Assembly (NCBI RefSeq): GCF_014904695.1
Contig: NZ_JACXXN010000014.1
Coordinates: 1 to 64,000, forward strand
DNA length: 64,000 nucleotides
Reading direction: 5' to 3'
Source of the DNA: Nostoc sp. MG11
GTDB lineage: Bacteria; Cyanobacteriota; Cyanobacteriia; Cyanobacteriales; Nostocaceae
A program made the translations under genes and the position numbers. This document shows, in pieces, positions 1 to 64,000 of the stretch. Under the pieces are notes generated by a model. It did not search any database, was not told the origin of the DNA, and was given only the letters and a program-made list of their open reading frames with translations. Every line of letters begins with the position of its first letter. The first letter of the stretch is position 1.

Positions 1-90
1 CTGATTCCTTCCCGAACTCAGAGGTGAAACGCTGCTGCGGCCACGATAGTTTAGGGGTTGCCCTACGCAAAAATAGCTCGATGCCAGGTT
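1..90 (+). rRNA. rrf: 5S ribosomal RNA, 3' part (cut by window start)
   Basis: The first 90 bases match the 3' three-quarters of a cyanobacterial 5S rRNA. The internal segment CCCGAACTCAG followed by GTGAAAC, the later CACGATAGT, and the end AATAGCTCGATGCCAGG are all characteristic. The 5' end lies outside the window, so this is the tail of an rRNA operon read on the plus strand. The exact 3' end (89-91) is estimated from the family, not mapped. Confidence 0.9.
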
Positions 91-102
91 TATTATTCAG
101 TT

Positions 103-140
103 AAACCCCTCTAGCTTACATCATAGCTAGGGGGGTTTTG
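103..140 (+). terminator. rRNA operon intrinsic terminator
   Basis: A strong hairpin has arms at 103-116 and 125-138 (AAACCCCTCTAGCT against AGCTAGGGGGGTTT) and runs into a T-rich stretch. It starts about 13 bases after the end of 5S rRNA, as expected for the terminator of the ribosomal RNA operon. Confidence 0.9.
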
Positions 141-170
141 TTTTGACTGATTATTGAAAACTAACTTCTT

Positions 171-1360
171 ATATGATGTCCGGGCAATCAACCATAATAA
201 AGAAGAAGGGTACAGTACTAGAGCGATCGCCATGCCAAAACGAATCACAATCCCCCTTCAGTTGGTGGCTCCTGCAATGCTTGCCACAGATACGCTTGTT
301 GCACATCATCCAGCAATGGTTCGATACCACCTTGATTCTGATTGCGCTGGTCTCCTAATGTCTGTGGACCAATGCGGTTATAGCCCCAAACCAACTCATA
401 AATCCAGCTACGACTGTATCCCGTCGCTGTGGCTACTTCTGCGCTACACAATCCTTTGGCTAGTAACCAAATAATTTGATAATGTGTTCGCTCGACTGGT
501 TCTTTCGCTTGGCGGTATCGGGGTATCGGATCTCCAACTCTTCGATCCTAAGATGCCCCTCGATTGTGGAATGGTCGTAAAGTAGCAGACTGGATTGCAG
601 GGCTGATTGGTCGTCGTGTCAGTCGTCAGCGAGGATGGGAATATCTCAAGCAGATGCGCTACCGATTGCGAGTTCCTCGCCCTGAACATACTCAACCAAG
701 TCCTATAGAACAAGAGGAATGGAAAAAAAATTTGGTCAACGAAGTCGAACAGATCAAACTGACAAACCCAGACTGCGACGTGGAAGTGTGGGCAATGGAT
801 GAACAGACGCTCCTTCGTCACTACCGCTTCGCTAACGTGTTGGACTCAAACCAGTGATTCGTCGTATTTGGGTTGATGAATTAGCAGTAGCGATTGCAAA
901 CGTCAACTAGCGATTTCAATGGTTGTGGTTGCATGGTTTTGTTCACCCCAAATCTGGGCAAACCTATTGGTGGATTTTACCCTATGTCAATATCCAATTG
1001 TTTACCCGCGGACTTCAGGATTTTGCTCGTCACTTTCATATTGGTAAAACCAAAAAACTTGTTCTGGTTTTAGATCAAGCCGGATGGCACATCAGCAAGC
1101 AAGTCTCTGTACCAGAGGGTATCCATCTATCATTTCTACCGTCCCACTCGCCAGAATTACAACCAGCAGAGCGCCTATGGACACTTACCAATGAACCAAT
1201 TGCCAATCGTAGTTTTGAAAATTTGGATGAGGTTGAGGAGGCTTTATTTCAACGCTGTCGCCAAATCATTGACCGTTGTGATTTTATTCGCGGTTTGACC
1301 AATTTTTATTGGTGGTCTGAATTTACAGCTTAATTATGGGTAATTAGCCGGACATTATAT
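171..1360 (+). mobile_element. IS630-family insertion sequence, degenerate, with inverted 5' segment
   Basis: The imperfect terminal inverted repeats are ATATGATGTCCGG at 171-183 and its counterpart CCGGACATTATAT at 1348-1360. Between them lies one IS630-type transposase, mostly on the plus strand. Bases 253-561 are inverted relative to the rest: their codons read on the minus strand, and flipping them back rejoins the protein. The flip points are the 7-bp inverted repeats CACAATC (246-252) and GATTGTG (562-568). The element sits about 30 bases after the rRNA terminator and abuts a second IS630-type element. Confidence 0.85.
231..1333 (+). pseudogene. IS630-family DDE transposase, inverted and frameshifted
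   Basis: The reading starts at ATG 231 (MPKRITI), continues on the minus strand from 561 to 253 (an N-terminal helix-turn-helix region containing GLCSAEVATATGYSRSWIYE), then returns to the plus strand at 562 (WNGRKVADWIAGL). The DDE catalytic core is still visible: VWAMDE near 790, LVLDQAGWH near 1070 and PAERLW near 1170. Lesions besides the inversion are an 8-bp tandem duplication (CCGATACC as read on the minus strand, near 520), about 28 extra bases near 802-838 that shift the frame, and a TAG near 908. No intact transposase can be made. Confidence 0.85.
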
Positions 1361-1369
1361 TATACCAAT

Positions 1370-2483
1370 TCACGAAAAATCTGATACAGATAAAGCATCA
1401 AGAATAAAATCCCAACCTGTAATAGAAGCAACAATTGATGTGTTTAACTTCTCCAAACGCTTCCAAATAAATTCTCTTAATTCATCCAAAGTTCCAAAGC
1501 TTTCCCAAGTTAAATGTCTTTTAACTTCCTTCCACAATCTCTCAATTGGATTAACTTGGGGTGAAGCTCGCCGGGTAGAGTATCTACCCGGCAGACTTCA
1601 CGTGTATGTGGGGGTTGAAACAATAAAATTATATTCTCTGGGAGCTGAAGATGCTGACTAAAATGAAAAGCTCCATTATCTAACTGAATAATATGTATAT
1701 CTTGAGCATAATTTGCAGAAAAATTTTCTAAAAATATATTAAAACAAGCTGTATTTAAATGGGATAACTCCCAGATGAAAAACTCTCCAGTTAATGGTTC
1801 TACTAATCCATATAAATAAAAATTCTCTCGTTTCCATTCCATGATGCCGATAGGTTTAACACCTTTAAAGGTAATTAATCTCCCCGCTTCAGTTTTCAAT
1901 CCCACACGGCTCTCATCTTCACACCAATATTTGATTCTTCTATTTTTATCTATTGGTCGTATGACGTGTTTTTTAATTACATCTAGGTATTGTGGCAGTT
2001 TTTTTTAAACTCTGATTCTGCTTCAGTAGTATGTTTGATACCTACTGCTCGCGGCACTTTTAGTTTCGCTTTCATTTGATAACGTACTGTCTCGTGTACT
2101 ACTTTATATGAAGCTTCTATCCCCTCCACTGCTTTTAACCATGTTCGTATTTCCTCATAACTTTTGAATCCCTGCGGCTCTTTAAGTTCTTCCAAAAGTT
2201 GCTCTCGAACGTCAGAGTTTATAATTGGTGGTCGTCCTGAACCCTTTTTTCTTGATCCGAGACTACTTATTCCCGACTCTGTATAAGCCTTTTACCATCT
2301 TTGTACCGTTACCCTTCCTCTACCCAACATAACAGCTAAATCCTGTATTGTCTTTACCTGTCCTGTTTTCAGCAAATACAAAGCTTGAATACGTTCTTTA
2401 CCTAACGCTGTTTTTTGTTGTCTCAACAGATTATGTAATTCCTCTGCTGATTCCAATATTTCTACTTTAGTGATTCCAGCCAT
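1370..2483 (-). pseudogene. IS630-family transposase, broken by stop, frameshift and palindrome insertion
   Basis: Starting at 2483, the N-terminal helix-turn-helix part (residues about 1-63) ends at an in-frame TAA at 2292-2294. The frame then continues in register through GSGRPPI and the SYEEIRTWLK region. It shifts near 2000, where a run of eight A (minus strand) is one short of the number needed to continue into the DDE core (DESRVGLKT, IIQLDNGAFH). About 41 bases forming a perfect hairpin interrupt the third catalytic block between PPHT and PQVNPIERLW. IS630 elements can use programmed frameshifting at A-runs, but the stop and the insertion make this copy dead. Confidence 0.85.
1562..1600. 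repeat. 39-bp palindromic miniature element inside transposase
   Basis: The 39-bp segment is an inverted repeat. GCCGGGTAGA (1570-1579), a three-base loop GTA, and TCTACCCGGC (1583-1592) form a perfect stem, extended imperfectly out to TGAAG and CTTCA. It interrupts a conserved transposase block that is otherwise continuous on both sides, so it looks like a recent insertion. A related palindrome is present at 47436-47457. Confidence 0.75.
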
Positions 2484-2541
2484 CTTTACTCGTTAATATT
2501 TAGTCCTCAATTATCTGTATCAGATTTTTAGTGAAATGGTA

Positions 2542-2772
2542 TTAGACAAGGCCATCACTCTCAGAGAAGCCGCTCTGCGTCTACCGGGCGTCTTCCCTAC
2601 GGAACGCTCCGCGAACGCAGTACCCGTAGAGTAAGTAGCCACTGCTCCGACTTCTCTAACTTCTCTATGTGTTCATCTGTGGTTGATTACTTCTTCTGTG
2701 TACCTCACTGAGGTGAGAACTACTATAATCACTAAATTTTCTTATTAAACAGAGTTACTCGGCTAACTAACT
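2542..2772. repeat. Intergenic region with dispersed Nostoc-type short repeat
   Basis: No gene is visible. Bases 2591-2616 (CTTCCCTACGGAACGCTCC and flank) match with few changes the repeat at 47453-47478 (CTTCCCTGCGGGACGCTAC and flank). Repeats of this style are scattered through Nostocales genomes. Their function is unknown. Confidence 0.6.
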
Positions 2773-3453
2773 TCAGTAAAGCTTGCCATGGGTCATCCTT
2801 ACTTGTTTTGAGTTATCTGGCATCTGTTCTAGGCTTTTGTCAGCAAAATGCTTGTCCATGAGAGCAGAGACTTGTACAGCCTGAATCCGGCTATAGCGGC
2901 TCTTGTCTGGCATAACTAGATTGGGCCCAGCTTTACAGTTTTTCATACAGCCAGTGCCTTTGATAGTTACTTGGTCTTCCAAACCGCGATCGCTCAAAGC
3001 TGCCTCTAGCGCTTGACAAACTGCTTTGCCACCACGTTTCATGCAATCAGACTTCTGACACACCAAAATTGTGGTCTTTGTCTTAGTTGGTTTTGCTTTG
3101 GCGTTATTGATTGATGTTATTTCCTGTGGGTGGTAACTGGTGGCGTTTGTGTGGTGGAGCGAACTTCTCCCACTTTCCCACTCTCTATGCGCTGCCATCA
3201 CACGCTCAGCTTTTAGTGTAACCTTGCCATTTTTCAAGTCGTGCTTTTTTGTACCTGTAACTTGCAGCCAAGTGCCTGGTGGCAATCGCAAATCAAAAGC
3301 AGCCCGTAAATGTTTAGCTAATTTAATATAACATTCACCATCAATAGTCCCCAATAGCAAGCCTTTAAGCTTATAGCCATCCTTGATATCAAAATCGAGA
3401 AACCTTCCCTCAAAGCAAAATTCTGATACTTCCGTTGTGTAGGATTCACTCAT
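2773..3453 (-). CDS. (2Fe-2S) ferredoxin-like thioredoxin-fold protein
   Basis: This 226-residue protein has two parts. Residues about 1-85 form an unrecognised N-terminal region that looks like an OB-type beta fold (GTWLQVTGTKKHD followed by KVTLKAERV). Residues about 127-205 match the thioredoxin-like 2Fe-2S ferredoxin family: the first cysteine pair is in LVCQKSDCMKRGG and the second in GTGCMKNCKAGPNLV. These four positions would ligate a 2Fe-2S cluster. Such proteins are presumed soluble electron carriers, but the partner here is unknown. The gene stands alone, and ATG 3453 is the only sensible start. Cluster binding is likely; the role is not known. Confidence 0.75.
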   Translation of the reverse strand: MSESYTTEVSEFCFEGRFLDFDIKDGYKLKGLLLGTIDGECYIKLAKHLRAAFDLRLPPGTWLQVTGTKKHDLKNGKVTLKAERVMAAHREWESGRSSLHHTNATSYHPQEITSINNAKAKPTKTKTTILVCQKSDCMKRGGKAVCQALEAALSDRGLEDQVTIKGTGCMKNCKAGPNLVMPDKSRYSRIQAVQVSALMDKHFADKSLEQMPDNSKQVRMTHGKLY

Positions 3454-3520
3454 GTTATTGACCTATTTTTAACTAAAATAAGTTATCTAGCCAGACAGTC
3501 TCAGCAACGGTAGCTGCGAA

Positions 3521-3793
3521 TTAAAACTGTTGGTAGCGGCTCTGCCAGCAGTTTTCAAGAGTCCAAATCATGTCTTGACGAGAAACTGTAAATCGCTGCA
3601 TCACACTCCAAAGTTGAATAGCCGCCACAGGACTGCCAATTTCAACTCTCAATGGCTGGTTAGTTTCACACCAACAGGGGATATTTAGCTCCTGTAAGCG
3701 TTGATAAACTTGCCACCGATCTGCCCAATGCACCTCTACAATGTGCTTTCTTTCTTTTTCTGAACTAGACGATTTCAAGAGAATTGCCCTCAA
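3521..3793 (-). CDS. Asr1405/Asl0597-type conserved cyanobacterial protein
   Basis: The translation is about 90 residues. It contains the block DRWQVYQRLQELNIPCWC, then IQLWSVMQRFTVSR and a C-terminal NCWQSR, which I recall from the small cyanobacterial family named after Asr1405/Asl0597. Function is unknown. No ATG occurs in frame; a TTG at 3793 opens the frame and the real start is uncertain. It lies 67 bases downstream of the ferredoxin-like gene on the same strand, so co-transcription is possible. Confidence 0.6.
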   Translation of the reverse strand: MRAILLKSSSSEKERKHIVEVHWADRWQVYQRLQELNIPCWCETNQPLRVEIGSPVAAIQLWSVMQRFTVSRQDMIWTLENCWQSRYQQF

Positions 3794-4459
3794 AGTGCAA
3801 CAAACTTGCAGTAACTACTGCACCTCAACTCCTTATGTTTAAAAATTTTAGGAGTGTAGCCTCTTAAATAAGGATACCTTAAGTGCAAACAATTCTCAGT
3901 AACTTTTAAAAAAATCTGCTCTTTGTAGGGTGTGTGCTAAACGACATCACTTACTTTAAATTTTTCAACCTAAGCACCGCAGTAGCTTCTATCTTTGAAG
4001 TTTAGATTCGGATTCGACCTAACGCTCATTGCTACTCTGTATGGAAGTTGTCCACTCTCTAAGAAACCGTTTTGCGTCTACTAAATAGACGTTACAAGTA
4101 GAGAAACCCGCCCATGCAAGTGTCCTATAGAAACTCTGCCGCTACGACAACTCCGTCCAGTGTTTGGTTGCTTCGTAAAAGAAACTGAGTTTTTCATTAG
4201 CCCCGACCCAAAATGGATACTTAGTCTTCTATCTTCCCCTTGATACGTATGCATATTAAAGGGTATATGTCAAAGATAGTAGTAGGTATACACCGCTTGA
4301 TGGGTGTATTATCCTACGGTAGTGGAGTAAACTTAAGAGTTTTAATAGCCTAAAACTCAAAATACTATGATAATTATTGGGCTTGCTTTCATTTTTAAAA
4401 TGTTAAGATGTAAAGACTAAGCAGTTAAAAACTATAACTGCTAAAAAGCGAGGAGAACA
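3794..4459. other. 666-bp intergenic region upstream of dps
   Basis: No convincing gene or RNA is seen. Bases 4060-4160 contain degenerate short-repeat material with a small hairpin (GTCTA then TAGAC near 4076-4090). The last 200 bases, AT-rich with direct repeats of GGTATA/GGTGTA type (4260-4310), presumably hold the dps promoter. No specific regulator site was identified. Confidence 0.4.
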
Positions 4460-5014
4460 ATGTCTGAAACGCAAACTGTATTACGGAATTTTGGTCATGT
4501 TTATGACAATCCGGTGTTGCTGGATCATAGTGTAACTGCTCCAGTTACTGAAGGATTTAATGTTGTATTAGCTAGTTTCCAGGCACTATACTTGCAGTAT
4601 CAAAAACATCATTTTGTTGTTGAAGGCTCAGAATTTTATCAGTTGCATCAGTTCTTTAACGAGAGTTACGAAGAAGTGCAAGGACATACCCATGAAATCG
4701 GGGAGCGATTGGATGGACTGGGTGGTGTACCAGTAGCTACTTTTAGTAAATTAGCAGAACTAACCTGTTTTGAGCAAGAAGCCGATGGCGTATATTCTTG
4801 CCGTCAGATGGTAGAAAATGACCTAGCCGCAGAACAAGCCATCATTGGTGTGATTCGCCGTCAAGCCGCTCAGGCAGAGAGTTTAGGAGACAGAGCTACA
4901 CGTTATCTGTACGAAAAAATTCTGTTAAAGACTGAAGAAAGAGCTTTCCATTTAGCTCACTTTCTGGCTAAAGATAGCTTGACCTTGGCGTTTGTCCAAC
5001 CAGCTCAAAATTAA
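4460..5014 (+). CDS. dps: Dps-family ferritin-like protein with atypical ferroxidase residues
   Basis: The 184-residue product is a Dps mini-ferritin (DNA-binding protein from starved cells), which oxidises and stores iron and limits peroxide damage. Aligning [20 protein letters not shown] with E. coli Dps gives His51 and His63 as usual, but Asn67 where Asp is normal and His78 where Asp is normal; Glu82 is kept (GERL). His-rich ferroxidase centres have been described for some cyanobacterial Dps proteins (for example NpDps4), so this is probably that type. A ribosome site GCGAGGAG lies at 4448-4455. A terminator follows at 5089-5130, so the gene is monocistronic. Confidence 0.9.
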
Positions 5015-5088
5015 AACTCTCAAATCTAGATTGGTCTACCCTAAACTGTAAGAAAAGTTGAAGGACTAAGCTTCTAAAAAAATCTAAA

Positions 5089-5130
5089 AAATGGCAGAGA
5101 GTATCATCGTTACTTCTCTGCCATTTTTAA
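5089..5130 (+). terminator. Terminator after dps
   Basis: AAATGGCAGAGA (5089-5100) pairs with TCTCTGCCATTT across a short loop and is followed by T residues. It lies 75 bases past the dps stop codon. Confidence 0.8.
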
Positions 5131-5652
5131 TCTAATGAAACATAATGACATAATTAATATTTAATGTTGCAAGTTTTTAGCAATTAGCCTAGTTAAGAAC
5201 TATTATTATCTGTATTAATTTACTTGTCATGAATAGCCAAACTTATATGTAATAAAATAAATTACTGATTTTTGCAAATCTTCATCAATATAAATAGTAA
5301 TTATTTGCAAAGACTTGAAAGCTTTTACGCTCATTTTTAAATAAAAGTAGACATCAAAATGGAGAGAAAGACAGAAATTAATTCTTAACTTCTTGTATTC
5401 ACTAATTTCCAACGCCAGCCGCCTGGTAAGCAAAGCGCACTTGACCCACTCTTGTCTTGTAGTTGATGCTAAGCGAAGGGGAAAACAACCTTTTGGGGAA
5501 TACAAAAGTGGAGAGTTGGGGTTCCACATTTTTTACTTATGTTTTCCTCTGTGCGTCTCAAACCTGTAAAACTTAATAATAAACAGCATCATCAGGGGTA
5601 AAGACCCTTAAAATAATCAGGATTTGTATTCTCGTACTCTAAGGCAACCACT
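5131..5652. other. Intergenic region between dps terminator and carB
   Basis: AT-rich sequence with no supported gene. A 100-codon minus-strand frame here (5227-5529) lacks family features and is treated as spurious. The carB promoter must lie in the last part; no motif was assigned. Confidence 0.4.
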
Positions 5653-8600
5653 ATGCCCCGCCGTGACGACCTCCGGAAGATTCTACTATTAGGTTCTGGT
5701 CCAATTGTGATTGGACAAGCCTGTGAGTTTGACTACTCTGGCACCCAAGCCTGTAAAGCGCTGCGAGAAGAAGGCTATGAAGTTGTGCTGGTTAACTCTA
5801 ACCCCGCGACGATTATGACCGACCCGGAAACGGCTGATCGCACCTACATTGAGCCGTTAACACCGGAATTGGTCGAAAAAGTCATCGCCAAAGAACGCCC
5901 CGATGCCTTGTTACCGACAATGGGAGGACAAACAGCTCTCAACCTTGCCGTTACCCTAGCCAAAAACGGGGTGTTAGAAAAGTACGGTGTCGAGTTAATT
6001 GGTGCTAAGCTACCAGCGATTGAGAAAGCTGAAGATAGGAAACTGTTTAACGAGGCAATGGCAAAGATTGGGGTGGCTGTGTGTCCCAGCGGCACAGCTT
6101 CAACTCTAGAAGAATCCAAGGTGATCGCACGCCAAATTGGCACTTATCCCTTGATTATTCGCCCTGCCTTCACAATGGGTGGTACTGGTGGTGGTATTGC
6201 CTATAACCAAGAAGAATTTGAAGAAATGGCACAGGTAGGTATAGATGCTAGTCCTGTTTCGCAAATTCTCATTGACCAGTCTCTACTGGGCTGGAAAGAA
6301 TATGAACTGGAAGTGATGCGTGACCTTGCAGATAACGTCGTGATTATCTGCTCCATCGAAAACGTTGATCCTATGGGCATCCACACTGGGGACTCAATTA
6401 CCGTCGCTCCCGCGCAAACCCTTACTGATAAAGAATATCAAAGACTGCGGGATATGGCAATTAAAATCATCCGTGAAATCGGGGTGGAAACCGGCGGTTC
6501 TAATATTCAGTTTGCTGTCAATCCCGTTACAGGCGATGTAGTGGTGATTGAAATGAACCCCCGTGTTTCTCGCAGTTCCGCTTTGTCTTCCAAAGCCACA
6601 GGTTTCCCCATTGCCAAAATGGCAGCAAAGCTAGCGGTGGGCTACACCCTGGATGAAATTAAAAATGACATTACAAAGAAAACTCCCGCATCCTTTGAGC
6701 CGACAATTGACTATGTAGTGACAAAAATCCCCCGCTTTGCCTTTGAAAAATTCCCTGGTTCTGAACCAGTGCTGACAACGCAAATGAAGTCAGTAGGAGA
6801 AGCAATGGCAATTGGGCGGACGTTCAACGAATCTTTCCAAAAGGCGCTGCGTTCCTTGGAAACCGGACGCGCTGGTTGGGGTTGCGACAAACCTGAAAAA
6901 TTACCTAGTGGTGAACAAATTCGCGCCCAACTGCGGACACCTAATCCCGATCGCATCTTCGCTGTGCGTCATGCCTTACAGCTAGGGATAAATATTGAAG
7001 AAATCTACGAACTCACAGGCATTGACCCTTGGTTCTTGGATAAAATGCAGCAATTGCTGGATGTGGAGAAATTTCTCAAGCGGACACCCTTGCAGCAATT
7101 GACAAAAGAGCAACTTTATCAGGTGAAGCGGGACGGATTTAGCGATCGCCAGATTGCCTTTGCTACCAAAACCACTGAAGATGAAGTTCGCGCCTACCGC
7201 AAACAACTAGGAATCATCCCAGTTTATAAAACCGTGGACACTTGTGCTGCTGAGTTTGAAGCGTTTACTCCGTACCACTACTCTACCTATGAAGAAGAAA
7301 CGGAGGTTTTGCCAGCAACCAAGCCAAAGGTGATGATTTTAGGTGGTGGCCCTAACCGCATTGGACAGGGAATTGAGTTTGACTATTGCTGTTGTCATGC
7401 CGCCTATGCATTAAAAGGGGCAGGGTTTGAGACGATTATGGTCAACTCTAACCCAGAGACAGTATCAACAGATTATGACACAAGCGATCGCCTCTACTTT
7501 GAGCCGTTGACTAAGGAAGATGTCCTTAACATCATCGAAACGGAAAATCCTGTAGGGATAATTATTCAGTTTGGAGGTCAAACACCGCTGAAGTTGGCTG
7601 TTCCCCTTGAGCAATTTCTGAGCAATGATAACTCAGGATTAAACACTAAAGTTTGGGGTACTTCGCCGGACTCTATCGACATGGCAGAAAATCGAGAGCG
7701 GTTTGAAAAGATTCTTAAAAAGTTGAATATTGCCCAGCCGGCTAATGGTATAGCTCGGAGTTACGAGGATGCGCTGATTGTCGCCCAACGCATTGGTTAT
7801 CCGGTAGTAGTGCGTCCAAGTTATGTTTTAGGAGGACGAGCAATGGAAATCGTCTATTCCGATACAGAGTTGGAACGCTACATGACCTTTGCTGTACAGG
7901 TGGAGCCTGAGCATCCAATTTTGATTGATAAATTTTTGGAAAATGCTATTGAAGTCGATGTCGATGCGATCGCTGACCACACCGGGCGGGTAGTAATCGG
8001 CGGTATTATGGAGCACATTGAACAAGCAGGAATTCATTCAGGAGACTCTGCTTGCTCGTTACCTTCTATTTCCCTATCACCAGCGGTTCTCAATCAAATT
8101 CGCGCTTGGACAGTGCAGTTAGCTCAAGCTCTGTCAGTTGTGGGGTTGATGAATATCCAGTTTGCCGTGGTTGGTGCTCAAGGTTATTCTCCCCAAGTTT
8201 ACATTTTAGAAGCTAACCCCCGCGCCTCACGCACAGTACCATTTGTGTCTAAGGCAACTGGCGTACAGCTAGCGAAACTAGCATCCTTAATTATGTCAGG
8301 TAAAACCTTAGAGGAACTCGGCTTTACCCAAGAAATTATTCCTTCTCACATTGCTGTCAAAGAAGCAGTATTACCGTTTAATAAATTCCCCGGAACTGAT
8401 ACAATATTGGGCCCAGAAATGCGCTCTACTGGCGAGGTCATGGGAATCGATAGCGACTTCGGGCGAGCATTTGCTAAAGCAGAAATGGGTGCTGGAGAGC
8501 GTTTACCCTTGACGGGAACCGTATTTGTATCAATGAGCGATCGCGACAAAACTCCTGCGGTTTCTGTAATCAAGGAGTTTATTGATTTAGGCTTTAAGGT

Positions 8601-8913
8601 CATGGCTACAGTTAATACACGCCGAGTTCTTCAGGAACATGGGTTAGATGTCGAGTTAGTACTGAAACTCCATGAAGGTCGTCCCCACGTTCTAGATGCG
8701 ATCAAAAACCAGAAAATCCAACTCATCATCAACACACCTTCAGGCGAAGAAGCTCAGACCGATGCTAGGTTAATCCGCCGCACAGCCTTAGCTTACAAAA
8801 TACCTATTATTACCACGATTGCCGGGGCGAAAGCCACCGTTGCCGCCATCCGTTCCCTACAAAATACGACTTTGGACGTAAAAGTCATCCAAGATTACTG
8901 CGCGAGCCTTTAG
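5653..8913 (+). CDS. carB: Carbamoyl-phosphate synthase large subunit
   Basis: This full-length 1086-residue subunit makes carbamoyl phosphate from bicarbonate, ATP and ammonia channelled from CarA, feeding arginine and pyrimidine synthesis. Two homologous halves are visible. The first opens with [19 protein letters not shown] and has an ATP-grasp domain with [11 protein letters not shown] near residue 175. The second opens with [19 protein letters not shown] near residue 560, with its ATP-grasp around 690-880. The C-terminal 140 residues form the MGS-like allosteric domain ([13 protein letters not shown]). carA is not adjacent, which is normal in cyanobacteria. The ATG at 5653 begins the family-typical [14 protein letters not shown]. 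Confidence 0.98.
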
Positions 8914-9390
8914 CGGTTCTCTGAAGATAGGGGACTCCGATCTGGAGGAGTAGAGTGGGGAAATGATTTTCAATATCTCTTTCTCCCTCTCTTTTTTCCT
9001 TTCCCAGTCCAGCCTCATTGCGAGAAAAATTAAGCAATTGTTACAAGAGAATCATTATAGTTATCATTGAGATATTTTAACAAATATGAGGAATTTGAGG
9101 AATTTTTCTTTATCTAGATATTCATTCAATCGGCTTCTAGGAAGTCTTGAGAGTAATATTGGTAGTGCATGAAGTAGGACAATCAGGAAATTCGAGAATA
9201 CAAAATTTCCAAAAATCTCTCATAAATGTTACAATTATTAATACTTATCCAATAGAAAAATGTTTAACAAGCTACCTTTTATCTAACTGTAGATACTTGT
9301 GAAAACAGGAAAATAACTGTAACTTCTAGCAGTTAGTAGCCCTAATTTGATTATTATGAGCAGCCGAGTTTATCGGGCGCGTGAATTGCA
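8914..9390. other. Intergenic region between carB and the sigma factor gene
   Basis: About 480 bases without a gene. The part directly after carB has only weak hairpin potential (8929-8955) and no clear terminator. The rest is AT-rich and should contain the sigma gene promoter. Confidence 0.4.
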
Positions 9391-9420
9391 AACCATAGCA
9401 TGGTTCCCAGCCTGACTGGG
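9391..9420 (+). promoter_or_regulatory. Twin hairpins in the sigma factor leader
   Basis: Two small perfect hairpins abut each other: AACCAT/ATGGTT with loop AGC at 9391-9405, and CCCAG/CTGGG with loop CCTGA at 9406-9420. They end 29 bases before the first ATG of the sigma gene, so in the mRNA they would lie just ahead of the translation start. A regulatory role is inference. Confidence 0.45.
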
Positions 9421-9449
9421 TAGCACCCTCTAAAAGCATCTATCTGTTA

Positions 9450-10448
9450 ATGACCCTACCGCCAAACCCATCATTACCAAAGAGTAGCGCCATGAAGACC
9501 GCTCAGACAGCCACAGACCTCGTGCGGACTTACCTGCGTGAGATTGGCCGTGTGCCACTCTTAACCCACGAGGAGGAGATTTGCTATGGCAAACAGGTGC
9601 AACGTTCAACCAACTTGCACGAATCAAGAGAATCTCTTGCCACTCAGTTAGGTCGTGAGCCGACTATAGAAGAGTGGGCAAGAGCAACAAAGCTAGAACC
9701 AGCAGAGTTGAATGAGGCGATCGCAGACGGTGAAATTGCCAAGCGCAAGATGGTAGAAGCCAATTTGCGGCTCGTGGTGTCCGTTGCCAAAAAGTACATT
9801 AAGCGCAACGTCGATTTACTGGACTTAATCCAGGAAGGCAGCATTGGTATGCAACGAGGTGTAGAAAAGTTTGACCCTACCAAAGGTTACAGATTTTCCA
9901 CCTATGCCTATTGGTGGATACGGCAAGCCATAACACGTGCGATCGCCGAAAAAGCTCGCACCATTAGGTTACCTATCCATATTACTGAGAAATTGAATAA
10001 GATTAAAAAAGCACAGCGGCAATTGTCTCAAAAACTGGGACGCGCTCCCACTGCTGCTGAGTTAGCCCAAGAATTAGAATTGACCCCTAAGCAAGTCCGA
10101 GAGTACCTAGAAAAGGCACGTTTGCCATTATCTCTAGATTTACGGCTAGGAGATAACTACGATACCGAACTCGGAGAAATGTTAGAAGATCCAGGCGCTT
10201 CTCCAGAAGAGTTTGTCATGCAATCTTCCTTATCTTATGACTTAGAGCGCCTAATGGGCGATCTTACCCCACAGCAGAAGGAAGTGATTACATTACGCTT
10301 TGGGTTAATCGATGGACAAGCGCTAACTCTTGCCAAAATCGGTGAAATTCTGAACATCAGCCGAGAAAGAGTACGGCAAATCGAGCGGGAAGCCTTAACA
10401 AAACTTCGTAAGTCTAAAGCCAACATGGATGAATATTTGGCAAGTTAG
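9450..10448 (+). CDS. sigD: Group 2 RNA polymerase sigma factor (SigD-like)
   Basis: The 332-residue protein is a sigma-70 group 2 factor. Region 1.2 ([21 protein letters not shown]) is followed by region 2 with the core-binding and -10 recognising helices ([36 protein letters not shown]), region 3, and region 4.2 with the helix-turn-helix ([19 protein letters not shown]). Lacking the long N-terminus of SigA, it should be a non-essential stress or nutrient sigma. The position after dps and carB matches, from memory, alr3810 (sigD) of Anabaena; the subgroup is therefore synteny-based. ATG 9492 ([10 protein letters not shown]) is an alternative start. Confidence 0.85.
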
Positions 10449-10634
10449 TCATTAGTCATTTGTCCTTTGTTGTTAATTTGTTACATGGGACAAGTGACCA
10501 ATGACCAATGGGTGAGAAAATACGCTGACTTTGGTACGGTTACACCGACTTCCAACATATAACTAGCCTGTTACATTAGTTGACAGGAAGACTAAAAACA
10601 CCGCAGCCAATAGTGGTATTGAAGGAGGAAAAAA
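10449..10634. repeat. Short direct-repeat tract between sigma gene and DUF760 gene
   Basis: Heptamer-like repeats are seen: TAGTCATTAGTCATTTGTCC (10446-10465), followed by GTGACCAATGACCAATG (10495-10511). Short tandemly repeated repetitive sequences like these are common in heterocystous cyanobacteria. Confidence 0.45.
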
Positions 10635-10979
10635 GTGAGTAACCCGTCTAATAAAGTATCAGAGTTTTTTAATAGCGAATCAGAAACTAGCAATTTCTTA
10701 TGGCAATACGTTAAATCCTTAAGTCCAGAGACAGTTACCCAGCTATCTAAACCTACTTCCTCTGAAGTTTTTCAAGTGATGGAACGTAACATTGTAGGAC
10801 TTTTGGGGAACCTGCCTCCAGAAAACTTTGGTGTTACTATTACTACCAATAGGGAAAGTCTTGGTCGGCTTCTTGCCTCCGCTATGATTAGTGGTTATTT
10901 CTTGCGTAACGCTGAACAGAGAATGGATTTTGAAATTGCTTTACAAGGTACTGAAACCAACAACAGCGAAATCGAATAA
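10635..10979 (+). CDS. DUF760-domain protein
   Basis: The 114-residue soluble protein matches the DUF760 family shared by cyanobacteria and plastids (FLWQYVKSLSPETVTQLSKP, then RNIVGLLGNLPPENFGVTI and LGRLLASAMISGYFLRNAEQRM). No function is firmly established. The start is GTG at 10635, supported by GGAGG at 10624-10628, seven bases upstream, and by the absence of a better ATG. A terminator at 11143-11179 closes the unit, so it is probably transcribed alone. Confidence 0.85.
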   Translation: MSNPSNKVSEFFNSESETSNFLWQYVKSLSPETVTQLSKPTSSEVFQVMERNIVGLLGNLPPENFGVTITTNRESLGRLLASAMISGYFLRNAEQRMDFEIALQGTETNNSEIE

Positions 10980-11142
10980 GCATGTCAGCATGTCAAGTTT
11001 AAAAATCATATTTCCCTAATTCAAGCTGCGGTGTCAACGGTAGTGAATGAAGTAATTGGTTCAATGAGAGGCTTATCTCCAAATGATTAATACAGGCGCG
11101 TGGATAAATTAACAGCGGTAGATAATAATTGCAATAAATACA

Positions 11143-11179
11143 AACTCGGCAGCGTGCAAACTAACCTGCCGAGTTTTGT
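11143..11179 (+). terminator. Terminator after the DUF760 gene
   Basis: AACTCGGCAG (11143-11152) pairs with CTGCCGAGTT (11166-11175), followed by TTGTT. It lies about 165 bases after the DUF760 stop, implying a long 3' untranslated region. Confidence 0.8.
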
Positions 11180-11254
11180 TATTATTCAAAACTTAAGAAT
11201 CAGAATTAAAGGCTTCCCCTCTGCTTTCTCATCTTCTCATCTTTGCGATTAACT

Positions 11255-11668
11255 ATGAATGAAACCAGTTCTTTCCCACCCCATAAAATTATTGGTGTTG
11301 CCATAATTTGGAATGATCAAGAGCAAATTTTAATTGATCGCCGTCGTCCAGAAGGAACAATGGGCGGTTTGTGGGAATTTCCTGGTGGTAAAATTGAGCT
11401 TGGTGAAACAATTAAAGAGTGTATTCAACGAGAAATTGCCGAAGAACTGGGAATAGTGATTGAAGTAGGAGAGCATCTGATCACTATTGACCACAACTAC
11501 ACAGACTTACGCGTTACCCTGACAGTACATCACTGCCGTCATCTGACAGGTATTCCTCAACCTCTGGAATGTGACGAAATTCGCTGGGTAAACTTGGAAG
11601 AACTAGATAAATTTACTTTTCCCAAAGCAAATGTGCAAATTATCGCTGCCTTGAAGCAGAGTAAGTAA
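11255..11668 (+). CDS. mutT: MutT-type NUDIX hydrolase
   Basis: This 137-residue protein has a complete NUDIX box GX5EX7REUXEEXGU in GGKIELGETIKECIQREIAEELGI (residues about 45-68). Together with the short single-domain layout and the conserved WEFPGG, this fits the MutT 8-oxo-dGTP pyrophosphatase group, which sanitises the nucleotide pool; exact substrate cannot be read from sequence. The frame is open from TTG 11243, but ATG 11255 is preferred. It stands 123 bases ahead of the CBS gene on the same strand. Confidence 0.85.
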   Translation: MNETSSFPPHKIIGVAIIWNDQEQILIDRRRPEGTMGGLWEFPGGKIELGETIKECIQREIAEELGIVIEVGEHLITIDHNYTDLRVTLTVHHCRHLTGIPQPLECDEIRWVNLEELDKFTFPKANVQIIAALKQSK

Positions 11669-11830
11669 GTAGACAGAAACTACACTTACGGAAAATCATC
11701 TGGCTGATAGAGTATTTTTCAAGTAACGTAGGCGTAATTTACAAGTAACAATCTATTAATTGCATCAGGTAGAGTCCCGTAATTTTCTACAATGATCGCA
11801 GGGACTTTGATAAAAGGTGTCAGCAAACAA

Positions 11831-12295
11831 ATGCCTAAAACCGTTGCCGACGTGATGAGCCGCGATCCGATTGTCGTTCGGGCGGAAACTCCACTGAATG
11901 AAGCTATCCAAATTCTTGCAGAACGTCACATCAGCGGGCTACCTGTTGTGGATGATGTTGGTAAATTAGTGGGCATTATCTCAGAAACCGACTTGATGTG
12001 GCAAGAAACTGGTGTTACTCCACCCGCATACATCATGTTTCTTGATAGCGTTATCTATTTAAAAAATCCTGCTGAATATGAGCGTGACTTGCACAAAGCA
12101 CTAGGGCAAACCGTTGGGGAAGTGATGAGTCAAAACCCTGTTACCATTTCTCCTGACAAAACTTTAAAGGAAGCAGCTCAACTCATGCACGATCGCAGCG
12201 TTCACCGCTTACCAGTGCTTGACAGCGCGGGTCAAGTAATTGGTGTTCTTACCCGTGGTGATATTATTCGGGCAATGGCAGCCAGTCAAGATTAG
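11831..12295 (+). CDS. Tandem CBS-domain protein
   Basis: The protein consists almost only of two CBS modules (residues about 4-60 and 95-150 from M at 11831), each with the typical VADVMSRDPIVV / VGEVMSQNPVTIS opening and HISGLPVVD / SVHRLPVLD core. Such Bateman modules bind adenosine nucleotides and act as energy sensors, usually regulating a partner not identified here. An upstream ATG at 11792 adds 13 residues (MIAGTLIKGVSKQ) that are not conserved family sequence as I know it. Next gene in line is nblB. Confidence 0.85.
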   Translation: MPKTVADVMSRDPIVVRAETPLNEAIQILAERHISGLPVVDDVGKLVGIISETDLMWQETGVTPPAYIMFLDSVIYLKNPAEYERDLHKALGQTVGEVMSQNPVTISPDKTLKEAAQLMHDRSVHRLPVLDSAGQVIGVLTRGDIIRAMAASQD

Positions 12296-12394
12296 TTATT
12301 TGTCTATCAAGAGTCATTTGTTAAGAGTCTAGAGTGTTTTACCCTTGACTCTTGATTGTTCGTTTTAACACCTTTGAAAATCAAGGATAACTAA

Positions 12395-13060
12395 ATGAGT
12401 ATTACACCTGAGTCTGTTAAGCAATTGCTCAGTTCTGTGGATTTGGGCGATCGCTTGCGTGCAGTTAATCAAATCCGCCAACTGGAACCAGCAATTGGTT
12501 TTGAATTGGTTCAAGGTGCGATTGGCGATAGCAATGCTCGTGTCCGCTACTCGGCGGTGAGTCAGATGGATACACTTGGGTCACAGAATTTACAGTTATC
12601 TTTGGATATATTGCGCGATCGCTTGCTCAATGACCCGGAACCTGATGTACAAGCAGCAGCAGCAGACTGTTTGGGCGCTCTTAAACTGCATGAAGCTTTT
12701 GAAGACATGCAGCAGCTCTACCACACAACCGGTGAGTGGCTAATACAATTTAGCATCATTGCTACGTTAGGAGAGTTAGGCGATCCACGAGCCTTTGAAC
12801 TACTCAAACAGGCGCTCTCGTCAGACAATGAATTGGTACAAACTGCTGCTATTAGTTCTTTAGGTGAGTTAGGAGATGTACAAGCAGTTCCCCTATTGGC
12901 TCCCTACGCTACTAATCCAGATTGGCAAATCCGTTACAGAGTTGTACAAGCTTTGACTCATTTAAATAATGCAGAAGCCAAATCTATATTAAAAACTCTG
13001 ACTGATGATCAAGTAGAAGCGATCGCAACTGAAGCTAAAAAGTCTTTGCAATCAGCTTAA
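12395..13060 (+). CDS. nblB: Phycobilisome degradation protein NblB (HEAT-like repeats)
   Basis: The 221-residue protein is built from about six HEAT/PBS-lyase-like helical repeats (DSNARVRYSAVSQM, DPEPDVQAAAADCLGAL, DNELVQTAAISSLGELGD, NPDWQIRYRVVQALTHL). Length, repeat layout and the N-terminus MSITPESVKQLLSSVDLGDR fit NblB, required for phycobilisome breakdown during nutrient starvation and related to bilin lyase subunits. The context (group 2 sigma, MutT, CBS, nblB) matches my memory of Anabaena alr3814. Bilin binding has been proposed for the family but cannot be confirmed here. Confidence 0.85.
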   Translation: MSITPESVKQLLSSVDLGDRLRAVNQIRQLEPAIGFELVQGAIGDSNARVRYSAVSQMDTLGSQNLQLSLDILRDRLLNDPEPDVQAAAADCLGALKLHEAFEDMQQLYHTTGEWLIQFSIIATLGELGDPRAFELLKQALSSDNELVQTAAISSLGELGDVQAVPLLAPYATNPDWQIRYRVVQALTHLNNAEAKSILKTLTDDQVEAIATEAKKSLQSA

Positions 13061-13301
13061 GTCTGTTTTTTCAAGACTAAGCTGATAAGCACTCAGTTTT
13101 GTCCGCTCTTTTGACAAATCGGTATTAGATTCAGGCTAAAGATGATATTTTTCTGTCCTCCTAGTGATTAAACGGAAATAAGGAGATAAGTTAGTCTCAG
13201 ACCAATACTTTCCCTTATGAGCACTTCTTATGTCTTTTGTGGTCTGGCAAAAGAGTAAGAGGTAATATTTCAGCCTTTCCCCTTAACCAAAAGGTATTGA
13301 A
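13061..13301. other. Intergenic region downstream of nblB
   Basis: No gene is seen. It probably forms the 3' untranslated region of nblB, as the first good terminator is at 13302-13329. A separate small RNA ending at that terminator cannot be excluded. Confidence 0.35.
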
Positions 13302-13329
13302 TCCTCTCCAATCGTGGAGGGGTTTTTTA
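13302..13329 (+). terminator. Intrinsic terminator downstream of nblB
   Basis: CCTCTCCA and TGGAGGGG flank the tetraloop ATCG and are followed directly by TTTTTT (13323-13328). It is a good rho-independent terminator in plus orientation, 240 bases after the nblB stop. Confidence 0.8.
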
Positions 13330-13670
13330 TTAGACTTCTTCAATCGTCGGGTACTTTTACAGGAAGTTTATTGTTTTGTTCAATTCTTTCTTAAAAAATT
13401 TTAATTACTGAGTAAAGATAGAGTAAGATTCCAGATTTGCGTATCTTTTGTTACTCTAGCTCAAGAATTGTGTGTAACATAAAAATATCCTAATTCAGTA
13501 ATTCTTCGCTCAGTATTCATATAGAACAATTCGGTAATAAAGATTGCGTGAATATCATACTCAAGTATATGCACTTAGGTAAATGCCCGATTAGTATACA
13601 AATTATAGATAGGAAATAAGCACAAAACTTTTTTACCTAGAACATTACTAATCAGAGAAAAGAGAGTCTA
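13330..13670. other. Upstream region of the PEP-CTERM gene
   Basis: About 340 AT-rich bases with no gene. The short palindrome ATACTCAAGTAT lies at 13557-13568. No regulator site can be named. The promoter of the 13671 gene should be here. Confidence 0.35.
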
Positions 13671-14432
13671 ATGAAAAAATTTACTATTTTAGCAACAACA
13701 CTTGCAGCATCAACTCTTAGCTTAAGTCTGTTTGGTGGTATATCTGAAGCTCAAGCCACTTCTTTAGTTCCAACAACAGAAGGGGAAATTCACTTAACAA
13801 ACGTTGATTGTCTGGTTGGCGTAAACTGTATTGAAACCAATCTCTTGGGTTATTCAGTTACCAGTTTGCCATATGACACTGATGGTATAAACCCACAGTA
13901 TGGTCTGAGCCGTTTGTTTGTTGACCAAAGAACTACTGCAAACAACTATGGATTTGGAATTACTTTCTTATCACAGGATGAAGGCACAAACCCTTCTTTA
14001 GAGGAATATTTCTTTCGTCCAATAGTTTATCTGGCTGACACATCAAATGCTCAACCGGAAGGTGTTCCCGCTGAAAATGGTCGATTGGAAGTTGGTCAAT
14101 ACAAGTTCGATTTCGCTAACATCATCGGAGAATTGGAACTAACATTCTTTGATACCGAACAAAACGGTACTACGATTCTGAAAAAGAATGGCGTAGATTT
14201 CCTAGTGCCAATTGCAGCGGGATCTAACGGTAATATTAGGAAAATAACCTTAACAGATGTGCAATCGTTTGAAGTACAACTAGGTAGTATTGGTGGTGCA
14301 TTCAATCATGGCGATGGTGTTAGCTTACAAGCCCGTGTACCTGAACCAGGAGTAACTGTAAGCCTGGGTGCTTTAGCACTAACAGCTTTATTCGGCTTGC
14401 AAAAACGTAAAAAATCCTCACAAGCAGTTTAA
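13671..14432 (+). CDS. PEP-CTERM sorting-signal protein
   Basis: The 253-residue exported protein has a signal peptide (about residues 1-29, ending SEAQA) and a C-terminal PEP-CTERM signal: VPEPG, a hydrophobic helix VTVSLGALALTALFGL and a basic tail QKRKK. Such tails are recognised by exosortase-type sorting enzymes linked to envelope or exopolysaccharide. The middle (about residues 30-220) is beta-rich and not recognised. No exosortase or polysaccharide genes are adjacent. A bidirectional terminator follows. Confidence 0.8.
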   Translation: MKKFTILATTLAASTLSLSLFGGISEAQATSLVPTTEGEIHLTNVDCLVGVNCIETNLLGYSVTSLPYDTDGINPQYGLSRLFVDQRTTANNYGFGITFLSQDEGTNPSLEEYFFRPIVYLADTSNAQPEGVPAENGRLEVGQYKFDFANIIGELELTFFDTEQNGTTILKKNGVDFLVPIAAGSNGNIRKITLTDVQSFEVQLGSIGGAFNHGDGVSLQARVPEPGVTVSLGALALTALFGLQKRKKSSQAV

Positions 14433-14531
14433 TCTTGACAAAATAATTAATTTTGGATTCAACTGCTCGTATAAAAACTTATCCAGGTTAGTGCATCTAT
14501 ATTTCAGGAAAATCCTTGTATTTCACTTTTC

Positions 14532-14591
14532 AATTGAGTAGATAATAAGAACTAACTACCGCAATTAGTTATTCTATCTACTCAATTTTTT
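14532..14591. terminator. Bidirectional terminator between PEP-CTERM gene and DUF456 gene
   Basis: A long hairpin pairs ATTGAGTAGATAATAAGAAC (14533-14552) with the complementary tract ending CTATCTACTCAATTTTTT. Runs of A and T flank it on both sides, so it could stop both convergent genes. Confidence 0.75.
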
Positions 14592-14634
14592 TATATGGAA
14601 AATCAAGGTTACGTGGAAAATTCCTTATCAAATT

Positions 14635-15153
14635 TTAAGCACCAAATACTTGTGGCCAAGTTGTTACCAAAAAAACTACAACTGCTGCGATCGCTAACAA
14701 CCCCTGAATCAAATTCCCAATTAATGATCCTACCACAATTCCTATACCTGCCTTAATTGCCAACCCGAATTCACGCCGATAAAAGTACTCACCAATAATT
14801 GCTCCTAAAAGCGGCCCTAGTAAAATACCTAATAATGGGCCCCCAAAAGGCAACGCTGGCAATAATCCCAAAAATCCCACCACTAAACCAATAATTGCGC
14901 CAATTTGCCCCCACTTACTAGCCCCTGCTTGTCTTGCTCCTATGTAGCTAGCTAAAAAGTCTACTCCTACACTGAGGAGTAAAACGATAATTGTTACTAT
15001 TAGTGGTATTTTGATAGCCGCGAATGAACTACTAGCGATTCCCCAAATGATAATTGCTATTAAAATTAAACTACTGCCGGGAATAGCAGGAACCACAGCA
15101 CCGATTATACCCACTACCATTACGGCAACTAATAACCAATAAATAATTTGCAT
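14635..15153 (-). CDS. DUF456 membrane protein
   Basis: The 172-residue polytopic membrane protein has about four to five helices and the glycine-rich core GAVVPAIPGSSLILIAIIIW and LPFGGPLLGILLGPLLGA that marks the DUF456 family. Function is unknown. The internal repeat of glycine-zipper-like segments suggests tightly packed helices. ATG 15153 gives the family-typical start MQIIYWLLV. It is transcribed alone, convergent with the PEP-CTERM gene. Confidence 0.85.
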   Translation of the reverse strand: MQIIYWLLVAVMVVGIIGAVVPAIPGSSLILIAIIIWGIASSSFAAIKIPLIVTIIVLLLSVGVDFLASYIGARQAGASKWGQIGAIIGLVVGFLGLLPALPFGGPLLGILLGPLLGAIIGEYFYRREFGLAIKAGIGIVVGSLIGNLIQGLLAIAAVVVFLVTTWPQVFGA

Positions 15154-15511
15154 AAAATTTTAAATTTCTAAGTCATCTAGCAAATTGCAACTAAGAGTTA
15201 CTTATAAATTAAATCTCAAAGAGGTAAAACAACTCAAGTCTGTGATTATACATCGTGGGTGCATTAAGATTGTTAGCAGACTCATTCCTTTAGGGATTAC
15301 TCTAAAAAAGCCTAAAATTCCATCACAAAACTGGTTTCTCTAAAATAAATTTTGCACATATATTGGTTCACCCCTTGACTTCGTATTAAAGGGAGCTTTG
15401 TATAGTCTCTATCTCAATCGGCTAAAATCCATCTGCGATCTCTCTCGACTAGTCTTGGTAATTGTTGGTTGTGGCGATTAATTCAGTTATTTGGGAGATG
15501 GAATTTACACT
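15154..15511. other. Intergenic region, 358 bp
   Basis: AT-rich with no recognised gene, RNA or strong hairpin. It lies upstream of the DUF456 gene and downstream of the CCB2-like gene, both on the minus strand. Confidence 0.35.
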
Positions 15512-16156
15512 TCATAAATTAGAGCTAAGAGTAACAGCTAATTTATCAGCAATTCCTCTAATCCAGTTTTCATCTTGTTTAGTGTAACTGCGAGGAGCAT
15601 TAGCTGCCAAGATTAGGACACCTTGATCGCCAATTGGTTGACAAATTACACCTTGAGTGTTTTCTGGCAAATAATCAAATTCAATTTTACCTGGATATAC
15701 GTACAACGCAACTAAATAAATCGGTTTTTGTGTTTCTAATACCCGTTTTAAGATTGCTCCTGGCGTTACTTCAGATTTAGTACCCAGAATACCGCGACGC
15801 AACAAAACTTGACCTTGATAAAAGACTACCAGCGATCGCGTAACTGTATTAGTCAATAACAAATGAGACGCCCAGGCTAGTTCTGTTTTCACGGCTTCTG
15901 GTAAATCTGCGGCTAGCACAAAACCTTCTTCCCCAATTAGTTCTACAGCATCAGGCGATCGCGGCTGTACTTGTTGCCAAATTAAACCCGTCAAAACTAA
16001 CACCGCACTCAAAATAACACCAACTACATCTCCCCGCGCTTGGGATTCGGTGAGTTCGGGTGTCAACAAACGGTTAATCAGCAAAAGTACAGCACCTAAC
16101 CCACCAACGACAATGGGCAGACGCCGCAAAACTCTATTAGGATCAGGTTTAGCCAT
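15512..16156 (-). CDS. Complex C cofactor assembly protein, CCB2/CCB4 type
   Basis: This 214-residue membrane protein matches the CCB2/CCB4 family, which in chloroplasts takes part in covalent attachment of haem ci to cytochrome b6. Two N-terminal helices (LPIVVGGLGAVLLLINRLL and GVILSAVLVLTGLIW) are followed by a soluble domain with FVLAADLPEAVKTELAWAS and IGDQGVLILAANAPRSYTKQDE. ATG 16156 is preferred over an upstream TTG at 16165. The gene follows rpaB on the same strand with about 110 bases between, filled by short repeats, so co-transcription is possible. Confidence 0.8.
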   Translation of the reverse strand: MAKPDPNRVLRRLPIVVGGLGAVLLLINRLLTPELTESQARGDVVGVILSAVLVLTGLIWQQVQPRSPDAVELIGEEGFVLAADLPEAVKTELAWASHLLLTNTVTRSLVVFYQGQVLLRRGILGTKSEVTPGAILKRVLETQKPIYLVALYVYPGKIEFDYLPENTQGVICQPIGDQGVLILAANAPRSYTKQDENWIRGIADKLAVTLSSNL

Positions 16157-16268
16157 TGTGTTCAAGGGTTAAGGGTCATGAGTCAAGGGTCAAAAGTCAA
16201 GGGTCAAGATTTATTTTCTTTATCTCCCTCATCTTCTCCTGCTCCCATCTCCCCATCTCCCCATCTTC
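16157..16268. repeat. Short tandem repeats between rpaB and the CCB2-like gene
   Basis: Plus-strand heptamers of type AAGGGTCA/GAGTCAAGGGTCAAAAGTCA lie at 16164-16207, and CCCATCTCCCCATCTCCCCA follows at 16244-16263. They are short tandemly repeated sequences of the kind scattered in Nostocales. Confidence 0.55.
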
Positions 16269-16997
16269 TCATTCCTCCCCTGGCTCAATAATCCGCTGGA
16301 AAAGATAACCAGTACCTCGTGCAGTGAGAATTAATTCTGGGTTGCTGGGGTCATCTTCTAACTTTGCCCGCAAACGGGAAATATGCACATCTACTACACG
16401 GGTATCTACATGGCGTTCTGGTGTGTAACCCCACACTTCCTGCAAAATTTCTGAACGGGAAAAAGCTTCTCCAGAGCGGCTTACTAACAACTCTAGTAAG
16501 CTAAACTCCATACCTGTCAACCGAATGCGCTCATCACCTTTATAGACTTGTCGCTTATTCGTATCTATTTTGATATTGCCAACATGGATTACGCCTGAAC
16601 TAGGAATACCAGAAGCACTGTTTTTGTCCACCCGCCTTAGTACAGAGCGAATTCGGGCTTCTAGCTCCTTGGGAGAAAATGGTTTAACTACGTAGTCGTC
16701 AGCACCCAGTTCTAGCCCCGTGATGCGATCAGCTACATCCCCCAAGGCTGTTAGCATAATAATAGGGACATCAGATTCCTTTCGTAATTCTTGACACACA
16801 CCGTAGCCATCTAGCTTTGGCATCATCACATCCAAAACTACTAGGTCAGGATCGGCTTTACGAAAAGTTTCCAAAGCCTCTTCTCCGTCGCCAGCCGTCA
16901 CTACATCGTAGCCAATCATGGAAAGGCGCGTTTCCAAAATCCGGCGAATGCTGGCTTCGTCGTCTACCACCAGGATTTTTTCTTTATGACTTTCCAA
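16269..16997 (-). CDS. rpaB: Response regulator RpaB (OmpR family)
   Basis: A receiver domain (KILVVDDEASIRRILE; phosphorylated Asp in LVVLDVMMPKLDGYG; switch Lys in YVVKPFSPKE) is followed by an OmpR-type winged helix (residues about 140-235, with RLTGMEFSLLELLVS and VVDVHISRLRAKLEDD). RpaB is the essential light-responsive regulator that binds HLR1 sites and controls photosystem I and high-light genes. No ATG fits. TTG 16997 gives ESHKEKILVVDDE, matching family length; TTG 17006 adds three residues and has AAGGAG very close. The gene is divergent from radA, matching Anabaena all3822/alr3823 from memory. Confidence 0.93.
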   Translation of the reverse strand: MESHKEKILVVDDEASIRRILETRLSMIGYDVVTAGDGEEALETFRKADPDLVVLDVMMPKLDGYGVCQELRKESDVPIIMLTALGDVADRITGLELGADDYVVKPFSPKELEARIRSVLRRVDKNSASGIPSSGVIHVGNIKIDTNKRQVYKGDERIRLTGMEFSLLELLVSRSGEAFSRSEILQEVWGYTPERHVDTRVVDVHISRLRAKLEDDPSNPELILTARGTGYLFQRIIEPGEE

Positions 16998-17167
16998 GTT
17001 TATCAACGCTCCTTCACTAAAATTTTACATGATTAATTTTTAATACCATAATATTAAGATATCATTCCATCAATTGATTTGGAAAAAGCTCTAACTACTA
17101 CTATTATTAGGTTCTAGTTTTCTCTAAGAATTAAATAATAATTAAGATTATTGAATAAGATTTAAGA

Positions 17168-18691
17168 ATGCCAAAGCCAAAAACCTTTTACGTTTGTAAC
17201 GATTGTGGGGCAGAATCGCCTCAGTGGTTTGGCAAGTGTCCAGCTTGCGGGACTTACAATTCTTTAGAAGAACAGATTGCTATCCAGTCTTCAGTAGATA
17301 TACCCAGTCGAGGAGGAGTGAGTAGTTGGCACGCCACGCAGAATAATGGTAAATCTGCTGCCAAACCACCTAAAGCGCGAGCTTCTTTGACATTTGAGCA
17401 AATTAGTGATCGCCAAGTAACACGCTGGGAATCCGGTTATGGAGAACTGGATCGGGTGCTTGGTGGTGGAGTTGTTCCCGGTTCTATGGTGCTAATTGGT
17501 GGTGATCCGGGAATTGGTAAATCTACCTTACTACTGCAAGTATCAAATCAACTAGCACAAAAATACCGTATCCTCTACATTTCTGGAGAAGAATCAGGAC
17601 AACAGATCAAATTAAGAGCTTCCCGCTTAGGGGTATCAAAACCGCTAGATGTGAATAGTAATGGAAATAGCAAAGTATTAGAAGATACTGTTCAAGTAGA
17701 AACATCTGAAAGTATAGGTGCAGATTTATATGTATTGCCAGAAACAGATTTAGAAGAAATTTTGCGGGAGATAGATTCTCTAAGACCTAATGTAGCGGTA
17801 ATTGATAGTATTCAAACGATTTTCTTTCCGGCTTTGACTTCTGCGCCTGGTTCAGTGGCCCAGGTAAGAGAATGTACTGCGGCGTTGATGAAAGTGGCGA
17901 AGCACGAAGACATCACAATGTTGATTGTAGGACACGTCACCAAAGAAGGAGCGATCGCCGGGCCAAAAGTCTTAGAACACTTAGTTGATACAGTGTTGTA
18001 TTTTGAAGGCGATCGCTTTGCCTCCCATCGGTTATTGCGGACAGTGAAAAATCGCTTTGGAGCAACTCACGAAATCGGCATCTTTGAAATGGTGGCACAT
18101 GGACTGCGGGAAGTTGCCAACCCTTCAGAGTTGTTTTTAGGCAACCGCGACGATCCTGCGCCTGGTACTGCGATTGTTGTTGCTTGCGAAGGAACTCGCC
18201 CCATTGTTGTCGAGTTGCAGGCTCTTGTAAGCCCTACTAGTTACCCTTCCCCCCGTCGTGCTGGTACTGGCGTAGACTACAACCGCCTAGTGCAAATTCT
18301 TGCAGTGTTAGAAAAACGGGTGGGGATTCCCATGTCGAAATTAGATTCCTACGTCGCTTCTGCGGGTGGATTGAGTGTAGTAGAACCAGCGGTAGATTTA
18401 GGAGTAGCAATCGCCATCGTTGCTAGTTTCCGCGATCGCATTGTTGATCCAGGTACAGTGTTGATTGGTGAAGTCGGTTTAGGCGGACAAGTGCGCTCAG
18501 TGTCACAAATGGAACTGCGATTGAAAGAAGCAGCTAAATTAGGGTTTAAACGAGCGATCGTGCCAAAAGGGACAAAATTTCCTGACCTTAATATCGAGAT
18601 TTTACCAGTATCCAAGGTAATAGATGCAATTATCGCCGCCATCCCTCATCAAGAATTGACAGACGACGATTTAGAACCTGATGAAGAGTGA
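17168..18691 (+). CDS. radA: DNA repair protein RadA
   Basis: The 507-residue protein has all RadA/Sms marks: an N-terminal zinc finger (VCNDCGAESPQWFGKCPACG), a RecA-like ATPase with Walker A GGDPGIGKSTLLLQ and the RadA motif KNRFG, and a C-terminal Lon-protease-like domain (GGLSVVEPAVDLGVAIAI). RadA drives branch migration in recombination. A stretch inside the ATPase (about residues 160-185, VNSNGNSKVLEDTVQVETS) looks like a lineage-specific insertion. The gene is divergent from rpaB, with 162 bases between. Confidence 0.95.
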   Translation: MPKPKTFYVCNDCGAESPQWFGKCPACGTYNSLEEQIAIQSSVDIPSRGGVSSWHATQNNGKSAAKPPKARASLTFEQISDRQVTRWESGYGELDRVLGGGVVPGSMVLIGGDPGIGKSTLLLQVSNQLAQKYRILYISGEESGQQIKLRASRLGVSKPLDVNSNGNSKVLEDTVQVETSESIGADLYVLPETDLEEILREIDSLRPNVAVIDSIQTIFFPALTSAPGSVAQVRECTAALMKVAKHEDITMLIVGHVTKEGAIAGPKVLEHLVDTVLYFEGDRFASHRLLRTVKNRFGATHEIGIFEMVAHGLREVANPSELFLGNRDDPAPGTAIVVACEGTRPIVVELQALVSPTSYPSPRRAGTGVDYNRLVQILAVLEKRVGIPMSKLDSYVASAGGLSVVEPAVDLGVAIAIVASFRDRIVDPGTVLIGEVGLGGQVRSVSQMELRLKEAAKLGFKRAIVPKGTKFPDLNIEILPVSKVIDAIIAAIPHQELTDDDLEPDEE

Positions 18692-18731
18692 CCATAGCTT
18701 CCTTGTCGTCAGATATCGCCCTCGTCAAGCC

Positions 18732-18998
18732 ATGAATGAGAATTTATCGAAAATCCTCACAGAGTTACGCTGCTACCTGGAGACACTATATGGTGAAAAG
18801 TTAGCGCAAATCATCTTCTATGGTTATCAAGCAAGGGGAGATGCGCGTCCAGACTCAGACATTGATGTATTAATTGTGTTAGAGAAACCTGTAGATGCTG
18901 TAACTGAAATTGAGTGTAGCAGTCAATTCGCATCCAGCAGAAAAACAGTGGCTTTTTCCGTAATCTTCGTCGGGATGGAATTGCTGTATGACACCTGA
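18732..18998 (+). pseudogene. MNT-type nucleotidyltransferase, degraded (HEPN/MNT antitoxin remnant)
   Basis: An 89-codon frame from ATG 18732 holds the start of a minimal nucleotidyltransferase: ARGDARPDSDIDVLIVLEKP. The active-site Gly-Ser is Gly-Tyr here (FYGYQARG). After VTEI the sequence changes frame. VAVNSHPAE and FRNLRRDGIAV, family-like segments, are readable only in other frames, and about 30 residues between VTEI and VAVNSHP are missing. In intact pairs the enzyme AMPylates the HEPN toxin. It begins 41 bases after radA. Confidence 0.75.
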
Positions 18999-19110
18999 AC
19001 AACAAGCACTACTTGATAAAGCTGTCAGGAGTTTACAAGCTGCAAAAGTTCTTAATCAAAATAATTTACCAGAGTTTGCTGCCGCTCGTGCTTATTACAC
19101 TATGTTTTAG
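18989..19110 (+). pseudogene. HEPN-domain toxin, truncated remnant
   Basis: A 40-codon frame from ATG 18989 reads MTPEQQALLDKAVRSLQAAK then a segment with EFAAARAYYTMF, the typical first third of a HEPN protein, and stops at TAG 19108-19110. The rest of the domain, including the RX4-6H RNase motif, is absent. Its start overlaps the end of the MNT remnant, as in intact MNT-HEPN pairs. Confidence 0.7.
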
Positions 19111-19186
19111 GCAAAATATCTGCTTGCCAAACACCGATATTTATGGTGTGCCAAAATAAATATCAGTAAAACTACGGTTTTGAATA

Positions 19187-19537
19187 ATGGCGTGGAATCC
19201 AAAGCAGCAGTTATTTGGCGATCGCTACATTATCGAAACAGAATTGGGTAGGGGCGGAATTGGCATTACCTACCTCGCCAGAAACCAAAGTGATGAGTTG
19301 CGCGTAATCAAAACTCTTCTAGACAAGTTTTTTAATGACCCTAACTGGATACCGCACTGCAACAAGTTACGGCAAGACTTCCGCGATGAGGCTTTAAGAC
19401 TGGCTTTGTGTCACCATCCTCATATTGTGCAGATAGAAAATGTCTTTGATGAAGGTAATTTTCCCTGCATGGCGATGGAGTATATCGAAGGGCAAGATTT
19501 AGGTAAGCGAATCACTGAAAACGGTTCGAGATATTGA
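19187..19537 (+). pseudogene. N-terminal fragment of a Ser/Thr protein kinase
   Basis: The 116-codon frame is a close paralogue of the first 108 residues of the kinase at 23153: MAWNPKQQLFGDRYIIETEL against MVWNPGKPLFGGRYIIDSQL, with the glycine loop LGRGGIGITYLA and VIK lysine intact. It ends before the HRD and DFG motifs, so it cannot phosphorylate. The similarity extends upstream of the ATG (GCCAAAATAAATATCAG near 19151 against GCCAATATAAATATCAG near 23118), so a duplication carried the leader too. At about 19525 the sequence switches to a Uma2-like tail. Confidence 0.8.
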
Positions 19538-19742
19538 AAGGTTGTGGCTTAGATGGTTCACTTTAGCGGGAGAATTAATTCCTGTACCCACAGAGGAAGC
19601 CCCTGCTGCAACTGAACGAGCTATAATTGCTGAACAAGAAACTACAGAAGCTAAACAAGAAGCAGCTCAAGCCAGACAAAAAGCAGAACAACTAGCAGAA
19701 CGTTTGCGTCAGTTAGGCGTGAATCCTAATGAGCTGGATTAA
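19525..19742 (+). pseudogene. C-terminal tail of a Uma2-type putative nuclease
   Basis: The frame continuing as ERLWLRWFTLAGELIPVPTE then an alanine/glutamate/glutamine coiled coil, ending AERLRQLGVNPNELD, is the characteristic C-terminus of many cyanobacterial Uma2 (DUF820) proteins. The PD-(D/E)XK nuclease core is missing. The tail is joined directly to the kinase fragment in a different frame, so a deletion appears to have fused two genes. Confidence 0.7.
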
Positions 19743-20411
19743 TTATTGTAACTTCAGGTAACTTTTTTTTATTGTCTTATAAACCTTTGTTACCAATTAA
19801 GTTTTGCAACGCTTATAAGAAACAGTTAATAAAGGCGAATTGGTCGAAATTATTCGATACACGGCATAATTTTCTGCTCTAGAGGAATCATCTGTACTGA
19901 AAACTTCAATAGCTGATACTGAGGTAGCTATCTAATAACAACATTGGCTTGCATAAAGGTTAATTTTTGAGAGCGATCGCATATTGAACACTTGAAATAC
20001 ATATAATATTTATCTTTGGAAGTCTATAGCGACTTCAGTTTTTTTAGGAAAATTACACTGTCACTTCGTTTTCTTCTGTTACAAAGCTTAGTGCTAATCA
20101 GGTTACTAGAGAAGAATATCGGCAGATTGCGAAAAGTGATGACTGAAGCACCCGCAGACATTACCGTAGACACTGGTTGTGTTTCGGCTGCTAAAATATT
20201 TAAATACAAGTAGTATAAAAACAACTACTTAAAGCAAAATTGTCTATTTGATCACATAACACCATTAACAGATTGTAGAAAAGTACATTCTTTTATCTTA
20301 AGAGTGGTGCTAACCTCGATTTTAGGGACGATACAAGCTTTTATCGGCTAGAGTTTCTATCTTTCAACAAACCAAATAATCTACTAACAAAATCGCAAGG
20401 AGTGCGATGAA
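19743..20411. other. Intergenic region, 669 bp, upstream of a kinase gene
   Basis: No gene can be supported; a 65-codon frame at 20016-20213 has no family features. One HIP1 octamer lies at 19973-19980. The last 130 bases presumably contain the promoter of the 20412 kinase. Confidence 0.35.
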
Positions 20412-21641
20412 ATGTCCCAATCTCCTTTAACAAGACCAGAAATAGCTCCCGGAACTCTAATTGATAACCGCTATATTATCCAAAAACTTTTGGGACAGGG
20501 AGGACTGGGACGAACATACTTAGCGTTTGATACTCGTCGCTTTAATGAAGCTTGTGTTCTCAAGGAATTTGCTCCCATTGGCACAGGGGAAAATGGACTG
20601 GAAAAATCTCGCAATTTATTCAAAAGAGAGGCAAAAATTCTCCATCAGCTGCAACATTCTCAAATTCCCAGGTTTTTAGCTTGCTTTGAAGGAGATGGCC
20701 GGTTATTCCTAGTTCAAGAGTATGTTGACGGCAAAACATATTCTAGACTGCTGGGAGAACTTCAAAGCCAGGGAAGAACTTTCTCGCAAGAGGAAGTCAT
20801 ACAGTGGTTAAAGAATTTGTTGCCTGTTTTGGAATATGTACACCAGCACAACATCATCCATCGAGATATTTCTCCTGACAACATCATGTTACCTGATGGC
20901 AAAGATATGCCAGTGCTGATTGATTTCGGTGTAGGTAAACAAATTGCCGACCTGAATGAGGGGAAAAACTCTAATCAAGTGACTTTTGTTGGCAAAATGT
21001 CCCTTGTAGGTAAAGTTGGATATGCTCCTCGCGAGCAGATTAGCTTAGGTTTATGTTCTCCCTGTAGTGATCTTTATGCTTTGGGGGTAACAACCATTGT
21101 ATTACTTACAGGTCGAGATCCATCTCTGCTAATGGATCAGTACTCCTTAGAGTGGAAATGGCGTTGCTATACCTATGTTAGCGATGCTTTTGCTCAAGTA
21201 CTCGATCGCATGTTAGCAGATACGCCTAACAAGCGATACCAAACAGCTAGAGAAGTTCTCACCGATTTAAAGCATCTTGGAGAACTAGAAGTAGAAAGAC
21301 CTACAGCGTTTGTTCATTTGTCTCCTACCGTATTTATTCCCGAATCTCAAACTAAGGCGACAATCCCGCAGTCTTACAGCCAATTTGGAGAAACAATATT
21401 TAGTGTGCCTGCTAGCCCGCAAATAGACCGAATTGAACAACAACCTTCAATCAGCCCAGCCTTTATCAAACGTTGTCAGCAAGCGTTAGCTTACCACATT
21501 GGGCCAATGGCAAATTTAGTTGTAGAAGAGACATTAGCTCAAAATCCTCAAATTTCATCTTACCAATTTGTTGAACTCATAGCTCAGGAGATTTCCAACT
21601 TTCAGGCAGCTTTTGAGTTAAAAAAAAGCCTACTATCATAG
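20412..21641 (+). CDS. Serine/threonine protein kinase
   Basis: The 409-residue Hanks-type kinase has all key residues: glycine loop LGQGGLGRTYLA (27-38), Lys51 (VLKEF), HRDISPDN at 150-157 and DFG at 171-173. The catalytic loop HRDIS instead of HRDLK is common in this cyanobacterial group. After the kinase domain (ending near 290) comes a linker and a C-terminal helical module of about 60 residues (IKRCQQALAYHIGPMANLVV, later ISSYQFVELIAQEI), a putative interaction domain. No transmembrane helix is seen. The ribosome site AAGGAG (20397-20402) precedes ATG 20412. It faces the haem sensor gene, 43 bases apart. Confidence 0.9.
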   Translation: MSQSPLTRPEIAPGTLIDNRYIIQKLLGQGGLGRTYLAFDTRRFNEACVLKEFAPIGTGENGLEKSRNLFKREAKILHQLQHSQIPRFLACFEGDGRLFLVQEYVDGKTYSRLLGELQSQGRTFSQEEVIQWLKNLLPVLEYVHQHNIIHRDISPDNIMLPDGKDMPVLIDFGVGKQIADLNEGKNSNQVTFVGKMSLVGKVGYAPREQISLGLCSPCSDLYALGVTTIVLLTGRDPSLLMDQYSLEWKWRCYTYVSDAFAQVLDRMLADTPNKRYQTAREVLTDLKHLGELEVERPTAFVHLSPTVFIPESQTKATIPQSYSQFGETIFSVPASPQIDRIEQQPSISPAFIKRCQQALAYHIGPMANLVVEETLAQNPQISSYQFVELIAQEISNFQAAFELKKSLLS

Positions 21642-21684
21642 TGTATTTAGACCTCTAATTAATTTAGAGATAGTTTTGAATTTT

Positions 21685-22593
21685 TTAATTACCCGTATTA
21701 CCCTGAGATCGCTTAATTCTTTTCATTGCCATTTCTAAACTTAACTGCATTCGTTTAAAAGCCTTAGCCAAATTACCGATTTCATCATTAGAGAACTGCT
21801 CAAATTCAACATCCATATGTCCTGTGCTGACTTCTTCAGCCACACGAGTTATACGTTTGAGAGGCCTAACAACTTGTCGATTTAAGAAAAAGTTGACTAA
21901 CAGAATAGCTGCTATAAAAACAGTTGAAACAATTAAGATAATTACCAAAGAAGAGTAATTGGCTTTGTTGATAACTTTATTCGCTGGCACTGATATGATT
22001 TGAGCGCCTATAATGTCATTCAACTTCCATCCAAATCCATTAGCTGTGCCATAAAGAGCAATCATACTTTGAGGTGCAGCTTCAGGGGTGCTGTGACACA
22101 CTAGGCAGCTTTCTTCACGAATTGGTAATGGACGAGCAATATAAAAGATATCTCCACCAGGAATTGAGCGAAATCCACTCGTTTCTTTGAGATTTGGTTT
22201 TTTGATGAAACTTTCTACAATTTCTGTTTCAAAACTATCAGCTTTATCCCGCAGATTAGTAGGATTTAGTGTTGCTTCTTTATAAAAGAAATCGCGGTAG
22301 TCTGCTGTTTTTCGCAAAATCTCAAACACTTCTCGTGCTGAGTATGCAGGCACACTTTGTGGTAAAAACTTAGTTGTCAGTTTATCAGCTAACTCAGGAT
22401 TAACTTGAGTATTGGTATATTGACGAACAGAACTCATAGTTTCCATAAGCATGAGAGCTGTTGAGGCAATATCTTGTCTGGCATTCTGTCTGAGCAAAGA
22501 AGAAAGAGCCAAACCACTCAAGCTCAAACCAAATACCAGAATTACAAGTAGCAGAATTGTAAATTTTTGTCTCAAATTCAGATTGTTTAACAT
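21685..22593 (-). CDS. Membrane c-type-haem sensor (Tll0287-like/DUF3365) with HAMP domain
   Basis: The 302-residue protein has a first membrane helix (about 10-32), a periplasmic Tll0287-like domain carrying one haem c motif C163-x-x-C166-H167 (SCLVCHSTPEAAP), a second helix (about 211-232) and a HAMP linker (about 233-286), then only about 15 residues. With no kinase or cyclase output domain, it must signal to a partner. The Ser/Thr kinase gene converging on it is a plausible candidate, by neighbourhood only. Haem c sensors of this layout are proposed to sense redox state or gases. Confidence 0.82.
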   Translation of the reverse strand: MLNNLNLRQKFTILLLVILVFGLSLSGLALSSLLRQNARQDIASTALMLMETMSSVRQYTNTQVNPELADKLTTKFLPQSVPAYSAREVFEILRKTADYRDFFYKEATLNPTNLRDKADSFETEIVESFIKKPNLKETSGFRSIPGGDIFYIARPLPIREESCLVCHSTPEAAPQSMIALYGTANGFGWKLNDIIGAQIISVPANKVINKANYSSLVIILIVSTVFIAAILLVNFFLNRQVVRPLKRITRVAEEVSTGHMDVEFEQFSNDEIGNLAKAFKRMQLSLEMAMKRIKRSQGNTGN

Positions 22594-23152
22594 AATCCAA
22601 AATTACTTACAATTAAAATTAACATTCCCAAACGAGCTTAAAGTCATCGTTTACTCTTATATAATATAAGCAAAAAAGTAAGGTTTTTAGCGAAAAGTTT
22701 GCACGTCTGGGTAACAGGAGCGCAAAAATTTTTAAGACAGCGAAAAGCTGCAGTTGAGTTAAAACTATTAGAGTATATCTAAAATATATTCTTGATAATA
22801 ACAAGATATTTTTACCAGCGAAATTGTTTTTTTGGATGTTTGTATAAATAGGAGGGCGAGTCGTCATAAAGGGATATCAGATTGAGCAATCGCCTTGATT
22901 TTGACTAAACTTTTTTTGTCATGTCTACCCTTCAGTAACTTTTGTCATTTTAATCCCTCTTAATACAGTATTGTTTATTTATGTCCAGTCACTTCTTTGC
23001 AAACTCTTGTTAAATATGAAAATTAATAAAAATATTCTTTAAGCAACTAGTTTCCTCAAGGCTACAGCAATCCTATTTAAGTTATCAATAACTTGTGTTG
23101 TATGTTCTAATCTAGTGCCAATATAAATATCAGCATTTGGCAAGTATTACTA
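22594..23152. other. Divergent intergenic region, 559 bp
   Basis: It separates the haem sensor (minus) from the WD40 kinase (plus). It is AT-rich with no supported gene. Bases 23118-23152 are shared with the leader of the truncated kinase copy at 19187, marking the conserved part of the leader. Confidence 0.4.
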
Positions 23153-24952
23153 ATGGTGTGGAATCCAGGAAAGCCTTTATTTGGAGGGCGTTACATTATT
23201 GACAGTCAACTAGGCGAAGGGGGAATTGGCATTACTTATCTAGCCAGAAATCAACGGGATGAACTGCGAGTGATTAAAACCCTCAAAGAAGAAATCCTCA
23301 ATCACCCCGCCTGGATACTCCACCGCAATAAATTACGGCAAGACTTCCGCGATGAAGCAGTTAGGCTTGCTGTGTGTCACCATCCCCATGTAGTGCAAAT
23401 AGAAACCATCTTCGATGAAGGGAATTTGCCTTGTATGGTGATGGAATACATTAAAGGCGAAGACTTAGGCCAGCGTTTGAGGCGCATGGGGGTACTCTCA
23501 GAAGCAGAAGCGCTGCTGTACGTCCGACAAATTGGTGACGCTTTGACATTAGTTCACTCTAAAGGCTTGCTGCATAGAGATCTCAAGCCGCGCAACATCA
23601 TGATCCGCATAGATAAATCAGAAGCAGTGCTGATAGACTTTGGTATTGCCAGAGAATTTATTCCCAATGTAATCCAAAGGCATACCGCATATCGCACTCC
23701 TGGTTTTGCTCCACCGGAACAATATGAATTGGAAGCGCCACGAGGAGAATACATTGATATCTATGCCCTAGCTGCTACCTTGTATAATTTGCTAACCGCA
23801 GTTGTGCCAACGAATGCAGATGACAGACGTCAAAACATTCGCCTAGAACCACCACAATATTTTAATCCCAAGATCAGCAATAGGGTAAATCAGGCTATTC
23901 TGCGCGGCATGGATTTGGAGTCAACATATCGCCCCCAATCTGTACAGGAGTGGTTGGATTTATTAGATTCTGATACTGAGAATGATGTAGCATCACTCAC
24001 ACCTAGAGTAGTGATCGCACCCGGATTACACACCCCTATTGTACCAGAGCAGCCGAATTGGCAATGCATACACACCCTTAAAGGCCATTCCAGCATGGTC
24101 AGTGCGATCGCCATCAGCCCAGATGGGCAACTTGTTGCTAGTGGCAGTAATGACAACACTATCAAACTTTGGCAACTAGGAACTGGTAAGCTACTGCGTC
24201 ACATAGGTCGTTGGTGTTCTGGCCATTCCAGCATGGTTCATTCCGTCGCCTTCAGCCCTCGTGAACAGCTCCTTGCTAGCGGTAGTTGGGATAACACTAT
24301 TAAGCTGTGGCACTTAAATACAGGTAGAGAAAATAGTACTTTTACTGGTCATGCTAATTGGGTAAATTCTGTCGTCTTTAGTCCAGATGGCCAGGTTCTA
24401 GCTAGTGGTAGTGCAGACTGCACTATCAAACTTTGGTACGTATACACAAACAGAGAAATTCAAACTTTCACAGGTCATTCTGACTCAGTTTGGTCAGTTG
24501 CCTTTAACCTGGATGGACAAATTCTGGCTAGTAGTAGTGCAGACTACACCATCAAACTGTGGAACGTATATACAGGCAGAGAAATCCAAACTCTTACAGG
24601 TCATTCTTTTTTCGTCAACTGTATCGCTTTCAGCCCCGATGGACAACTTCTAGCTAGCGGTAGTGCGGACTGCACTATAAAACTTTGGCACGTACACACA
24701 GGTAGAGAAATTCAAACTTTCACAGGTCATTCTAATTCAGTTTGGTCAGTCGCCTTCAGCCCCGATGGACAACTCATAGCTAGTGGTAGTTGGGATAATA
24801 CGATTAAACTGTGGCACATAGACACAGGCAAACAAATCAGCACACTCATAGGTCATTCTAACTATGTTAGATCTGTCGCTTTCAGCCCCGATGGACAAAC
24901 TCTAGTCAGTGGAAGTGATGACGACACCATCAAGATTTGGCGACGGGGGTAA
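23153..24952 (+). CDS. Serine/threonine protein kinase with seven WD40 repeats
   Basis: The 599-residue protein couples a complete Hanks kinase (loop LGEGGIGITYLA, Lys42, HRDLKPRN 141-148, DFG 162-164, APPEQYE activation segment) to a C-terminal beta propeller (about 305-599). The seven WD40 units end in IKLW (six times) or IKIW, enough for one closed propeller. Such kinase-WD40 fusions are abundant in filamentous cyanobacteria; targets are unknown. At DNA level the repeats have a 126-bp period, and a 30-bp block recurs exactly 252 bases apart (24452 and 24704), pointing to recent duplication of a two-blade unit. The start is ATG 23153. Confidence 0.93.
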   Translation: MVWNPGKPLFGGRYIIDSQLGEGGIGITYLARNQRDELRVIKTLKEEILNHPAWILHRNKLRQDFRDEAVRLAVCHHPHVVQIETIFDEGNLPCMVMEYIKGEDLGQRLRRMGVLSEAEALLYVRQIGDALTLVHSKGLLHRDLKPRNIMIRIDKSEAVLIDFGIAREFIPNVIQRHTAYRTPGFAPPEQYELEAPRGEYIDIYALAATLYNLLTAVVPTNADDRRQNIRLEPPQYFNPKISNRVNQAILRGMDLESTYRPQSVQEWLDLLDSDTENDVASLTPRVVIAPGLHTPIVPEQPNWQCIHTLKGHSSMVSAIAISPDGQLVASGSNDNTIKLWQLGTGKLLRHIGRWCSGHSSMVHSVAFSPREQLLASGSWDNTIKLWHLNTGRENSTFTGHANWVNSVVFSPDGQVLASGSADCTIKLWYVYTNREIQTFTGHSDSVWSVAFNLDGQILASSSADYTIKLWNVYTGREIQTLTGHSFFVNCIAFSPDGQLLASGSADCTIKLWHVHTGREIQTFTGHSNSVWSVAFSPDGQLIASGSWDNTIKLWHIDTGKQISTLIGHSNYVRSVAFSPDGQTLVSGSDDDTIKIWRRG

Positions 24953-25075
24953 TAAATAATTCATAATTTGTAATTCATAATTTGTAATACTTTGGCTACG
25001 CTCAGTACAAGTTCGTAATTTATAATTCATAATTCGTAATTCGTAATTCGTAATTTTGAATTGACATCTCTCTGT
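24953..25075. repeat. AT-rich short tandem repeat tract (TAATTCGTAATTCG type)
   Basis: Imperfect repeats of TTCATAATTTGTAA and TTCGTAATTCGTAA occupy 24959-25055, interrupted by GGCTACGCTCAGTACAAG. This repeat type is common between genes in Nostoc/Anabaena. Confidence 0.6.
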
Positions 25076-25177
25076 GCTTGGTGTATTTGGTAACTTTTAA
25101 ACCTCCAGATAGACTTGCAATTGTCCGAAAATTGTCACAATAATGACTGCAAACGTTATTGTTGAACAATTAATTTT

Positions 25178-26071
25178 ATGGGCTTTGGTATTGGTGATTT
25201 ATTCTGGATTTTTCTTCTTCTCTCTTCCCTACAACCCATCTGGCAAAGACGTCAAGTAGAATATCGGCGCTTGCGTGCTTTACAGGAATTCCAGCAAGAG
25301 CGCAAAAGTCGGGTTATTTTGCTGATTCACCGCCAAGAGTCCATTAGCTTACTGGGCATTCCCTTATCGCGCTACATTACCATCGAAGACTCAGAACAAA
25401 TACTACGAGCAATTCGTCTCACCCCGCCAGATGTCCCGATTGACCTAATTTTGCATACTCCTGGTGGTTTGGTATTGGCTACAGAACAAATTGCTAGAGC
25501 ATTAATTCGCCATACCGCAAAAGTCAGTGTATTTGTGCCTCACTACGCCATGAGCGGTGGTACAATGCTTGCCCTCGCCTCTGATGAAATTATCATGGAT
25601 GCCAACGCTGTCTTGGGGCCAGTTGATCCCCAACTGGGTAATTATCCAGCAGCGAGTATTTTGAAAGTGGTTGAAGATAAACCCATTGGTGAAATTGACG
25701 ACCAAACTTTGATCATGGCAGACCTCTCACGCAAAGCTATTCAGCAGGTACAGCGGTTTGTACGGACTTTGCTCAAAGATAGTATACCTAAACAAAAGGT
25801 TCTGCCAGAAAACATTGAACCGATTATTGAAGCCTTGACAACCGGACGTGTCACTCACGATTATCCCATCACCATTGAAGAGGCCACAGAAATGGGGCTG
25901 CCCGTAACTGTCGGACTGCCCCTTTCTATTTATGAACTTATGGATTTATATCCACAGCCCCAAGGAGGGCGACCCACCGTCCAGTATATTCCTATGCCTT
26001 ACAACGATCGCCGCCCAATTTTACCCACGCCTAAAGGCAGACCCTTAGAAGAACCAACTCAGAACACTTAA
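25178..26071 (+). CDS. ClpP-fold membrane serine protease (SDH proteinase family)
   Basis: The 297-residue protein belongs to the serine dehydrogenase proteinase (SDH, PF01972) branch of the ClpP/crotonase fold. A short N-terminal membrane segment (DLFWIFLLLSSLQPIW, residues 7-22) anchors it. The oxyanion-loop motif DLILHTPGGLVLATEQIARAL and the nucleophile Ser in HYAMSGGTMLALASDEI (about residue 128) are present, followed by the AVLGPVDPQLG block. It probably acts in membrane-protein quality control, but no substrate is known. The C-terminus is proline-rich (MPYNDRRPILPTPKGRP). Confidence 0.85.
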   Translation: MGFGIGDLFWIFLLLSSLQPIWQRRQVEYRRLRALQEFQQERKSRVILLIHRQESISLLGIPLSRYITIEDSEQILRAIRLTPPDVPIDLILHTPGGLVLATEQIARALIRHTAKVSVFVPHYAMSGGTMLALASDEIIMDANAVLGPVDPQLGNYPAASILKVVEDKPIGEIDDQTLIMADLSRKAIQQVQRFVRTLLKDSIPKQKVLPENIEPIIEALTTGRVTHDYPITIEEATEMGLPVTVGLPLSIYELMDLYPQPQGGRPTVQYIPMPYNDRRPILPTPKGRPLEEPTQNT

Positions 26072-26103
26072 AACCTCAGAGTTAGTAATTGCTCAGGTAA
26101 TGC

Positions 26104-26841
26104 TTAGGGTGTAACCGTTGGTGTTGGTGTTGGTGTAACTGTTGGTGTTTGTGTTGGTGTAACTGTTGGTGTTGGTGTTGGTGTAGCTGTTGGTGTAGTT
26201 GTTGGTGTAACTGTTGGTGTAGCTGTTGGCGTAGCTCTCGGTGTAGCTGTTGGCGTAGCCGTTGGTGTAACTGTTGGTGTAGCTGTGGGCGTAGCTCTCG
26301 GTGTCGCCGTTGGCTTAACTGTGGGCGTAGCTCTCGGTGTCGCCGTTGGCTTAACTGTCGGCTGGCTAAAGGCTTTCTTAGCTTCTTCATTCAGCTTTTG
26401 GCGGAGTGCTAAATTAGCAATTCCGGTTTCTTGCAGCTGATATTTTTTCTGAAATTCCTTCACCACCTCTTCCGTCCGTGGGCCATAAAACTGATCTCGG
26501 GGGAGGGGAGGATTTGGCTTAACTACTGCATTCAAATTTGCTTGCAGAATTTGCATGATGTTAGCGGCATAACCTTGGGTTTGTGGCCCTGCTATCCCAT
26601 CAACTGGTTTTAGCTTATAACCCGTCTGAAATTCACGGATTGCTTTTTTAGTTTCTTCATCCGTCAATGGCGTATTTGTAACCTTGACGTTGTAACCTAA
26701 TCCCCGCAATACAGCCCGAAATTGCTGTGGCGTATAATTACGTTGAATAGCTGCAAAACTGGTGTCAAAAACTACTAAGCTAGCAGTTATCAAGCAAGTT
26801 GTAGCAACTGACACGCTTGATTTTCCAAACTCACACCACAT
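26104..26841 (-). CDS. Secreted peptidoglycan-binding protein with Thr-Pro repeat tail
   Basis: The 245-residue exported protein has a signal peptide (about residues 1-31, ending SFAA), two PG_binding_1-like domains (FRAVLRGLGYNVKVTNTPLT with GIAGPQTQ; then FYGPRTEEVVKEFQKKYQL with GIANLALRQKL), and about 80 residues of ATP/TVTP/TPTP repeats running to the stop codon. It probably binds cell-wall glycan, the repeat acting as a stiff spacer or glycosylation target. The coding repeat (26110-26350) is length-variable DNA by nature. No catalytic wall-hydrolase domain is attached. Confidence 0.82.
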   Translation of the reverse strand: MWCEFGKSSVSVATTCLITASLVVFDTSFAAIQRNYTPQQFRAVLRGLGYNVKVTNTPLTDEETKKAIREFQTGYKLKPVDGIAGPQTQGYAANIMQILQANLNAVVKPNPPLPRDQFYGPRTEEVVKEFQKKYQLQETGIANLALRQKLNEEAKKAFSQPTVKPTATPRATPTVKPTATPRATPTATPTVTPTATPTATPRATPTATPTVTPTTTPTATPTPTPTVTPTQTPTVTPTPTPTVTP

Positions 26842-27116
26842 ACTTAAAACTCCTTTGGATTAAATCAGCAGGATATAGAGATTAACAGATGCACCTTAAG
26901 TTTCTCTAACATCTTTTTTCTCTATTTTTAATGAATTTTGATTAATTTGTGAGCTATTTTTTAATTAAACGCTAAATTTATAAAAATATAGTTTTGTCAT
27001 CTACCAAAAGAAAGACTTTAAATTAGAAGTAGTTTGGTTATAGAAAGACCTGAAAATAAATAACAAAGAGATGTGAAATCTAAAATATTCAAATTTGTAT
27101 AATCTAAAACTAAAGA

Positions 27117-28565
27117 ATGAAAACAGCAAAATTACCCAAGCAGCGTAACCTTTGGTTTGAAAGATTGATGGCAATTACTGCCACAGTAAATTTAGGTTTA
27201 GTTTTGTTTGATTTAAGTTACGTGCCTGGGCGAGATTTCTACTTGCGAAGACTTCCCCAAGTTACCCAGATTTATGATCAAATTAAAGGTATTGAACCCC
27301 ATCGAGACACGAACAGATATCTGGAAACGGTAGCCGCCTTAGAAGAAGAAGTAAGCCAAGTAGGGTTACAGTCGCCTCAAGTAAAAACCAAGCTAGAGGA
27401 AATAAGGCGTCTGAGCAGCGAGATGATTGACAGCAATCCGTTTGCGGGAGTGGATAAGAGTGGTACTCTGGAAAAAATCAAAAATCGGATGCGCGATCGC
27501 ACCAGAGAAGAATCTGCAAAACGGGCCTTTGCCACTTTTTGGAGTCAGCCGTACCTATCGCAAAATGGCTGGAAACAAGAAATTAATTTTTTTAACCAGA
27601 AAATTCGTCCCCTAATTGCCGTTAATTACTACCGCAGAATTGGGGAAAATGGCGAATTTATTGATGATTTCTGGATCATTGACTTACCGTTTGTGATTTT
27701 ATTTGGCGTCGAATTGCTAGGGCGAACCTTCTCCATCAAACGCCAACATCCAGGTTTAAGCTGGTTAGAAGCAGTGTTGTGGCGGTGGTATGACCTGTTC
27801 TTGCTGATACCCTTTTGGCGGTGGTTGCGAATCATACCCGTATTAATTCGCCTCGATCAAGCGCGGATATTAGATCTTCATTTGGTGCGGCGGCAAATTC
27901 ATCAAGGGATTGTTGCCAATTTTGCCGAGGAAATCACAGAAATTGTCGTAGTCAGGGTGATTAACCAAATCCAGGGTTCAATTCAGCGGGGTGAGTTAAT
28001 GCGTTGGCTATTGCAAAAAGATAACCTGCGTCCCTACATAGATATTAATAACGTGAATGAAGTCGAAGCGATCGCAGGTCTTTTAGTGCAAACAATTGTC
28101 TATCAAGTGCTGCCCAAAATCCAACCAGAGATCGTTGCCATTTTGCGCCACAACATTGAAACTACCTTGCATCAAGTGCCTATCTACCGCAATCTCCAAA
28201 ACTTTCCTGGCGTGGGACAAGCACAAAGCCAGCTCAGCGAACAACTGGCAACTCAAATCATAACTAACCTGTACAGCGCTCTCGTTAGCGCTGTCAAAGA
28301 TCCTGTTGGTGCAAAACTCTCCGGTCAATTGGTACAAAGCTTCAGCGAAGCCTTGGGAGCAGAAGTGCAGAAAAAACAAGTACTCTCAGAAATTCAGAGC
28401 TTACTTTTTGACTTCTTAGAGGAAATTAAGCTCAACTACGTCCAGCGTTTATCCCAAGAAGATATAGACCAAATTATCGAACAAACTAGGCATCTACGAA
28501 CACAAGCATCAGTTCCAACACTGGTAGATAAAGCGACTGCTCTCCCAAAAACTAGAAAAAGATAA
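27117..28565 (+). CDS. Conserved cyanobacterial membrane protein, function unknown
   Basis: The 482-residue protein has one N-terminal helix (LMAITATVNLGLVLFDLSYV), a charged alpha-helical segment (about 45-140), a central pair of membrane helices around 190-250 (FWIIDLPFVILFGVELLG, then WYDLFLLIPFWRWLRIIPVL) and a long soluble C-terminal part rich in amphipathic helices. The pattern of an acidic helix then a basic RWYDLFLLIP...RLD...RILDLHLVRR segment is loosely like ion-channel voltage sensors, but no selectivity filter is visible. I recall homologues only as hypothetical proteins. It ends about 115 bases before the rimP leader. Confidence 0.65.
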   Translation: MKTAKLPKQRNLWFERLMAITATVNLGLVLFDLSYVPGRDFYLRRLPQVTQIYDQIKGIEPHRDTNRYLETVAALEEEVSQVGLQSPQVKTKLEEIRRLSSEMIDSNPFAGVDKSGTLEKIKNRMRDRTREESAKRAFATFWSQPYLSQNGWKQEINFFNQKIRPLIAVNYYRRIGENGEFIDDFWIIDLPFVILFGVELLGRTFSIKRQHPGLSWLEAVLWRWYDLFLLIPFWRWLRIIPVLIRLDQARILDLHLVRRQIHQGIVANFAEEITEIVVVRVINQIQGSIQRGELMRWLLQKDNLRPYIDINNVNEVEAIAGLLVQTIVYQVLPKIQPEIVAILRHNIETTLHQVPIYRNLQNFPGVGQAQSQLSEQLATQIITNLYSALVSAVKDPVGAKLSGQLVQSFSEALGAEVQKKQVLSEIQSLLFDFLEEIKLNYVQRLSQEDIDQIIEQTRHLRTQASVPTLVDKATALPKTRKR

Positions 28566-28723
28566 ATGCAGAGCAAGGGAAGCAACGAGAAGAGGAGCAG
28601 GGCGAATAAACTGACCCTTGACCAAATGACTCTTGACTATCAAAGAAATGCGCTAAACTCAAATTAGGGGCGAACTATCATGGTTCGTCACAAGACTTCT
28701 TGGAAGATATTCCTATCGCAGGA

Positions 28724-28747
28724 AGTGGGTCGATGCCCACTTTTTTT
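28724..28747 (+). promoter_or_regulatory. Terminator-like hairpin in the rimP leader
   Basis: AGTGGG (28724-28729) and CCCACT (28736-28741) enclose TCGATG and are followed by a run of seven T (28741-28747). The hairpin ends 13 bases before the rimP ATG at 28761 and lies inside its presumptive leader, so it looks like an attenuator of the rimP-nusA operon rather than the end of the previous gene. Confidence 0.6.
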
Positions 28748-28760
28748 ATTGAATTTTCGC

Positions 28761-29222
28761 ATGACTCATCCCTTAGTCCCACAAATTATTGATTTGGCGA
28801 CACCAGTAGCAGAAGAACTGGGGTTGGAAGTTGTTGGTGTAGTTTTTCACACTAACCAACGTCCGCCAATATTGCGGGTAGATATCCGCAATCCTCAGCA
28901 AGATACTGGGTTGGATGATTGTGAGAGGATGAGCCGTGCTTTAGAAGCCTTCTTAGATGCAGCGGAAATCGTTCCAGATGCTTATGTCTTGGAAGTGTCT
29001 AGTCCTGGTATTTCACGGCAACTAGTCACCGACAGGGAATTTATTTCCTTTAAAGGATTTCCTGTAATCATCTCTACTTCTCCACCCTACGACGGACAGC
29101 AAGAGTGGATTGGTCAATTAATTCGCCGAGATGAGACAAAAGTTTACTTAAACCAAAAAGGTCGTATAGTCGAAATTCCGCGTTCCCTAATTACTAGGGT
29201 GCAGTTGGATGAGCGCCAATAG
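28761..29222 (+). CDS. rimP: Ribosome maturation factor RimP
   Basis: The 153-residue protein is RimP (formerly YhbC/YlxS), which helps mature the 30S subunit. Family marks are [36 protein letters not shown] and the ALEVSSPG-like [13 protein letters not shown], followed by the C-terminal SH3-like domain ([10 protein letters not shown]). ATG 28761 ([10 protein letters not shown]) is chosen because the longer frame from ATG 28680 would run through the T-rich hairpin at 28724-28747. nusA, ylxR and infB follow in the same direction, the classical nusA-infB arrangement. Confidence 0.93.
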
Positions 29223-29547
29223 GTGATTTTGGATTTTAGACTTTGCAGAAAGTCTGTAGCAAGATCCCGCAGGGTGCAGCGGCTTCTGACGCTCCTACGT
29301 CGCCTTAAGAGAAGCCACTCGTAGAAAAGCTTCTCGTAGAGAAGTCTTTAGGCTACGTTATCCGTTAACACAGTGGCTCAACTTTCCAAGACAGATTTTG
29401 GATTGAGGACTGGTGATGTAATTAGGTAATGGGAAATGGGAAACCGAGCCACAATTACCTATTACTAATCACCATCCCTTATCTAAATCTAAAATTTAAA
29501 ATCCAAAATTGCGCTGGGTGCTTACATAAAACGTAAGGAGATTGCTT
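29223..29547. repeat. Repeat-rich spacer between rimP and nusA
   Basis: Bases 29240-29350 hold short-repeat sequence with TAGAAAAGCTTCTCGTAGAG-like palindromes. Bases 29412-29473 form a long imperfect inverted repeat (GGTGAT...AGGTAAT against ATTACCTATT...ATCACC). No gene is present. A spacer over 300 bases inside this normally tight cluster suggests miniature-element insertions. Confidence 0.5.
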
Positions 29548-30831
29548 ATGTCAATGGTTACTTTACCTGGATTAAAAGAATTAATTGAAAGTATAAGTCG
29601 CGAGCGTAATTTACCCCGTCTTGCAGTTCAATCAGCTATTAGAGAAGCATTACTCAAGGGTTACGAACGTTATCGTCGTGCCCAAAATTTAGAACGCAAA
29701 CAGTTTGACGAAGATTATTTTGATAATTTTGAAGTAGAACTTGATATTGAAGGCGAAGGGTTTCGCGTTCTCTCCACTAAAACCATTGTCGAAGAAGTCA
29801 GCAACTCAGACCATCAGATTTCCCTAGACGAAGTTCAATTAGTAGCTCCTGAAGCGCAGTTAGGGGACTCTGTAGTGCTGGATGTTACCCCAGATCAAGG
29901 AGAATTTGGTCGCATGGCAGCGATGCAGACCAAGCAGGTACTAGCGCAAAAACTACGGGATCAACAACGTCAGATGGTGCAAGAAGAGTTCCAAGATTTA
30001 GAAGGAACTGTCTTGCAAGCAAGAGTTTTGCGGTTTGAGAGACAATCTGTGATTCTGGCAGTTACCTCTGGCTTTGGTCAGCCAGAGGTAGAAGCCGAAT
30101 TACCCAAGCGGGAACAGCTACCCAACGATAATTATCGGGCAAATGCCACATTTAAAGTCTATCTCAAAAAAGTTTCCCAAGGTCAGCAACGGGGGCCGCA
30201 GTTGCTCGTATCTCGCGCCGATGCTGGTTTGGTAGTTTATCTTTTCGCCAACGAAGTACCGGAAATTGAAGATGAAGTGGTGCGGATTGTCGCCGTAGCG
30301 CGGGAAGCTAACCCCCCCTCCCGTTACGTGGGCCCCCGGACTAAAATAGCAGTAGACACTCTTGATCGCGATGTTGACCCAGTAGGTGCTTGTATTGGAG
30401 CACGGGGATCGCGGATTCAAGTGGTAGTCAACGAATTGCGGGGTGAAAAAATAGATGTGATTCGCTGGTCTCCAGACCCAGCAACATACATTGCCAACGC
30501 CTTGAGTCCAGCACGGGTAGACGAAGTGCGCCTGATGGATCCAGAAACTCGACAAACTCACGTACTAGTAGCTGAAGACCAATTGAGTTTAGCTATTGGC
30601 AAAGAAGGACAAAATGTTCGTTTGGCTGCCCGCTTGACTGGTTGGAAAATTGACATTAAAGACAAAGCTAAGTATGATTACGCGGCAGAAGATGCCAAGT
30701 TTGCAGCCTCACGAGCCAAATATCAACAAGAGCAAGAAGATTATGACATTGATTATGAGGAACTAGAGGACGAAAATCAAGAAGAATTAGAATTAGAGGA
30801 TGATAATTTTGACACTAATAATGAGGAATAA
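29548..30831 (+). CDS. nusA: Transcription termination/antitermination factor NusA
   Basis: The 427-residue protein has the NusA N-terminal polymerase-binding domain ([20 protein letters not shown]), an S1 domain (about 130-200, [17 protein letters not shown]) and two KH domains ([52 protein letters not shown]), then a very acidic tail ([20 protein letters not shown]). It lacks the C-terminal repeats of enterobacterial NusA, as usual in cyanobacteria. ATG 29548 is supported by AAGGAG at 29535-29540. Confidence 0.95.
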
Positions 30832-30976
30832 TTTACTAGCCTCTGGCGTTCTGGTAATGTTGAATGCATTGCCAGTCTTAACAATTACTTCTTGCAAGGT
30901 ACCTTGATATAAGTAAAAATTGGCAAAAAAAACTTTTTTTACAACCAAACTGCTGACATAAGGTTGCAGAGAACCG

Positions 30977-31246
30977 ATGAAACCAAATTATCGGCGCTGT
31001 ACTAGTTGCCGCAAAGTAGGCTTAAAAGAAGAGTTTTGGCGGATTGTCCGCGTCTTTCCGTCGGGGAAGGTACAATTAGATATGGGCATGGGGCGTTCTG
31101 CCTATATTTGTCCGCAAGTGAGCTGCCTACAAGCGGCTCAAAAAAAAAATCGACTAGGGCGATCGCTACATGCATCAGTGCCAGAAGCACTGTATCAAAC
31201 ATTGTGGCAGCGTCTAGCCCAAAGCAATAGCCAAAAGAAAACTTAA
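30977..31246 (+). CDS. ylxR: YlxR-family nucleic-acid-binding protein
   Basis: The 89-residue protein is YlxR (DUF448): RRCTSCRKVGLKEEFWRIVRV near the start and the GRSAYICP...SCLQAAQKKNRLGRSL block. YlxR sits between nusA and infB in most bacteria, binds RNA or DNA, and has been proposed to be a transcriptional regulator and an RNase P partner in some species. Here it keeps that position. ATG 30977 gives the usual start. Confidence 0.9.
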   Translation: MKPNYRRCTSCRKVGLKEEFWRIVRVFPSGKVQLDMGMGRSAYICPQVSCLQAAQKKNRLGRSLHASVPEALYQTLWQRLAQSNSQKKT

Positions 31247-31679
31247 TTGGAACAACTTTGTGGCGGTAATCCAAAAGAGGAATTGTGCCGAAAGCCGAAC
31301 TAATTGTGCTTTCATCACACCCTCTGCGATTGGTAGGGTTAGTGCCAAAATAGTAAATGGGTGTAATAGGCAAGTAGCTCTCCAATAAAAAGAGGGGCGA
31401 AGCAATACTCCCAACAAGATTTACTCAATTGTGTTGTGGAAGACTCAGAATCAGCAAAACAAGAAACTACAAAATGGCAACCTGGTAGCGCTCAGGCGCA
31501 ATTCAGCGTCAACCGTCTTTCCTGGCGGGGACGCCAGCGTTAAATCGAAACATCTCTCTTTCCTGATTGGAGGCACCGACAAAATCACTAAGGGCAACCA
31601 AAAAACAGTAATCAAAGGATGGAGATGTCGCAAACCAGGCAACCATCCGCTAAAACTGTAAATTAAAGGGGAAGAGTGG
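31247..31679. other. 433-bp spacer ahead of infB
   Basis: No coding frame here is convincing. CTGGCG/CGCCAG (31522-31537) forms a small hairpin within a repeat-like segment (31480-31550). The spacer may act as a long infB leader. A ribosome site GGGGAAGAG lies close to ATG 31680. Confidence 0.4.
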
Positions 31680-34600
31680 ATGAACAACGGCAAAGTTAGA
31701 ATCTACGAATTATCAAAGGAATTGAATTTGGATAACAAAGAGCTATTAGCAATTTGCGACCAGCTCAACATTGCGGTCAAAAGCCATAGCAGCACGATTT
31801 CAGAATCGGAGGCAGAACGTATCCGTTCGGCTGCGGAAAAACTCGCGGCTACAAATGGAACACCCAAAAAGGAATTAGGTATAACTACTCATAAACCAAA
31901 TTCGCCACAAAATGGCGGACGTAACCGACCTGCTCCACCTCACAAACAACAAATTTTGGAAATTCGTAAACCCAAAATATTGAGAAATCCTACCTCCAAC
32001 GCCCCAGAGGCGTCAGTCGCTACCAATACCCAAGCTGCCTTGTCTGAAGCTAATCCTCCTTCACCTCCACGGCCCTTCGCTACACCTGTCTCACCCATGC
32101 AGCCGACGGCACCAATTCGACCTATAACCCGGAATCAGCCTGAAACCGCACAACAATCTACTGTCATAGATGCGGATCAAAAGCCTAATACAGATCAGAC
32201 ACCGGAAAAAACAGTTCCACCCAGACCAAAACCAGAAAAAGCTCAAAAACCGCAACTGGTTGCTCCACCGTCAAGACCATTGACAGAAGAACCGCAGGCA
32301 GATGAGCCGCAATCTCAGGCAGACAAACCCGTACTTAAACGCGATCGCCCACGGCGAGTCGAAGATGATCGCGATCAAGTCAAGCCAAAAGTCGCTAAGC
32401 TCACAACTGACCAAACCCCACAAACTGCACCGCAAAGACAGGGCCGTCCCACTCCGCCACCTGTCAAGCCAGAGCATAGGGTGAATAGGCCATCTGCACC
32501 AGCACCATTAGGAGAAGGGCAAAGACCCAGACCAGCACGTCCTGGTGAAGCTGTAGCAGCAATGCCAATAGCTACCCCACCCAGACAGATGTCAGGAGTA
32601 GCGGCGAAATCTGAAGGATTGGGTGATGAGCCAGTTGCACCCGATCTTCTCGATTTGAAACGCCCAACTCCACCCCGTCCCACTAAAGGTGGGAAAAAGT
32701 GGGTAGAAGAAGAAATCATTGACGAAGTCAAAGAAAAGGCAAAGGCCGGCGTCAAAGGCAAGCGAATCAAGCCGATACTTGATGATGAGTTTGAAGAAGA
32801 AGATTTACTGGACGAAGATGGTCTGGAAATACCAGCTACAGTCCAAGTTAGCCTTTCCATCGCCCGTCCTCCCAAACCCAAGGCTGCCCGACCAACACAG
32901 CCAATTGCCGCAGCGGTTGTGAGCACTCCAACTGCCAGAGGTAGTAGAAAGTCTAGTTACAACCGCGACCAAAACCGTCGTCAAGAAACCGAAATCAAGC
33001 GTGAGCGTCCAGAAAAAGTTGTAGTAACAGGCCCGCTGACAGTGCAAGAACTGGCTGACGTTATGGCCGTTGCCGATACGGAGATTGTGAAAATCCTCTT
33101 CCTCAAAGGCATGGCGGTGAGTATCACCCAAAATTTGGATATTCCCACAATTACTCTGGTAGGAAAAGAACTAGAAATAGAAGTCGAAACTGCTGAGCCA
33201 GAAGCAGAAGCTCGGAAAGTCACAGAAATGGTCAGTGCGGAAGACTTGGATTATCTCCACCGCCGTCCGCCAGTAGTGACGATTATGGGTCACGTAGACC
33301 ACGGCAAAACAACTCTACTTGACTCGATTCGCAAAACCAAAGTAGCTGCTGGCGAAGCAGGTGGTATTACCCAACACATCGGTGCATATCATGTAGATGT
33401 GGAACATGAAGGCAAAATGCAGCAGGTTGTCTTTCTGGATACCCCCGGTCACGAAGCCTTTACAGCTATGCGGGCGCGAGGAACGCGGGTAACAGACATT
33501 GCTGTTTTGGTAGTGGCTGCTGATGATGGCGTTCGTCCTCAAACTGTTGAAGCAGTTAGTCATGCTCAAGCTGCCGGAGTGCCAATTATCGTCGCAATCA
33601 ACAAAATCGATAAAGAAGGGGCGCAGCCAGAGCGGGTGAAACAAGAGCTTACCCAGTATGGTCTGACCTCAGAAGACTGGGGCGGTGAGACAATTATGGT
33701 TCCCGTGAGCGCGATCCGAGGCGAAAACCTAGATACGCTTTTAGAGATGATTTTGCTCGTAGCAGAGGTAGAAGAACTCAATGCGAACCCAGACCGCTCC
33801 GCTAAAGGAACGGTGATTGAAGCCCATTTGGATAAAGCTAAGGGAGCAGTTGCTACCCTGCTGATTCAGAATGGTACCCTACACGTAGGAGATATGCTAG
33901 TAGCTGGCTCTGCCTTTGGTAAAGTGCGAGCAATGGTCAATGACAGAGGCGCAAGAGTCGATATCGCTTCTCCCTCCTTTGCAGTTGAGGTATTAGGTTT
34001 AAGTGAAGTACCAGCCGCAGGTGACGAGTTTGAAGTCTTCGAGAACGAAAAAGAAGCCAGAACACTCGCAGCCGACAGAGCCGACAAACAACGCCAATCC
34101 CGCCTCTTACAGGGACGTGTCACCCTCACAACCCTCTCAGCTCAAGCACAAGAAGGCGAGTTGAAAGAACTCAACTTAATCTTGAAAGGAGACGTACAAG
34201 GTTCCGTGGAAGCGATTGTGGGAGCGCTCAAGCAAATCCCGCAAAACGAAGTCCAAATTCGGATGCTGTTGGCTACTGCTGGAGAAATTACCGAGACAGA
34301 TATCGACTTAGCAGCTGCCAGTAACGCTGTGATCATTGGCTTCAATACCACCTTCGCCAGTGGAGCAAGACAAGCCGCCGATGAGGCTGGTGTGGATGTC
34401 CGGGAATACAACATTATCTACAAACTCTTGGAAGACATCCAAGATGCCTTGGAAGGTCTTCTGGAACCAGAGTTGGTGGAAGAACCCTTGGGTCAAACCG
34501 AAGTACGTGCCGTCTTCCCAGTCGGCCGTGGTGCGGTTGCCGGTTGCTATGTTCAATCTGGCAAGCTGATTCGCAACTGCAAAGTGCGGGTGCGTCGTGG

Positions 34601-34784
34601 CAATAAGGTCATCTATGAAGGCGTCCTGGATTCCTTAAAACGGATGAAAGAGGATTCTCGTGAGGTCAACGCCGGTTATGAATGCGGTGTCGGCATTGAT
34701 AAATTCAATGATTGGGTTGAAGGTGACATCATCGAAGCCTACCAGATGGTGACTAAGCGCCGTACTCTCACACTGACGAAATAG
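31680..34784 (+). CDS. infB: Translation initiation factor IF-2
   Basis: The 1034-residue protein delivers initiator tRNA to the 30S subunit. It begins with the IF2-N module ([20 protein letters not shown]), then about 380 residues of proline/charge-rich linker, a second IF2-N-like module ([20 protein letters not shown]), and the GTPase: G1 [13 protein letters not shown]3 DTPGHEAF, G4 [12 protein letters not shown] near G5. Domains II-IV follow and end [10 protein letters not shown]. The long disordered N-terminal region is typical of cyanobacterial IF-2. It is the last gene of the nusA cluster, or co-transcribed with the membrane protein at 34987. Confidence 0.97.
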
Positions 34785-34986
34785 TGCTGAGCAATGAGTG
34801 CTGAGTTACCGAAGTTTGGATCGCCGGAAGCCGGCGCTCCAACTTCTCGCTGACGTAAAAGTTAAGAGTGCTGAGTTTAAAACAGTTTTTAGTTCAAAAC
34901 TCAAAATTCAAAACTTGAAAATCAACACTTAGTACTCAGACATCTGAACTTTGGTTATTCAGAACTCAAGACTGATAACTTGATAT

Positions 34987-35598
34987 ATGCCCTCATTTCG
35001 CTCTGAACCTATCTTGTGGATTCACGTTGCTGGATTGGCAACGTTGCCTATTTTTTTGGTGCTGTGCTTATTGTTCCTGTCTGTGGGTGACCCACTGTTG
35101 CCAATGTGGATGGAGCTGTTCCTAGTGGCCGCCATTGGTATTGTTCCTCTGCTGTGGATTCAGCTACGCCGCCCTTTTTATATATTTGCGATTTTGGGAA
35201 TAGCCTTAAAACCAGAAAATCTGACAGAGAGGCAGCGAAAAATTCTCTGTTTAATTAATACAAAGTTAAATCGGATGCTATCGCTGCTAGCAGCAGTATT
35301 ATTAGTATGGGTGCTGTGGCATCTTTATCAAGTTGCCCCAATGGTAGCCAATGTAGCTAAATTTTTACCACAATGGCGTAGTCTGGGGCTACTGCTTGCT
35401 GCTTTAGCTTTTTTAGCAAGTAATCTATTTTTACAAATTCCTGTGAGTGTCGCACGAATTTTAGTGACTAATGACACAGATTTTGCAGCCGCAGAACCAT
35501 TATCTTTAGAAAAGATTAAGCAGGATTTCACAATTTTAGGGGTACGGGTTAATCGAATCTTGCCCCGTTTGGATCTGGAAGTTAAAACTGAGGAATGA
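34987..35598 (+). CDS. Low-complexity-tail-type membrane protein of the infB locus
   Basis: The 203-residue protein has about four hydrophobic helices and opens with SEPILWIHVAGLATLPIFLV, which I recall from a cyanobacterial family annotated 'low-complexity tail membrane protein' that commonly follows infB. The C-terminal part (LSLEKIKQDFTILGVRVNRI) is soluble and here not obviously low-complexity. Function is unknown. It is separated from infB by about 200 bases of short repeats and is followed six bases later by a 65-codon gene. Confidence 0.7.
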   Translation: MPSFRSEPILWIHVAGLATLPIFLVLCLLFLSVGDPLLPMWMELFLVAAIGIVPLLWIQLRRPFYIFAILGIALKPENLTERQRKILCLINTKLNRMLSLLAAVLLVWVLWHLYQVAPMVANVAKFLPQWRSLGLLLAALAFLASNLFLQIPVSVARILVTNDTDFAAAEPLSLEKIKQDFTILGVRVNRILPRLDLEVKTEE

Positions 35599-35604
35599 GG
35601 AACT

Positions 35605-35802
35605 ATGGCTCGAATTCCAGCTTCTAGCGATCGCCAAATTTCTCCTGATACTGAAATTTGGTACAACCTCAAGTACGCAATTTCTGCAAGTTCCGGCTTT
35701 CAACGCTGGCAGCTAGAACGCGATGCTCAATTACAGGGGCTTCGCCTGGAACAGCAGGTACAGCGGTATTTAAGAGAAACTTTAGAGACTTTAGCTTACT
35801 AA
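35605..35802 (+). CDS. Small conserved-looking cyanobacterial protein
   Basis: The 65-residue protein starts six bases after the preceding stop, with GAGGAAC directly upstream, so it is probably translated from the same mRNA. It is hydrophilic and helical (YNLKYAISASSGFQRWQLER then LRLEQQVQRYLRETLETLAY), with no membrane segment or metal motif. I recognise no function. Its stop codon overlaps the stop codon of the convergent gene at 35799. Confidence 0.65.
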   Translation: MARIPASSDRQISPDTEIWYNLKYAISASSGFQRWQLERDAQLQGLRLEQQVQRYLRETLETLAY

Positions 35803-36335
35803 AAACCAAATAAATTTTCTAGGCTTGTTTGCAAGCGACGAAGTTGACGGTAGGCACTCTCCAAGCGATCGCCATCAGCTTCGACTTCTGTAGTGGGGTA
35901 ATTTTCAATAATTTCGATTAACGACACTTGCCCATCTTGACTTGCAGAAAGAACCAAAGCAGCACGTATAGCCTGTCGATCTGCTCTGCGAGACGGTGTA
36001 TGAATAACTTCACTAATTTGATCCAAAATAACATTACCAACCGGGCTATTGAGTACTCTATCCACAAACACAGGATTTACCTTCACTGGTTGAGTTAAAT
36101 ACTGACGAATTGCTCTGGGATTTTGTCGCGCCAAAGCTAAATTAACTCTTAATGAACGTGAGAGTTCGCCTGTTTGGGCAAAAGTGGATAGCTCCTCTAC
36201 TGAAAGTGATTCACGGAAGATACCGTACTTGAGCACCATTCGTTCAGCAGCGAAGGCAGGAGCGCTGAAGATTAAAAGACAAGTGGTAAGGACTAAAACT
36301 AAGACTCGACGTAGGGCCAAAAATTGACAACGCAT
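35799..36335 (-). CDS. Exported stand-alone DUF1400-domain protein
   Basis: The 178-residue protein has a signal peptide (VLVLVLTTCLLIFSAPAFA, ending near residue 29). The mature part begins AERMVLKYGIFRESLSVEEL and matches the DUF1400 module, normally found in front of cyanobacterial alpha/beta hydrolases. No hydrolase domain is present, so this is a stand-alone periplasmic version of unknown role. It converges on the small gene at 35605; the two stop codons share the bases CTAA. Confidence 0.75.
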   Translation of the reverse strand: MRCQFLALRRVLVLVLTTCLLIFSAPAFAAERMVLKYGIFRESLSVEELSTFAQTGELSRSLRVNLALARQNPRAIRQYLTQPVKVNPVFVDRVLNSPVGNVILDQISEVIHTPSRRADRQAIRAALVLSASQDGQVSLIEIIENYPTTEVEADGDRLESAYRQLRRLQTSLENLFGF

Positions 36336-36588
36336 TTCCTTTAATTTCCAAAAGGGTTACTTTTACTGGATAATATTCCAGGAAAATTAGTTGTAGCATC
36401 TGGCTCTAGGTATCCACTCGCGGGTAATTTTCAGAAATCAACAGTATAAGTTCTGTGATCTATCTAAGGAATTTAGCTGAATTAGTGCTAATCATCCGGT
36501 ATAGTTTTGCATGGGTTTTACAGCTACATGGCTGCTACCTTCAACCTTGTTCAACGTACCTTAATTCAGCACATCACAGACTTTAAAA

Positions 36589-38271
36589 ATGAAATATCGG
36601 AGTTTTCACATTTCTCCAGCGAAAAATCGCCTTCTTTCTAGCAATCACCTCAAATCTACTTTACGTGTGGGAGCTGGACTAACGGCTTTGTTAGTTGTTT
36701 CTGGTGGCTCGATGCTACTACCTGGTGAGGTAAATGCTGGTGCTACTCACCAAGAAGCTATTGCCCCTACTCTCACAGCGCAAGTTCCTGCAAGTGCAAC
36801 AGTTATTTACGTTAACTCGGCAACTGGTGCAGATACTACTGGTGCAGGTGCAACGGCAGCAGCACCCTACAAAACCATTACCTTTGCTCTCAGTCAAGCT
36901 CAACCAGGTACAACCATTCAACTGGCTGCTGGGAACTATAACCAGGAAAGTGGAGAAACCTTCCCACTGTTGCTTAAGCCAGGGGTAACGTTGCGAGGAG
37001 ATGAATCGACCAAAGGTCAGGCAATGTTGATTACAGGTGGAGGTTTCTACACTAGTCGCACCTTTGCCAGACAGGATATTACAATTCTTGCCGAGCAAGA
37101 TACTACGATCACAGGCGTGAGTGTCACCAACCCAAATCAGCGGGGTACAGGTGTGTGGGTAGAATCAACTAATCCCATCATCAAAAACAGTACTTTTACT
37201 AACAGTGTAAGAGAGGGCGTTTTTGTTACGGGTACAGGTAATCCCAAAATTGAAAATAATCTCTTTGTGCAAAACAAAGGTAACGGGGTTTCCATCGCTA
37301 GATCTGCCCAAGGAGAGATTCGGAATAACGTATTTCAGGATACGGGTTTTGGTCTGGCGATCGGTGGTACTTCCACACCCCTGGTTGTGGAAAATCAAAT
37401 TGTCCAAAACCAAGACGGTCTTTTTATCTCAGAGTCAGCCAAGCCCATACTACGTAAGAATGTTATTCAGAACAATAAGCGGGATGGCGTCGTAGCAACT
37501 GTTAATGCTCTACCTGACCTTGGAACTAACGAAAATCCTGGTGGCAATCTCATCCGAAATAACACTCGTTATGACTTGAACAATGCCACCAAAACTAATC
37601 AGATTCTCGCTATCGGCAACGATATTGATCAGAAACGGATTTTAGGTTCAGTGGAATTTGTTGCCGCAACTGTCCCGGGCCAACCTGTCGCTTTTAAGGA
37701 TGTGCCAGCAACTTATTGGGCAAAAGCTTACATCGAAGCCTTAGCCTCTCAAAATATTATTGCTGGCTTTCCTGATGGGAGCTTTAAACCCAATGAGCCT
37801 GTGACTCGCGCTCAATTCGCCACTATTATCACTAAAGCCCTGAAACCACCTGCTAAACGCGCAGGTATTGAGTTTAAGGATGTAAAAAACAATTTTTGGG
37901 CTTACGCCGCCATCAAATCTGCTTACCAAAGTCAATTTGTCTCTGGTTATCCCGATGGGAGTTTTAAACCACAACAGCAAATTCCTAGAGTGCAAGCATT
38001 AGTTTCATTAGCCAATGGTTTGGGCTTAACTGTCAACAATCAGAATGTCCTTTCCTTTTACACCGATGCTGCCCAGATTCCTAATTATGCGATCGCCCCG
38101 GTTGCTGCTGCAACTGCACGGCAACTAGTGGTCAACTATCCCACAGCTAAGCAACTCAATCCTAATCGTGAGGCGACGAGAGCAGAAGTTGCTGCCTTCG
38201 TTTACCAGGCACTCGTTAGTGCCGGACGTGCCCAACCAATTCCTTCATCCTATTTGGTAACAGTTCAGTAA
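36589..38271 (+). CDS. Envelope protein: DUF1565/right-handed beta-helix plus SLH domains
   Basis: The 560-residue exported protein has a signal sequence (hydrophobic LTALLVVSGGSMLL near residues 33-46). A DUF1565 domain (VIYVNSATGADTTGAGATAA; TFALSQAQPGTTIQLAAGNY) leads into parallel beta-helix repeats with N-rich turns (about 150-330), then three S-layer-homology modules (FKDVPATYWAKAYIEALASQ; FKDVKNNFWAYAAIKSA; TRAEVAAFVYQAL). SLH modules bind the peptidoglycan-linked wall polymer; the helix may bind or cleave polysaccharide, though catalytic residues cannot be assigned. A good terminator follows. Confidence 0.88.
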   Translation: MKYRSFHISPAKNRLLSSNHLKSTLRVGAGLTALLVVSGGSMLLPGEVNAGATHQEAIAPTLTAQVPASATVIYVNSATGADTTGAGATAAAPYKTITFALSQAQPGTTIQLAAGNYNQESGETFPLLLKPGVTLRGDESTKGQAMLITGGGFYTSRTFARQDITILAEQDTTITGVSVTNPNQRGTGVWVESTNPIIKNSTFTNSVREGVFVTGTGNPKIENNLFVQNKGNGVSIARSAQGEIRNNVFQDTGFGLAIGGTSTPLVVENQIVQNQDGLFISESAKPILRKNVIQNNKRDGVVATVNALPDLGTNENPGGNLIRNNTRYDLNNATKTNQILAIGNDIDQKRILGSVEFVAATVPGQPVAFKDVPATYWAKAYIEALASQNIIAGFPDGSFKPNEPVTRAQFATIITKALKPPAKRAGIEFKDVKNNFWAYAAIKSAYQSQFVSGYPDGSFKPQQQIPRVQALVSLANGLGLTVNNQNVLSFYTDAAQIPNYAIAPVAAATARQLVVNYPTAKQLNPNREATRAEVAAFVYQALVSAGRAQPIPSSYLVTVQ

Positions 38272-38286
38272 ACCTTTAGTTAGCAT

Positions 38287-38327
38287 TAAAGCGCCAAGAC
38301 TAACAAATTGTTAGTTTGGCGCTTTAA
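38287..38327 (+). terminator. Terminator after the DUF1565/SLH gene
   Basis: TAAAGCGCCAAGACTAACAA pairs with TTGTTAGTTTGGCGCTTTA across almost no loop (38286-38327). It is a long hairpin 16 bases after the stop codon. Downstream T content is modest. Confidence 0.7.
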
Positions 38328-38602
38328 ACATTTTGAGTTTTATTAAACTTGAGGTCTTTAATATAATTGACCTTATTTGAATTTTATTGAGTTAATATTC
38401 AGGGTCTTTATATTAGCTGACCCCGTTTGAACAGCTTCTAGTTTCCCAGAAATTTTTGCCTTTCGAGATTTCCTAATACTTTTTTTATTTTTTCTGTCTT
38501 TGATGTTTTTAACTTTATGAAAACATCAATAAACTTGAGTAATGTAAAGATAACATGAGGAAAAATAAAGTTACTCTTTTAAAAATTTGAGACTACCAAC
38601 AT
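38328..38602. repeat. Intergenic region with a direct repeat
   Basis: A near-duplicate lies here: GGTCTTTAATATAATTGACC with TTATTTGAA (38351-38380) and GGTCTTTATATTAGCTGACC with CCGTTTGAA (38402-38431), spaced 51 bases. No gene is seen. Confidence 0.5.
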
Positions 38603-38872
38603 CTAGGGGCGTCGTTGCCGCTGCTGCTCCCAGCGCCAAAGAAATACCATTAAGGCAACTATTCCTACCTGGAGTGCCAAGTTAGGTAAAGCATTGTCAA
38701 TATCCCGTCCAGCAAGCAGTCGAAAAAAAAATATGAATGCGCCGAGCAAACCAGAAGCACCGAAAGCAATGTAAATAAATTGCCGCAATCCTCGATATGG
38801 GGTTGCCATTTCTGCTTTAAGGCGAGCATATTGTTCCGGGTTCAGGCGATTTTTGGTATTTGGTTCTGTCAT
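38603..38872 (-). CDS. DUF3493 membrane protein (LPA3-like)
   Basis: The 89-residue protein has a conserved N-terminal RLNPEQYARLKAEMATPYRG block and two membrane helices (FIYIAFGASGLLGAFIFFF; ALQVGIVALMVFLW). This is the DUF3493 family, whose plant member LPA3 assists photosystem II assembly; the cyanobacterial role is not settled. It ends in a basic tail, QQRQRRP. The gene is transcribed away from tRNA-Thr, with 33 bases between. Confidence 0.82.
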   Translation of the reverse strand: MTEPNTKNRLNPEQYARLKAEMATPYRGLRQFIYIAFGASGLLGAFIFFFRLLAGRDIDNALPNLALQVGIVALMVFLWRWEQQRQRRP

Positions 38873-38905
38873 GAGTAAATCATGCTATACTTTTAGACTG
38901 TGTAC

Positions 38906-38977
38906 GCCGATGTGGCTCAGTGGTAGAGCAGCTGATTCGTAATCAGCAGGCCGTGGGTTCAAATCCCATCATCGGCT
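38906..38977 (+). tRNA. trnT: tRNA-Thr (anticodon CGT)
   Basis: The 72-base cloverleaf has acceptor arm GCCGATG (38906-38912) pairing with CATCGGC (38970-38976), a D arm GCTC...GAGC, an anticodon stem CTGAT/ATCAG around loop TTCGTAA with anticodon CGT (reads ACG), and a T arm GTGGG/CCCAT with TTCAAAT. The discriminator base is T and CCA is not encoded. Confidence 0.96.
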
Positions 38978-39050
38978 TTGATGAAAGTATTGCTCAATAT
39001 TCAAAGTCTGACATAAGTTCAGCTTTTAACCAAAGCAATAGTTTGAACTA

Positions 39051-40094
39051 TCACTCAAACTCTTTTTCGCAAAAGGCTTTTAACAAATCGATACAATTAG
39101 CGATCGCCCCTAAATGGGCAATTTCATAGCCGTGGGTATTTTGTGTAGGAAATGCTAAACAAGCAGCACGAGCAACATGACCAAACTTCATAGCGATCGA
39201 TGCATCGCTACCAAATCCGCTTAAAGTTGCTAACTGTACTGGCATATCTAGATTTTTAGCACAATGGCGTAGTTGTCCATTCAAGGTCTCATCGTAGATG
39301 CCATAGGCGTCCTGATAAAGTAGCACAGGATTTTTGCCATCTTCAATTGGGTATTCGGTGGATAGCGGACAAATTTCTAAAGCAATCAAGGCATCTAAAC
39401 GCTGATTTTGAGTAAAAAATAACGCTCCAATTGCCCCAACTTCTTCTTTTGCTGATGCTACTAGATAAACATCACTATCTGGCTGTTTTAGACTTTGAGT
39501 TAAGCCAAGCAGAATCGCAACAGAGGCTTTGTTATCCAGAGTGTAACTGGCGATATGGTTTTTTAGCCTAATTGGCAGCTTGCGATGCTTGCCAATTACC
39601 ATTCTCGTTCCAGGTCGAATACCAGCTGCTTCTAATTCAGCAGTAGAGCGTTTTGTTTCAATCCAAGCATTTTCCCATTTAACAGGAGTATCTTCCTGTT
39701 GGACTTTTTGGGGGGATTCATGGGAAACGTGGCGTGAACCAAAGCTGAGAATGCCACTAATAGTTTCGTGATCTCCCAGTAAATCTACAACACCTTCACC
39801 GTAAACCCAAGGGTAAGAACCACCTAGCTTACGGACTTCGACGCGACCTTCATCACCAAGAGTTTTGACAATTGCGCCAATTTCGTCTTTATGGGCTGTG
39901 ATTGCGATCGCTCTGTATGGATTTTTCCCAGGAATTTTTGCAATGATATTATCAGCGCGATCGCACCAAACTTCTACACCCAGATCTGTAAATCGCTGTA
40001 ATAATAACTGGTTAATTTCGGCTTCTGCACCACTAGGAGAATGGTGCATTACCAATTCTTCAATAATTTGAAATAAGTGATCGTAATCCCGCAT
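39051..40094 (-). CDS. M42-family metallopeptidase
   Basis: The protein of about 347 residues is an M42 (glutamyl aminopeptidase/endoglucanase-M type) dinuclear metal peptidase. It shows HHSPSGAEAEI at the start, metal ligands in ITAHKDEIG and YTLDNKASVAILLG, the catalytic Glu pair in SAKEEVGAIGA, and the C-terminal His ligand in NTHGYEIAHLGAI. It should trim peptides in the cytosol. ATG 40094 (MRDYDHLFQ) is preferred; an in-frame ATG at 40118 adds eight residues. It converges on tRNA-Thr. Confidence 0.88.
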   Translation of the reverse strand: MRDYDHLFQIIEELVMHHSPSGAEAEINQLLLQRFTDLGVEVWCDRADNIIAKIPGKNPYRAIAITAHKDEIGAIVKTLGDEGRVEVRKLGGSYPWVYGEGVVDLLGDHETISGILSFGSRHVSHESPQKVQQEDTPVKWENAWIETKRSTAELEAAGIRPGTRMVIGKHRKLPIRLKNHIASYTLDNKASVAILLGLTQSLKQPDSDVYLVASAKEEVGAIGALFFTQNQRLDALIALEICPLSTEYPIEDGKNPVLLYQDAYGIYDETLNGQLRHCAKNLDMPVQLATLSGFGSDASIAMKFGHVARAACLAFPTQNTHGYEIAHLGAIANCIDLLKAFCEKEFE

Positions 40095-40143
40095 CAATGT
40101 ATTAATTTGAAAAATCAATAATTACGTATTGAACGTAACAGAC

Positions 40144-41529
40144 TTAGGTTTGCGATCGCTTTAACTTTAAAGCTTCAGCAGCCGATACACCTTCACCCTG
40201 AGTGCCAAAGTACCACAAAGCCGCAGCCGCTTCAGCGCGAGTTACTGGCTTTTTGGGTTGAAACAGCGTCGTATAACCAAACACCCGTCGAATATTTGAT
40301 TGTTCACTGTTCTGGAAATCAGCCAGAACTGCTCTTAAAGCCTTAGGGTCAATTTTCCCCGCATCTTGGAAACCCCAGGTTTGCTTAACTGCATCTAAGT
40401 TGGCAGAAGGTAAAGCTTGACGGGTATCCAGAGGTAATTTCCACAGCAGCAATTGCTCCCGTGTTAAAGGTGCATCAGGACGAAACAAAACTGTTGTAGA
40501 ATCTCCAGACAAAGGACTAGGAATTAACCCAGCTTCGGCTAATCCCTGAATTACTGGGAAATCAGGATCGGTTTTCGACACATCACTAAAAACTGGTTGA
40601 GTACTTTCTGATGCCAAACGAATTTGTTTAGCTGGATTGCTAGCATACATGGCATTATTAGCAGCAACTAGCCAACGGGCGTATTCCCGACGGGTAACAA
40701 TCTTACCGGGTTCAAACTTGTTAGTTGTGGCGATATTACTCTTAGTAGGTTGTGATTCTATAGATAAAACACCTAATGCCGCTAAGTCTTGTACGTATTG
40801 CTGCCATTCTTGTGGTGCTTTATTCAGATCGTTAAATTCTTGAGTAGATGTAGCGGTAGGGGTTGTTTGGCTAGTAGATGTGCTTTCTGGCTGTGCTGCC
40901 AATTTTGTGGGTGACACCGGGCCAACAAACTGCGGATCTCCTGGTTTGGGAATTTCGTTAGTAGTTTCGTTAGGATTTGGAGATTGTACCGTTGCTGTAC
41001 TATTAGGTGCGTACTCAATCCGTAATTCCGTGGCCGTTTGAGGTTGATTGGGTGTAGCGTTGGTGACTGATTGCGCCTGAATGGAAACCTTCAACAGCAA
41101 ATCGTTGCGACGTGCTTCAAAAGTACCTCCTGCTTCATCTGTTGGCTGTTGTAAAATCTGCCAGTTATTTGTCTGAAACTGGCTACGATAAAAGTCGGCA
41201 ATAAAATTGCTGGGATCAGAACTGAGCCAGCGAGTTGATATTCTGTTTTCTGAGCCGTTAGTAGGCGTAACTTCCTCTAGCTTGGCATTAGGATATAACG
41301 GGATATCTTTGGGAAAATCAGCCGGCAATTGAACTGTTGATTCGTTTTGCTGTGCTTGTGGATCGTTACCTTTAGCCTGCCCAAAAACAACTGGATTGTT
41401 TTGGAGTTGCGGATCTGCTGCCAAAGACTGCTCAAGGTTTTTGGCAATTGGATTGTTAGCACAGGCTGTTAATGAAGTGATTAAAACAGCTAAACTCAGA
41501 AAGACAGCTGGACGTTTACAGGGAAGCAC
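40144..41529 (-). CDS. SLH-domain lipoprotein
   Basis: The 461-residue lipoprotein starts at GTG 41529 and has a lipobox LTAC with Cys23. The N-terminal half contains a globular segment (LPADFPKDIPLYPNAKLEEV, then DPSNFIADFYRSQFQTNNWQ) resembling polymer- or lipid-binding folds of other cyanobacterial SLH lipoproteins, then a Ser/Thr/Gln-rich linker (about 180-235). The C-terminal half carries degenerate S-layer-homology modules (IVTRREYARWLVAANNAMYA; FSDVSKTDPDFPVIQGLAEA; PVTRAEAAAALWYFG). It is likely anchored to the outer membrane or plasma membrane and to the wall. Confidence 0.85.
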   Translation of the reverse strand: MLPCKRPAVFLSLAVLITSLTACANNPIAKNLEQSLAADPQLQNNPVVFGQAKGNDPQAQQNESTVQLPADFPKDIPLYPNAKLEEVTPTNGSENRISTRWLSSDPSNFIADFYRSQFQTNNWQILQQPTDEAGGTFEARRNDLLLKVSIQAQSVTNATPNQPQTATELRIEYAPNSTATVQSPNPNETTNEIPKPGDPQFVGPVSPTKLAAQPESTSTSQTTPTATSTQEFNDLNKAPQEWQQYVQDLAALGVLSIESQPTKSNIATTNKFEPGKIVTRREYARWLVAANNAMYASNPAKQIRLASESTQPVFSDVSKTDPDFPVIQGLAEAGLIPSPLSGDSTTVLFRPDAPLTREQLLLWKLPLDTRQALPSANLDAVKQTWGFQDAGKIDPKALRAVLADFQNSEQSNIRRVFGYTTLFQPKKPVTRAEAAAALWYFGTQGEGVSAAEALKLKRSQT

Positions 41530-41590
41530 AGGAAATCACAAATTGAGTTTCAATTCCTACCCTAGCGCAGACTGTCGAAATTTAATTTGC

Positions 41591-42706
41591 TTATGTATGA
41601 GTTTTTGCTAATAGCTTAGGACTGAGTTTGCAGCAAATCTCCAGCAATTGAGTAGCAGCAAGGGCTGGAGAAAAGTTCTCAGCGACATATTGACTAGACT
41701 GGAAGCCCCGTTTAATTGCTTCATCTGGATTATTCAGACAGTATCTCATACAACTGGCTAATCCTTCTGCATCTTCATTTTCAAAAAACAGGCTGTGTGG
41801 CCCAGCAACTTCTGGCAATCCTCCCATCTTTGAGACAATGGAGCAGGTTTGAACGCTAGAGGCTTCTAGCACTACGTAACCTGCTGGTTCTTGCCAGCGA
41901 GAAGGAGCGGTCAAAGCCAGCGCATCCTGAACTTTTACAAGTGCTTCGTGATTAGAAAGTTGACCCAAAAAATTAACGCAGCTTAAAATTCCTAAATCAG
42001 ATGCTAGTTGTTTCAATTCATTAGCTTGTATTCCGTTACCAATTATTAAAACTTCAAATTCCTGATTTTCGTCTTTCAAAATTCGCACTGCTTTCAATAA
42101 AATATCAACTCCCTTACTTCCATCTAATCTGCCGACAAAAACAAATTTATATGGATTAGATAATAGTTTCAGATCCTTTGGCTGGTTTTTTTGGTTAATT
42201 TCTATGGGATTATATAAAGTATCTACTAACCAAGGAAAGGCGCTAGATTCGGCCAAAAAATTACTACAAGCTGTATGATAATCAGCTATTAGTGCAGTAA
42301 AAAGCCGGATAACTAGTCACATCCATTTTACGGCAGTGTACAATTTCCACTTTAAAGGATAGTTAGCTTTAGGTAATGTGTGTTTTAATTCTGCTTGCAG
42401 CCGTTTGCCAAATGTCATCTTCTCATAATTAATATGCGTTGTATGATAAAAAGAATAATGATATTTAATAACTATCTTTTTACCCAACGCTTTGCAAAGC
42501 ATTGCAAAAACTAAGTTATTTGAATTCATGTGAACTATATCAGCCCAGGCAATATAGCTCAACCATTTCCTGAACTTGTCTTGTTTGGTGGAAATAGTTT
42601 GAATTTCATTTCCTCTGGTTTCAAGTTCTGGGATAATAGAATAAATATAAGTTAAAACACCAGCAATTTCGTTGTCAGAATGACGGTGCTGAATTAAAAG
42701 CTTCAT
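41591..42706 (-). pseudogene. GT4-family glycosyltransferase interrupted by an in-frame TGA
   Basis: Two halves of one GT-B glycosyltransferase lie in the same frame. Codons 1-129 from ATG 42706 (MKLLIQHRHSDNEIAGVLTY; DIVHMNSNN) end at TGA 42317-42319. Twenty codons later the frame carries on through AESSAFPWLVDTLYNPIE to the GT4 donor-binding domain (FVFVGRLDGSKGVDILLKA; SRWQEPAGYVVLEASS; GGLPEVAG). The sequence between (LVIRLFTALIADYHTACSNF) is protein-like, so one base change, probably CGA to TGA, split it. Cell-surface polysaccharide synthesis would be the usual role. Sequencing error is possible. Confidence 0.82.
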
Positions 42707-43776
42707 ACGTAAATCGACTATTCAAATATCTCTAATTAATAATGTAAATTTAATAGTTTAGCTTATTGAGTATATAAATTAGGTTTATTGATACTTATTT
42801 ACTTAGATTAAGTAAGTCACCTCAGTTATAATTCAAAAATTTACCTGTAGATAAAATGATCTCTAAAAAAATGAGTAAACGGTAGCAAAAGCTACCGTAT
42901 TGTCTTTGGTCTACAGCTATTAGGTCTTGATAATTCCCATGCTTATTTATAGAGTTCCCTAAAACTTCGGTAAAGTAACATTTGCAGAAAAAAACCTATA
43001 AATAAACCTAAAAGCCTCACTAGACATGAGCTATAGTGTTTTGGTGATTAAGGTAGAGTTCTCTAAATCTTAAACTTGGGATGCGATAACGATTAAAAAC
43101 TCGCCAAAAAACGGTATGGCTGTCATCTACTGCTCAATGCACTAACTAGAAGCGATCGCCAACTACCTAAAGTGATAGACTAAGAATAAATCCCCCCTTA
43201 GCCTCATCCAAGGAGGGAAATCATAAATAACATTTTCTAACGCTGGCTTGCGATCAGTTCTGGAGACTATTCATCTGAGAATGGTAATCTGAATAAGGCA
43301 ATACGCAAAAAATGTCAATTTTAGGCAATTCCAGACATTTAGCGTCAGTTTGCAGCTCTTAGGAATCGAGGTCATAGGCAAAGGGGTCAAGTGTCACAGC
43401 AATTTCTCTCGAATCTATAAATTGAGTTTTTGAGCGAAATCCTACTTGTGCTTTAGTCAAGAACTCAATTCACTAAGATGATAGCCAACCTATTACTGGA
43501 GACAGTTATAGCAATTATTGGCTAGAAGCAGACAAAAAGCAGTAAATTTGTGCTTGTGGCTTAGTCAATCGTTTAGTTAAGGCGGAATGTTTATGGAGAA
43601 ATTAACTCTCAGGTTGCATAAAGATACCTTGATGTCAAAAATGCAAATTGTATAGGAGTATGAAAAATCTAAAATAGATATTAAATTGAGAACAAAGAAC
43701 GACCATCGACAACTGTTAGTCCATTTTACTTTCCGTAAGCGTCGCCGGGTTGTTACCAGTGCTGAAACACGAATAC
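42707..43776. other. Long intergenic region (about 1.07 kb) upstream of sasA
   Basis: No gene or RNA can be supported. A perfect hairpin ACGGTAGC-AAAA-GCTACCGT (42880-42899) has no following T-run on either strand. Bases 43186-43222 form a weak hairpin (CCCCCCTT...AAGGAGGG). One HIP1 octamer lies near 43153. Confidence 0.4.
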
Positions 43777-44964
43777 ATGCCAGTTTCCCAGGATCAGCCT
43801 ATCTATTCCGAGGCTCCACTCCATCTGTTGCTGTTTGTTGATGGACGCCCAAAGTCCCGACAACAGGTACAACGAATCCGTGCTTACTTAAAAGAATTGC
43901 AGGCTGAGTATAGTTTTGAACTTGAAATCATTGATGTCGGGCAACAACCCTACTTGGCTGAACACTTTAGATTGGTAGCAACGCCAGCTTTAATCAAAAT
44001 CCACCCGGAACCCCGGCAGATTTTAGCCGGGAGTAATATAATCGCCCAATTGAAAAATTGGTGGCCCCGCTGGCAGACTGCCATAGATGCTTACTTAAAA
44101 TTACAGGAAGACTTACAAGTACGTATAGACGAAAATAGTCGGGTGACATCACCAAAATCTACAATCAGTTCTGTTGCTGTTTCCGCCGAATTCATCCGAC
44201 TTTCAGACGAAATTTTTCGCTTGAAACAGGAAAAAGATAAACTCCAGGAGCAGCTACAGTTTAAAGATCGGGTGATAGCGATGCTGGCACATGACCTCCG
44301 CAATCCGCTGACTGCTGCCGCGATCGCTATAGAAACTCTCCAATCTAACTACAATTTAGATACAGGTGGGTTTATGCGCCTCAAACCAGCCATGACGGCG
44401 CATCTATTAAAGCAAGCCCGCAGTCAAACTAAAACTATTGACCGAATGATTACTGACCTGTTACACGTGGGTCGTGGTAATGATACTGAGCTGCCGATAA
44501 TACCACAAAAAGTAGAGTTAGGCAAAGTTTGTCTGGATGTACTAGAAGAATTGCGCGATCGCTACACCGCCAAATCCCAAAATATACATACAGATATCCC
44601 CACAGACTTACCCCGTGTCTATGCCGATCCAGAACGTATACGGCAAGTACTGATGAATCTGTTGGACAATGCGATTAAATACACGCCAGAAGGCGGGAAA
44701 ATTAGCGTTGCTGGACTACATCGTACTACCCAAAAAGTTCAGTTCAGTATTGGCGATTCCGGCCCTGGCATTCCTGTAGAAAATTGCGATCGCATCTTTG
44801 AAAATCACTTCCGTCTACAACGCGATGAAGGTACAGAAGGTTACGGCATTGGTCTTTGTTTATGCCAACGGATTATCCGAGCACACTACGGTCAAATTTG
44901 GGTAGACACTGCTCCCTATGGCGGAGCCTGGTTCCACTTCACATTGCCAGTTTACCCGTCTTAG
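43777..44964 (+). CDS. sasA: Circadian clock output histidine kinase SasA
   Basis: The 395-residue protein has a KaiB-like thioredoxin-fold N-terminus ([47 protein letters not shown], residues about 15-100) that docks on KaiC, a coiled linker, the H-box [20 protein letters not shown] and the ATP-binding domain with N ([14 protein letters not shown]), G1 (GDSGPGIP), F and G2 ([11 protein letters not shown]) boxes. It passes KaiC timing to RpaA. ATG 43777 ([12 protein letters not shown]) fits the family; an upstream TTG at 43750 adds nine residues. Confidence 0.95.
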
Positions 44965-44989
44965 TCAAGAGTCAAGGACAAATGACATC

Positions 44990-46012
44990 TTAGCTTGAAA
45001 CAATGCGATCGCGTCCCTCGGCTTTTGCTCGGTAGAGTGCCTTATCCGCCCTCACAATTAAATCGGAAGGCGAGGATTCCCAAGTGGGAATAACGGTTGC
45101 CACCCCCATACTCAAAGTCACATACTGACTAACAGCAGATCCCTGATGAACAATTTGCAAATCTCTAACTCCTGCTTGCATCGCCGCGGCAACGTGAAGC
45201 GCACCAGATGCATGGGTATTTGGCATAATCACAGCAAATTCTTCGCCGCCATAACGCGCTAGTAAATCTTGATGTTTCTGCGCTTTACGATTTAAAACAG
45301 CACCCACCTGTTGTAAACAAATGTCCCCAGCAGGATGTCCATATCTATCATTATAAAATTTGAAAAAGTCGATATCACACAAAATCAGCGATAGAGGAGA
45401 TTCCTCTTGTGCTAAATTAATCCACTGAGTATTGAGATAATCGTCAAAGCGACGACGATTAGCCAACCCAGTTAAGCCATCTACGTTGGCGAGGTGCTGC
45501 AAAGCTTGGTTTGCTGCCTCTAACTGCTTGTAAACTTGCGCTTGTTGCAGCAGTCGGCGCAACCGCTGGCGCAATACTGCCCAGTGAATTGGCTTGGTGA
45601 TGTAATCGGTTGCTCCTGCTTCAAAGGCGCGGTCTACAGACTCTTCATCATTTAAACTGGTAATCATCAAGATGGGAGTACGCTCCCATAACTTTGAGAT
45701 TACAGTACTACCAATAGCAGAGTCAGTATCAAACGTTGCCAGTGCTGAGATTAAATTATTTCTGGCAATCTGGAGTAACTGCCTACAGCAGCTAAAGCCA
45801 TCCATTTCCGGCATGACAGCATCTAGCAAAACTATATCTGGTTTAACAGTCTCGTAAGCATCTAAACACTGCTTACCATCAGAAACCTCGACTACCCGAT
45901 AGCCTTCTTTTTCCATAGCTTTACGCAACAGCAGTCGGATGGTCTTGTCATCATCAGCCACTAGAATTAGAGGAGGTTGCTTGGAAAGAGAAAATGGGCT
46001 TATGCCTGACAT
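44990..46012 (-). CDS. Response regulator with GGDEF domain (diguanylate cyclase)
   Basis: The 340-residue protein has a receiver (PPLILVADDDKTIRLLLRKA; phospho-Asp in DIVLLDAVMPEMDGF; YITKPI) and a GGDEF domain with the active motif YGGEEFAVIMP, so it should make cyclic di-GMP when phosphorylated. The receiver has an extra segment of about 28 residues (ARNNLISALATFDTDSAIGS and on) between the phospho-Asp helix and strand 4. The inhibitory site five residues before GGEEF reads KHQD instead of RxxD, suggesting weak product inhibition. It faces sasA, 25 bases apart at the 3' ends; partner unknown. Confidence 0.9.
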   Translation of the reverse strand: MSGISPFSLSKQPPLILVADDDKTIRLLLRKAMEKEGYRVVEVSDGKQCLDAYETVKPDIVLLDAVMPEMDGFSCCRQLLQIARNNLISALATFDTDSAIGSTVISKLWERTPILMITSLNDEESVDRAFEAGATDYITKPIHWAVLRQRLRRLLQQAQVYKQLEAANQALQHLANVDGLTGLANRRRFDDYLNTQWINLAQEESPLSLILCDIDFFKFYNDRYGHPAGDICLQQVGAVLNRKAQKHQDLLARYGGEEFAVIMPNTHASGALHVAAAMQAGVRDLQIVHQGSAVSQYVTLSMGVATVIPTWESSPSDLIVRADKALYRAKAEGRDRIVSS

Positions 46013-47017
46013 GAGTTGCGTTCCACAGAAAATGAAAGTATTGGGTAAGGGAAGCCAGGAAAAACCTTGTCTCTATAGCCAAATTGGCTGTGAGCAATAG
46101 TTTTATTGCAGCTATCAAACTCCCACTTGACAGACAATTTGATAGGAGAGATGTGAAAAACAAATGTGTGATGTGTGAAACTAGTGACTTTCGGAATTAT
46201 CTTGAAAGGAAATTGTGTTGCGATCGCATAGGGGCCATTTATTGCTGAGCAATGTCAGATCTTGCACAAAAAGCATCTCTTGCTTCACAACCAACTTTTT
46301 CTGACAATAGACTGCTCGATTTTGAGCCAAACAAGCGCCAGATAACTAGGTTTCATAGACAGTGTATTTAGAATACAAAGGTAAATTTTACTTTTTTTTA
46401 GCTATGATATGTAGTATGAAATGTTAGTTTTATCATTCCCTAGTGACATAGTGAAATTGCAATTATCTTGTAATGTTATTGAAAACTTCAAATGGCCAGC
46501 TTAATTATTTAGTTCTGTAATAGTTTTAAAATTAAATAATATGAGATAAAGCTATTACTGCATTGCTATAACGAGATACTCAATACTACTAGTATTACTA
46601 AACTTAACCCAGTCAGATGGTATAACTGAATTTGACCAAATCAACTGATTTGGCAAGATGTATCAGGATCGAGAATAATTACACAAGGTGAAGATATATC
46701 TGAAGACAGAACTTTATTCTTGATTTATTTTAGGTTTAATACGCTAAGTAAAAATCCTTAACTGTATTCAACAATATATACATATCTATTGTAAAAATGA
46801 TAGGCAACTTTTGTTATCCAAATTTGGTAGTTAAAATAATCTAAATCTAATCCATAAATGCTAAATTAAGATTATTGTGCCTAGCTACTTAAGACTTATA
46901 ATTTATTGTTGAAGAACATACGAAATTGCCGTATTAATATGCGAAAACAGTAAAAAATTCGCACATAACAAGATTTTCGGAAAATGAAAGTTTATTAACA
47001 TTTACCAGATTTCCTAA
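46013..47017. other. Intergenic region of about 1 kb between REC-GGDEF gene and crr7
   Basis: The region is very AT-rich between divergent genes, without a supported gene, RNA or strong terminator. A HIP1-like GCGATCGC occurs near 46222. The size leaves room for an unrecognised small RNA or regulatory region, but I see no evidence for one. Confidence 0.4.
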
Positions 47018-47278
47018 ATGCCAGATCCATTAATGTATCAACAGGATGTGTTTGTCGTCTTAGAAACAAACCAACCAGAACAGTTTTTGACAGCAACGGA
47101 GTTATTAGAAAAGCTCAAAAGAATTCTTCAACAACTCAAATTTCAAGATTTGTCACCAGATTTGCAAAAGTTTGATGCTGTAGAAGCCCAAGCACAATAT
47201 TTACTTGACACCAGTTGCGAGTTAGATGTTGGCCCTGGGCAATATTTGCAATGGTATGCAGTTCGCTTAGAAAAGTAA
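47018..47278 (+). CDS. Chlororespiratory reduction protein 7 (CRR7) homologue
   Basis: The 86-residue protein with MYQQDVFVVLETNQPEQFLT near the start, ELLEKLKRILQQL, and the C-terminal GPGQYLQWYAVRLEK matches the CRR7 family. In plants CRR7 is needed to accumulate the chloroplast NDH complex; the cyanobacterial homologue is presumed to have a related part in NDH-1 biogenesis. It is soluble and stand-alone. Confidence 0.8.
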   Translation: MPDPLMYQQDVFVVLETNQPEQFLTATELLEKLKRILQQLKFQDLSPDLQKFDAVEAQAQYLLDTSCELDVGPGQYLQWYAVRLEK

Positions 47279-47435
47279 TTTTTGAATCAAAAGTCAATAA
47301 ACTTGCCTTGAAAGTCTATTTTTATTGTTCTCTGTGAGCGCATCTCATGGAGTCTCTTGCAAAAGTCTTAAAGTATCGTCAGACTCAAATCTAGGGTTAT
47401 CCGAACAAAGCCTGATTTATTAGTCTTTTAGGTAT

Positions 47436-47478
47436 GAAGTCCGCCAAGGCGGACTTCCCTGCGGGACGCTACGCGAAC
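47436..47478. repeat. Palindrome plus dispersed repeat
   Basis: GAAGTCCGCC (47436-47445) and GGCGGACTTC (47448-47457) form a perfect 10-bp hairpin, followed by CTTCCCTGCGGGACGCTAC, which recurs with few changes at 2591-2616. The hairpin shares TGAAGTCYGCC with the miniature element in the second IS630 copy. Confidence 0.6.
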
Positions 47479-47519
47479 ATTTTTATAGCTGCAACTTCGG
47501 TCTCGCATACTTTTATTGA

Positions 47520-48083
47520 CTATTTATTAATCAACTCTTTTTGAGTAGTAATCAACGCTAGTTCAATTTTATTTTCACCTGGCTGTGTTATTTCAACATC
47601 CACTCCAGGCCCAAAAAAGCTAGTCATTTTTTCCTGCTTTTTTTGCCATACATCAATAGGTATCAAGGGCGAATCAAATTCTAAAATCAAGGTATAAGAC
47701 CCATTAACTTCTGTTTCTCGTAACCCTGTGACTACTGGTCGTTCCTCATCTGTAGGACTCAGCCCCAAAAAAGAGAGTGCGGAATCTAGATGAGCATCTT
47801 GACCATAGCAGTATCGGGTAATGTCTTTGCGAATTTTATTTTGAGTAACAGTTGCTTGCTGCTCCCGCAGCATTAACATCGACGGTGTGGTAATTTGACT
47901 AAAGGGTATGGGCTTGAGTTCATTAGCTTTGAGCGCCAGCCCACCCAACAATAGAGGAATACCGTAAAAAAATCCTACAAGGTTGAGCGTGGCATTATTA
48001 GCAGCGTAGGCAACAAAGCCAATGATGGTTAATATGCTGCCGATAGTTAAACCGAGTGTTCCCAAAGAAATTTGGCGTAGCAT
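47520..48083 (-). CDS. DUF2854 membrane protein
   Basis: The 187-residue protein has two N-terminal membrane helices (LGLTIGSILTIIGFVAYAA; LNLVGFFYGIPLLLGGLAL) and a soluble domain with FLGLSPTDEERPVVTGLRE and GSYTLILEFDSPLIPIDVWQ, typical of the DUF2854 family found in cyanobacteria and plastids. Function is not established. The ATG at 48083 starts MLRQISLGTLG. It is transcribed alone. Confidence 0.85.
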   Translation of the reverse strand: MLRQISLGTLGLTIGSILTIIGFVAYAANNATLNLVGFFYGIPLLLGGLALKANELKPIPFSQITTPSMLMLREQQATVTQNKIRKDITRYCYGQDAHLDSALSFLGLSPTDEERPVVTGLRETEVNGSYTLILEFDSPLIPIDVWQKKQEKMTSFFGPGVDVEITQPGENKIELALITTQKELINK

Positions 48084-48252
48084 GAGCTTAGATTACTATA
48101 AATTCTTAATACCTCAGTTTTATTATCATCGGCTATGAGTAACAGATTAGGGAAGAGTGTTGGCTTAAACTATTAGATAAGCTCATCTCTCCAGAGCGTT
48201 GGATTTTGAGTTAAGTTTAAACTTGATGATAGTTAAAGTTTGGAAGAAAATA

Positions 48253-48435
48253 ATGGATATACAGACGTTAAAAGAGCGAATTGCTGTAGTGCAAAGTAAG
48301 CGCGAGTATCTGCTGAGTCTGCTGGAGCAACCAAACCTAGGAACATTAAAAATTGACGTAGATCAAGCTCTAGATGAACTAGACGAGTTAATTGATGAAT
48401 TTAGGCGTACTATTCCGCAAACAGAAAATAATTAA
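48253..48435 (+). CDS. Small helical hypothetical protein
   Basis: The 60-residue frame from ATG 48253 (GGAAGAAAA upstream) reads MDIQTLKERIAVVQSKREYL then an acidic helix with LDELDELIDEFRRT. It looks like a short coiled coil; no family is recognised. The frame stays open upstream to 48199 but that part looks non-coding. Support is the ribosome site, the heptad pattern and the hairpin that follows. Confidence 0.5.
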   Translation: MDIQTLKERIAVVQSKREYLLSLLEQPNLGTLKIDVDQALDELDELIDEFRRTIPQTENN

Positions 48436-48466
48436 GTCGAAATAGGCAGTAGTAAGGATAAAAAAC

Positions 48467-48506
48467 TGCGTCGGTGTAACCGTCAACTTACGGCTCTACC
48501 GACGCC
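48467..48506. terminator. Hairpin downstream of the small gene
   Basis: GCGTCGGT and ACCGACGC enclose an inner CCGT/ACGG stem (48468-48505). There is no T-run after it on the plus strand; on the minus strand it would be followed by TTTTTATCC. It could therefore be the terminator of the minus-strand receiver gene at 48581, or a repeat. Confidence 0.45.
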
Positions 48507-48580
48507 CTTCAGTACGATAATTCCCAAATCCCCAGAATTGAGCTAAGCCCAGGTTTGCCAAGCAATCATAGCTATATCAT

Positions 48581-48997
48581 TTATTCTGCAACTAAATCAT
48601 CTCCTGCACGCTGACCTAATTGTCTCACTAAAGCAATGAGTTCGGTCGTGGACACATCTTTTCTGCAAAAATTATCAAAGCTAGGCATTGCTGTTGTCTC
48701 CAGAATGCTTGTATCTTCCACCGAGGAGTAAGCAAGAATTTGAGTATTCGGAGATATGGCTTTTATATGACCAGACGCACTCCAACCATCCATGACGGGC
48801 ATCTGTAAATCTAGAATAATCACGTCAGGATGGCAAAGTTTAACCATTTCTATAGCTTCTTCACCATTACTGGCTAAACCTACTACTTGAATATTTTCCT
48901 GACCAGAAAAAACCAATTGTAAGGTTAAACGAGTTAATTCGTGATCATCAACTACTAAAACGCGCAAGGTAGAAAGCTCGCAGGACAACATTAACAT
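48581..48997 (-). CDS. Single-domain response regulator
   Basis: The 138-residue protein is a receiver domain only: acidic pair in VLVVDDHELTRLTL, phospho-Asp in DVIILDLQMPVMDGWS, switch Thr/Ser in LAYSSVED and Lys in FCRKDV. The N-terminal region resembles NarL-type receivers but the DNA-binding domain is absent, and the frame closes soon after the fifth helix. It may act by protein contact or feed a phosphorelay; no kinase is adjacent. Next upstream gene on the other side is ppk1. Confidence 0.85.
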   Translation of the reverse strand: MLMLSCELSTLRVLVVDDHELTRLTLQLVFSGQENIQVVGLASNGEEAIEMVKLCHPDVIILDLQMPVMDGWSASGHIKAISPNTQILAYSSVEDTSILETTAMPSFDNFCRKDVSTTELIALVRQLGQRAGDDLVAE

Positions 48998-49187
48998 TCC
49001 AGGGAAATAAAAAACTACGTAGGGTAATCTTTAATAGTTTATGGGAACAAGTGCCAGCACTCACTCTATCCTATGGTTGAATAACTTGTGTATTGCCATG
49101 AAAAATAATTTAGATAACTCCAAAAAATTAAAGTTTTCTAAAAAAAACTAAGTTTAGCTAGTTGTCAAGCTAGAAAGAACTTGTTTT

Positions 49188-51368
49188 TTAATCAATCAAG
49201 TTTGAGGTTATGCCAGTTGAACGTAATGCCATATTCATGAGAGTTTTTTGTGAATTAGCTTCTGGACAATCGTCACCAGGACGCCGCTGAATGTAACTGC
49301 CATCAGATTGTAACTCCCAAGCTTGGCGATTATCTGCCAGCATAATTCCCATGATTTCTTGCAAGTCTTTGGCAATATCTGGGTCTTTCACTGGGGTAAT
49401 TACTTCCACACGGCGATCTAGATTGCGGCGCATCCAGTCAGCACTACCGATATAGATTTCTTCTTGTCCATTGTTGTAGAAATAATAAATGCGAGAGTGT
49501 TCTAAAAAGCGACCGACAATGCTGATTATGTGAATATTCTCACTGATATCTTTGAGTCCTGGGCGTAAACAGCAAACGCCTCTAATAATTAGGTCAATTT
49601 GCACTCCAGCGCGGGAAGCTTCATATAAAGTGGCAATAATTTGTGGATCGACTAGGGCGTTCATTTTGGCAACAATGCGTCCAGTGAATCCATTTTGAAC
49701 ATTTTCGATTTCGCGGTGAATTAGGGCTAGAAAGCGATCGCGCATATTCACAGGTGCAACCAGCAACTCTCGATAAGACTTTTGCAAAGAGTAACCTGTC
49801 AAGAAATTAAATAGATCTGTGATGTCAGCACCCAATTCTTCGCGGCAACTGAATAATCCCAAATCTGTATACAGTCGTGCCGTTTTTGGATTATAATTGC
49901 CAGTGCCAATATGCACGTAGCGGCGCATACGGTCTTTTTCTCGTCGCACTACCATGACGGTTTTACTATGGGTTTTCAGCCCCACTAAACCATAGACAAC
50001 ATGAACTCCGACTCTTTCTAGACGCCTTGCCCAGTAAATATTATTCTCTTCATCAAACCGCGCCTTTAATTCCACCAATACAGACACCTGCTTCCCATTT
50101 TCAGCAGCGGCAATTAAAGCGTTGACTATGGGCGAGTCACCAGAAGTCCGGTAAAGGGTCATCTTGATGGCTAACACATTCGGGTCATGAGCAGCGTGGG
50201 TAATAAAGCGCACCACTGTTGCCGAAAAGGATTGATAGGGATGGTGTACTAGCAAATCCTTTTCTCGAATTACAGCAAAAAAGTCTTTTCCTTCGTCTAC
50301 TTCCAGGACATCGGGGTCTAAACTTGGTTCTCTGAGCCGTTGCAGGCGTATAGGTACAACAGATTGTCGCGGTGGGTCTTTGAGTTCCGGTAGTGGCAAT
50401 GCCATAAAGTACATCAAGTCCCGTAGTCCCAAAAGACCGTCTACTTCGTAAACATCCTTTTCTGTTAATTCCAAATCTTGCAATAATCGCGATCGCACTG
50501 GTTCAGGTGTCTGGGATTGAATTTCTAGTCGGACTGGACTCCCCCCCATACGCCGTTTTCGCAATTCCTGTTCGATCGCTAACAACAGGTCATCTGCTTC
50601 ATCTTCTTCTAATACTAAATCGGCGTCGCGGGTGATGCGGAAAGGATGATACTCTTGAATAATCATCCCTGGAAATAGGGATTCCAAATTATGAGCGATC
50701 GCCTGTTCTAAAGGTACTCCAGTCCAGTGGATCGGTTTTCCGTCTTGCTGATCTCCTAACTCTGGCGGTATCGGTAAAAATCGCGGCAGAACGTTAGGGA
50801 CTTTAACTCTGGCAAAAAATTCCTCTTCGGTGTCTGGGTTTTTGACTACAACTGCCAGATTCAAACTAAGATTGGAAATAAACGGAAAAGGATGACTAGG
50901 GTCAACAGCAAGGGGAGTTAGAACCGGGAAGATTTGTTCTTCAAAGTAGCCCTCTAAATGAGTCCGCTGTTTTTGATTCAAATCTATGTAATCCAGAATA
51001 TGGATACCGTGACTTGCTAACAGGGGTCGAAGTACTTGCTCAAAATGTTGGTGCTGTTTTGTGATTTGGGGACTGAGGGTAGACCCAATATCGTCTAATT
51101 GTTGTTGTGGCGTGCGGCCATCAGGAGTTAACTGACTAACTTTTGCTTCTACTTGTTGCTTTAAGCCTGCAACGCGCACCATGAAAAACTCATCTAAATT
51201 GGAACTGAAGATTGCTAGAAACTTGAGGCGTTCGAGAAGAGGCGTGCGATCGTCACAAGCTTCATGTAACACCCTGCCATTAAACTCTAACCAGCTTAAC
51301 TCTCGATTGATATAATACTGCGGGTCACTCAGATTGATGGGGGTCGCGCTCTTTTTGGATTTTACCAT
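49188..51368 (-). CDS. ppk1: Polyphosphate kinase 1
   Basis: The 726-residue enzyme reversibly makes inorganic polyphosphate from ATP. The N-terminal domain opens YINRELSWLEFNGRVLHEA. The catalytic C-terminal domains show LKARFDEENNIYWARRLE, the autophosphorylated His in YVHIGTGNYNPKTARLYTD and the second conserved His in FLEHSRIYYF. ATG 51368 yields a full-length family-typical protein. It is monocistronic as far as can be seen. Polyphosphate metabolism fits phosphate storage in cyanobacteria. Confidence 0.97.
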   Translation of the reverse strand: MVKSKKSATPINLSDPQYYINRELSWLEFNGRVLHEACDDRTPLLERLKFLAIFSSNLDEFFMVRVAGLKQQVEAKVSQLTPDGRTPQQQLDDIGSTLSPQITKQHQHFEQVLRPLLASHGIHILDYIDLNQKQRTHLEGYFEEQIFPVLTPLAVDPSHPFPFISNLSLNLAVVVKNPDTEEEFFARVKVPNVLPRFLPIPPELGDQQDGKPIHWTGVPLEQAIAHNLESLFPGMIIQEYHPFRITRDADLVLEEDEADDLLLAIEQELRKRRMGGSPVRLEIQSQTPEPVRSRLLQDLELTEKDVYEVDGLLGLRDLMYFMALPLPELKDPPRQSVVPIRLQRLREPSLDPDVLEVDEGKDFFAVIREKDLLVHHPYQSFSATVVRFITHAAHDPNVLAIKMTLYRTSGDSPIVNALIAAAENGKQVSVLVELKARFDEENNIYWARRLERVGVHVVYGLVGLKTHSKTVMVVRREKDRMRRYVHIGTGNYNPKTARLYTDLGLFSCREELGADITDLFNFLTGYSLQKSYRELLVAPVNMRDRFLALIHREIENVQNGFTGRIVAKMNALVDPQIIATLYEASRAGVQIDLIIRGVCCLRPGLKDISENIHIISIVGRFLEHSRIYYFYNNGQEEIYIGSADWMRRNLDRRVEVITPVKDPDIAKDLQEIMGIMLADNRQAWELQSDGSYIQRRPGDDCPEANSQKTLMNMALRSTGITSNLID

Positions 51369-51723
51369 GATGACCTAGTATGAGGCAGGTGTCGCCCATT
51401 TAACTGGAGAATACAAACATAGTAAATTAAATAGGGCTTGAGCGGAACTCTGAGATCTTAGTTGTGTATGGCCGCTCCGTCTCTTTGCTTGCTACAGAGC
51501 AACAATGGATACAATATTTACACAATATATAATAAATAATTTTTCCTTCTATGGAGACGCGCTGTTTAAAGTGTCTCTATAGAAGGATGTGTCGCAATTA
51601 TTAACTTGATATTGAACGCATCTTAGACTTGTACAAATTGGTAAAAGATGTATTGTTGCAGAAACAGAGTAACTTGTATCAAGCCTTGTTCTATGTGTCT
51701 TAATTACGAATTATGAATTAGTA
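51369..51723. other. Intergenic region, 355 bp, with a palindrome
   Basis: TATGGAGAC (51549-51557) and GTGTCTCTATA (51570-51580) form an imperfect inverted repeat of a type frequent in Nostocales. Otherwise no gene is seen; it contains the ppk1 promoter region. Confidence 0.4.
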
Positions 51724-53349
51724 CTAGATGCATTTGTTTGGGGTTAGCTCGACATCACGGTTCAACAACATCATCTCAAGCTGAGAAATACGGCGATTTA
51801 AAGCGCCAATGACTTCTTGCGGATCGGAAGGCTTCTGTAACCACCACTTATTTCCTGCTGTTTTCAATGTCAGATTGCGTTCTTGGGTAAATTTATTAAC
51901 AGCGACTCGAACACCAACATAATTTGGATCAGCATAATCATCCCCAAGCATCACGCCATTGGGTTTAAGTAATTCCCAATATTGAATTATGTCTGCATAT
52001 ACGTCGTCCGCTTCATGGCTAGCATCAATATAAATCAAATCAGCTTTTAAGTCTTTTTGTTGTAGCCATCGGGCAGCAATATTACTTGGCAATGGCACAG
52101 GCACAATTAAGTCATGTAGGTTGTTATACATGACATTTGCTAAAAATTGGTAGTAAAGTGTTGGCCAGCCATGCTTTCGGGACAAATTAATTAAACTAAT
52201 GGAGCATTCTCCCGATAAATACTCTATTCCTCCAAGCCAGGTATCAATGCAAATAATTGTGCCGTCAATGTGCTTCTCTTGCAAAAGCTTTGCCATGTGA
52301 ACAGCAGAAGCCCCCTTCCAAGTGCCAACTTCGATAATAATCTTGGGTTTGATTTGATCGATTAATTGACTAAATGAGGGATGGTTACTTCCCCAACCTT
52401 GCAAGTCTAGGGGATAATCGCGGTAGTTGAAATGCGCGTAGGGATTCTCTAAACCCAGCTTATCCGCAATTATTTGAGTTGAATCTTTGAATGCAGTTGC
52501 CTTACCGTTCTGTTCAAAGTCAACTAAAGAGATTTCCAAGACTGATGGTGCAGGAACAAAAGAATTGTCTTGGGCTGTGGTAGATACAGCCAGAGTATAA
52601 GCTTGAGTTAGGGATTCTTTTTCCCAAGGAAAACCTTGCGGATATTTAGTCTGCATGACAGCATTGCCTTGATGGAAAAATTCCAGTTTTACAGAAAACT
52701 TACCCATTCCTACCCGATAATTAAATGTGTAGAAACCAGTGGTATCACAGCGAGGATAGGCTTTGATCAATTCGTTGCACAGGGTAATATCTGGACTTGG
52801 AATGCCAGTTTCAGCAAATCTCACATAAAACAGGTGAGCATATTCGATAACTATTCTTTTTTTCAGAAAGTAGCAACTGGTGTCCACGTGATGATAGTCA
52901 CCTTGGAAAACTTTCCATCGACCTAAACTTTCACAATTATCATAGGTTGCGAAAGTGCCATCTGCGTTTACTATTTTTCTCAATGCATAAGCCCAATCAA
53001 GTTGCTTTTCTTCGACAAGCTGAGCTAAGGAACTAATATGATTTGGCTCAAACCAGTTATCCTCATCTAGAAAGGCTAAATAATCCCCCTTGGCTAAGAA
53101 AGGCGACATGCCATAAATACGGTGTCCATTAAACCCATCCTTACCTGTAGCGTAGGGTAAACAAAGAACATGGGTTTGAGGTTTCTTAAACTCAATTTCC
53201 TGCAAAAGTTCTTGGGTTGCAGCTTCCCGCTCTTGACCATCGATGACAATTAAATGTTCAATGTGTGGGTAATCCTGATCTTGGACGCTTTGAATCGCCT
53301 GTTTTAACAAAGGATTACCTGTTACAGGGGTGATGATAGAAACTAGCAT
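51724..53349 (-). CDS. Fusion: family 2 glycosyltransferase and SAM methyltransferase
   Basis: The 541-residue two-domain protein has an N-terminal GT-A glycosyltransferase (MLVSIITPVTGNPLLKQAI; acidic metal-binding cluster in YLAFLDEDNWFEPNH) spanning about 1-240. The C-terminal part (about 335-500) is a class I SAM methyltransferase of the Methyltransf_24 kind (IIIEVGTWKGASAVHMAKLL; IICIDTWLGG; LIYIDASHEADDVYADI; VMLGDDYAD). It probably builds a methylated glycan. ATG 53349 is chosen: GGAGGT, eight bases upstream, overlaps the stop codon of the preceding gene, so the pair is translationally linked. Confidence 0.85.
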   Translation of the reverse strand: MLVSIITPVTGNPLLKQAIQSVQDQDYPHIEHLIVIDGQEREAATQELLQEIEFKKPQTHVLCLPYATGKDGFNGHRIYGMSPFLAKGDYLAFLDEDNWFEPNHISSLAQLVEEKQLDWAYALRKIVNADGTFATYDNCESLGRWKVFQGDYHHVDTSCYFLKKRIVIEYAHLFYVRFAETGIPSPDITLCNELIKAYPRCDTTGFYTFNYRVGMGKFSVKLEFFHQGNAVMQTKYPQGFPWEKESLTQAYTLAVSTTAQDNSFVPAPSVLEISLVDFEQNGKATAFKDSTQIIADKLGLENPYAHFNYRDYPLDLQGWGSNHPSFSQLIDQIKPKIIIEVGTWKGASAVHMAKLLQEKHIDGTIICIDTWLGGIEYLSGECSISLINLSRKHGWPTLYYQFLANVMYNNLHDLIVPVPLPSNIAARWLQQKDLKADLIYIDASHEADDVYADIIQYWELLKPNGVMLGDDYADPNYVGVRVAVNKFTQERNLTLKTAGNKWWLQKPSDPQEVIGALNRRISQLEMMLLNRDVELTPNKCI

Positions 53350-53356
53350 TGTGTAA

Positions 53357-56053
53357 TTACCTCCAGGTGCGAATAGTTTGACCGCAGTCGTAAGCAATAA
53401 TGGCAAGTTGGAAAAATCTAGCTATTTCGGTAATAGCGGCTTGATTTTCGTACAACACCGAAGCTCGTTTTTGGATTTCTTGCTGAATGTGGCTACGCCA
53501 TTCCAAGTCATGCACGAGGCGATAGGCCATCTCAACATAGGATTGAGCGTCCCAAGCAACGCAATCCAGCAAGCCCATTTGTTGATAAAATCCATAAGTA
53601 AGCCGGCTACGCAAGTAATCTCCTGGCCAGGTGACAATAGGTAATCCAGCCGCAAATGCCTCTAAGGAAGTGTTACCACCTCCAAAGTGAATGGGGTCAA
53701 GCATGACATCCCCTAACATCAATAGCTGTAGATATTCTTCATAACTGAGCCGTCGCATAATGCAGATCCGGTTTGCCACATCGGGAATGGTTTCTACCCA
53801 GCGTTGGCGCAGTAGCTCATCCCAATGAGAGGAGATTCCTTCAAGCAGCACAAACCATCCCTGTGGATCACGCCGCAACAAATCTCCAATAATTTGGTCA
53901 AACTTTGGATGGAACTTAAATGAGCTTTGGGGACAGAGGTAAAGGGAACCTTCTGGAGGTAAACCAAAAGTTTCACGGCTAGCAGGAAGGGGTAGAGTTG
54001 GCTGGGTGTAATAAATTCCTGGTTGTTGCAGTCGGATCAGACGCTCGCTGTAATGATCCTGAGCATTATCAGATTCAAAAACCTCTGCTGAGAGAAAGTA
54101 ATCCATGTTGGGGATACCAGTGGTAGAAGGGTGTCCCCAAGTCATACACTGAACTGGAGCCAGTCGCGCAAAAGCCAGGAAGTAAGACAAAGGAGCCATC
54201 CCAATGTCGGTATAAAACAGCAAGTCTAGTTCCTGTTCAGCAATTTGCTGGCGAGCCTTGACTAAATTGTTTTCCAAGGAAATAACACTATCCGCATAGC
54301 TACCAATTTTTGCGGTCATAGCATCCTTAAAATCAGGCAGGCGTAGCAAAATTACTTCAAACTGGTCACGAGGTAATTTATTAAGAATGCCTCCGTAGAG
54401 TTTACCCATTGTGTGTCCCCGGAGAAATTGGGAACAAAAGCCGATCCGCGATCGCTTCTTTATCGGACGATCGCCTTTACAATGAGGAGCAACCCAGTCC
54501 AGATTTGGGCAATTATTCAGGTAAAAGCGAGCTATTGTTGCTTGCAATTGGCGATCGTTGCGACCATGATAGGCTGGGTAAAAATTTACTCCTGAAGCAA
54601 CACCAACCGGATCTCTGAGTGTGATTCCTTCACTGTCTAACGCTTGAATTTCATGAAGCAAGCGATCGCGCTCTTGATCAATTTCCTGGCAAGAACTGAG
54701 AATTATAGGCAAAGACAGGGCCCGTCGAACTCGAAGATTCGGATCGCGGCATACAGAATAGCCTCGTCGCAACACGTCTCTGCCTTCAGCAAGCTGTCCT
54801 TGAGAAATTAAAGCTTCTCCCAGGTGATAGTAAGTTTCAAACTTATCTGGCTCTAACTCCAGAGCTTGTCGCAGACTCTCAACCGCCTTATCTACTTTAT
54901 TGGTATGGATATAAATCAGACCTTGTGCATAATGTAGATTGGCACATTTAGGATATTGCTCTAGACCTCGTTGGCTACAAAACAAGGCTTCCTCTATCCG
55001 AGACTGTTGACGCAGAAGACGACACAGACAAATCCAGGCATCCTGGTCAGTTAATCCCAAATTTAGAGCTTCTTGATAGCTTGTAATAGCCTTATCTATG
55101 CAACCCGTTAGCACAAAGATATCAGCTAAATTTTTATGGGCAAGGGCATAATGAGGACGCAACTTGATTGCTTGTTCAAAGTAATCGCTAGCCTCTTGCC
55201 ATTTCATCCGCCGTTTGCAAATAATGCCCAGATTGTTAAGAGCTTCGGGAAAATCTGGTTTTAACTTTAGGGCTGTTTCTAAACACTCTGTTGCCTCTTC
55301 TAGTTGATTTTGTCGAGTTAAGATTAATCCCAAATTCCGGTAAGCCTCTGCATAGCTGGGAGCAATATCAATTGCTCGACGGTAACAAGCAATAGCTTCT
55401 TCAACTTGTCCTTGGTCTTTGTAAATATTTCCCAGATAATTATGGGCGATCGCTTCTTCTGGTGCTAGCTGAATTGCCTGTTTTAAATAGACAATAGCTT
55501 CTGCTAACATTCCCTTTGTTTTCAGGGTTGAACCTAAATGTTTGAGAGTATCAACATCATCGGGATTTAATGTTAAAGCTTGTCTGAATAGGGCAATAGC
55601 TTCATCTAGCTCCCCTTGCTGCGTCAACACTAAGCCCAAATTATTAATGGCTTCGAGATAGTTAGGGTTCAGATTCAAACCTTCTCGAAAACTGCTTATT
55701 GCTTCATCTAACTTGCCTTGCTCTCTGAGCAAAAGTCCTAAATTATTCAGAACTTCTGGAAAGTTTGGTTGCAAACGCACAGCTTGACGATAACAAGCAA
55801 TGGCCTCCTCAACCTGTCCCTGGAGGGAAAATAACACTCCTAAGTTACTGTAAGCTTCCGCGTACTCTGGGTTGATATGTAGAGCCTGCTGAAATGCACC
55901 CACCGCTTCTTGAAGTTGACTACTCAAAGCTAAAGCGGTTCCTAGTTGGAAATAAAATTCTGGTGCATTTGGGCTTTTAGTAATTTCTTCTTGAAAGTAG
56001 GCAATAGCCTCTGAGTAATGCCCTTTGGTAAGCAAAGCAGTACCGTCACTCAT
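53357..56053 (-). CDS. TPR protein with O-GlcNAc-transferase-like (SPINDLY) catalytic region
   Basis: The 898-residue protein has about 12 tandem TPR units from residue 5 to about 420 (each like AIACYRQAVRLQPNFPEVLN), then a GT41-type catalytic region: SRIGFCSQFLRGHTMGKLYG, DLLFYTDIGMAPLSYFLAFA, RLAPVQCMTWGHPSTTGIPN, LCPQSSFKFHPKFD and HFGGGNTSLEAFAAGLPIVT. Such proteins add sugars to proteins or act in surface glycan synthesis. ATG 56053 (MSDGTALL) is preferred over TTG 56098. It forms an operon with the fusion gene that follows. Confidence 0.87.
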   Translation of the reverse strand: MSDGTALLTKGHYSEAIAYFQEEITKSPNAPEFYFQLGTALALSSQLQEAVGAFQQALHINPEYAEAYSNLGVLFSLQGQVEEAIACYRQAVRLQPNFPEVLNNLGLLLREQGKLDEAISSFREGLNLNPNYLEAINNLGLVLTQQGELDEAIALFRQALTLNPDDVDTLKHLGSTLKTKGMLAEAIVYLKQAIQLAPEEAIAHNYLGNIYKDQGQVEEAIACYRRAIDIAPSYAEAYRNLGLILTRQNQLEEATECLETALKLKPDFPEALNNLGIICKRRMKWQEASDYFEQAIKLRPHYALAHKNLADIFVLTGCIDKAITSYQEALNLGLTDQDAWICLCRLLRQQSRIEEALFCSQRGLEQYPKCANLHYAQGLIYIHTNKVDKAVESLRQALELEPDKFETYYHLGEALISQGQLAEGRDVLRRGYSVCRDPNLRVRRALSLPIILSSCQEIDQERDRLLHEIQALDSEGITLRDPVGVASGVNFYPAYHGRNDRQLQATIARFYLNNCPNLDWVAPHCKGDRPIKKRSRIGFCSQFLRGHTMGKLYGGILNKLPRDQFEVILLRLPDFKDAMTAKIGSYADSVISLENNLVKARQQIAEQELDLLFYTDIGMAPLSYFLAFARLAPVQCMTWGHPSTTGIPNMDYFLSAEVFESDNAQDHYSERLIRLQQPGIYYTQPTLPLPASRETFGLPPEGSLYLCPQSSFKFHPKFDQIIGDLLRRDPQGWFVLLEGISSHWDELLRQRWVETIPDVANRICIMRRLSYEEYLQLLMLGDVMLDPIHFGGGNTSLEAFAAGLPIVTWPGDYLRSRLTYGFYQQMGLLDCVAWDAQSYVEMAYRLVHDLEWRSHIQQEIQKRASVLYENQAAITEIARFFQLAIIAYDCGQTIRTWR

Positions 56054-56098
56054 GTATCTAGCCCTAAGTTTATAAAGAAGATTAAAAACATTACGCAA

Positions 56099-56767
56099 TG
56101 TGCAACTGTTTCTAGAGCAAGCTTTTTAAAAGCGTAAGAGTTCCCTTTAGAGTTAGCTAAATGAGGATATCTCACTCAAACTAAATTGCAACAATAGCCT
56201 GATAATTTATATCTCAGGCTAATAGTTAAAGTCGTCTCAAGACGACTGGTAAGGGAATTCAGTCCACACTTTACGAACTTTCGCTATTCTCCAATCCTTT
56301 CAAGAGGATTAAACCCCATTGATGCATAGGTTGCAGTTCACTTAAGTGGACTTAAGCTATTAGCCAAGAATTAAATTTCTTGGCGGGAGATTGGGCAAGT
56401 GCAAGATTTGAATTATCCCTAACTCTCCTTAAAAAGCAGAGAACTCAAGAGAAAGTTGCGTATCGCGTAAATATTGCAAGCGTTACCTAGTACATCATCA
56501 AAGCTTAAATGTAACATCAGTACTTTTACTGAAATAAATTTACATTGTAGTTTTTCTTACACAAAATATTATGTATCAAGTAACTTACTTAAATACAGCG
56601 GTAGGATTTATTTGATTGTTATTAGTCTTATTAACTAATATATGCTCTATTTTTCTTAAAATTTTAGTACTAGCTTTCAAGCTCATATTAGAAATTATAC
56701 TTGTTAGTACTTAAAATTTATCACCAATATATTTTTGCATTAATTCAGTATTTGTACTGAAACTTCT
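56099..56767. other. Intergenic region before the secreted-protein array
   Basis: No gene is seen. Perfect palindromes include AGTCGTCT-CA-AGACGACT (56231-56248) and AATCCT...AGGATT (56292-56309). The rest is AT-rich. It lies between the promoters of the divergent glycosylation operon and the first secreted-protein gene. Confidence 0.4.
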
Positions 56768-56827
56768 ACCTAAAGTGAAAGCTATATTAAGAGCGCAAAG
56801 ATACACAATAACGAGGAGTTCGTAAAC
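56768..56827 (+). promoter_or_regulatory. Conserved promoter/leader of the secreted-protein array, copy 1
   Basis: The segment has TACTGAAAC (56754-56762), TAAAGTGAAAGCTATATTAA (56771-56790), a -10-like TATATT (56783-56788), GCAAAGATACACAA and a ribosome site GAGGAG (56813-56818). The same order recurs before the genes at 57642 and 58899, so promoter and leader were duplicated with the genes. It is absent before 59915. Confidence 0.6.
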
Positions 56828-57259
56828 ATGAAAGTATCTGCAATTCTCAAAGGAAGCGTTTGTTTGTTAGGTTTGGTTGGTGCTGGTGGTTTGTTGGCAG
56901 AGCAAGCAAATGCAGATCAAGCAGCTGCTCGTGCTTCTGCTTCTGTTACCAGACCCGGTAGTGTTACTGAAAGCCTCAGTGGTGAAGTGCTACTGCCCAC
57001 TGGTTATTATTTCAACGGTACAGGTGGCAACACTTTGACAGTTACACCTAGTTATAACAACCCAGGAACAACCAATCAATCCTTAAACGGTTTAGCTTTC
57101 AATGCTGGTACACCTGTAGCTACAAACAGCTCAGGCACAATTGCTGGTGTTGTTATCGATATGCTCCAAGGTGACAACACTGGTAACGTTAACGCTGCAA
57201 CCATTGACGATGCAGCAGCTATTATCAAAGCCGCTGCTGGCGCTGATGGTCTAGAGTAG
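56828..57259 (+). CDS. Small secreted protein, tandem family member A (unknown family)
   Basis: The 143-residue precursor has a Sec signal peptide with a hydrophobic core VCLLGLVGAGGLL and predicted cleavage after EQANA (29), giving about 114 residues. Family blocks: AARASASVTRPGSVTESLSG, EVLLPTGYYF, LTVTPSYNNPGTTNQSLNGL, a variable segment, then DDAAAIIKAAAGADGLE at the end. No cysteine or tryptophan is in the mature part and glycine, threonine and alanine are abundant, as in small beta-rich surface proteins. I do not recognise the family. Paralogues follow at 57642, 58899 and 59915. Confidence 0.75.
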   Translation: MKVSAILKGSVCLLGLVGAGGLLAEQANADQAAARASASVTRPGSVTESLSGEVLLPTGYYFNGTGGNTLTVTPSYNNPGTTNQSLNGLAFNAGTPVATNSSGTIAGVVIDMLQGDNTGNVNAATIDDAAAIIKAAAGADGLE

Positions 57260-57451
57260 ACTGGGTTTTGCACCACACAAGTTTACACACTATGAAAATC
57301 TGGGCAAAATTTCTACAAGAGGCGTAGATTAACTAAAGAAGGCAAGATTACAAATTTCAAGCTGGAATAATAGTTAATGCCTCTAGAATTCAAAAAATTG
57401 TCCGGGTTATCTACAAACTAGCAACTGCTAAATCTAGCAGTTGAGTAGGAC

Positions 57452-57498
57452 ACATGTAGGAAAGGGCAGTAGGAATACTGCATATCTTTTCTACATGT
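57452..57498 (+). ncRNA. Conserved structured RNA element in A-B spacer
   Basis: CATGTAG (57453-57459) pairs with CTACATG (57491-57497), and inner GCAGT pairs with ACTGC. The homologous spot in the next spacer (58675-58720) has compensating changes (ATATGTAG/CTACATAT; GCGT/ACGC). A second hairpin CAACTGCTA/TAGCAGTTG precedes it at 57422-57443. It could be a 3' processing or terminator structure, or part of the next gene's leader. Confidence 0.5.
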
Positions 57499-57579
57499 TT
57501 TCCACATGGCATTATCTAATACCATCTACCAAACCTACTATTTTATTCATGCAATAAATTAACTACAGTTAAAATACTG

Positions 57580-57641
57580 AGACGATTCCCAAAGTAAAGG
57601 TTATATAAGGCAAAGATACACAAAACACGAAGCTTGTAATC
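57580..57641 (+). promoter_or_regulatory. Conserved promoter/leader of the array, copy 2
   Basis: It carries ATACTGAGAC, then CCCAAAGTAAAGG, TTATATAAGG with a TATATA -10-like core, and CAAAGATACACAA ahead of ATG 57642. It is similar in order and spacing to copies 1 and 3. The ribosome site is weaker here (ACGAAG). Confidence 0.55.
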
Positions 57642-58271
57642 ATGAAAGTCTCTGCAATTATCAAAAGTATTTCTCTGTTAGGTTTGGTTGGTGCTAGTAA
57701 TTTGTTGATAGCACCCGCAAACGCAGGTCAGGGTGCTGCTCGGTCTGCTGCTTCAGTTACCAGACCCAGCGGTGTAACCGAAAGCCTCGCTGGTGAAGTG
57801 CTTACGCCTATTGGTTATTACTTTCAAGGAATACCAGCAGTTCCTACAATCCCTGCAATGCCTGCAAATCCTGGTACTAAGTTTTATGATCCCGGTACTG
57901 GTTCTACTCCTGTACCACCTGGGGCCACAACCACAATAATTGGTGGTGAAGAATTTTATCGACCTGGCTCATCCGGGCCATTTTTTCCCGTAGAGTTAGT
58001 AGGAGCATCGCCTGCAACCTCTGAAATACCTGGAATACCCGGTGCAACGTTAAAAGTTACACCCACTTACACTAACGCAGGAAAAACCAACGAATCCCTA
58101 AACGGTTTATCCTTCAATGCTGGTACGCCGACAGCAGTGAGTAGCGCAGGCACAGTTGCGGGTGTTGTTGTAGACGTACTTCAAGGTGATAATACTGGTG
58201 TTAAAGCTCCAACTATCGATGGTGCGGCAGCTGTCATCAAAACCGCTGCTGGTGCTGATGGCTTAGAATAG
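57642..58271 (+). CDS. Small secreted protein, family member B with Pro-rich insertion
   Basis: The 209-residue precursor has a signal peptide ending PANA (28). It keeps all family blocks (AARSAASVTRPSGVTESLAG, EVLTPIGYYF, LKVTPTYTNAGKTNESLNGL, AAVIKTAAGADGLE) but has about 64 extra residues between the second and third, rich in proline and glycine (VPTIPAMPANPGTKFYDPG and on to PGIPGAT). The insertion looks like an expanded loop, placed where members A and C have GTGGN or GPSGA. Upstream and downstream DNA is also homologous to that around A. Confidence 0.75.
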   Translation: MKVSAIIKSISLLGLVGASNLLIAPANAGQGAARSAASVTRPSGVTESLAGEVLTPIGYYFQGIPAVPTIPAMPANPGTKFYDPGTGSTPVPPGATTTIIGGEEFYRPGSSGPFFPVELVGASPATSEIPGIPGATLKVTPTYTNAGKTNESLNGLSFNAGTPTAVSSAGTVAGVVVDVLQGDNTGVKAPTIDGAAAVIKTAAGADGLE

Positions 58272-58390
58272 ACTGAGCTTTGCACTGCACACTTTTACGA
58301 CACCAGAAAAATCCGACAAAATTTCTATCAGAGGCGTAGATTAATTCAAGAAGGCAAGATACAGGTGTTAAGCCCAAAAAATTAAATTAT
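58272..58390. other. First part of the B-C spacer, homologous to the A-B spacer
   Basis: Bases 58272-58370 follow the sequence after gene A (AGAGGCGTAGATTAA and AAGAAGGCAAGAT are shared). Homology breaks near 58371, where an inserted repeat begins, and resumes near 58580 (AAGCTGGAAT). Confidence 0.6.
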
Positions 58391-58464
58391 GTAGGTTGGG
58401 TTGAGGAACGAAACCCAACGTTTCCAAGCCTTTGTTGGGTTTCACTCCATTCAACCCAACCTAC
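58391..58464. repeat. Miniature inverted-repeat element (GTAGGTTGGGTTGA type)
   Basis: The 74-bp unit is bounded by GTAGGTTGGGTTGA (58391-58404) and TCAACCCAACCTAC (58451-58464), with internal AAACCCAACG and TTTGTTGGGTTTC. It is a widespread cyanobacterial repeat type. It and further GTTGGGTT copies (58483-58550) form about 200 bases of insertion that splits the duplicated spacer of the secreted-protein array. Confidence 0.75.
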
Positions 58465-58674
58465 TAGCACGTCAGCCTTAAAACGTTGGGTTCAAAAAAC
58501 TATAAAATCCAAAATGAAACTATTCTATGATTACTCAACCCAACAAATTAAGCTTGTCGCGCTACTACAATTATTCTTGTTAAGCTGGAATCAGGATTAA
58601 TGCCTCTAGAGTTCAAGAAATTGTTCGGGTTATCTATATATTAGTAACTGCTAAATCTTGCAGTTGAATAAAAC

Positions 58675-58720
58675 ATATGTAGAAAAGAGCGTCAGGAATA
58701 CTACGCATTTTTCTACATAT
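58675..58720 (+). ncRNA. Conserved structured RNA element in B-C spacer
   Basis: ATATGTAG (58675-58682) pairs with CTACATAT (58713-58720), and inner GCGT pairs with ACGC. It is the homologue of the A-B spacer element at 57452-57498, differing by paired substitutions. TTTTTT follows, so it may be a terminator in this copy. Confidence 0.5.
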
Positions 58721-58825
58721 TTTTTGCATATTAATAGTTTTATTTAATACCATCTGTCTGACATCTTATCGTCCATGTACGATATATTTTTATACTACTT
58801 GCGCACCGAGAAACTTCAGTCTTAC

Positions 58826-58898
58826 CACTGAAACCACTCCCAAATACGAAGGTTATATTAAGAACACAAAGATAAACAATACGGAGAAATTGTTAATC
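58826..58898 (+). promoter_or_regulatory. Conserved promoter/leader of the array, copy 3
   Basis: CACTGAAACC, CCCAAATACGAAGG, TTATATTAAG and CACAAAGATAAACAA are arranged as in copies 1 and 2, then a ribosome site CGGAGAAA precedes ATG 58899. Confidence 0.55.
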
Positions 58899-59333
58899 AT
58901 GAAAGTATCTGCAATTCTTAAAGGTAGTATTGGTCTGTTAGGTTTGGTTGGTGCTAGTAACTTCTTAGTGGCCCCTGCAAATGCAGACCAAGCAGCTGCT
59001 CGTGCTGCTGTCTCAGTTACTAGACCTAGTTCTCTTACAGAAAGCATCAGTGGTGAGGTGCTTTTGCCTGATGGTTATTATTTCACAGGGCCATCCGGCG
59101 CAACTTTAACAGTTACACCTGTTTATACCAATCCAGGAACAACCAGTCAATCTGCAAGCAGTCTATCCTTCAATGCAGGTGGAAATGCAAGTACAGGTAC
59201 ACCAGGATCACTATCTGCTGCTGTTGTAGCTATTCTTAGAGGTGCTAATACTACCCCTGGTGTTAACGCTGTAACTATTGACGATGCATCGGCAATCATC
59301 AAAGCTGCTGCTGGCGTTGACGGTTTAGAATAA
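58899..59333 (+). CDS. Small secreted protein, family member C
   Basis: The 144-residue precursor is closest to member A: signal peptide ending PANA (29), AARAAVSVTRPSSLTESISG, EVLLPDGYYF, LTVTPVYTNPGTTSQSASSL and DDASAIIKAAAGVDGLE. The stretch before the C-terminal helix is more divergent (GGNASTGTPGSLSAAVVAIL). ATG 58899 is used; a TTG three codons earlier is not needed. A terminator at 59361-59398 follows. Role unknown. Confidence 0.75.
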   Translation: MKVSAILKGSIGLLGLVGASNFLVAPANADQAAARAAVSVTRPSSLTESISGEVLLPDGYYFTGPSGATLTVTPVYTNPGTTSQSASSLSFNAGGNASTGTPGSLSAAVVAILRGANTTPGVNAVTIDDASAIIKAAAGVDGLE

Positions 59334-59360
59334 ACTGAATTTCTATATACTTGAACAACA

Positions 59361-59398
59361 AGACTCCTAACTTTTTCGAGAAGTTGGGAGTCTGTTTT
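59361..59398 (+). terminator. Terminator after family member C
   Basis: AGACTCCTAACTTT pairs with AAGTTGGGAGTCT around CGAG, followed by GTTTTTTG. It is a strong rho-independent terminator 36 bases after the stop codon. Confidence 0.85.
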
Positions 59399-59456
59399 TT
59401 GTTCACATTAATAAACTATTATTTAGTCAAGTTTGATATTGATGGGTGAGCAAGTT

Positions 59457-59504
59457 CGTAGTAAGGACTTTAGTCCTTCTTTTAAAGCACTAAAGTCCTT
59501 ACTA
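59457..59504. repeat. Palindromic repeat GTAGTAAGGACTTTAGT type
   Basis: The 17-bp arms GTAGTAAGGACTTTAGT and ACTAAAGTCCTTACTAC are perfect complements around about 14 bases. This is a repeat type I know from many Nostocales intergenic regions. Confidence 0.7.
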
Positions 59505-59668
59505 CAAACCTTCAAAACTAGCTTGACAGACTACTACAATCACTGTCTACCTTGACTGTAGTTTATAAATCTAAAAATGGTTGTAAGCATTACGGAGAGA
59601 GAAGATTAGTATAATATTTTTATTTATTTTAAGCAATTATCATTAGCCAGATAAAAATAAATATCTAA

Positions 59669-59706
59669 AAACCCGGTTTCCTGTTCAGGAACCCGGTTTT
59701 TTTGTT
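59669..59706. repeat. AAACCCGGTTTC-type hairpin repeat
   Basis: AAAACCCGGTTTCCTG and CAGGAACCCGGTTTT form an imperfect hairpin with a following T-run (59698-59704). It resembles the common cyanobacterial AAACCCGGTTTCTT repeat and could also terminate transcripts. No gene ends nearby. Confidence 0.55.
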
Positions 59707-59914
59707 ATTGAATTACTTGAGTTTATTAAGTCATATTTAATACTACAAAAAATTTCAGTAGCGTATTACTCAAATCCTTCTTAAAAGTCATGATTATATT
59801 ACAAATACAAAACCACGCGATGTCTAACTTTAATGCTGTCATTGTGAAGTTAATAACACTTTAGAAAAAGTCGTACATCGCGTAAAACCAAAAAACATCA
59901 AGAGTTCATAAATC

Positions 59915-60367
59915 ATGAATAAACTATTTAGCCAATTATCTATAACAATCAAAGGAAGTGCCTGCCTGTTAAGCTTAGTAGGTGTGAGTAATTTCTGGGT
60001 AGCGCCAGCAAATGCGGAACAAGCTGTTGCTCGTGGTGCTGTTACAATAGTTAGACCTTCTGGTGCTTATCAAAGCTTGAGTGGTGAACTGTTCTTACCT
60101 GAAGGTATGTATTTCAACTCAGGAAGTAATCCTACTTTAATAGTTACACCTATCTTTACCAATTTAGGCACAAGTAACGAAAGTATAAAATCTCTTTCTA
60201 TTTCTGCGGGAACACCTGCAAGTACTGCAACCATTGATACTAACCCATTTGTTTCTGTAACAGGACAAACAGTGGAGGCAGTAAAAAATGTAAACGAACT
60301 TGAAGATGCAGCAGCTCTCATTCAGGCGGGTAATGGAGTTCAAGGCTTATCAGGGGCTATGGAGTAG
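59915..60367 (+). CDS. Small secreted protein, divergent family member D
   Basis: The 150-residue precursor has a longer N-terminus (MNKLFSQLSITIKGSACLLS) and a signal peptide ending PANA (34). Family blocks survive: ARGAVTIVRPSGAYQSLSGE, LFLPEGMYFNSG, LIVTPIFTNLGTSNESIKSL and EDAAALIQAGNGVQGLS, but the C-terminal KAAAGxDGLE is changed. The promoter/leader shared by A, B and C is not found upstream, so regulation probably differs. It converges on the large exported protein gene, 58 bases away. Confidence 0.7.
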   Translation: MNKLFSQLSITIKGSACLLSLVGVSNFWVAPANAEQAVARGAVTIVRPSGAYQSLSGELFLPEGMYFNSGSNPTLIVTPIFTNLGTSNESIKSLSISAGTPASTATIDTNPFVSVTGQTVEAVKNVNELEDAAALIQAGNGVQGLSGAME

Positions 60368-60425
60368 ACTAGCTACTCTATGCGATTGATCATCTACGAC
60401 ACCAGGGGCATCTATGTTAATAAAA

Positions 60426-63344
60426 TTAAAGTCGATAACCACCTTGAAGCTGAAGTTCAAATCCGCTATCACCTGTACCAATTCTGGTTTCTAGGAAAAC
60501 ATTATTGTCAGGGAAGTTATACTTTAAAATACCCCCGTAGTTGAAACCAGAAACTCTATTATTCAAACCTCTATTGCCCACACTGTAATTTTTGATATAA
60601 GTTCCAAGAGAAAAGTTTGAAATTACTCTATGTAAACCTTGTATTTCAAAGAAAGTTTCTTTACCTATCTCGAAACTTGTTTTCAAATTTAAACCACTAC
60701 TAGTACTAAACTGTCCATTAAAAAGGACTAGTAATTCTCCATTGCTATTATCTTGAACAAATGCTATGCCAGGAGCTAAAGAATAGCCAAATTTCTTCTC
60801 CTGATGTTCAAAGAAGTAGCTAAGGAAAGTAGTAAAAGGATTATTTCTACTAGAGGCGCTATTCCAGGTAATTTTCAAGAATGGTACATGATTATCAATA
60901 GCTACAGGTTTTTTTGCTGAGTCGAACTGTACATAGGTTTTAATATAGTTAAGCAAAATATTAGTATAAATACCAATAGTTGGTTCTTCTAGTCCTAGAT
61001 TATTGTTAGAAACACCTGGGGCTGAGTTTGCATCTATATTGAACCAAGTTCCTAAGTTAGCACTATAGTTAAAATCACCAGAAGAACCTGCTGTTAATAA
61101 TTCAATTGTAGGTAACAATAGCTCACCAGAAAATCCTTTAAAGCTAGTGCCTATTTTATCAACTCTGGTGAGTTCCATATAATCGAATGCTAAATCAAAT
61201 GTCCGAACGTTAAGCGGTACTACAGTATTATCGTTTGAACTAAAACTCTGTACAAATTGCCTGCCCTGAGAATCAGTTAAAATAATTTGTGCAGCAGAAG
61301 CTTCATTAATTGGGCTAATAGAAGTATTATCAAGAGGAACTGCAATTCCAGCGAAAGTCAGTGGGCCAAATTTTTCATTAGAAAGACTGAGATCAGAAAA
61401 GTAAGTATCACCTGGATCTAAAAGTTCAATATCTCTTTCTAGAAACTGAACTGCTCGTCTATGATTTCCAGTTCTCACTTGTAAAATGCTTGATTCGTTG
61501 GGATTAATTTTACTTGGTAGTGTGAAAGTTCCTGATACTTGTGCTAAACCACTAGCTGAATTGGCATAGGCTAAAGTACGATTAAGTCTTTGATTTATTT
61601 GTCGTCTTTGAAAAGGTGTTGCAGTTGTTTTTAAAGGGGCAAAACCTTCTCCATTCTCAAATTCTTGGCGTGCTTGTACTAAGCTTTGGTCAATTTGTTC
61701 GATTTGAATTGCTTCAAAAATTCCACCTAGTGCCATGCCTAATGTGGAATTAATGGTTTGCTTATAATCAATACTAACATCGTTTAAATTAGCCGTTATG
61801 GATAAACCTGGAGCAGCAAAAATATTAGAATAAGTAGCACTAATTTTTACAGAATCGTATTGAATAATACTACGATTATGGGGATAGCTGACGTAGAATC
61901 TATACCAATTAGAACTATCTTGTTCCTCAGATAGAGTTTCAGATGTGGGCGTCCTTTTTCCAAAAGATACCCAAAATAAAGAATTAAGATAATGTAAGTC
62001 TCTCTCAGTTTGAGAAAGGAAAGGATTGACTGCTATATTTAATAAATCGAAGTTATCGAATTTGCTACGTTGGGCAACTTTAATACCTGGTGCTGAAGTA
62101 ACCGGAGCCGAAAAACCAAAACCTTCTCCAGTTATAATATCTCCCCAGAAAATGCCAGCTGCTTCTAGAACGTTATTAGGGATGATTTCTCCTTCTCGAA
62201 GTCTAATATTGCCTTCATCTAGGAGAGGTTTCAAGTCAATTGTAGGAAAGCCTTGGATAATTTGGGGGGTATTGCTAGCATCTAACGCTTGGAATAAAGC
62301 TCCACCACCATCAGGACTATAAGTTGAGCCGCTACCAATAATTGGTGTACGATTTTCTAAAACTGTGACGTTAGCACTTTCCAAATCAACACCACTATTA
62401 ATCACAACCCTACCAGCAGGTACGCCTTCAGGATTAATCACCTGTCCTGCTACTGAGATTAGGGACAACTCATTATTATTAGCTTCCCCATTTAAAGCTT
62501 CAAAATCAGGAGGCAAACTGACGAGAGTTTGCAATCCCCAAAATGCTTGCGATGATGTAACATTTTGAGTGATATAAGTGTCAGTTTGTCTTCCTTGATA
62601 AAGGATACCTGCTTGCGAGCCTTTAGTATCAAATACTAGCCTATTGTTACTGGTAACCCAGTAAAACTGGTCATTTTTAGAAAAATTGGCATAAGTAAAT
62701 TTATCAATAATCTGACTATCTTGTGAATCTCTAACACTGATATTTGTATCTACATAGTTTTCGTTTTCGTTTGGCTTAAACAATTGAGCATTAAAAGTAA
62801 TATTATCTGTTGGATTAACAATCCAAGAATATCTATTAGCACTAGATGTCAGGGCATCAAGAATAATTTTTTTTTGCTTTTCTTGTTGTTGCTTTTTAGA
62901 TTGGCGTAGTTTTTGTATTAGTATCTCTTGCGTTTGTGTATATGGTCTTCTTTCATTCAAATTTGATGGTTTAGTTGTATCTGGTTCAGGCTCATCCTCA
63001 CCTTGCTCAGGTGGTTTGGGAGGTTGTACCTTAAAATCTTCAATTGGAATAACCTCAGCTATTATGAGTTTCGGTAACTGTTCTGTTTGTTGTGAATTAG
63101 ATTTAGCATTTTTTAAATGCTGTTTTAACAGTGCTTGGCTTTGAGATTTTTCTAATTCATACAATTTTTTTTCTATAGTAGAAGCTGGTTGGAAATTTTC
63201 ACCGGAATTTATAATTAAGCTAATACTGTTCTGATTGTCTAATTCTAAGGCGATCGCAAATGATTCATTCAATATAGATTTTGTTAAAATAGTAGGTAAG
63301 AGCAGCCAGAATAAAATAATTCGGATATTTATTGTAATTTTCAT
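60426..63344 (-). CDS. Large exported, beta-barrel-like protein of unknown family
   Basis: The 972-residue protein has a signal sequence (IILFWLLLPTILTKSILNES, cleaved near 33), a charged linker region (about 75-160; QPPKPPEQGEDEPEPDTTKP, then a KQQQEKQKK helix), a mixed domain (about 165-560) and a long C-terminal half (about 560-972) of alternating short beta strands with aromatic belts (FNYSANLGTWFNI; FLSYFFEHQEKKFGYSLAPG), ending FELQLQGGYRL as outer-membrane barrels do, though with Leu instead of Phe. I cannot name the family; usher-like or other outer-membrane transport is a guess. It faces the array of small secreted proteins. Confidence 0.7.
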   Translation of the reverse strand: MKITINIRIILFWLLLPTILTKSILNESFAIALELDNQNSISLIINSGENFQPASTIEKKLYELEKSQSQALLKQHLKNAKSNSQQTEQLPKLIIAEVIPIEDFKVQPPKPPEQGEDEPEPDTTKPSNLNERRPYTQTQEILIQKLRQSKKQQQEKQKKIILDALTSSANRYSWIVNPTDNITFNAQLFKPNENENYVDTNISVRDSQDSQIIDKFTYANFSKNDQFYWVTSNNRLVFDTKGSQAGILYQGRQTDTYITQNVTSSQAFWGLQTLVSLPPDFEALNGEANNNELSLISVAGQVINPEGVPAGRVVINSGVDLESANVTVLENRTPIIGSGSTYSPDGGGALFQALDASNTPQIIQGFPTIDLKPLLDEGNIRLREGEIIPNNVLEAAGIFWGDIITGEGFGFSAPVTSAPGIKVAQRSKFDNFDLLNIAVNPFLSQTERDLHYLNSLFWVSFGKRTPTSETLSEEQDSSNWYRFYVSYPHNRSIIQYDSVKISATYSNIFAAPGLSITANLNDVSIDYKQTINSTLGMALGGIFEAIQIEQIDQSLVQARQEFENGEGFAPLKTTATPFQRRQINQRLNRTLAYANSASGLAQVSGTFTLPSKINPNESSILQVRTGNHRRAVQFLERDIELLDPGDTYFSDLSLSNEKFGPLTFAGIAVPLDNTSISPINEASAAQIILTDSQGRQFVQSFSSNDNTVVPLNVRTFDLAFDYMELTRVDKIGTSFKGFSGELLLPTIELLTAGSSGDFNYSANLGTWFNIDANSAPGVSNNNLGLEEPTIGIYTNILLNYIKTYVQFDSAKKPVAIDNHVPFLKITWNSASSRNNPFTTFLSYFFEHQEKKFGYSLAPGIAFVQDNSNGELLVLFNGQFSTSSGLNLKTSFEIGKETFFEIQGLHRVISNFSLGTYIKNYSVGNRGLNNRVSGFNYGGILKYNFPDNNVFLETRIGTGDSGFELQLQGGYRL

Positions 63345-63822
63345 CAGTAGTATATGCCAGTAATCAATTTAACCAAAACCTTGCTGTTTTCCATAAAATA
63401 AATAATATTTTGCTTGACAAAGTTAACCAGATAACTTCTAGTTCAAATTCAGACATATCTAAGAGGAGTAAATTCAAATTAAACAGCTAAATTTGACCAC
63501 CAATTTTGTTTGCAAAACAAAATTGGTAGCTATCAGATATAAGCTATTACTTTGATGTTAAAAAATCAGTGTTTACTGTTTGCTTTCATACACTAAGCAG
63601 TCATCTCGCCAATCTTGATATAGGTAACTGAAGAAAACAGACTTTTGTAACCTAGCTGTAAAGAGTCAAACAGTCTTAAGCAAATTCACTGCAACAAGAG
63701 TGTAATTCTTGAGTCTAATTTTATCCTCAGTAATATCACTGAAGTTAAACAAGAAAGCTCTAATTTAACCATATAAATACTTAGTACAGCTATGTTGAGT
63801 GAAAAAAGTGGAGTAAAAAAGT
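63345..63822. other. Divergent intergenic region with a perfect palindrome
   Basis: It separates the large exported protein gene (minus) from a sensor kinase gene (plus). Apart from the palindrome at 63499-63527 it is AT-rich without a gene. Confidence 0.5.
63499..63527. promoter_or_regulatory. Perfect 13-bp-arm palindrome between divergent genes
   Basis: ACCAATTTTGTTT (63499-63511) and AAACAAAATTGGT (63515-63527) are exact complements around GCA. It has no T-run suited to termination, and no gene ends here, so an operator or extruded hairpin is possible. Binding protein unknown. Confidence 0.45.
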
Positions 63823-64000
63823 ATGTTTCAAGCTACGCGTCGCCGCCTTGCTCTTTGGTATACTGCCGTCACTGCCGTACTACTACTACTGTTTGCCAGT
63901 GGTGTTTATTTATATGTCCGTAGTACACTGATTGAGCGGATTGACGATACCCTAAACCATGTAGTGGAAATAGTAGAGCGATCGCTCGTTATCGAGTCAA
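63823..64000 (+). CDS. Sensor histidine kinase, N-terminal part (cut by window end)
   Basis: The first 59 codons read MFQATRRRLALWYTAVTAVL, then a membrane helix LLLFASGVYLYV and RSTLIERIDDTLNHVVEIVE. This is the typical start of a membrane-bound two-component sensor kinase with a short cytoplasmic lead, one helix and a periplasmic part. The HAMP and kinase domains would lie beyond the window. I recall similar N-termini in cyanobacterial metal- or redox-sensing kinases, but this is not certain. The start is ATG 63823. Confidence 0.75.
   Translation, partial: MFQATRRRLALWYTAVTAVLLLLFASGVYLYVRSTLIERIDDTLNHVVEIVERSLVIES

Follow-up and report, generated by a model that had tools for sequence, protein, structure and literature searches.

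A tandem array of small secreted proteins in Nostoc sp. MG11 and its co-inherited, predicted outer-membrane barrel

A family of small secreted proteins, represented by a tandem array of four genes in Nostoc sp. MG11, and a large predicted outer-membrane beta-barrel encoded beside it very likely form a conserved two-part module. Among 388 Cyanobacteriia genomes, apparently the same draw for both searches (equal totals, same handles), the barrel was detected in 35 (about 9%) and the small family in 34, with 33 genomes having the two together; the corresponding Fisher p value of 2.6e-44 treats genomes as independent, which related genomes are not. This partner had been missed by the first-pass annotation, in which the array was drawn without the convergent neighbour gene at 60426-63344 on the minus strand. 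As the barrel partner is conserved, the reading of the array shifts from a free-standing set of matrix proteins to the probable substrates of an outer-membrane module in two parts.

Protein transport across the outer membrane and the building of the cell surface are poorly understood in cyanobacteria. If the proposed reading is true, cyanobacteria would possess one more protein export or fibre system. The barrel/subunit pair, which matches no family model, represents two genes amenable to knockout and tagging.

The four-gene array and the small-protein family

In the window, that is, the whole stretch of 64,000 nucleotides analysed, the array and its surroundings comprise the following features.

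56828-57259, plus strand: gene A, small-family protein of 143 aa with a signal peptide and the C-terminus DGLE
57642-58271, plus strand: gene B, 209 aa, with a 71-residue proline-rich insert at protein residues 63-133
58385-58470, no strand assigned: dispersed palindromic repeat in the B-C spacer
58899-59333, plus strand: gene C, 144 aa, C-terminus DGLE
59361-59402, plus strand: terminator-like hairpin after C, from a hairpin scan
59915-60367, plus strand: gene D, 150 aa, adjoining the barrel gene
60426-63344, minus strand: barrel partner gene, encoding a 972-aa predicted outer-membrane beta-barrel, convergent with D

A to D are indeed four paralogues on one strand, and their open reading frames were found where the first-pass annotation had placed them; an in-frame TTG at 58890 lies near the start of C. 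Identity to A is 73% for B, 67% for C and 44% for D, and the insert of B is located between YYFQ and ATLKV. At the DNA level, repeats of 159 nt (four copies, 65-78%), 300 nt (76%) and 131 nt (81%) were detected in the array, and their length excludes a similarity by chance. By eye, all four proteins open with a signal peptide ending in ANA, in agreement with the Sec-type export that had been announced. The motifs said to be shared by the whole set hold for A, B and C, and fail for D, which has VRPSGAYQSLSGE and the C-terminus AALIQAGNGVQGLSGAME. Likewise, the homology described for the spacers extends over stretches that precede A, B and C and over stretches that follow A and B; the C-D spacer is the exception, no long repeat linking it to the other spacers in the repeat comparison. 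When the 8.4 Mb of the same genome were searched with the small family, A to D were the sole four matches.

Hairpins were observed downstream of A and B as well as C, and the region 56100-60500 contained eight of them on both strands, versus 3.1 expected in shuffles. As each of the first three genes is followed by a terminator-like hairpin, the four genes may be transcribed separately. The dispersed repeat of the B-C spacer has 29 matches in the genome, a count that includes the repeat itself and places matched on both strands, and is no part of the array function. Both the A-B and the B-C spacer contain the letters GGAATACT, which are similar to the hormogonium SigJ box (J-box), given as GGGaAtacT in PMC6495340, but which are located within hairpins (57450-57506 and 58670-58725).

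Analysis of the family by tree reconstruction placed A and B as sisters (support 97/86), with C next, which is consistent with the proposal that the unit was duplicated twice. The A/B/C clade comprises twelve rows and was seen only in the window genome, two Komarekiella and Desmonostoc vinosum, each of which has all four orthologous groups; the single copy of another genome (G168) is the sister of this clade. D had been taken for an older copy and does belong to a separate, older lineage: the D proteins of the four array genomes cluster (100/95) with the copies lying closest to the barrel at seven other Nostocaceae loci. The barrel-proximal copies of further Nostoc fall elsewhere in the tree.

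The dN/dS values between orthologues were 0.16-0.35 for A, 0.07-0.36 for C and 0.20-0.34 for D, and these three genes are under purifying selection. For B, values of 0.43-0.63 were obtained, and the excess could be traced to the inserted loop (0.72-1.10, versus 0.11-0.40 for the flanks), the place of which in the model of A is flanked by predicted strands. Its near-neutral evolution fits a relaxed constraint or a mild diversification. The description of the array as a diversifying set is thus not valid for the set as a whole.

The statement that the proteins match no known family was borne out, since profile searches gave no curated Pfam or NCBIfam family. Neither the Pfam search of 54 small proteins nor the PHROGs search yielded an assignment, and the best match by sequence among solved structures had an E value of 0.39 or worse. 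Scattered sub-threshold similarities were taken as chance, among them Exonuc_VII_S in three small proteins (E 0.034), and Shiga toxin A-subunit models against protein A (E about 0.02, 14-15 bits for cut-offs above 600).

The alignments show, in the N-terminal part, a strand pair A-x-A-S-G-x-V ... SVSGE-LP-G-YF followed by LTVTP and, in the C-terminal part, a helix AIIRAGAG-x-x-GL-[DE]. The model of A, of modest confidence (pLDDT 73, pTM 0.43), predicts strands and then two helices, in agreement with the alignments; a fold search with it gave no solved-structure match. The last residue is Asp or Glu in 106 of the 112 unique family proteins, the remaining six ending otherwise, versus 16 of 134 other open reading frames from the same stretches.

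In five genomes of one family (f14), four-domain proteins of 529-544 aa are encoded (L038, L041, L042, L044 and L047), each genome having in addition a single-domain small gene. At the five third-domain junctions, the residue corresponding to the C-terminal acid is Ser or Thr. Both kinds of gene lie with the barrel gene in four of the five genomes, whereas the fifth (G133, L044) has its barrel gene on a separate contig; G184 encodes an additional protein of three domains at a second site, where no barrel gene is present (L048). In several of the four-domain proteins, the region of the loop enlarged in B contains cysteines.

A predicted barrel inherited with the small family

The AlphaFold2 model of the barrel, built from 36 sequences (mean pLDDT 69, pTM 0.60, 242 of the 972 residues under 50), predicts a disordered N-terminus, a beta-domain at about 195-303 and a C-terminal barrel at about 457-972 with a helical insert at 527-597. 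A C-terminal Phe is typical of many outer-membrane proteins; among 71 relatives of the barrel, the last residue is Phe in 64, Tyr in one and Trp in one. The predicted large C-terminal barrel and the aromatic end place the protein, by prediction, in the broad outer-membrane beta-barrel class. Its dN/dS is 0.15-0.19.

No Pfam or NCBIfam family and, by sequence, no solved structure was found for the barrel, and a plasmid search gave no match to it or to A. Sub-threshold similarities, such as those to citX (9e-4, one barrel) and SroA (0.0081, four barrels), were taken as chance. Foldseek retrieved generic large barrels, namely TonB receptors, ushers and LptD, 14 of them at E values of 4e-5 to 1e-3; among the 50 structure matches listed, TM-scores were below 0.4 and rmsd values 24 Å or more, so these matches show no specific kinship.

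In a first order-level search with the four array proteins of the window, 17 of 243 genomes were matched and 16 of these have the barrel; in the 17th (G163), which has no barrel, the weak small-family match is broken by stops. A scan with the barrel alignment over one genome per species (84,980 species) detected 41 loci, all in cyanobacteria-titled records; as it rests on two short peptide patterns, distant kin would be missed.

After removal of nine duplicate stretches and of stretches without a barrel open reading frame (L044, L046, L048 and L085 among them), 72 barrel loci, encoding 72 distinct proteins, were retained. A small-family gene lies on the same stretch in 62 of them and within 1.5 kb in 61. 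Nine of the 72 are linked by construction (the window and eight loci obtained via the small family); for the loci found by the barrel alone, the linkage is 53 of 63. In the 62 linked loci, the nearest small gene is convergent with the barrel in 39 cases, co-directional and upstream in 18, divergent in four and co-directional downstream in one, and the upstream gene overlaps the barrel open reading frame in L134 and L137. One to four family open reading frames are present per linked barrel locus, besides the five four-domain proteins and the three-domain one.

In ten of the 72 loci, no small gene was detected on the stretch, four of these (L070, L117, L142 and L143) lying near contig ends. Small genes are present elsewhere in the genomes of L125 (G350), L142 (G155), L117 (G444) and L143 (G511), in the last case beside a barrel fragment on another contig. 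G350, where both partners are retained on the same contig with about 4 Mb between them, is the sole clear unlinked case; in G155 and G133 the partners are split between contigs, which an assembly break may explain. The small family was undetected on the stretches of L075, L084 and L086, as well as in two genomes with a barrel, G053 (L138) and G112 (L141). Conversely, G497 (1060 contigs) has the small family without the barrel, a repeated barrel search being negative. By eye, neighbouring open reading frames in L138 and L141 might be diverged family members. Nostoc parmelioides FACHB-3921 has two barrel genes (L084 and L086). Among laboratory Nostoc, the N. punctiforme strain NIES-2108 possesses the pair (L057).

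Of 35 loci lying beyond the Nostoc synteny block, at most five share any additional neighbouring gene family. In the Nostocaceae loci several neighbours recur, in up to 24 loci, as expected from synteny. The pairing of the barrel and the small family is well supported, and the partnership rests on inheritance.

Proposed export or assembly by the barrel, and alternatives

The nearly constant joint inheritance of the two suggests a role of the barrel in exporting or assembling the small proteins; the chance that the array is the substrate half of such a cyanobacterial two-part outer-membrane module falls, in our judgement, only a little short of even. The Sec machinery would deliver the small proteins to the periplasm, as read from their signal peptides. 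The adjoining barrel would recognise them, probably via their C-terminal helix and acidic last residue, and would move or assemble them at the cell surface, where their beta-domains, either single or already fused into strings, may build fibres or a coat. A surface role of the small proteins is plausible. The export/assembly reading is favoured because it best explains the variable copy number, the domain strings and the conserved acidic end. In a stronger form, which we put forward only tentatively, the module would be an undescribed cyanobacterial export and surface-assembly system in which a new barrel family reads the acidic tail of small beta-domain subunits and, without a chaperone, polymerises them to fibres or a coat, with fused strings in some lineages. 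Among the papers listed by literature searches, none on the pair was recognised, judging by titles and the openings of abstracts.

By analogy, the module might work like chaperone-usher or two-partner secretion, with no detected homology to either. For cyanobacteria, chaperone-usher pili with CccS/CccP and a Slr0019-type usher are presented in PMC4390875. Like these, the module combines several small Sec-exported subunits with one large outer-membrane barrel encoded together. However, the usher domain PF00577 had no Pfam match in 36 barrels and profile comparison with cyanobacterial ushers gave a probability of 0.9%, and usher kinship was rejected for the barrel; the usher family occurs in one of 16 module genomes only (G184, at a different place). 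The PapD-type chaperone (PF00345) was not matched in 14 of the 16 module genomes, the E. coli control being positive; in the two others (G035 and G184) it is away from the module, on another contig or megabases off. For the SCPU-type domain PF05229, none of 54 small proteins matched in Pfam and none of 16 genomes in a genome search for which the control also gave no match. Two-partner secretion (TpsA/TpsB) likewise relies on a dedicated substrate-barrel gene pair. Its substrates are large, whereas those proposed here are small, and the 36 barrels had no POTRA or TpsB/Omp85 Pfam match.

The small proteins could instead be periplasmic accessories of the barrel, such as a plug, lid or folding factor, and never be exported. 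LptD/LptE, with its large barrel, N-terminal beta-domain and small partner, shows the same layout as the present pair, and the generic barrel matches include LptD structures. Co-inheritance and adjacency would be the same in this case, and no signal beyond Sec was found. On the other hand, one to four family genes per locus and the three- and four-domain fusions are unlike a plug of fixed stoichiometry, and the near-neutral drift of the B loop also speaks against such a role. Furthermore, the module is restricted to 35 of 388 genomes, its partner number varies and no LptD Pfam match was obtained. We consider this alternative unlikely.

The pair could also serve uptake, with surface or released ligand-binders supplying the barrel with a nutrient in the way hemophores supply their receptors. 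The patchy distribution of the barrel (35/388) fits a niche nutrient, and the generic structure matches include TonB-dependent receptors. Nevertheless, this similarity is generic only, plug and receptor Pfam domains were absent from the 36 barrels at E values up to 1, and, with no third gene in more than five of the 35 distant loci, no transporter is conserved beside the pair, which makes uptake improbable. Finally, that the array encodes free-standing matrix or sheath proteins whose linkage to the barrel reflects an inherited locus and not function agrees with the several neighbour genes shared by Nostocaceae loci, where part of the linkage is plain synteny, but is very improbable, as the association persists in many families with different neighbours and gene orders and G350 keeps both partners unlinked.

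Transferase genes beside the array

Beyond A, on the other side of the array from the barrel, two transferase genes are present.

51724-53406, minus strand: putative glycosyltransferase/methyltransferase, function assigned by eye, adjoining the next gene
53357-56098, minus strand: TPR protein with a glycosyltransferase family 41 domain (PF13844, 5e-21), a possible accessory, whose close copies were seen, among the stretches examined, beside the four-gene array only

The two-partner system HMW1A/B has its own glycosyltransferase, HMW1C, to which the GT41 gene of the window offers a parallel. Unlike in that system, N-X-S/T sites are not in excess (24 seen, 26.0 expected), so that a link to glycosylation stays speculative. 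Among the stretches examined, the catalytic part of the GT41 protein is paired with the second transferase only in the four four-copy genomes; in L139, the second gene has a partial relative. A search of nine genomes gave further GT41 homologues, with identities of 26-37%. In other Nostoc loci, a ppk gene adjoins the small family in place of the transferases.
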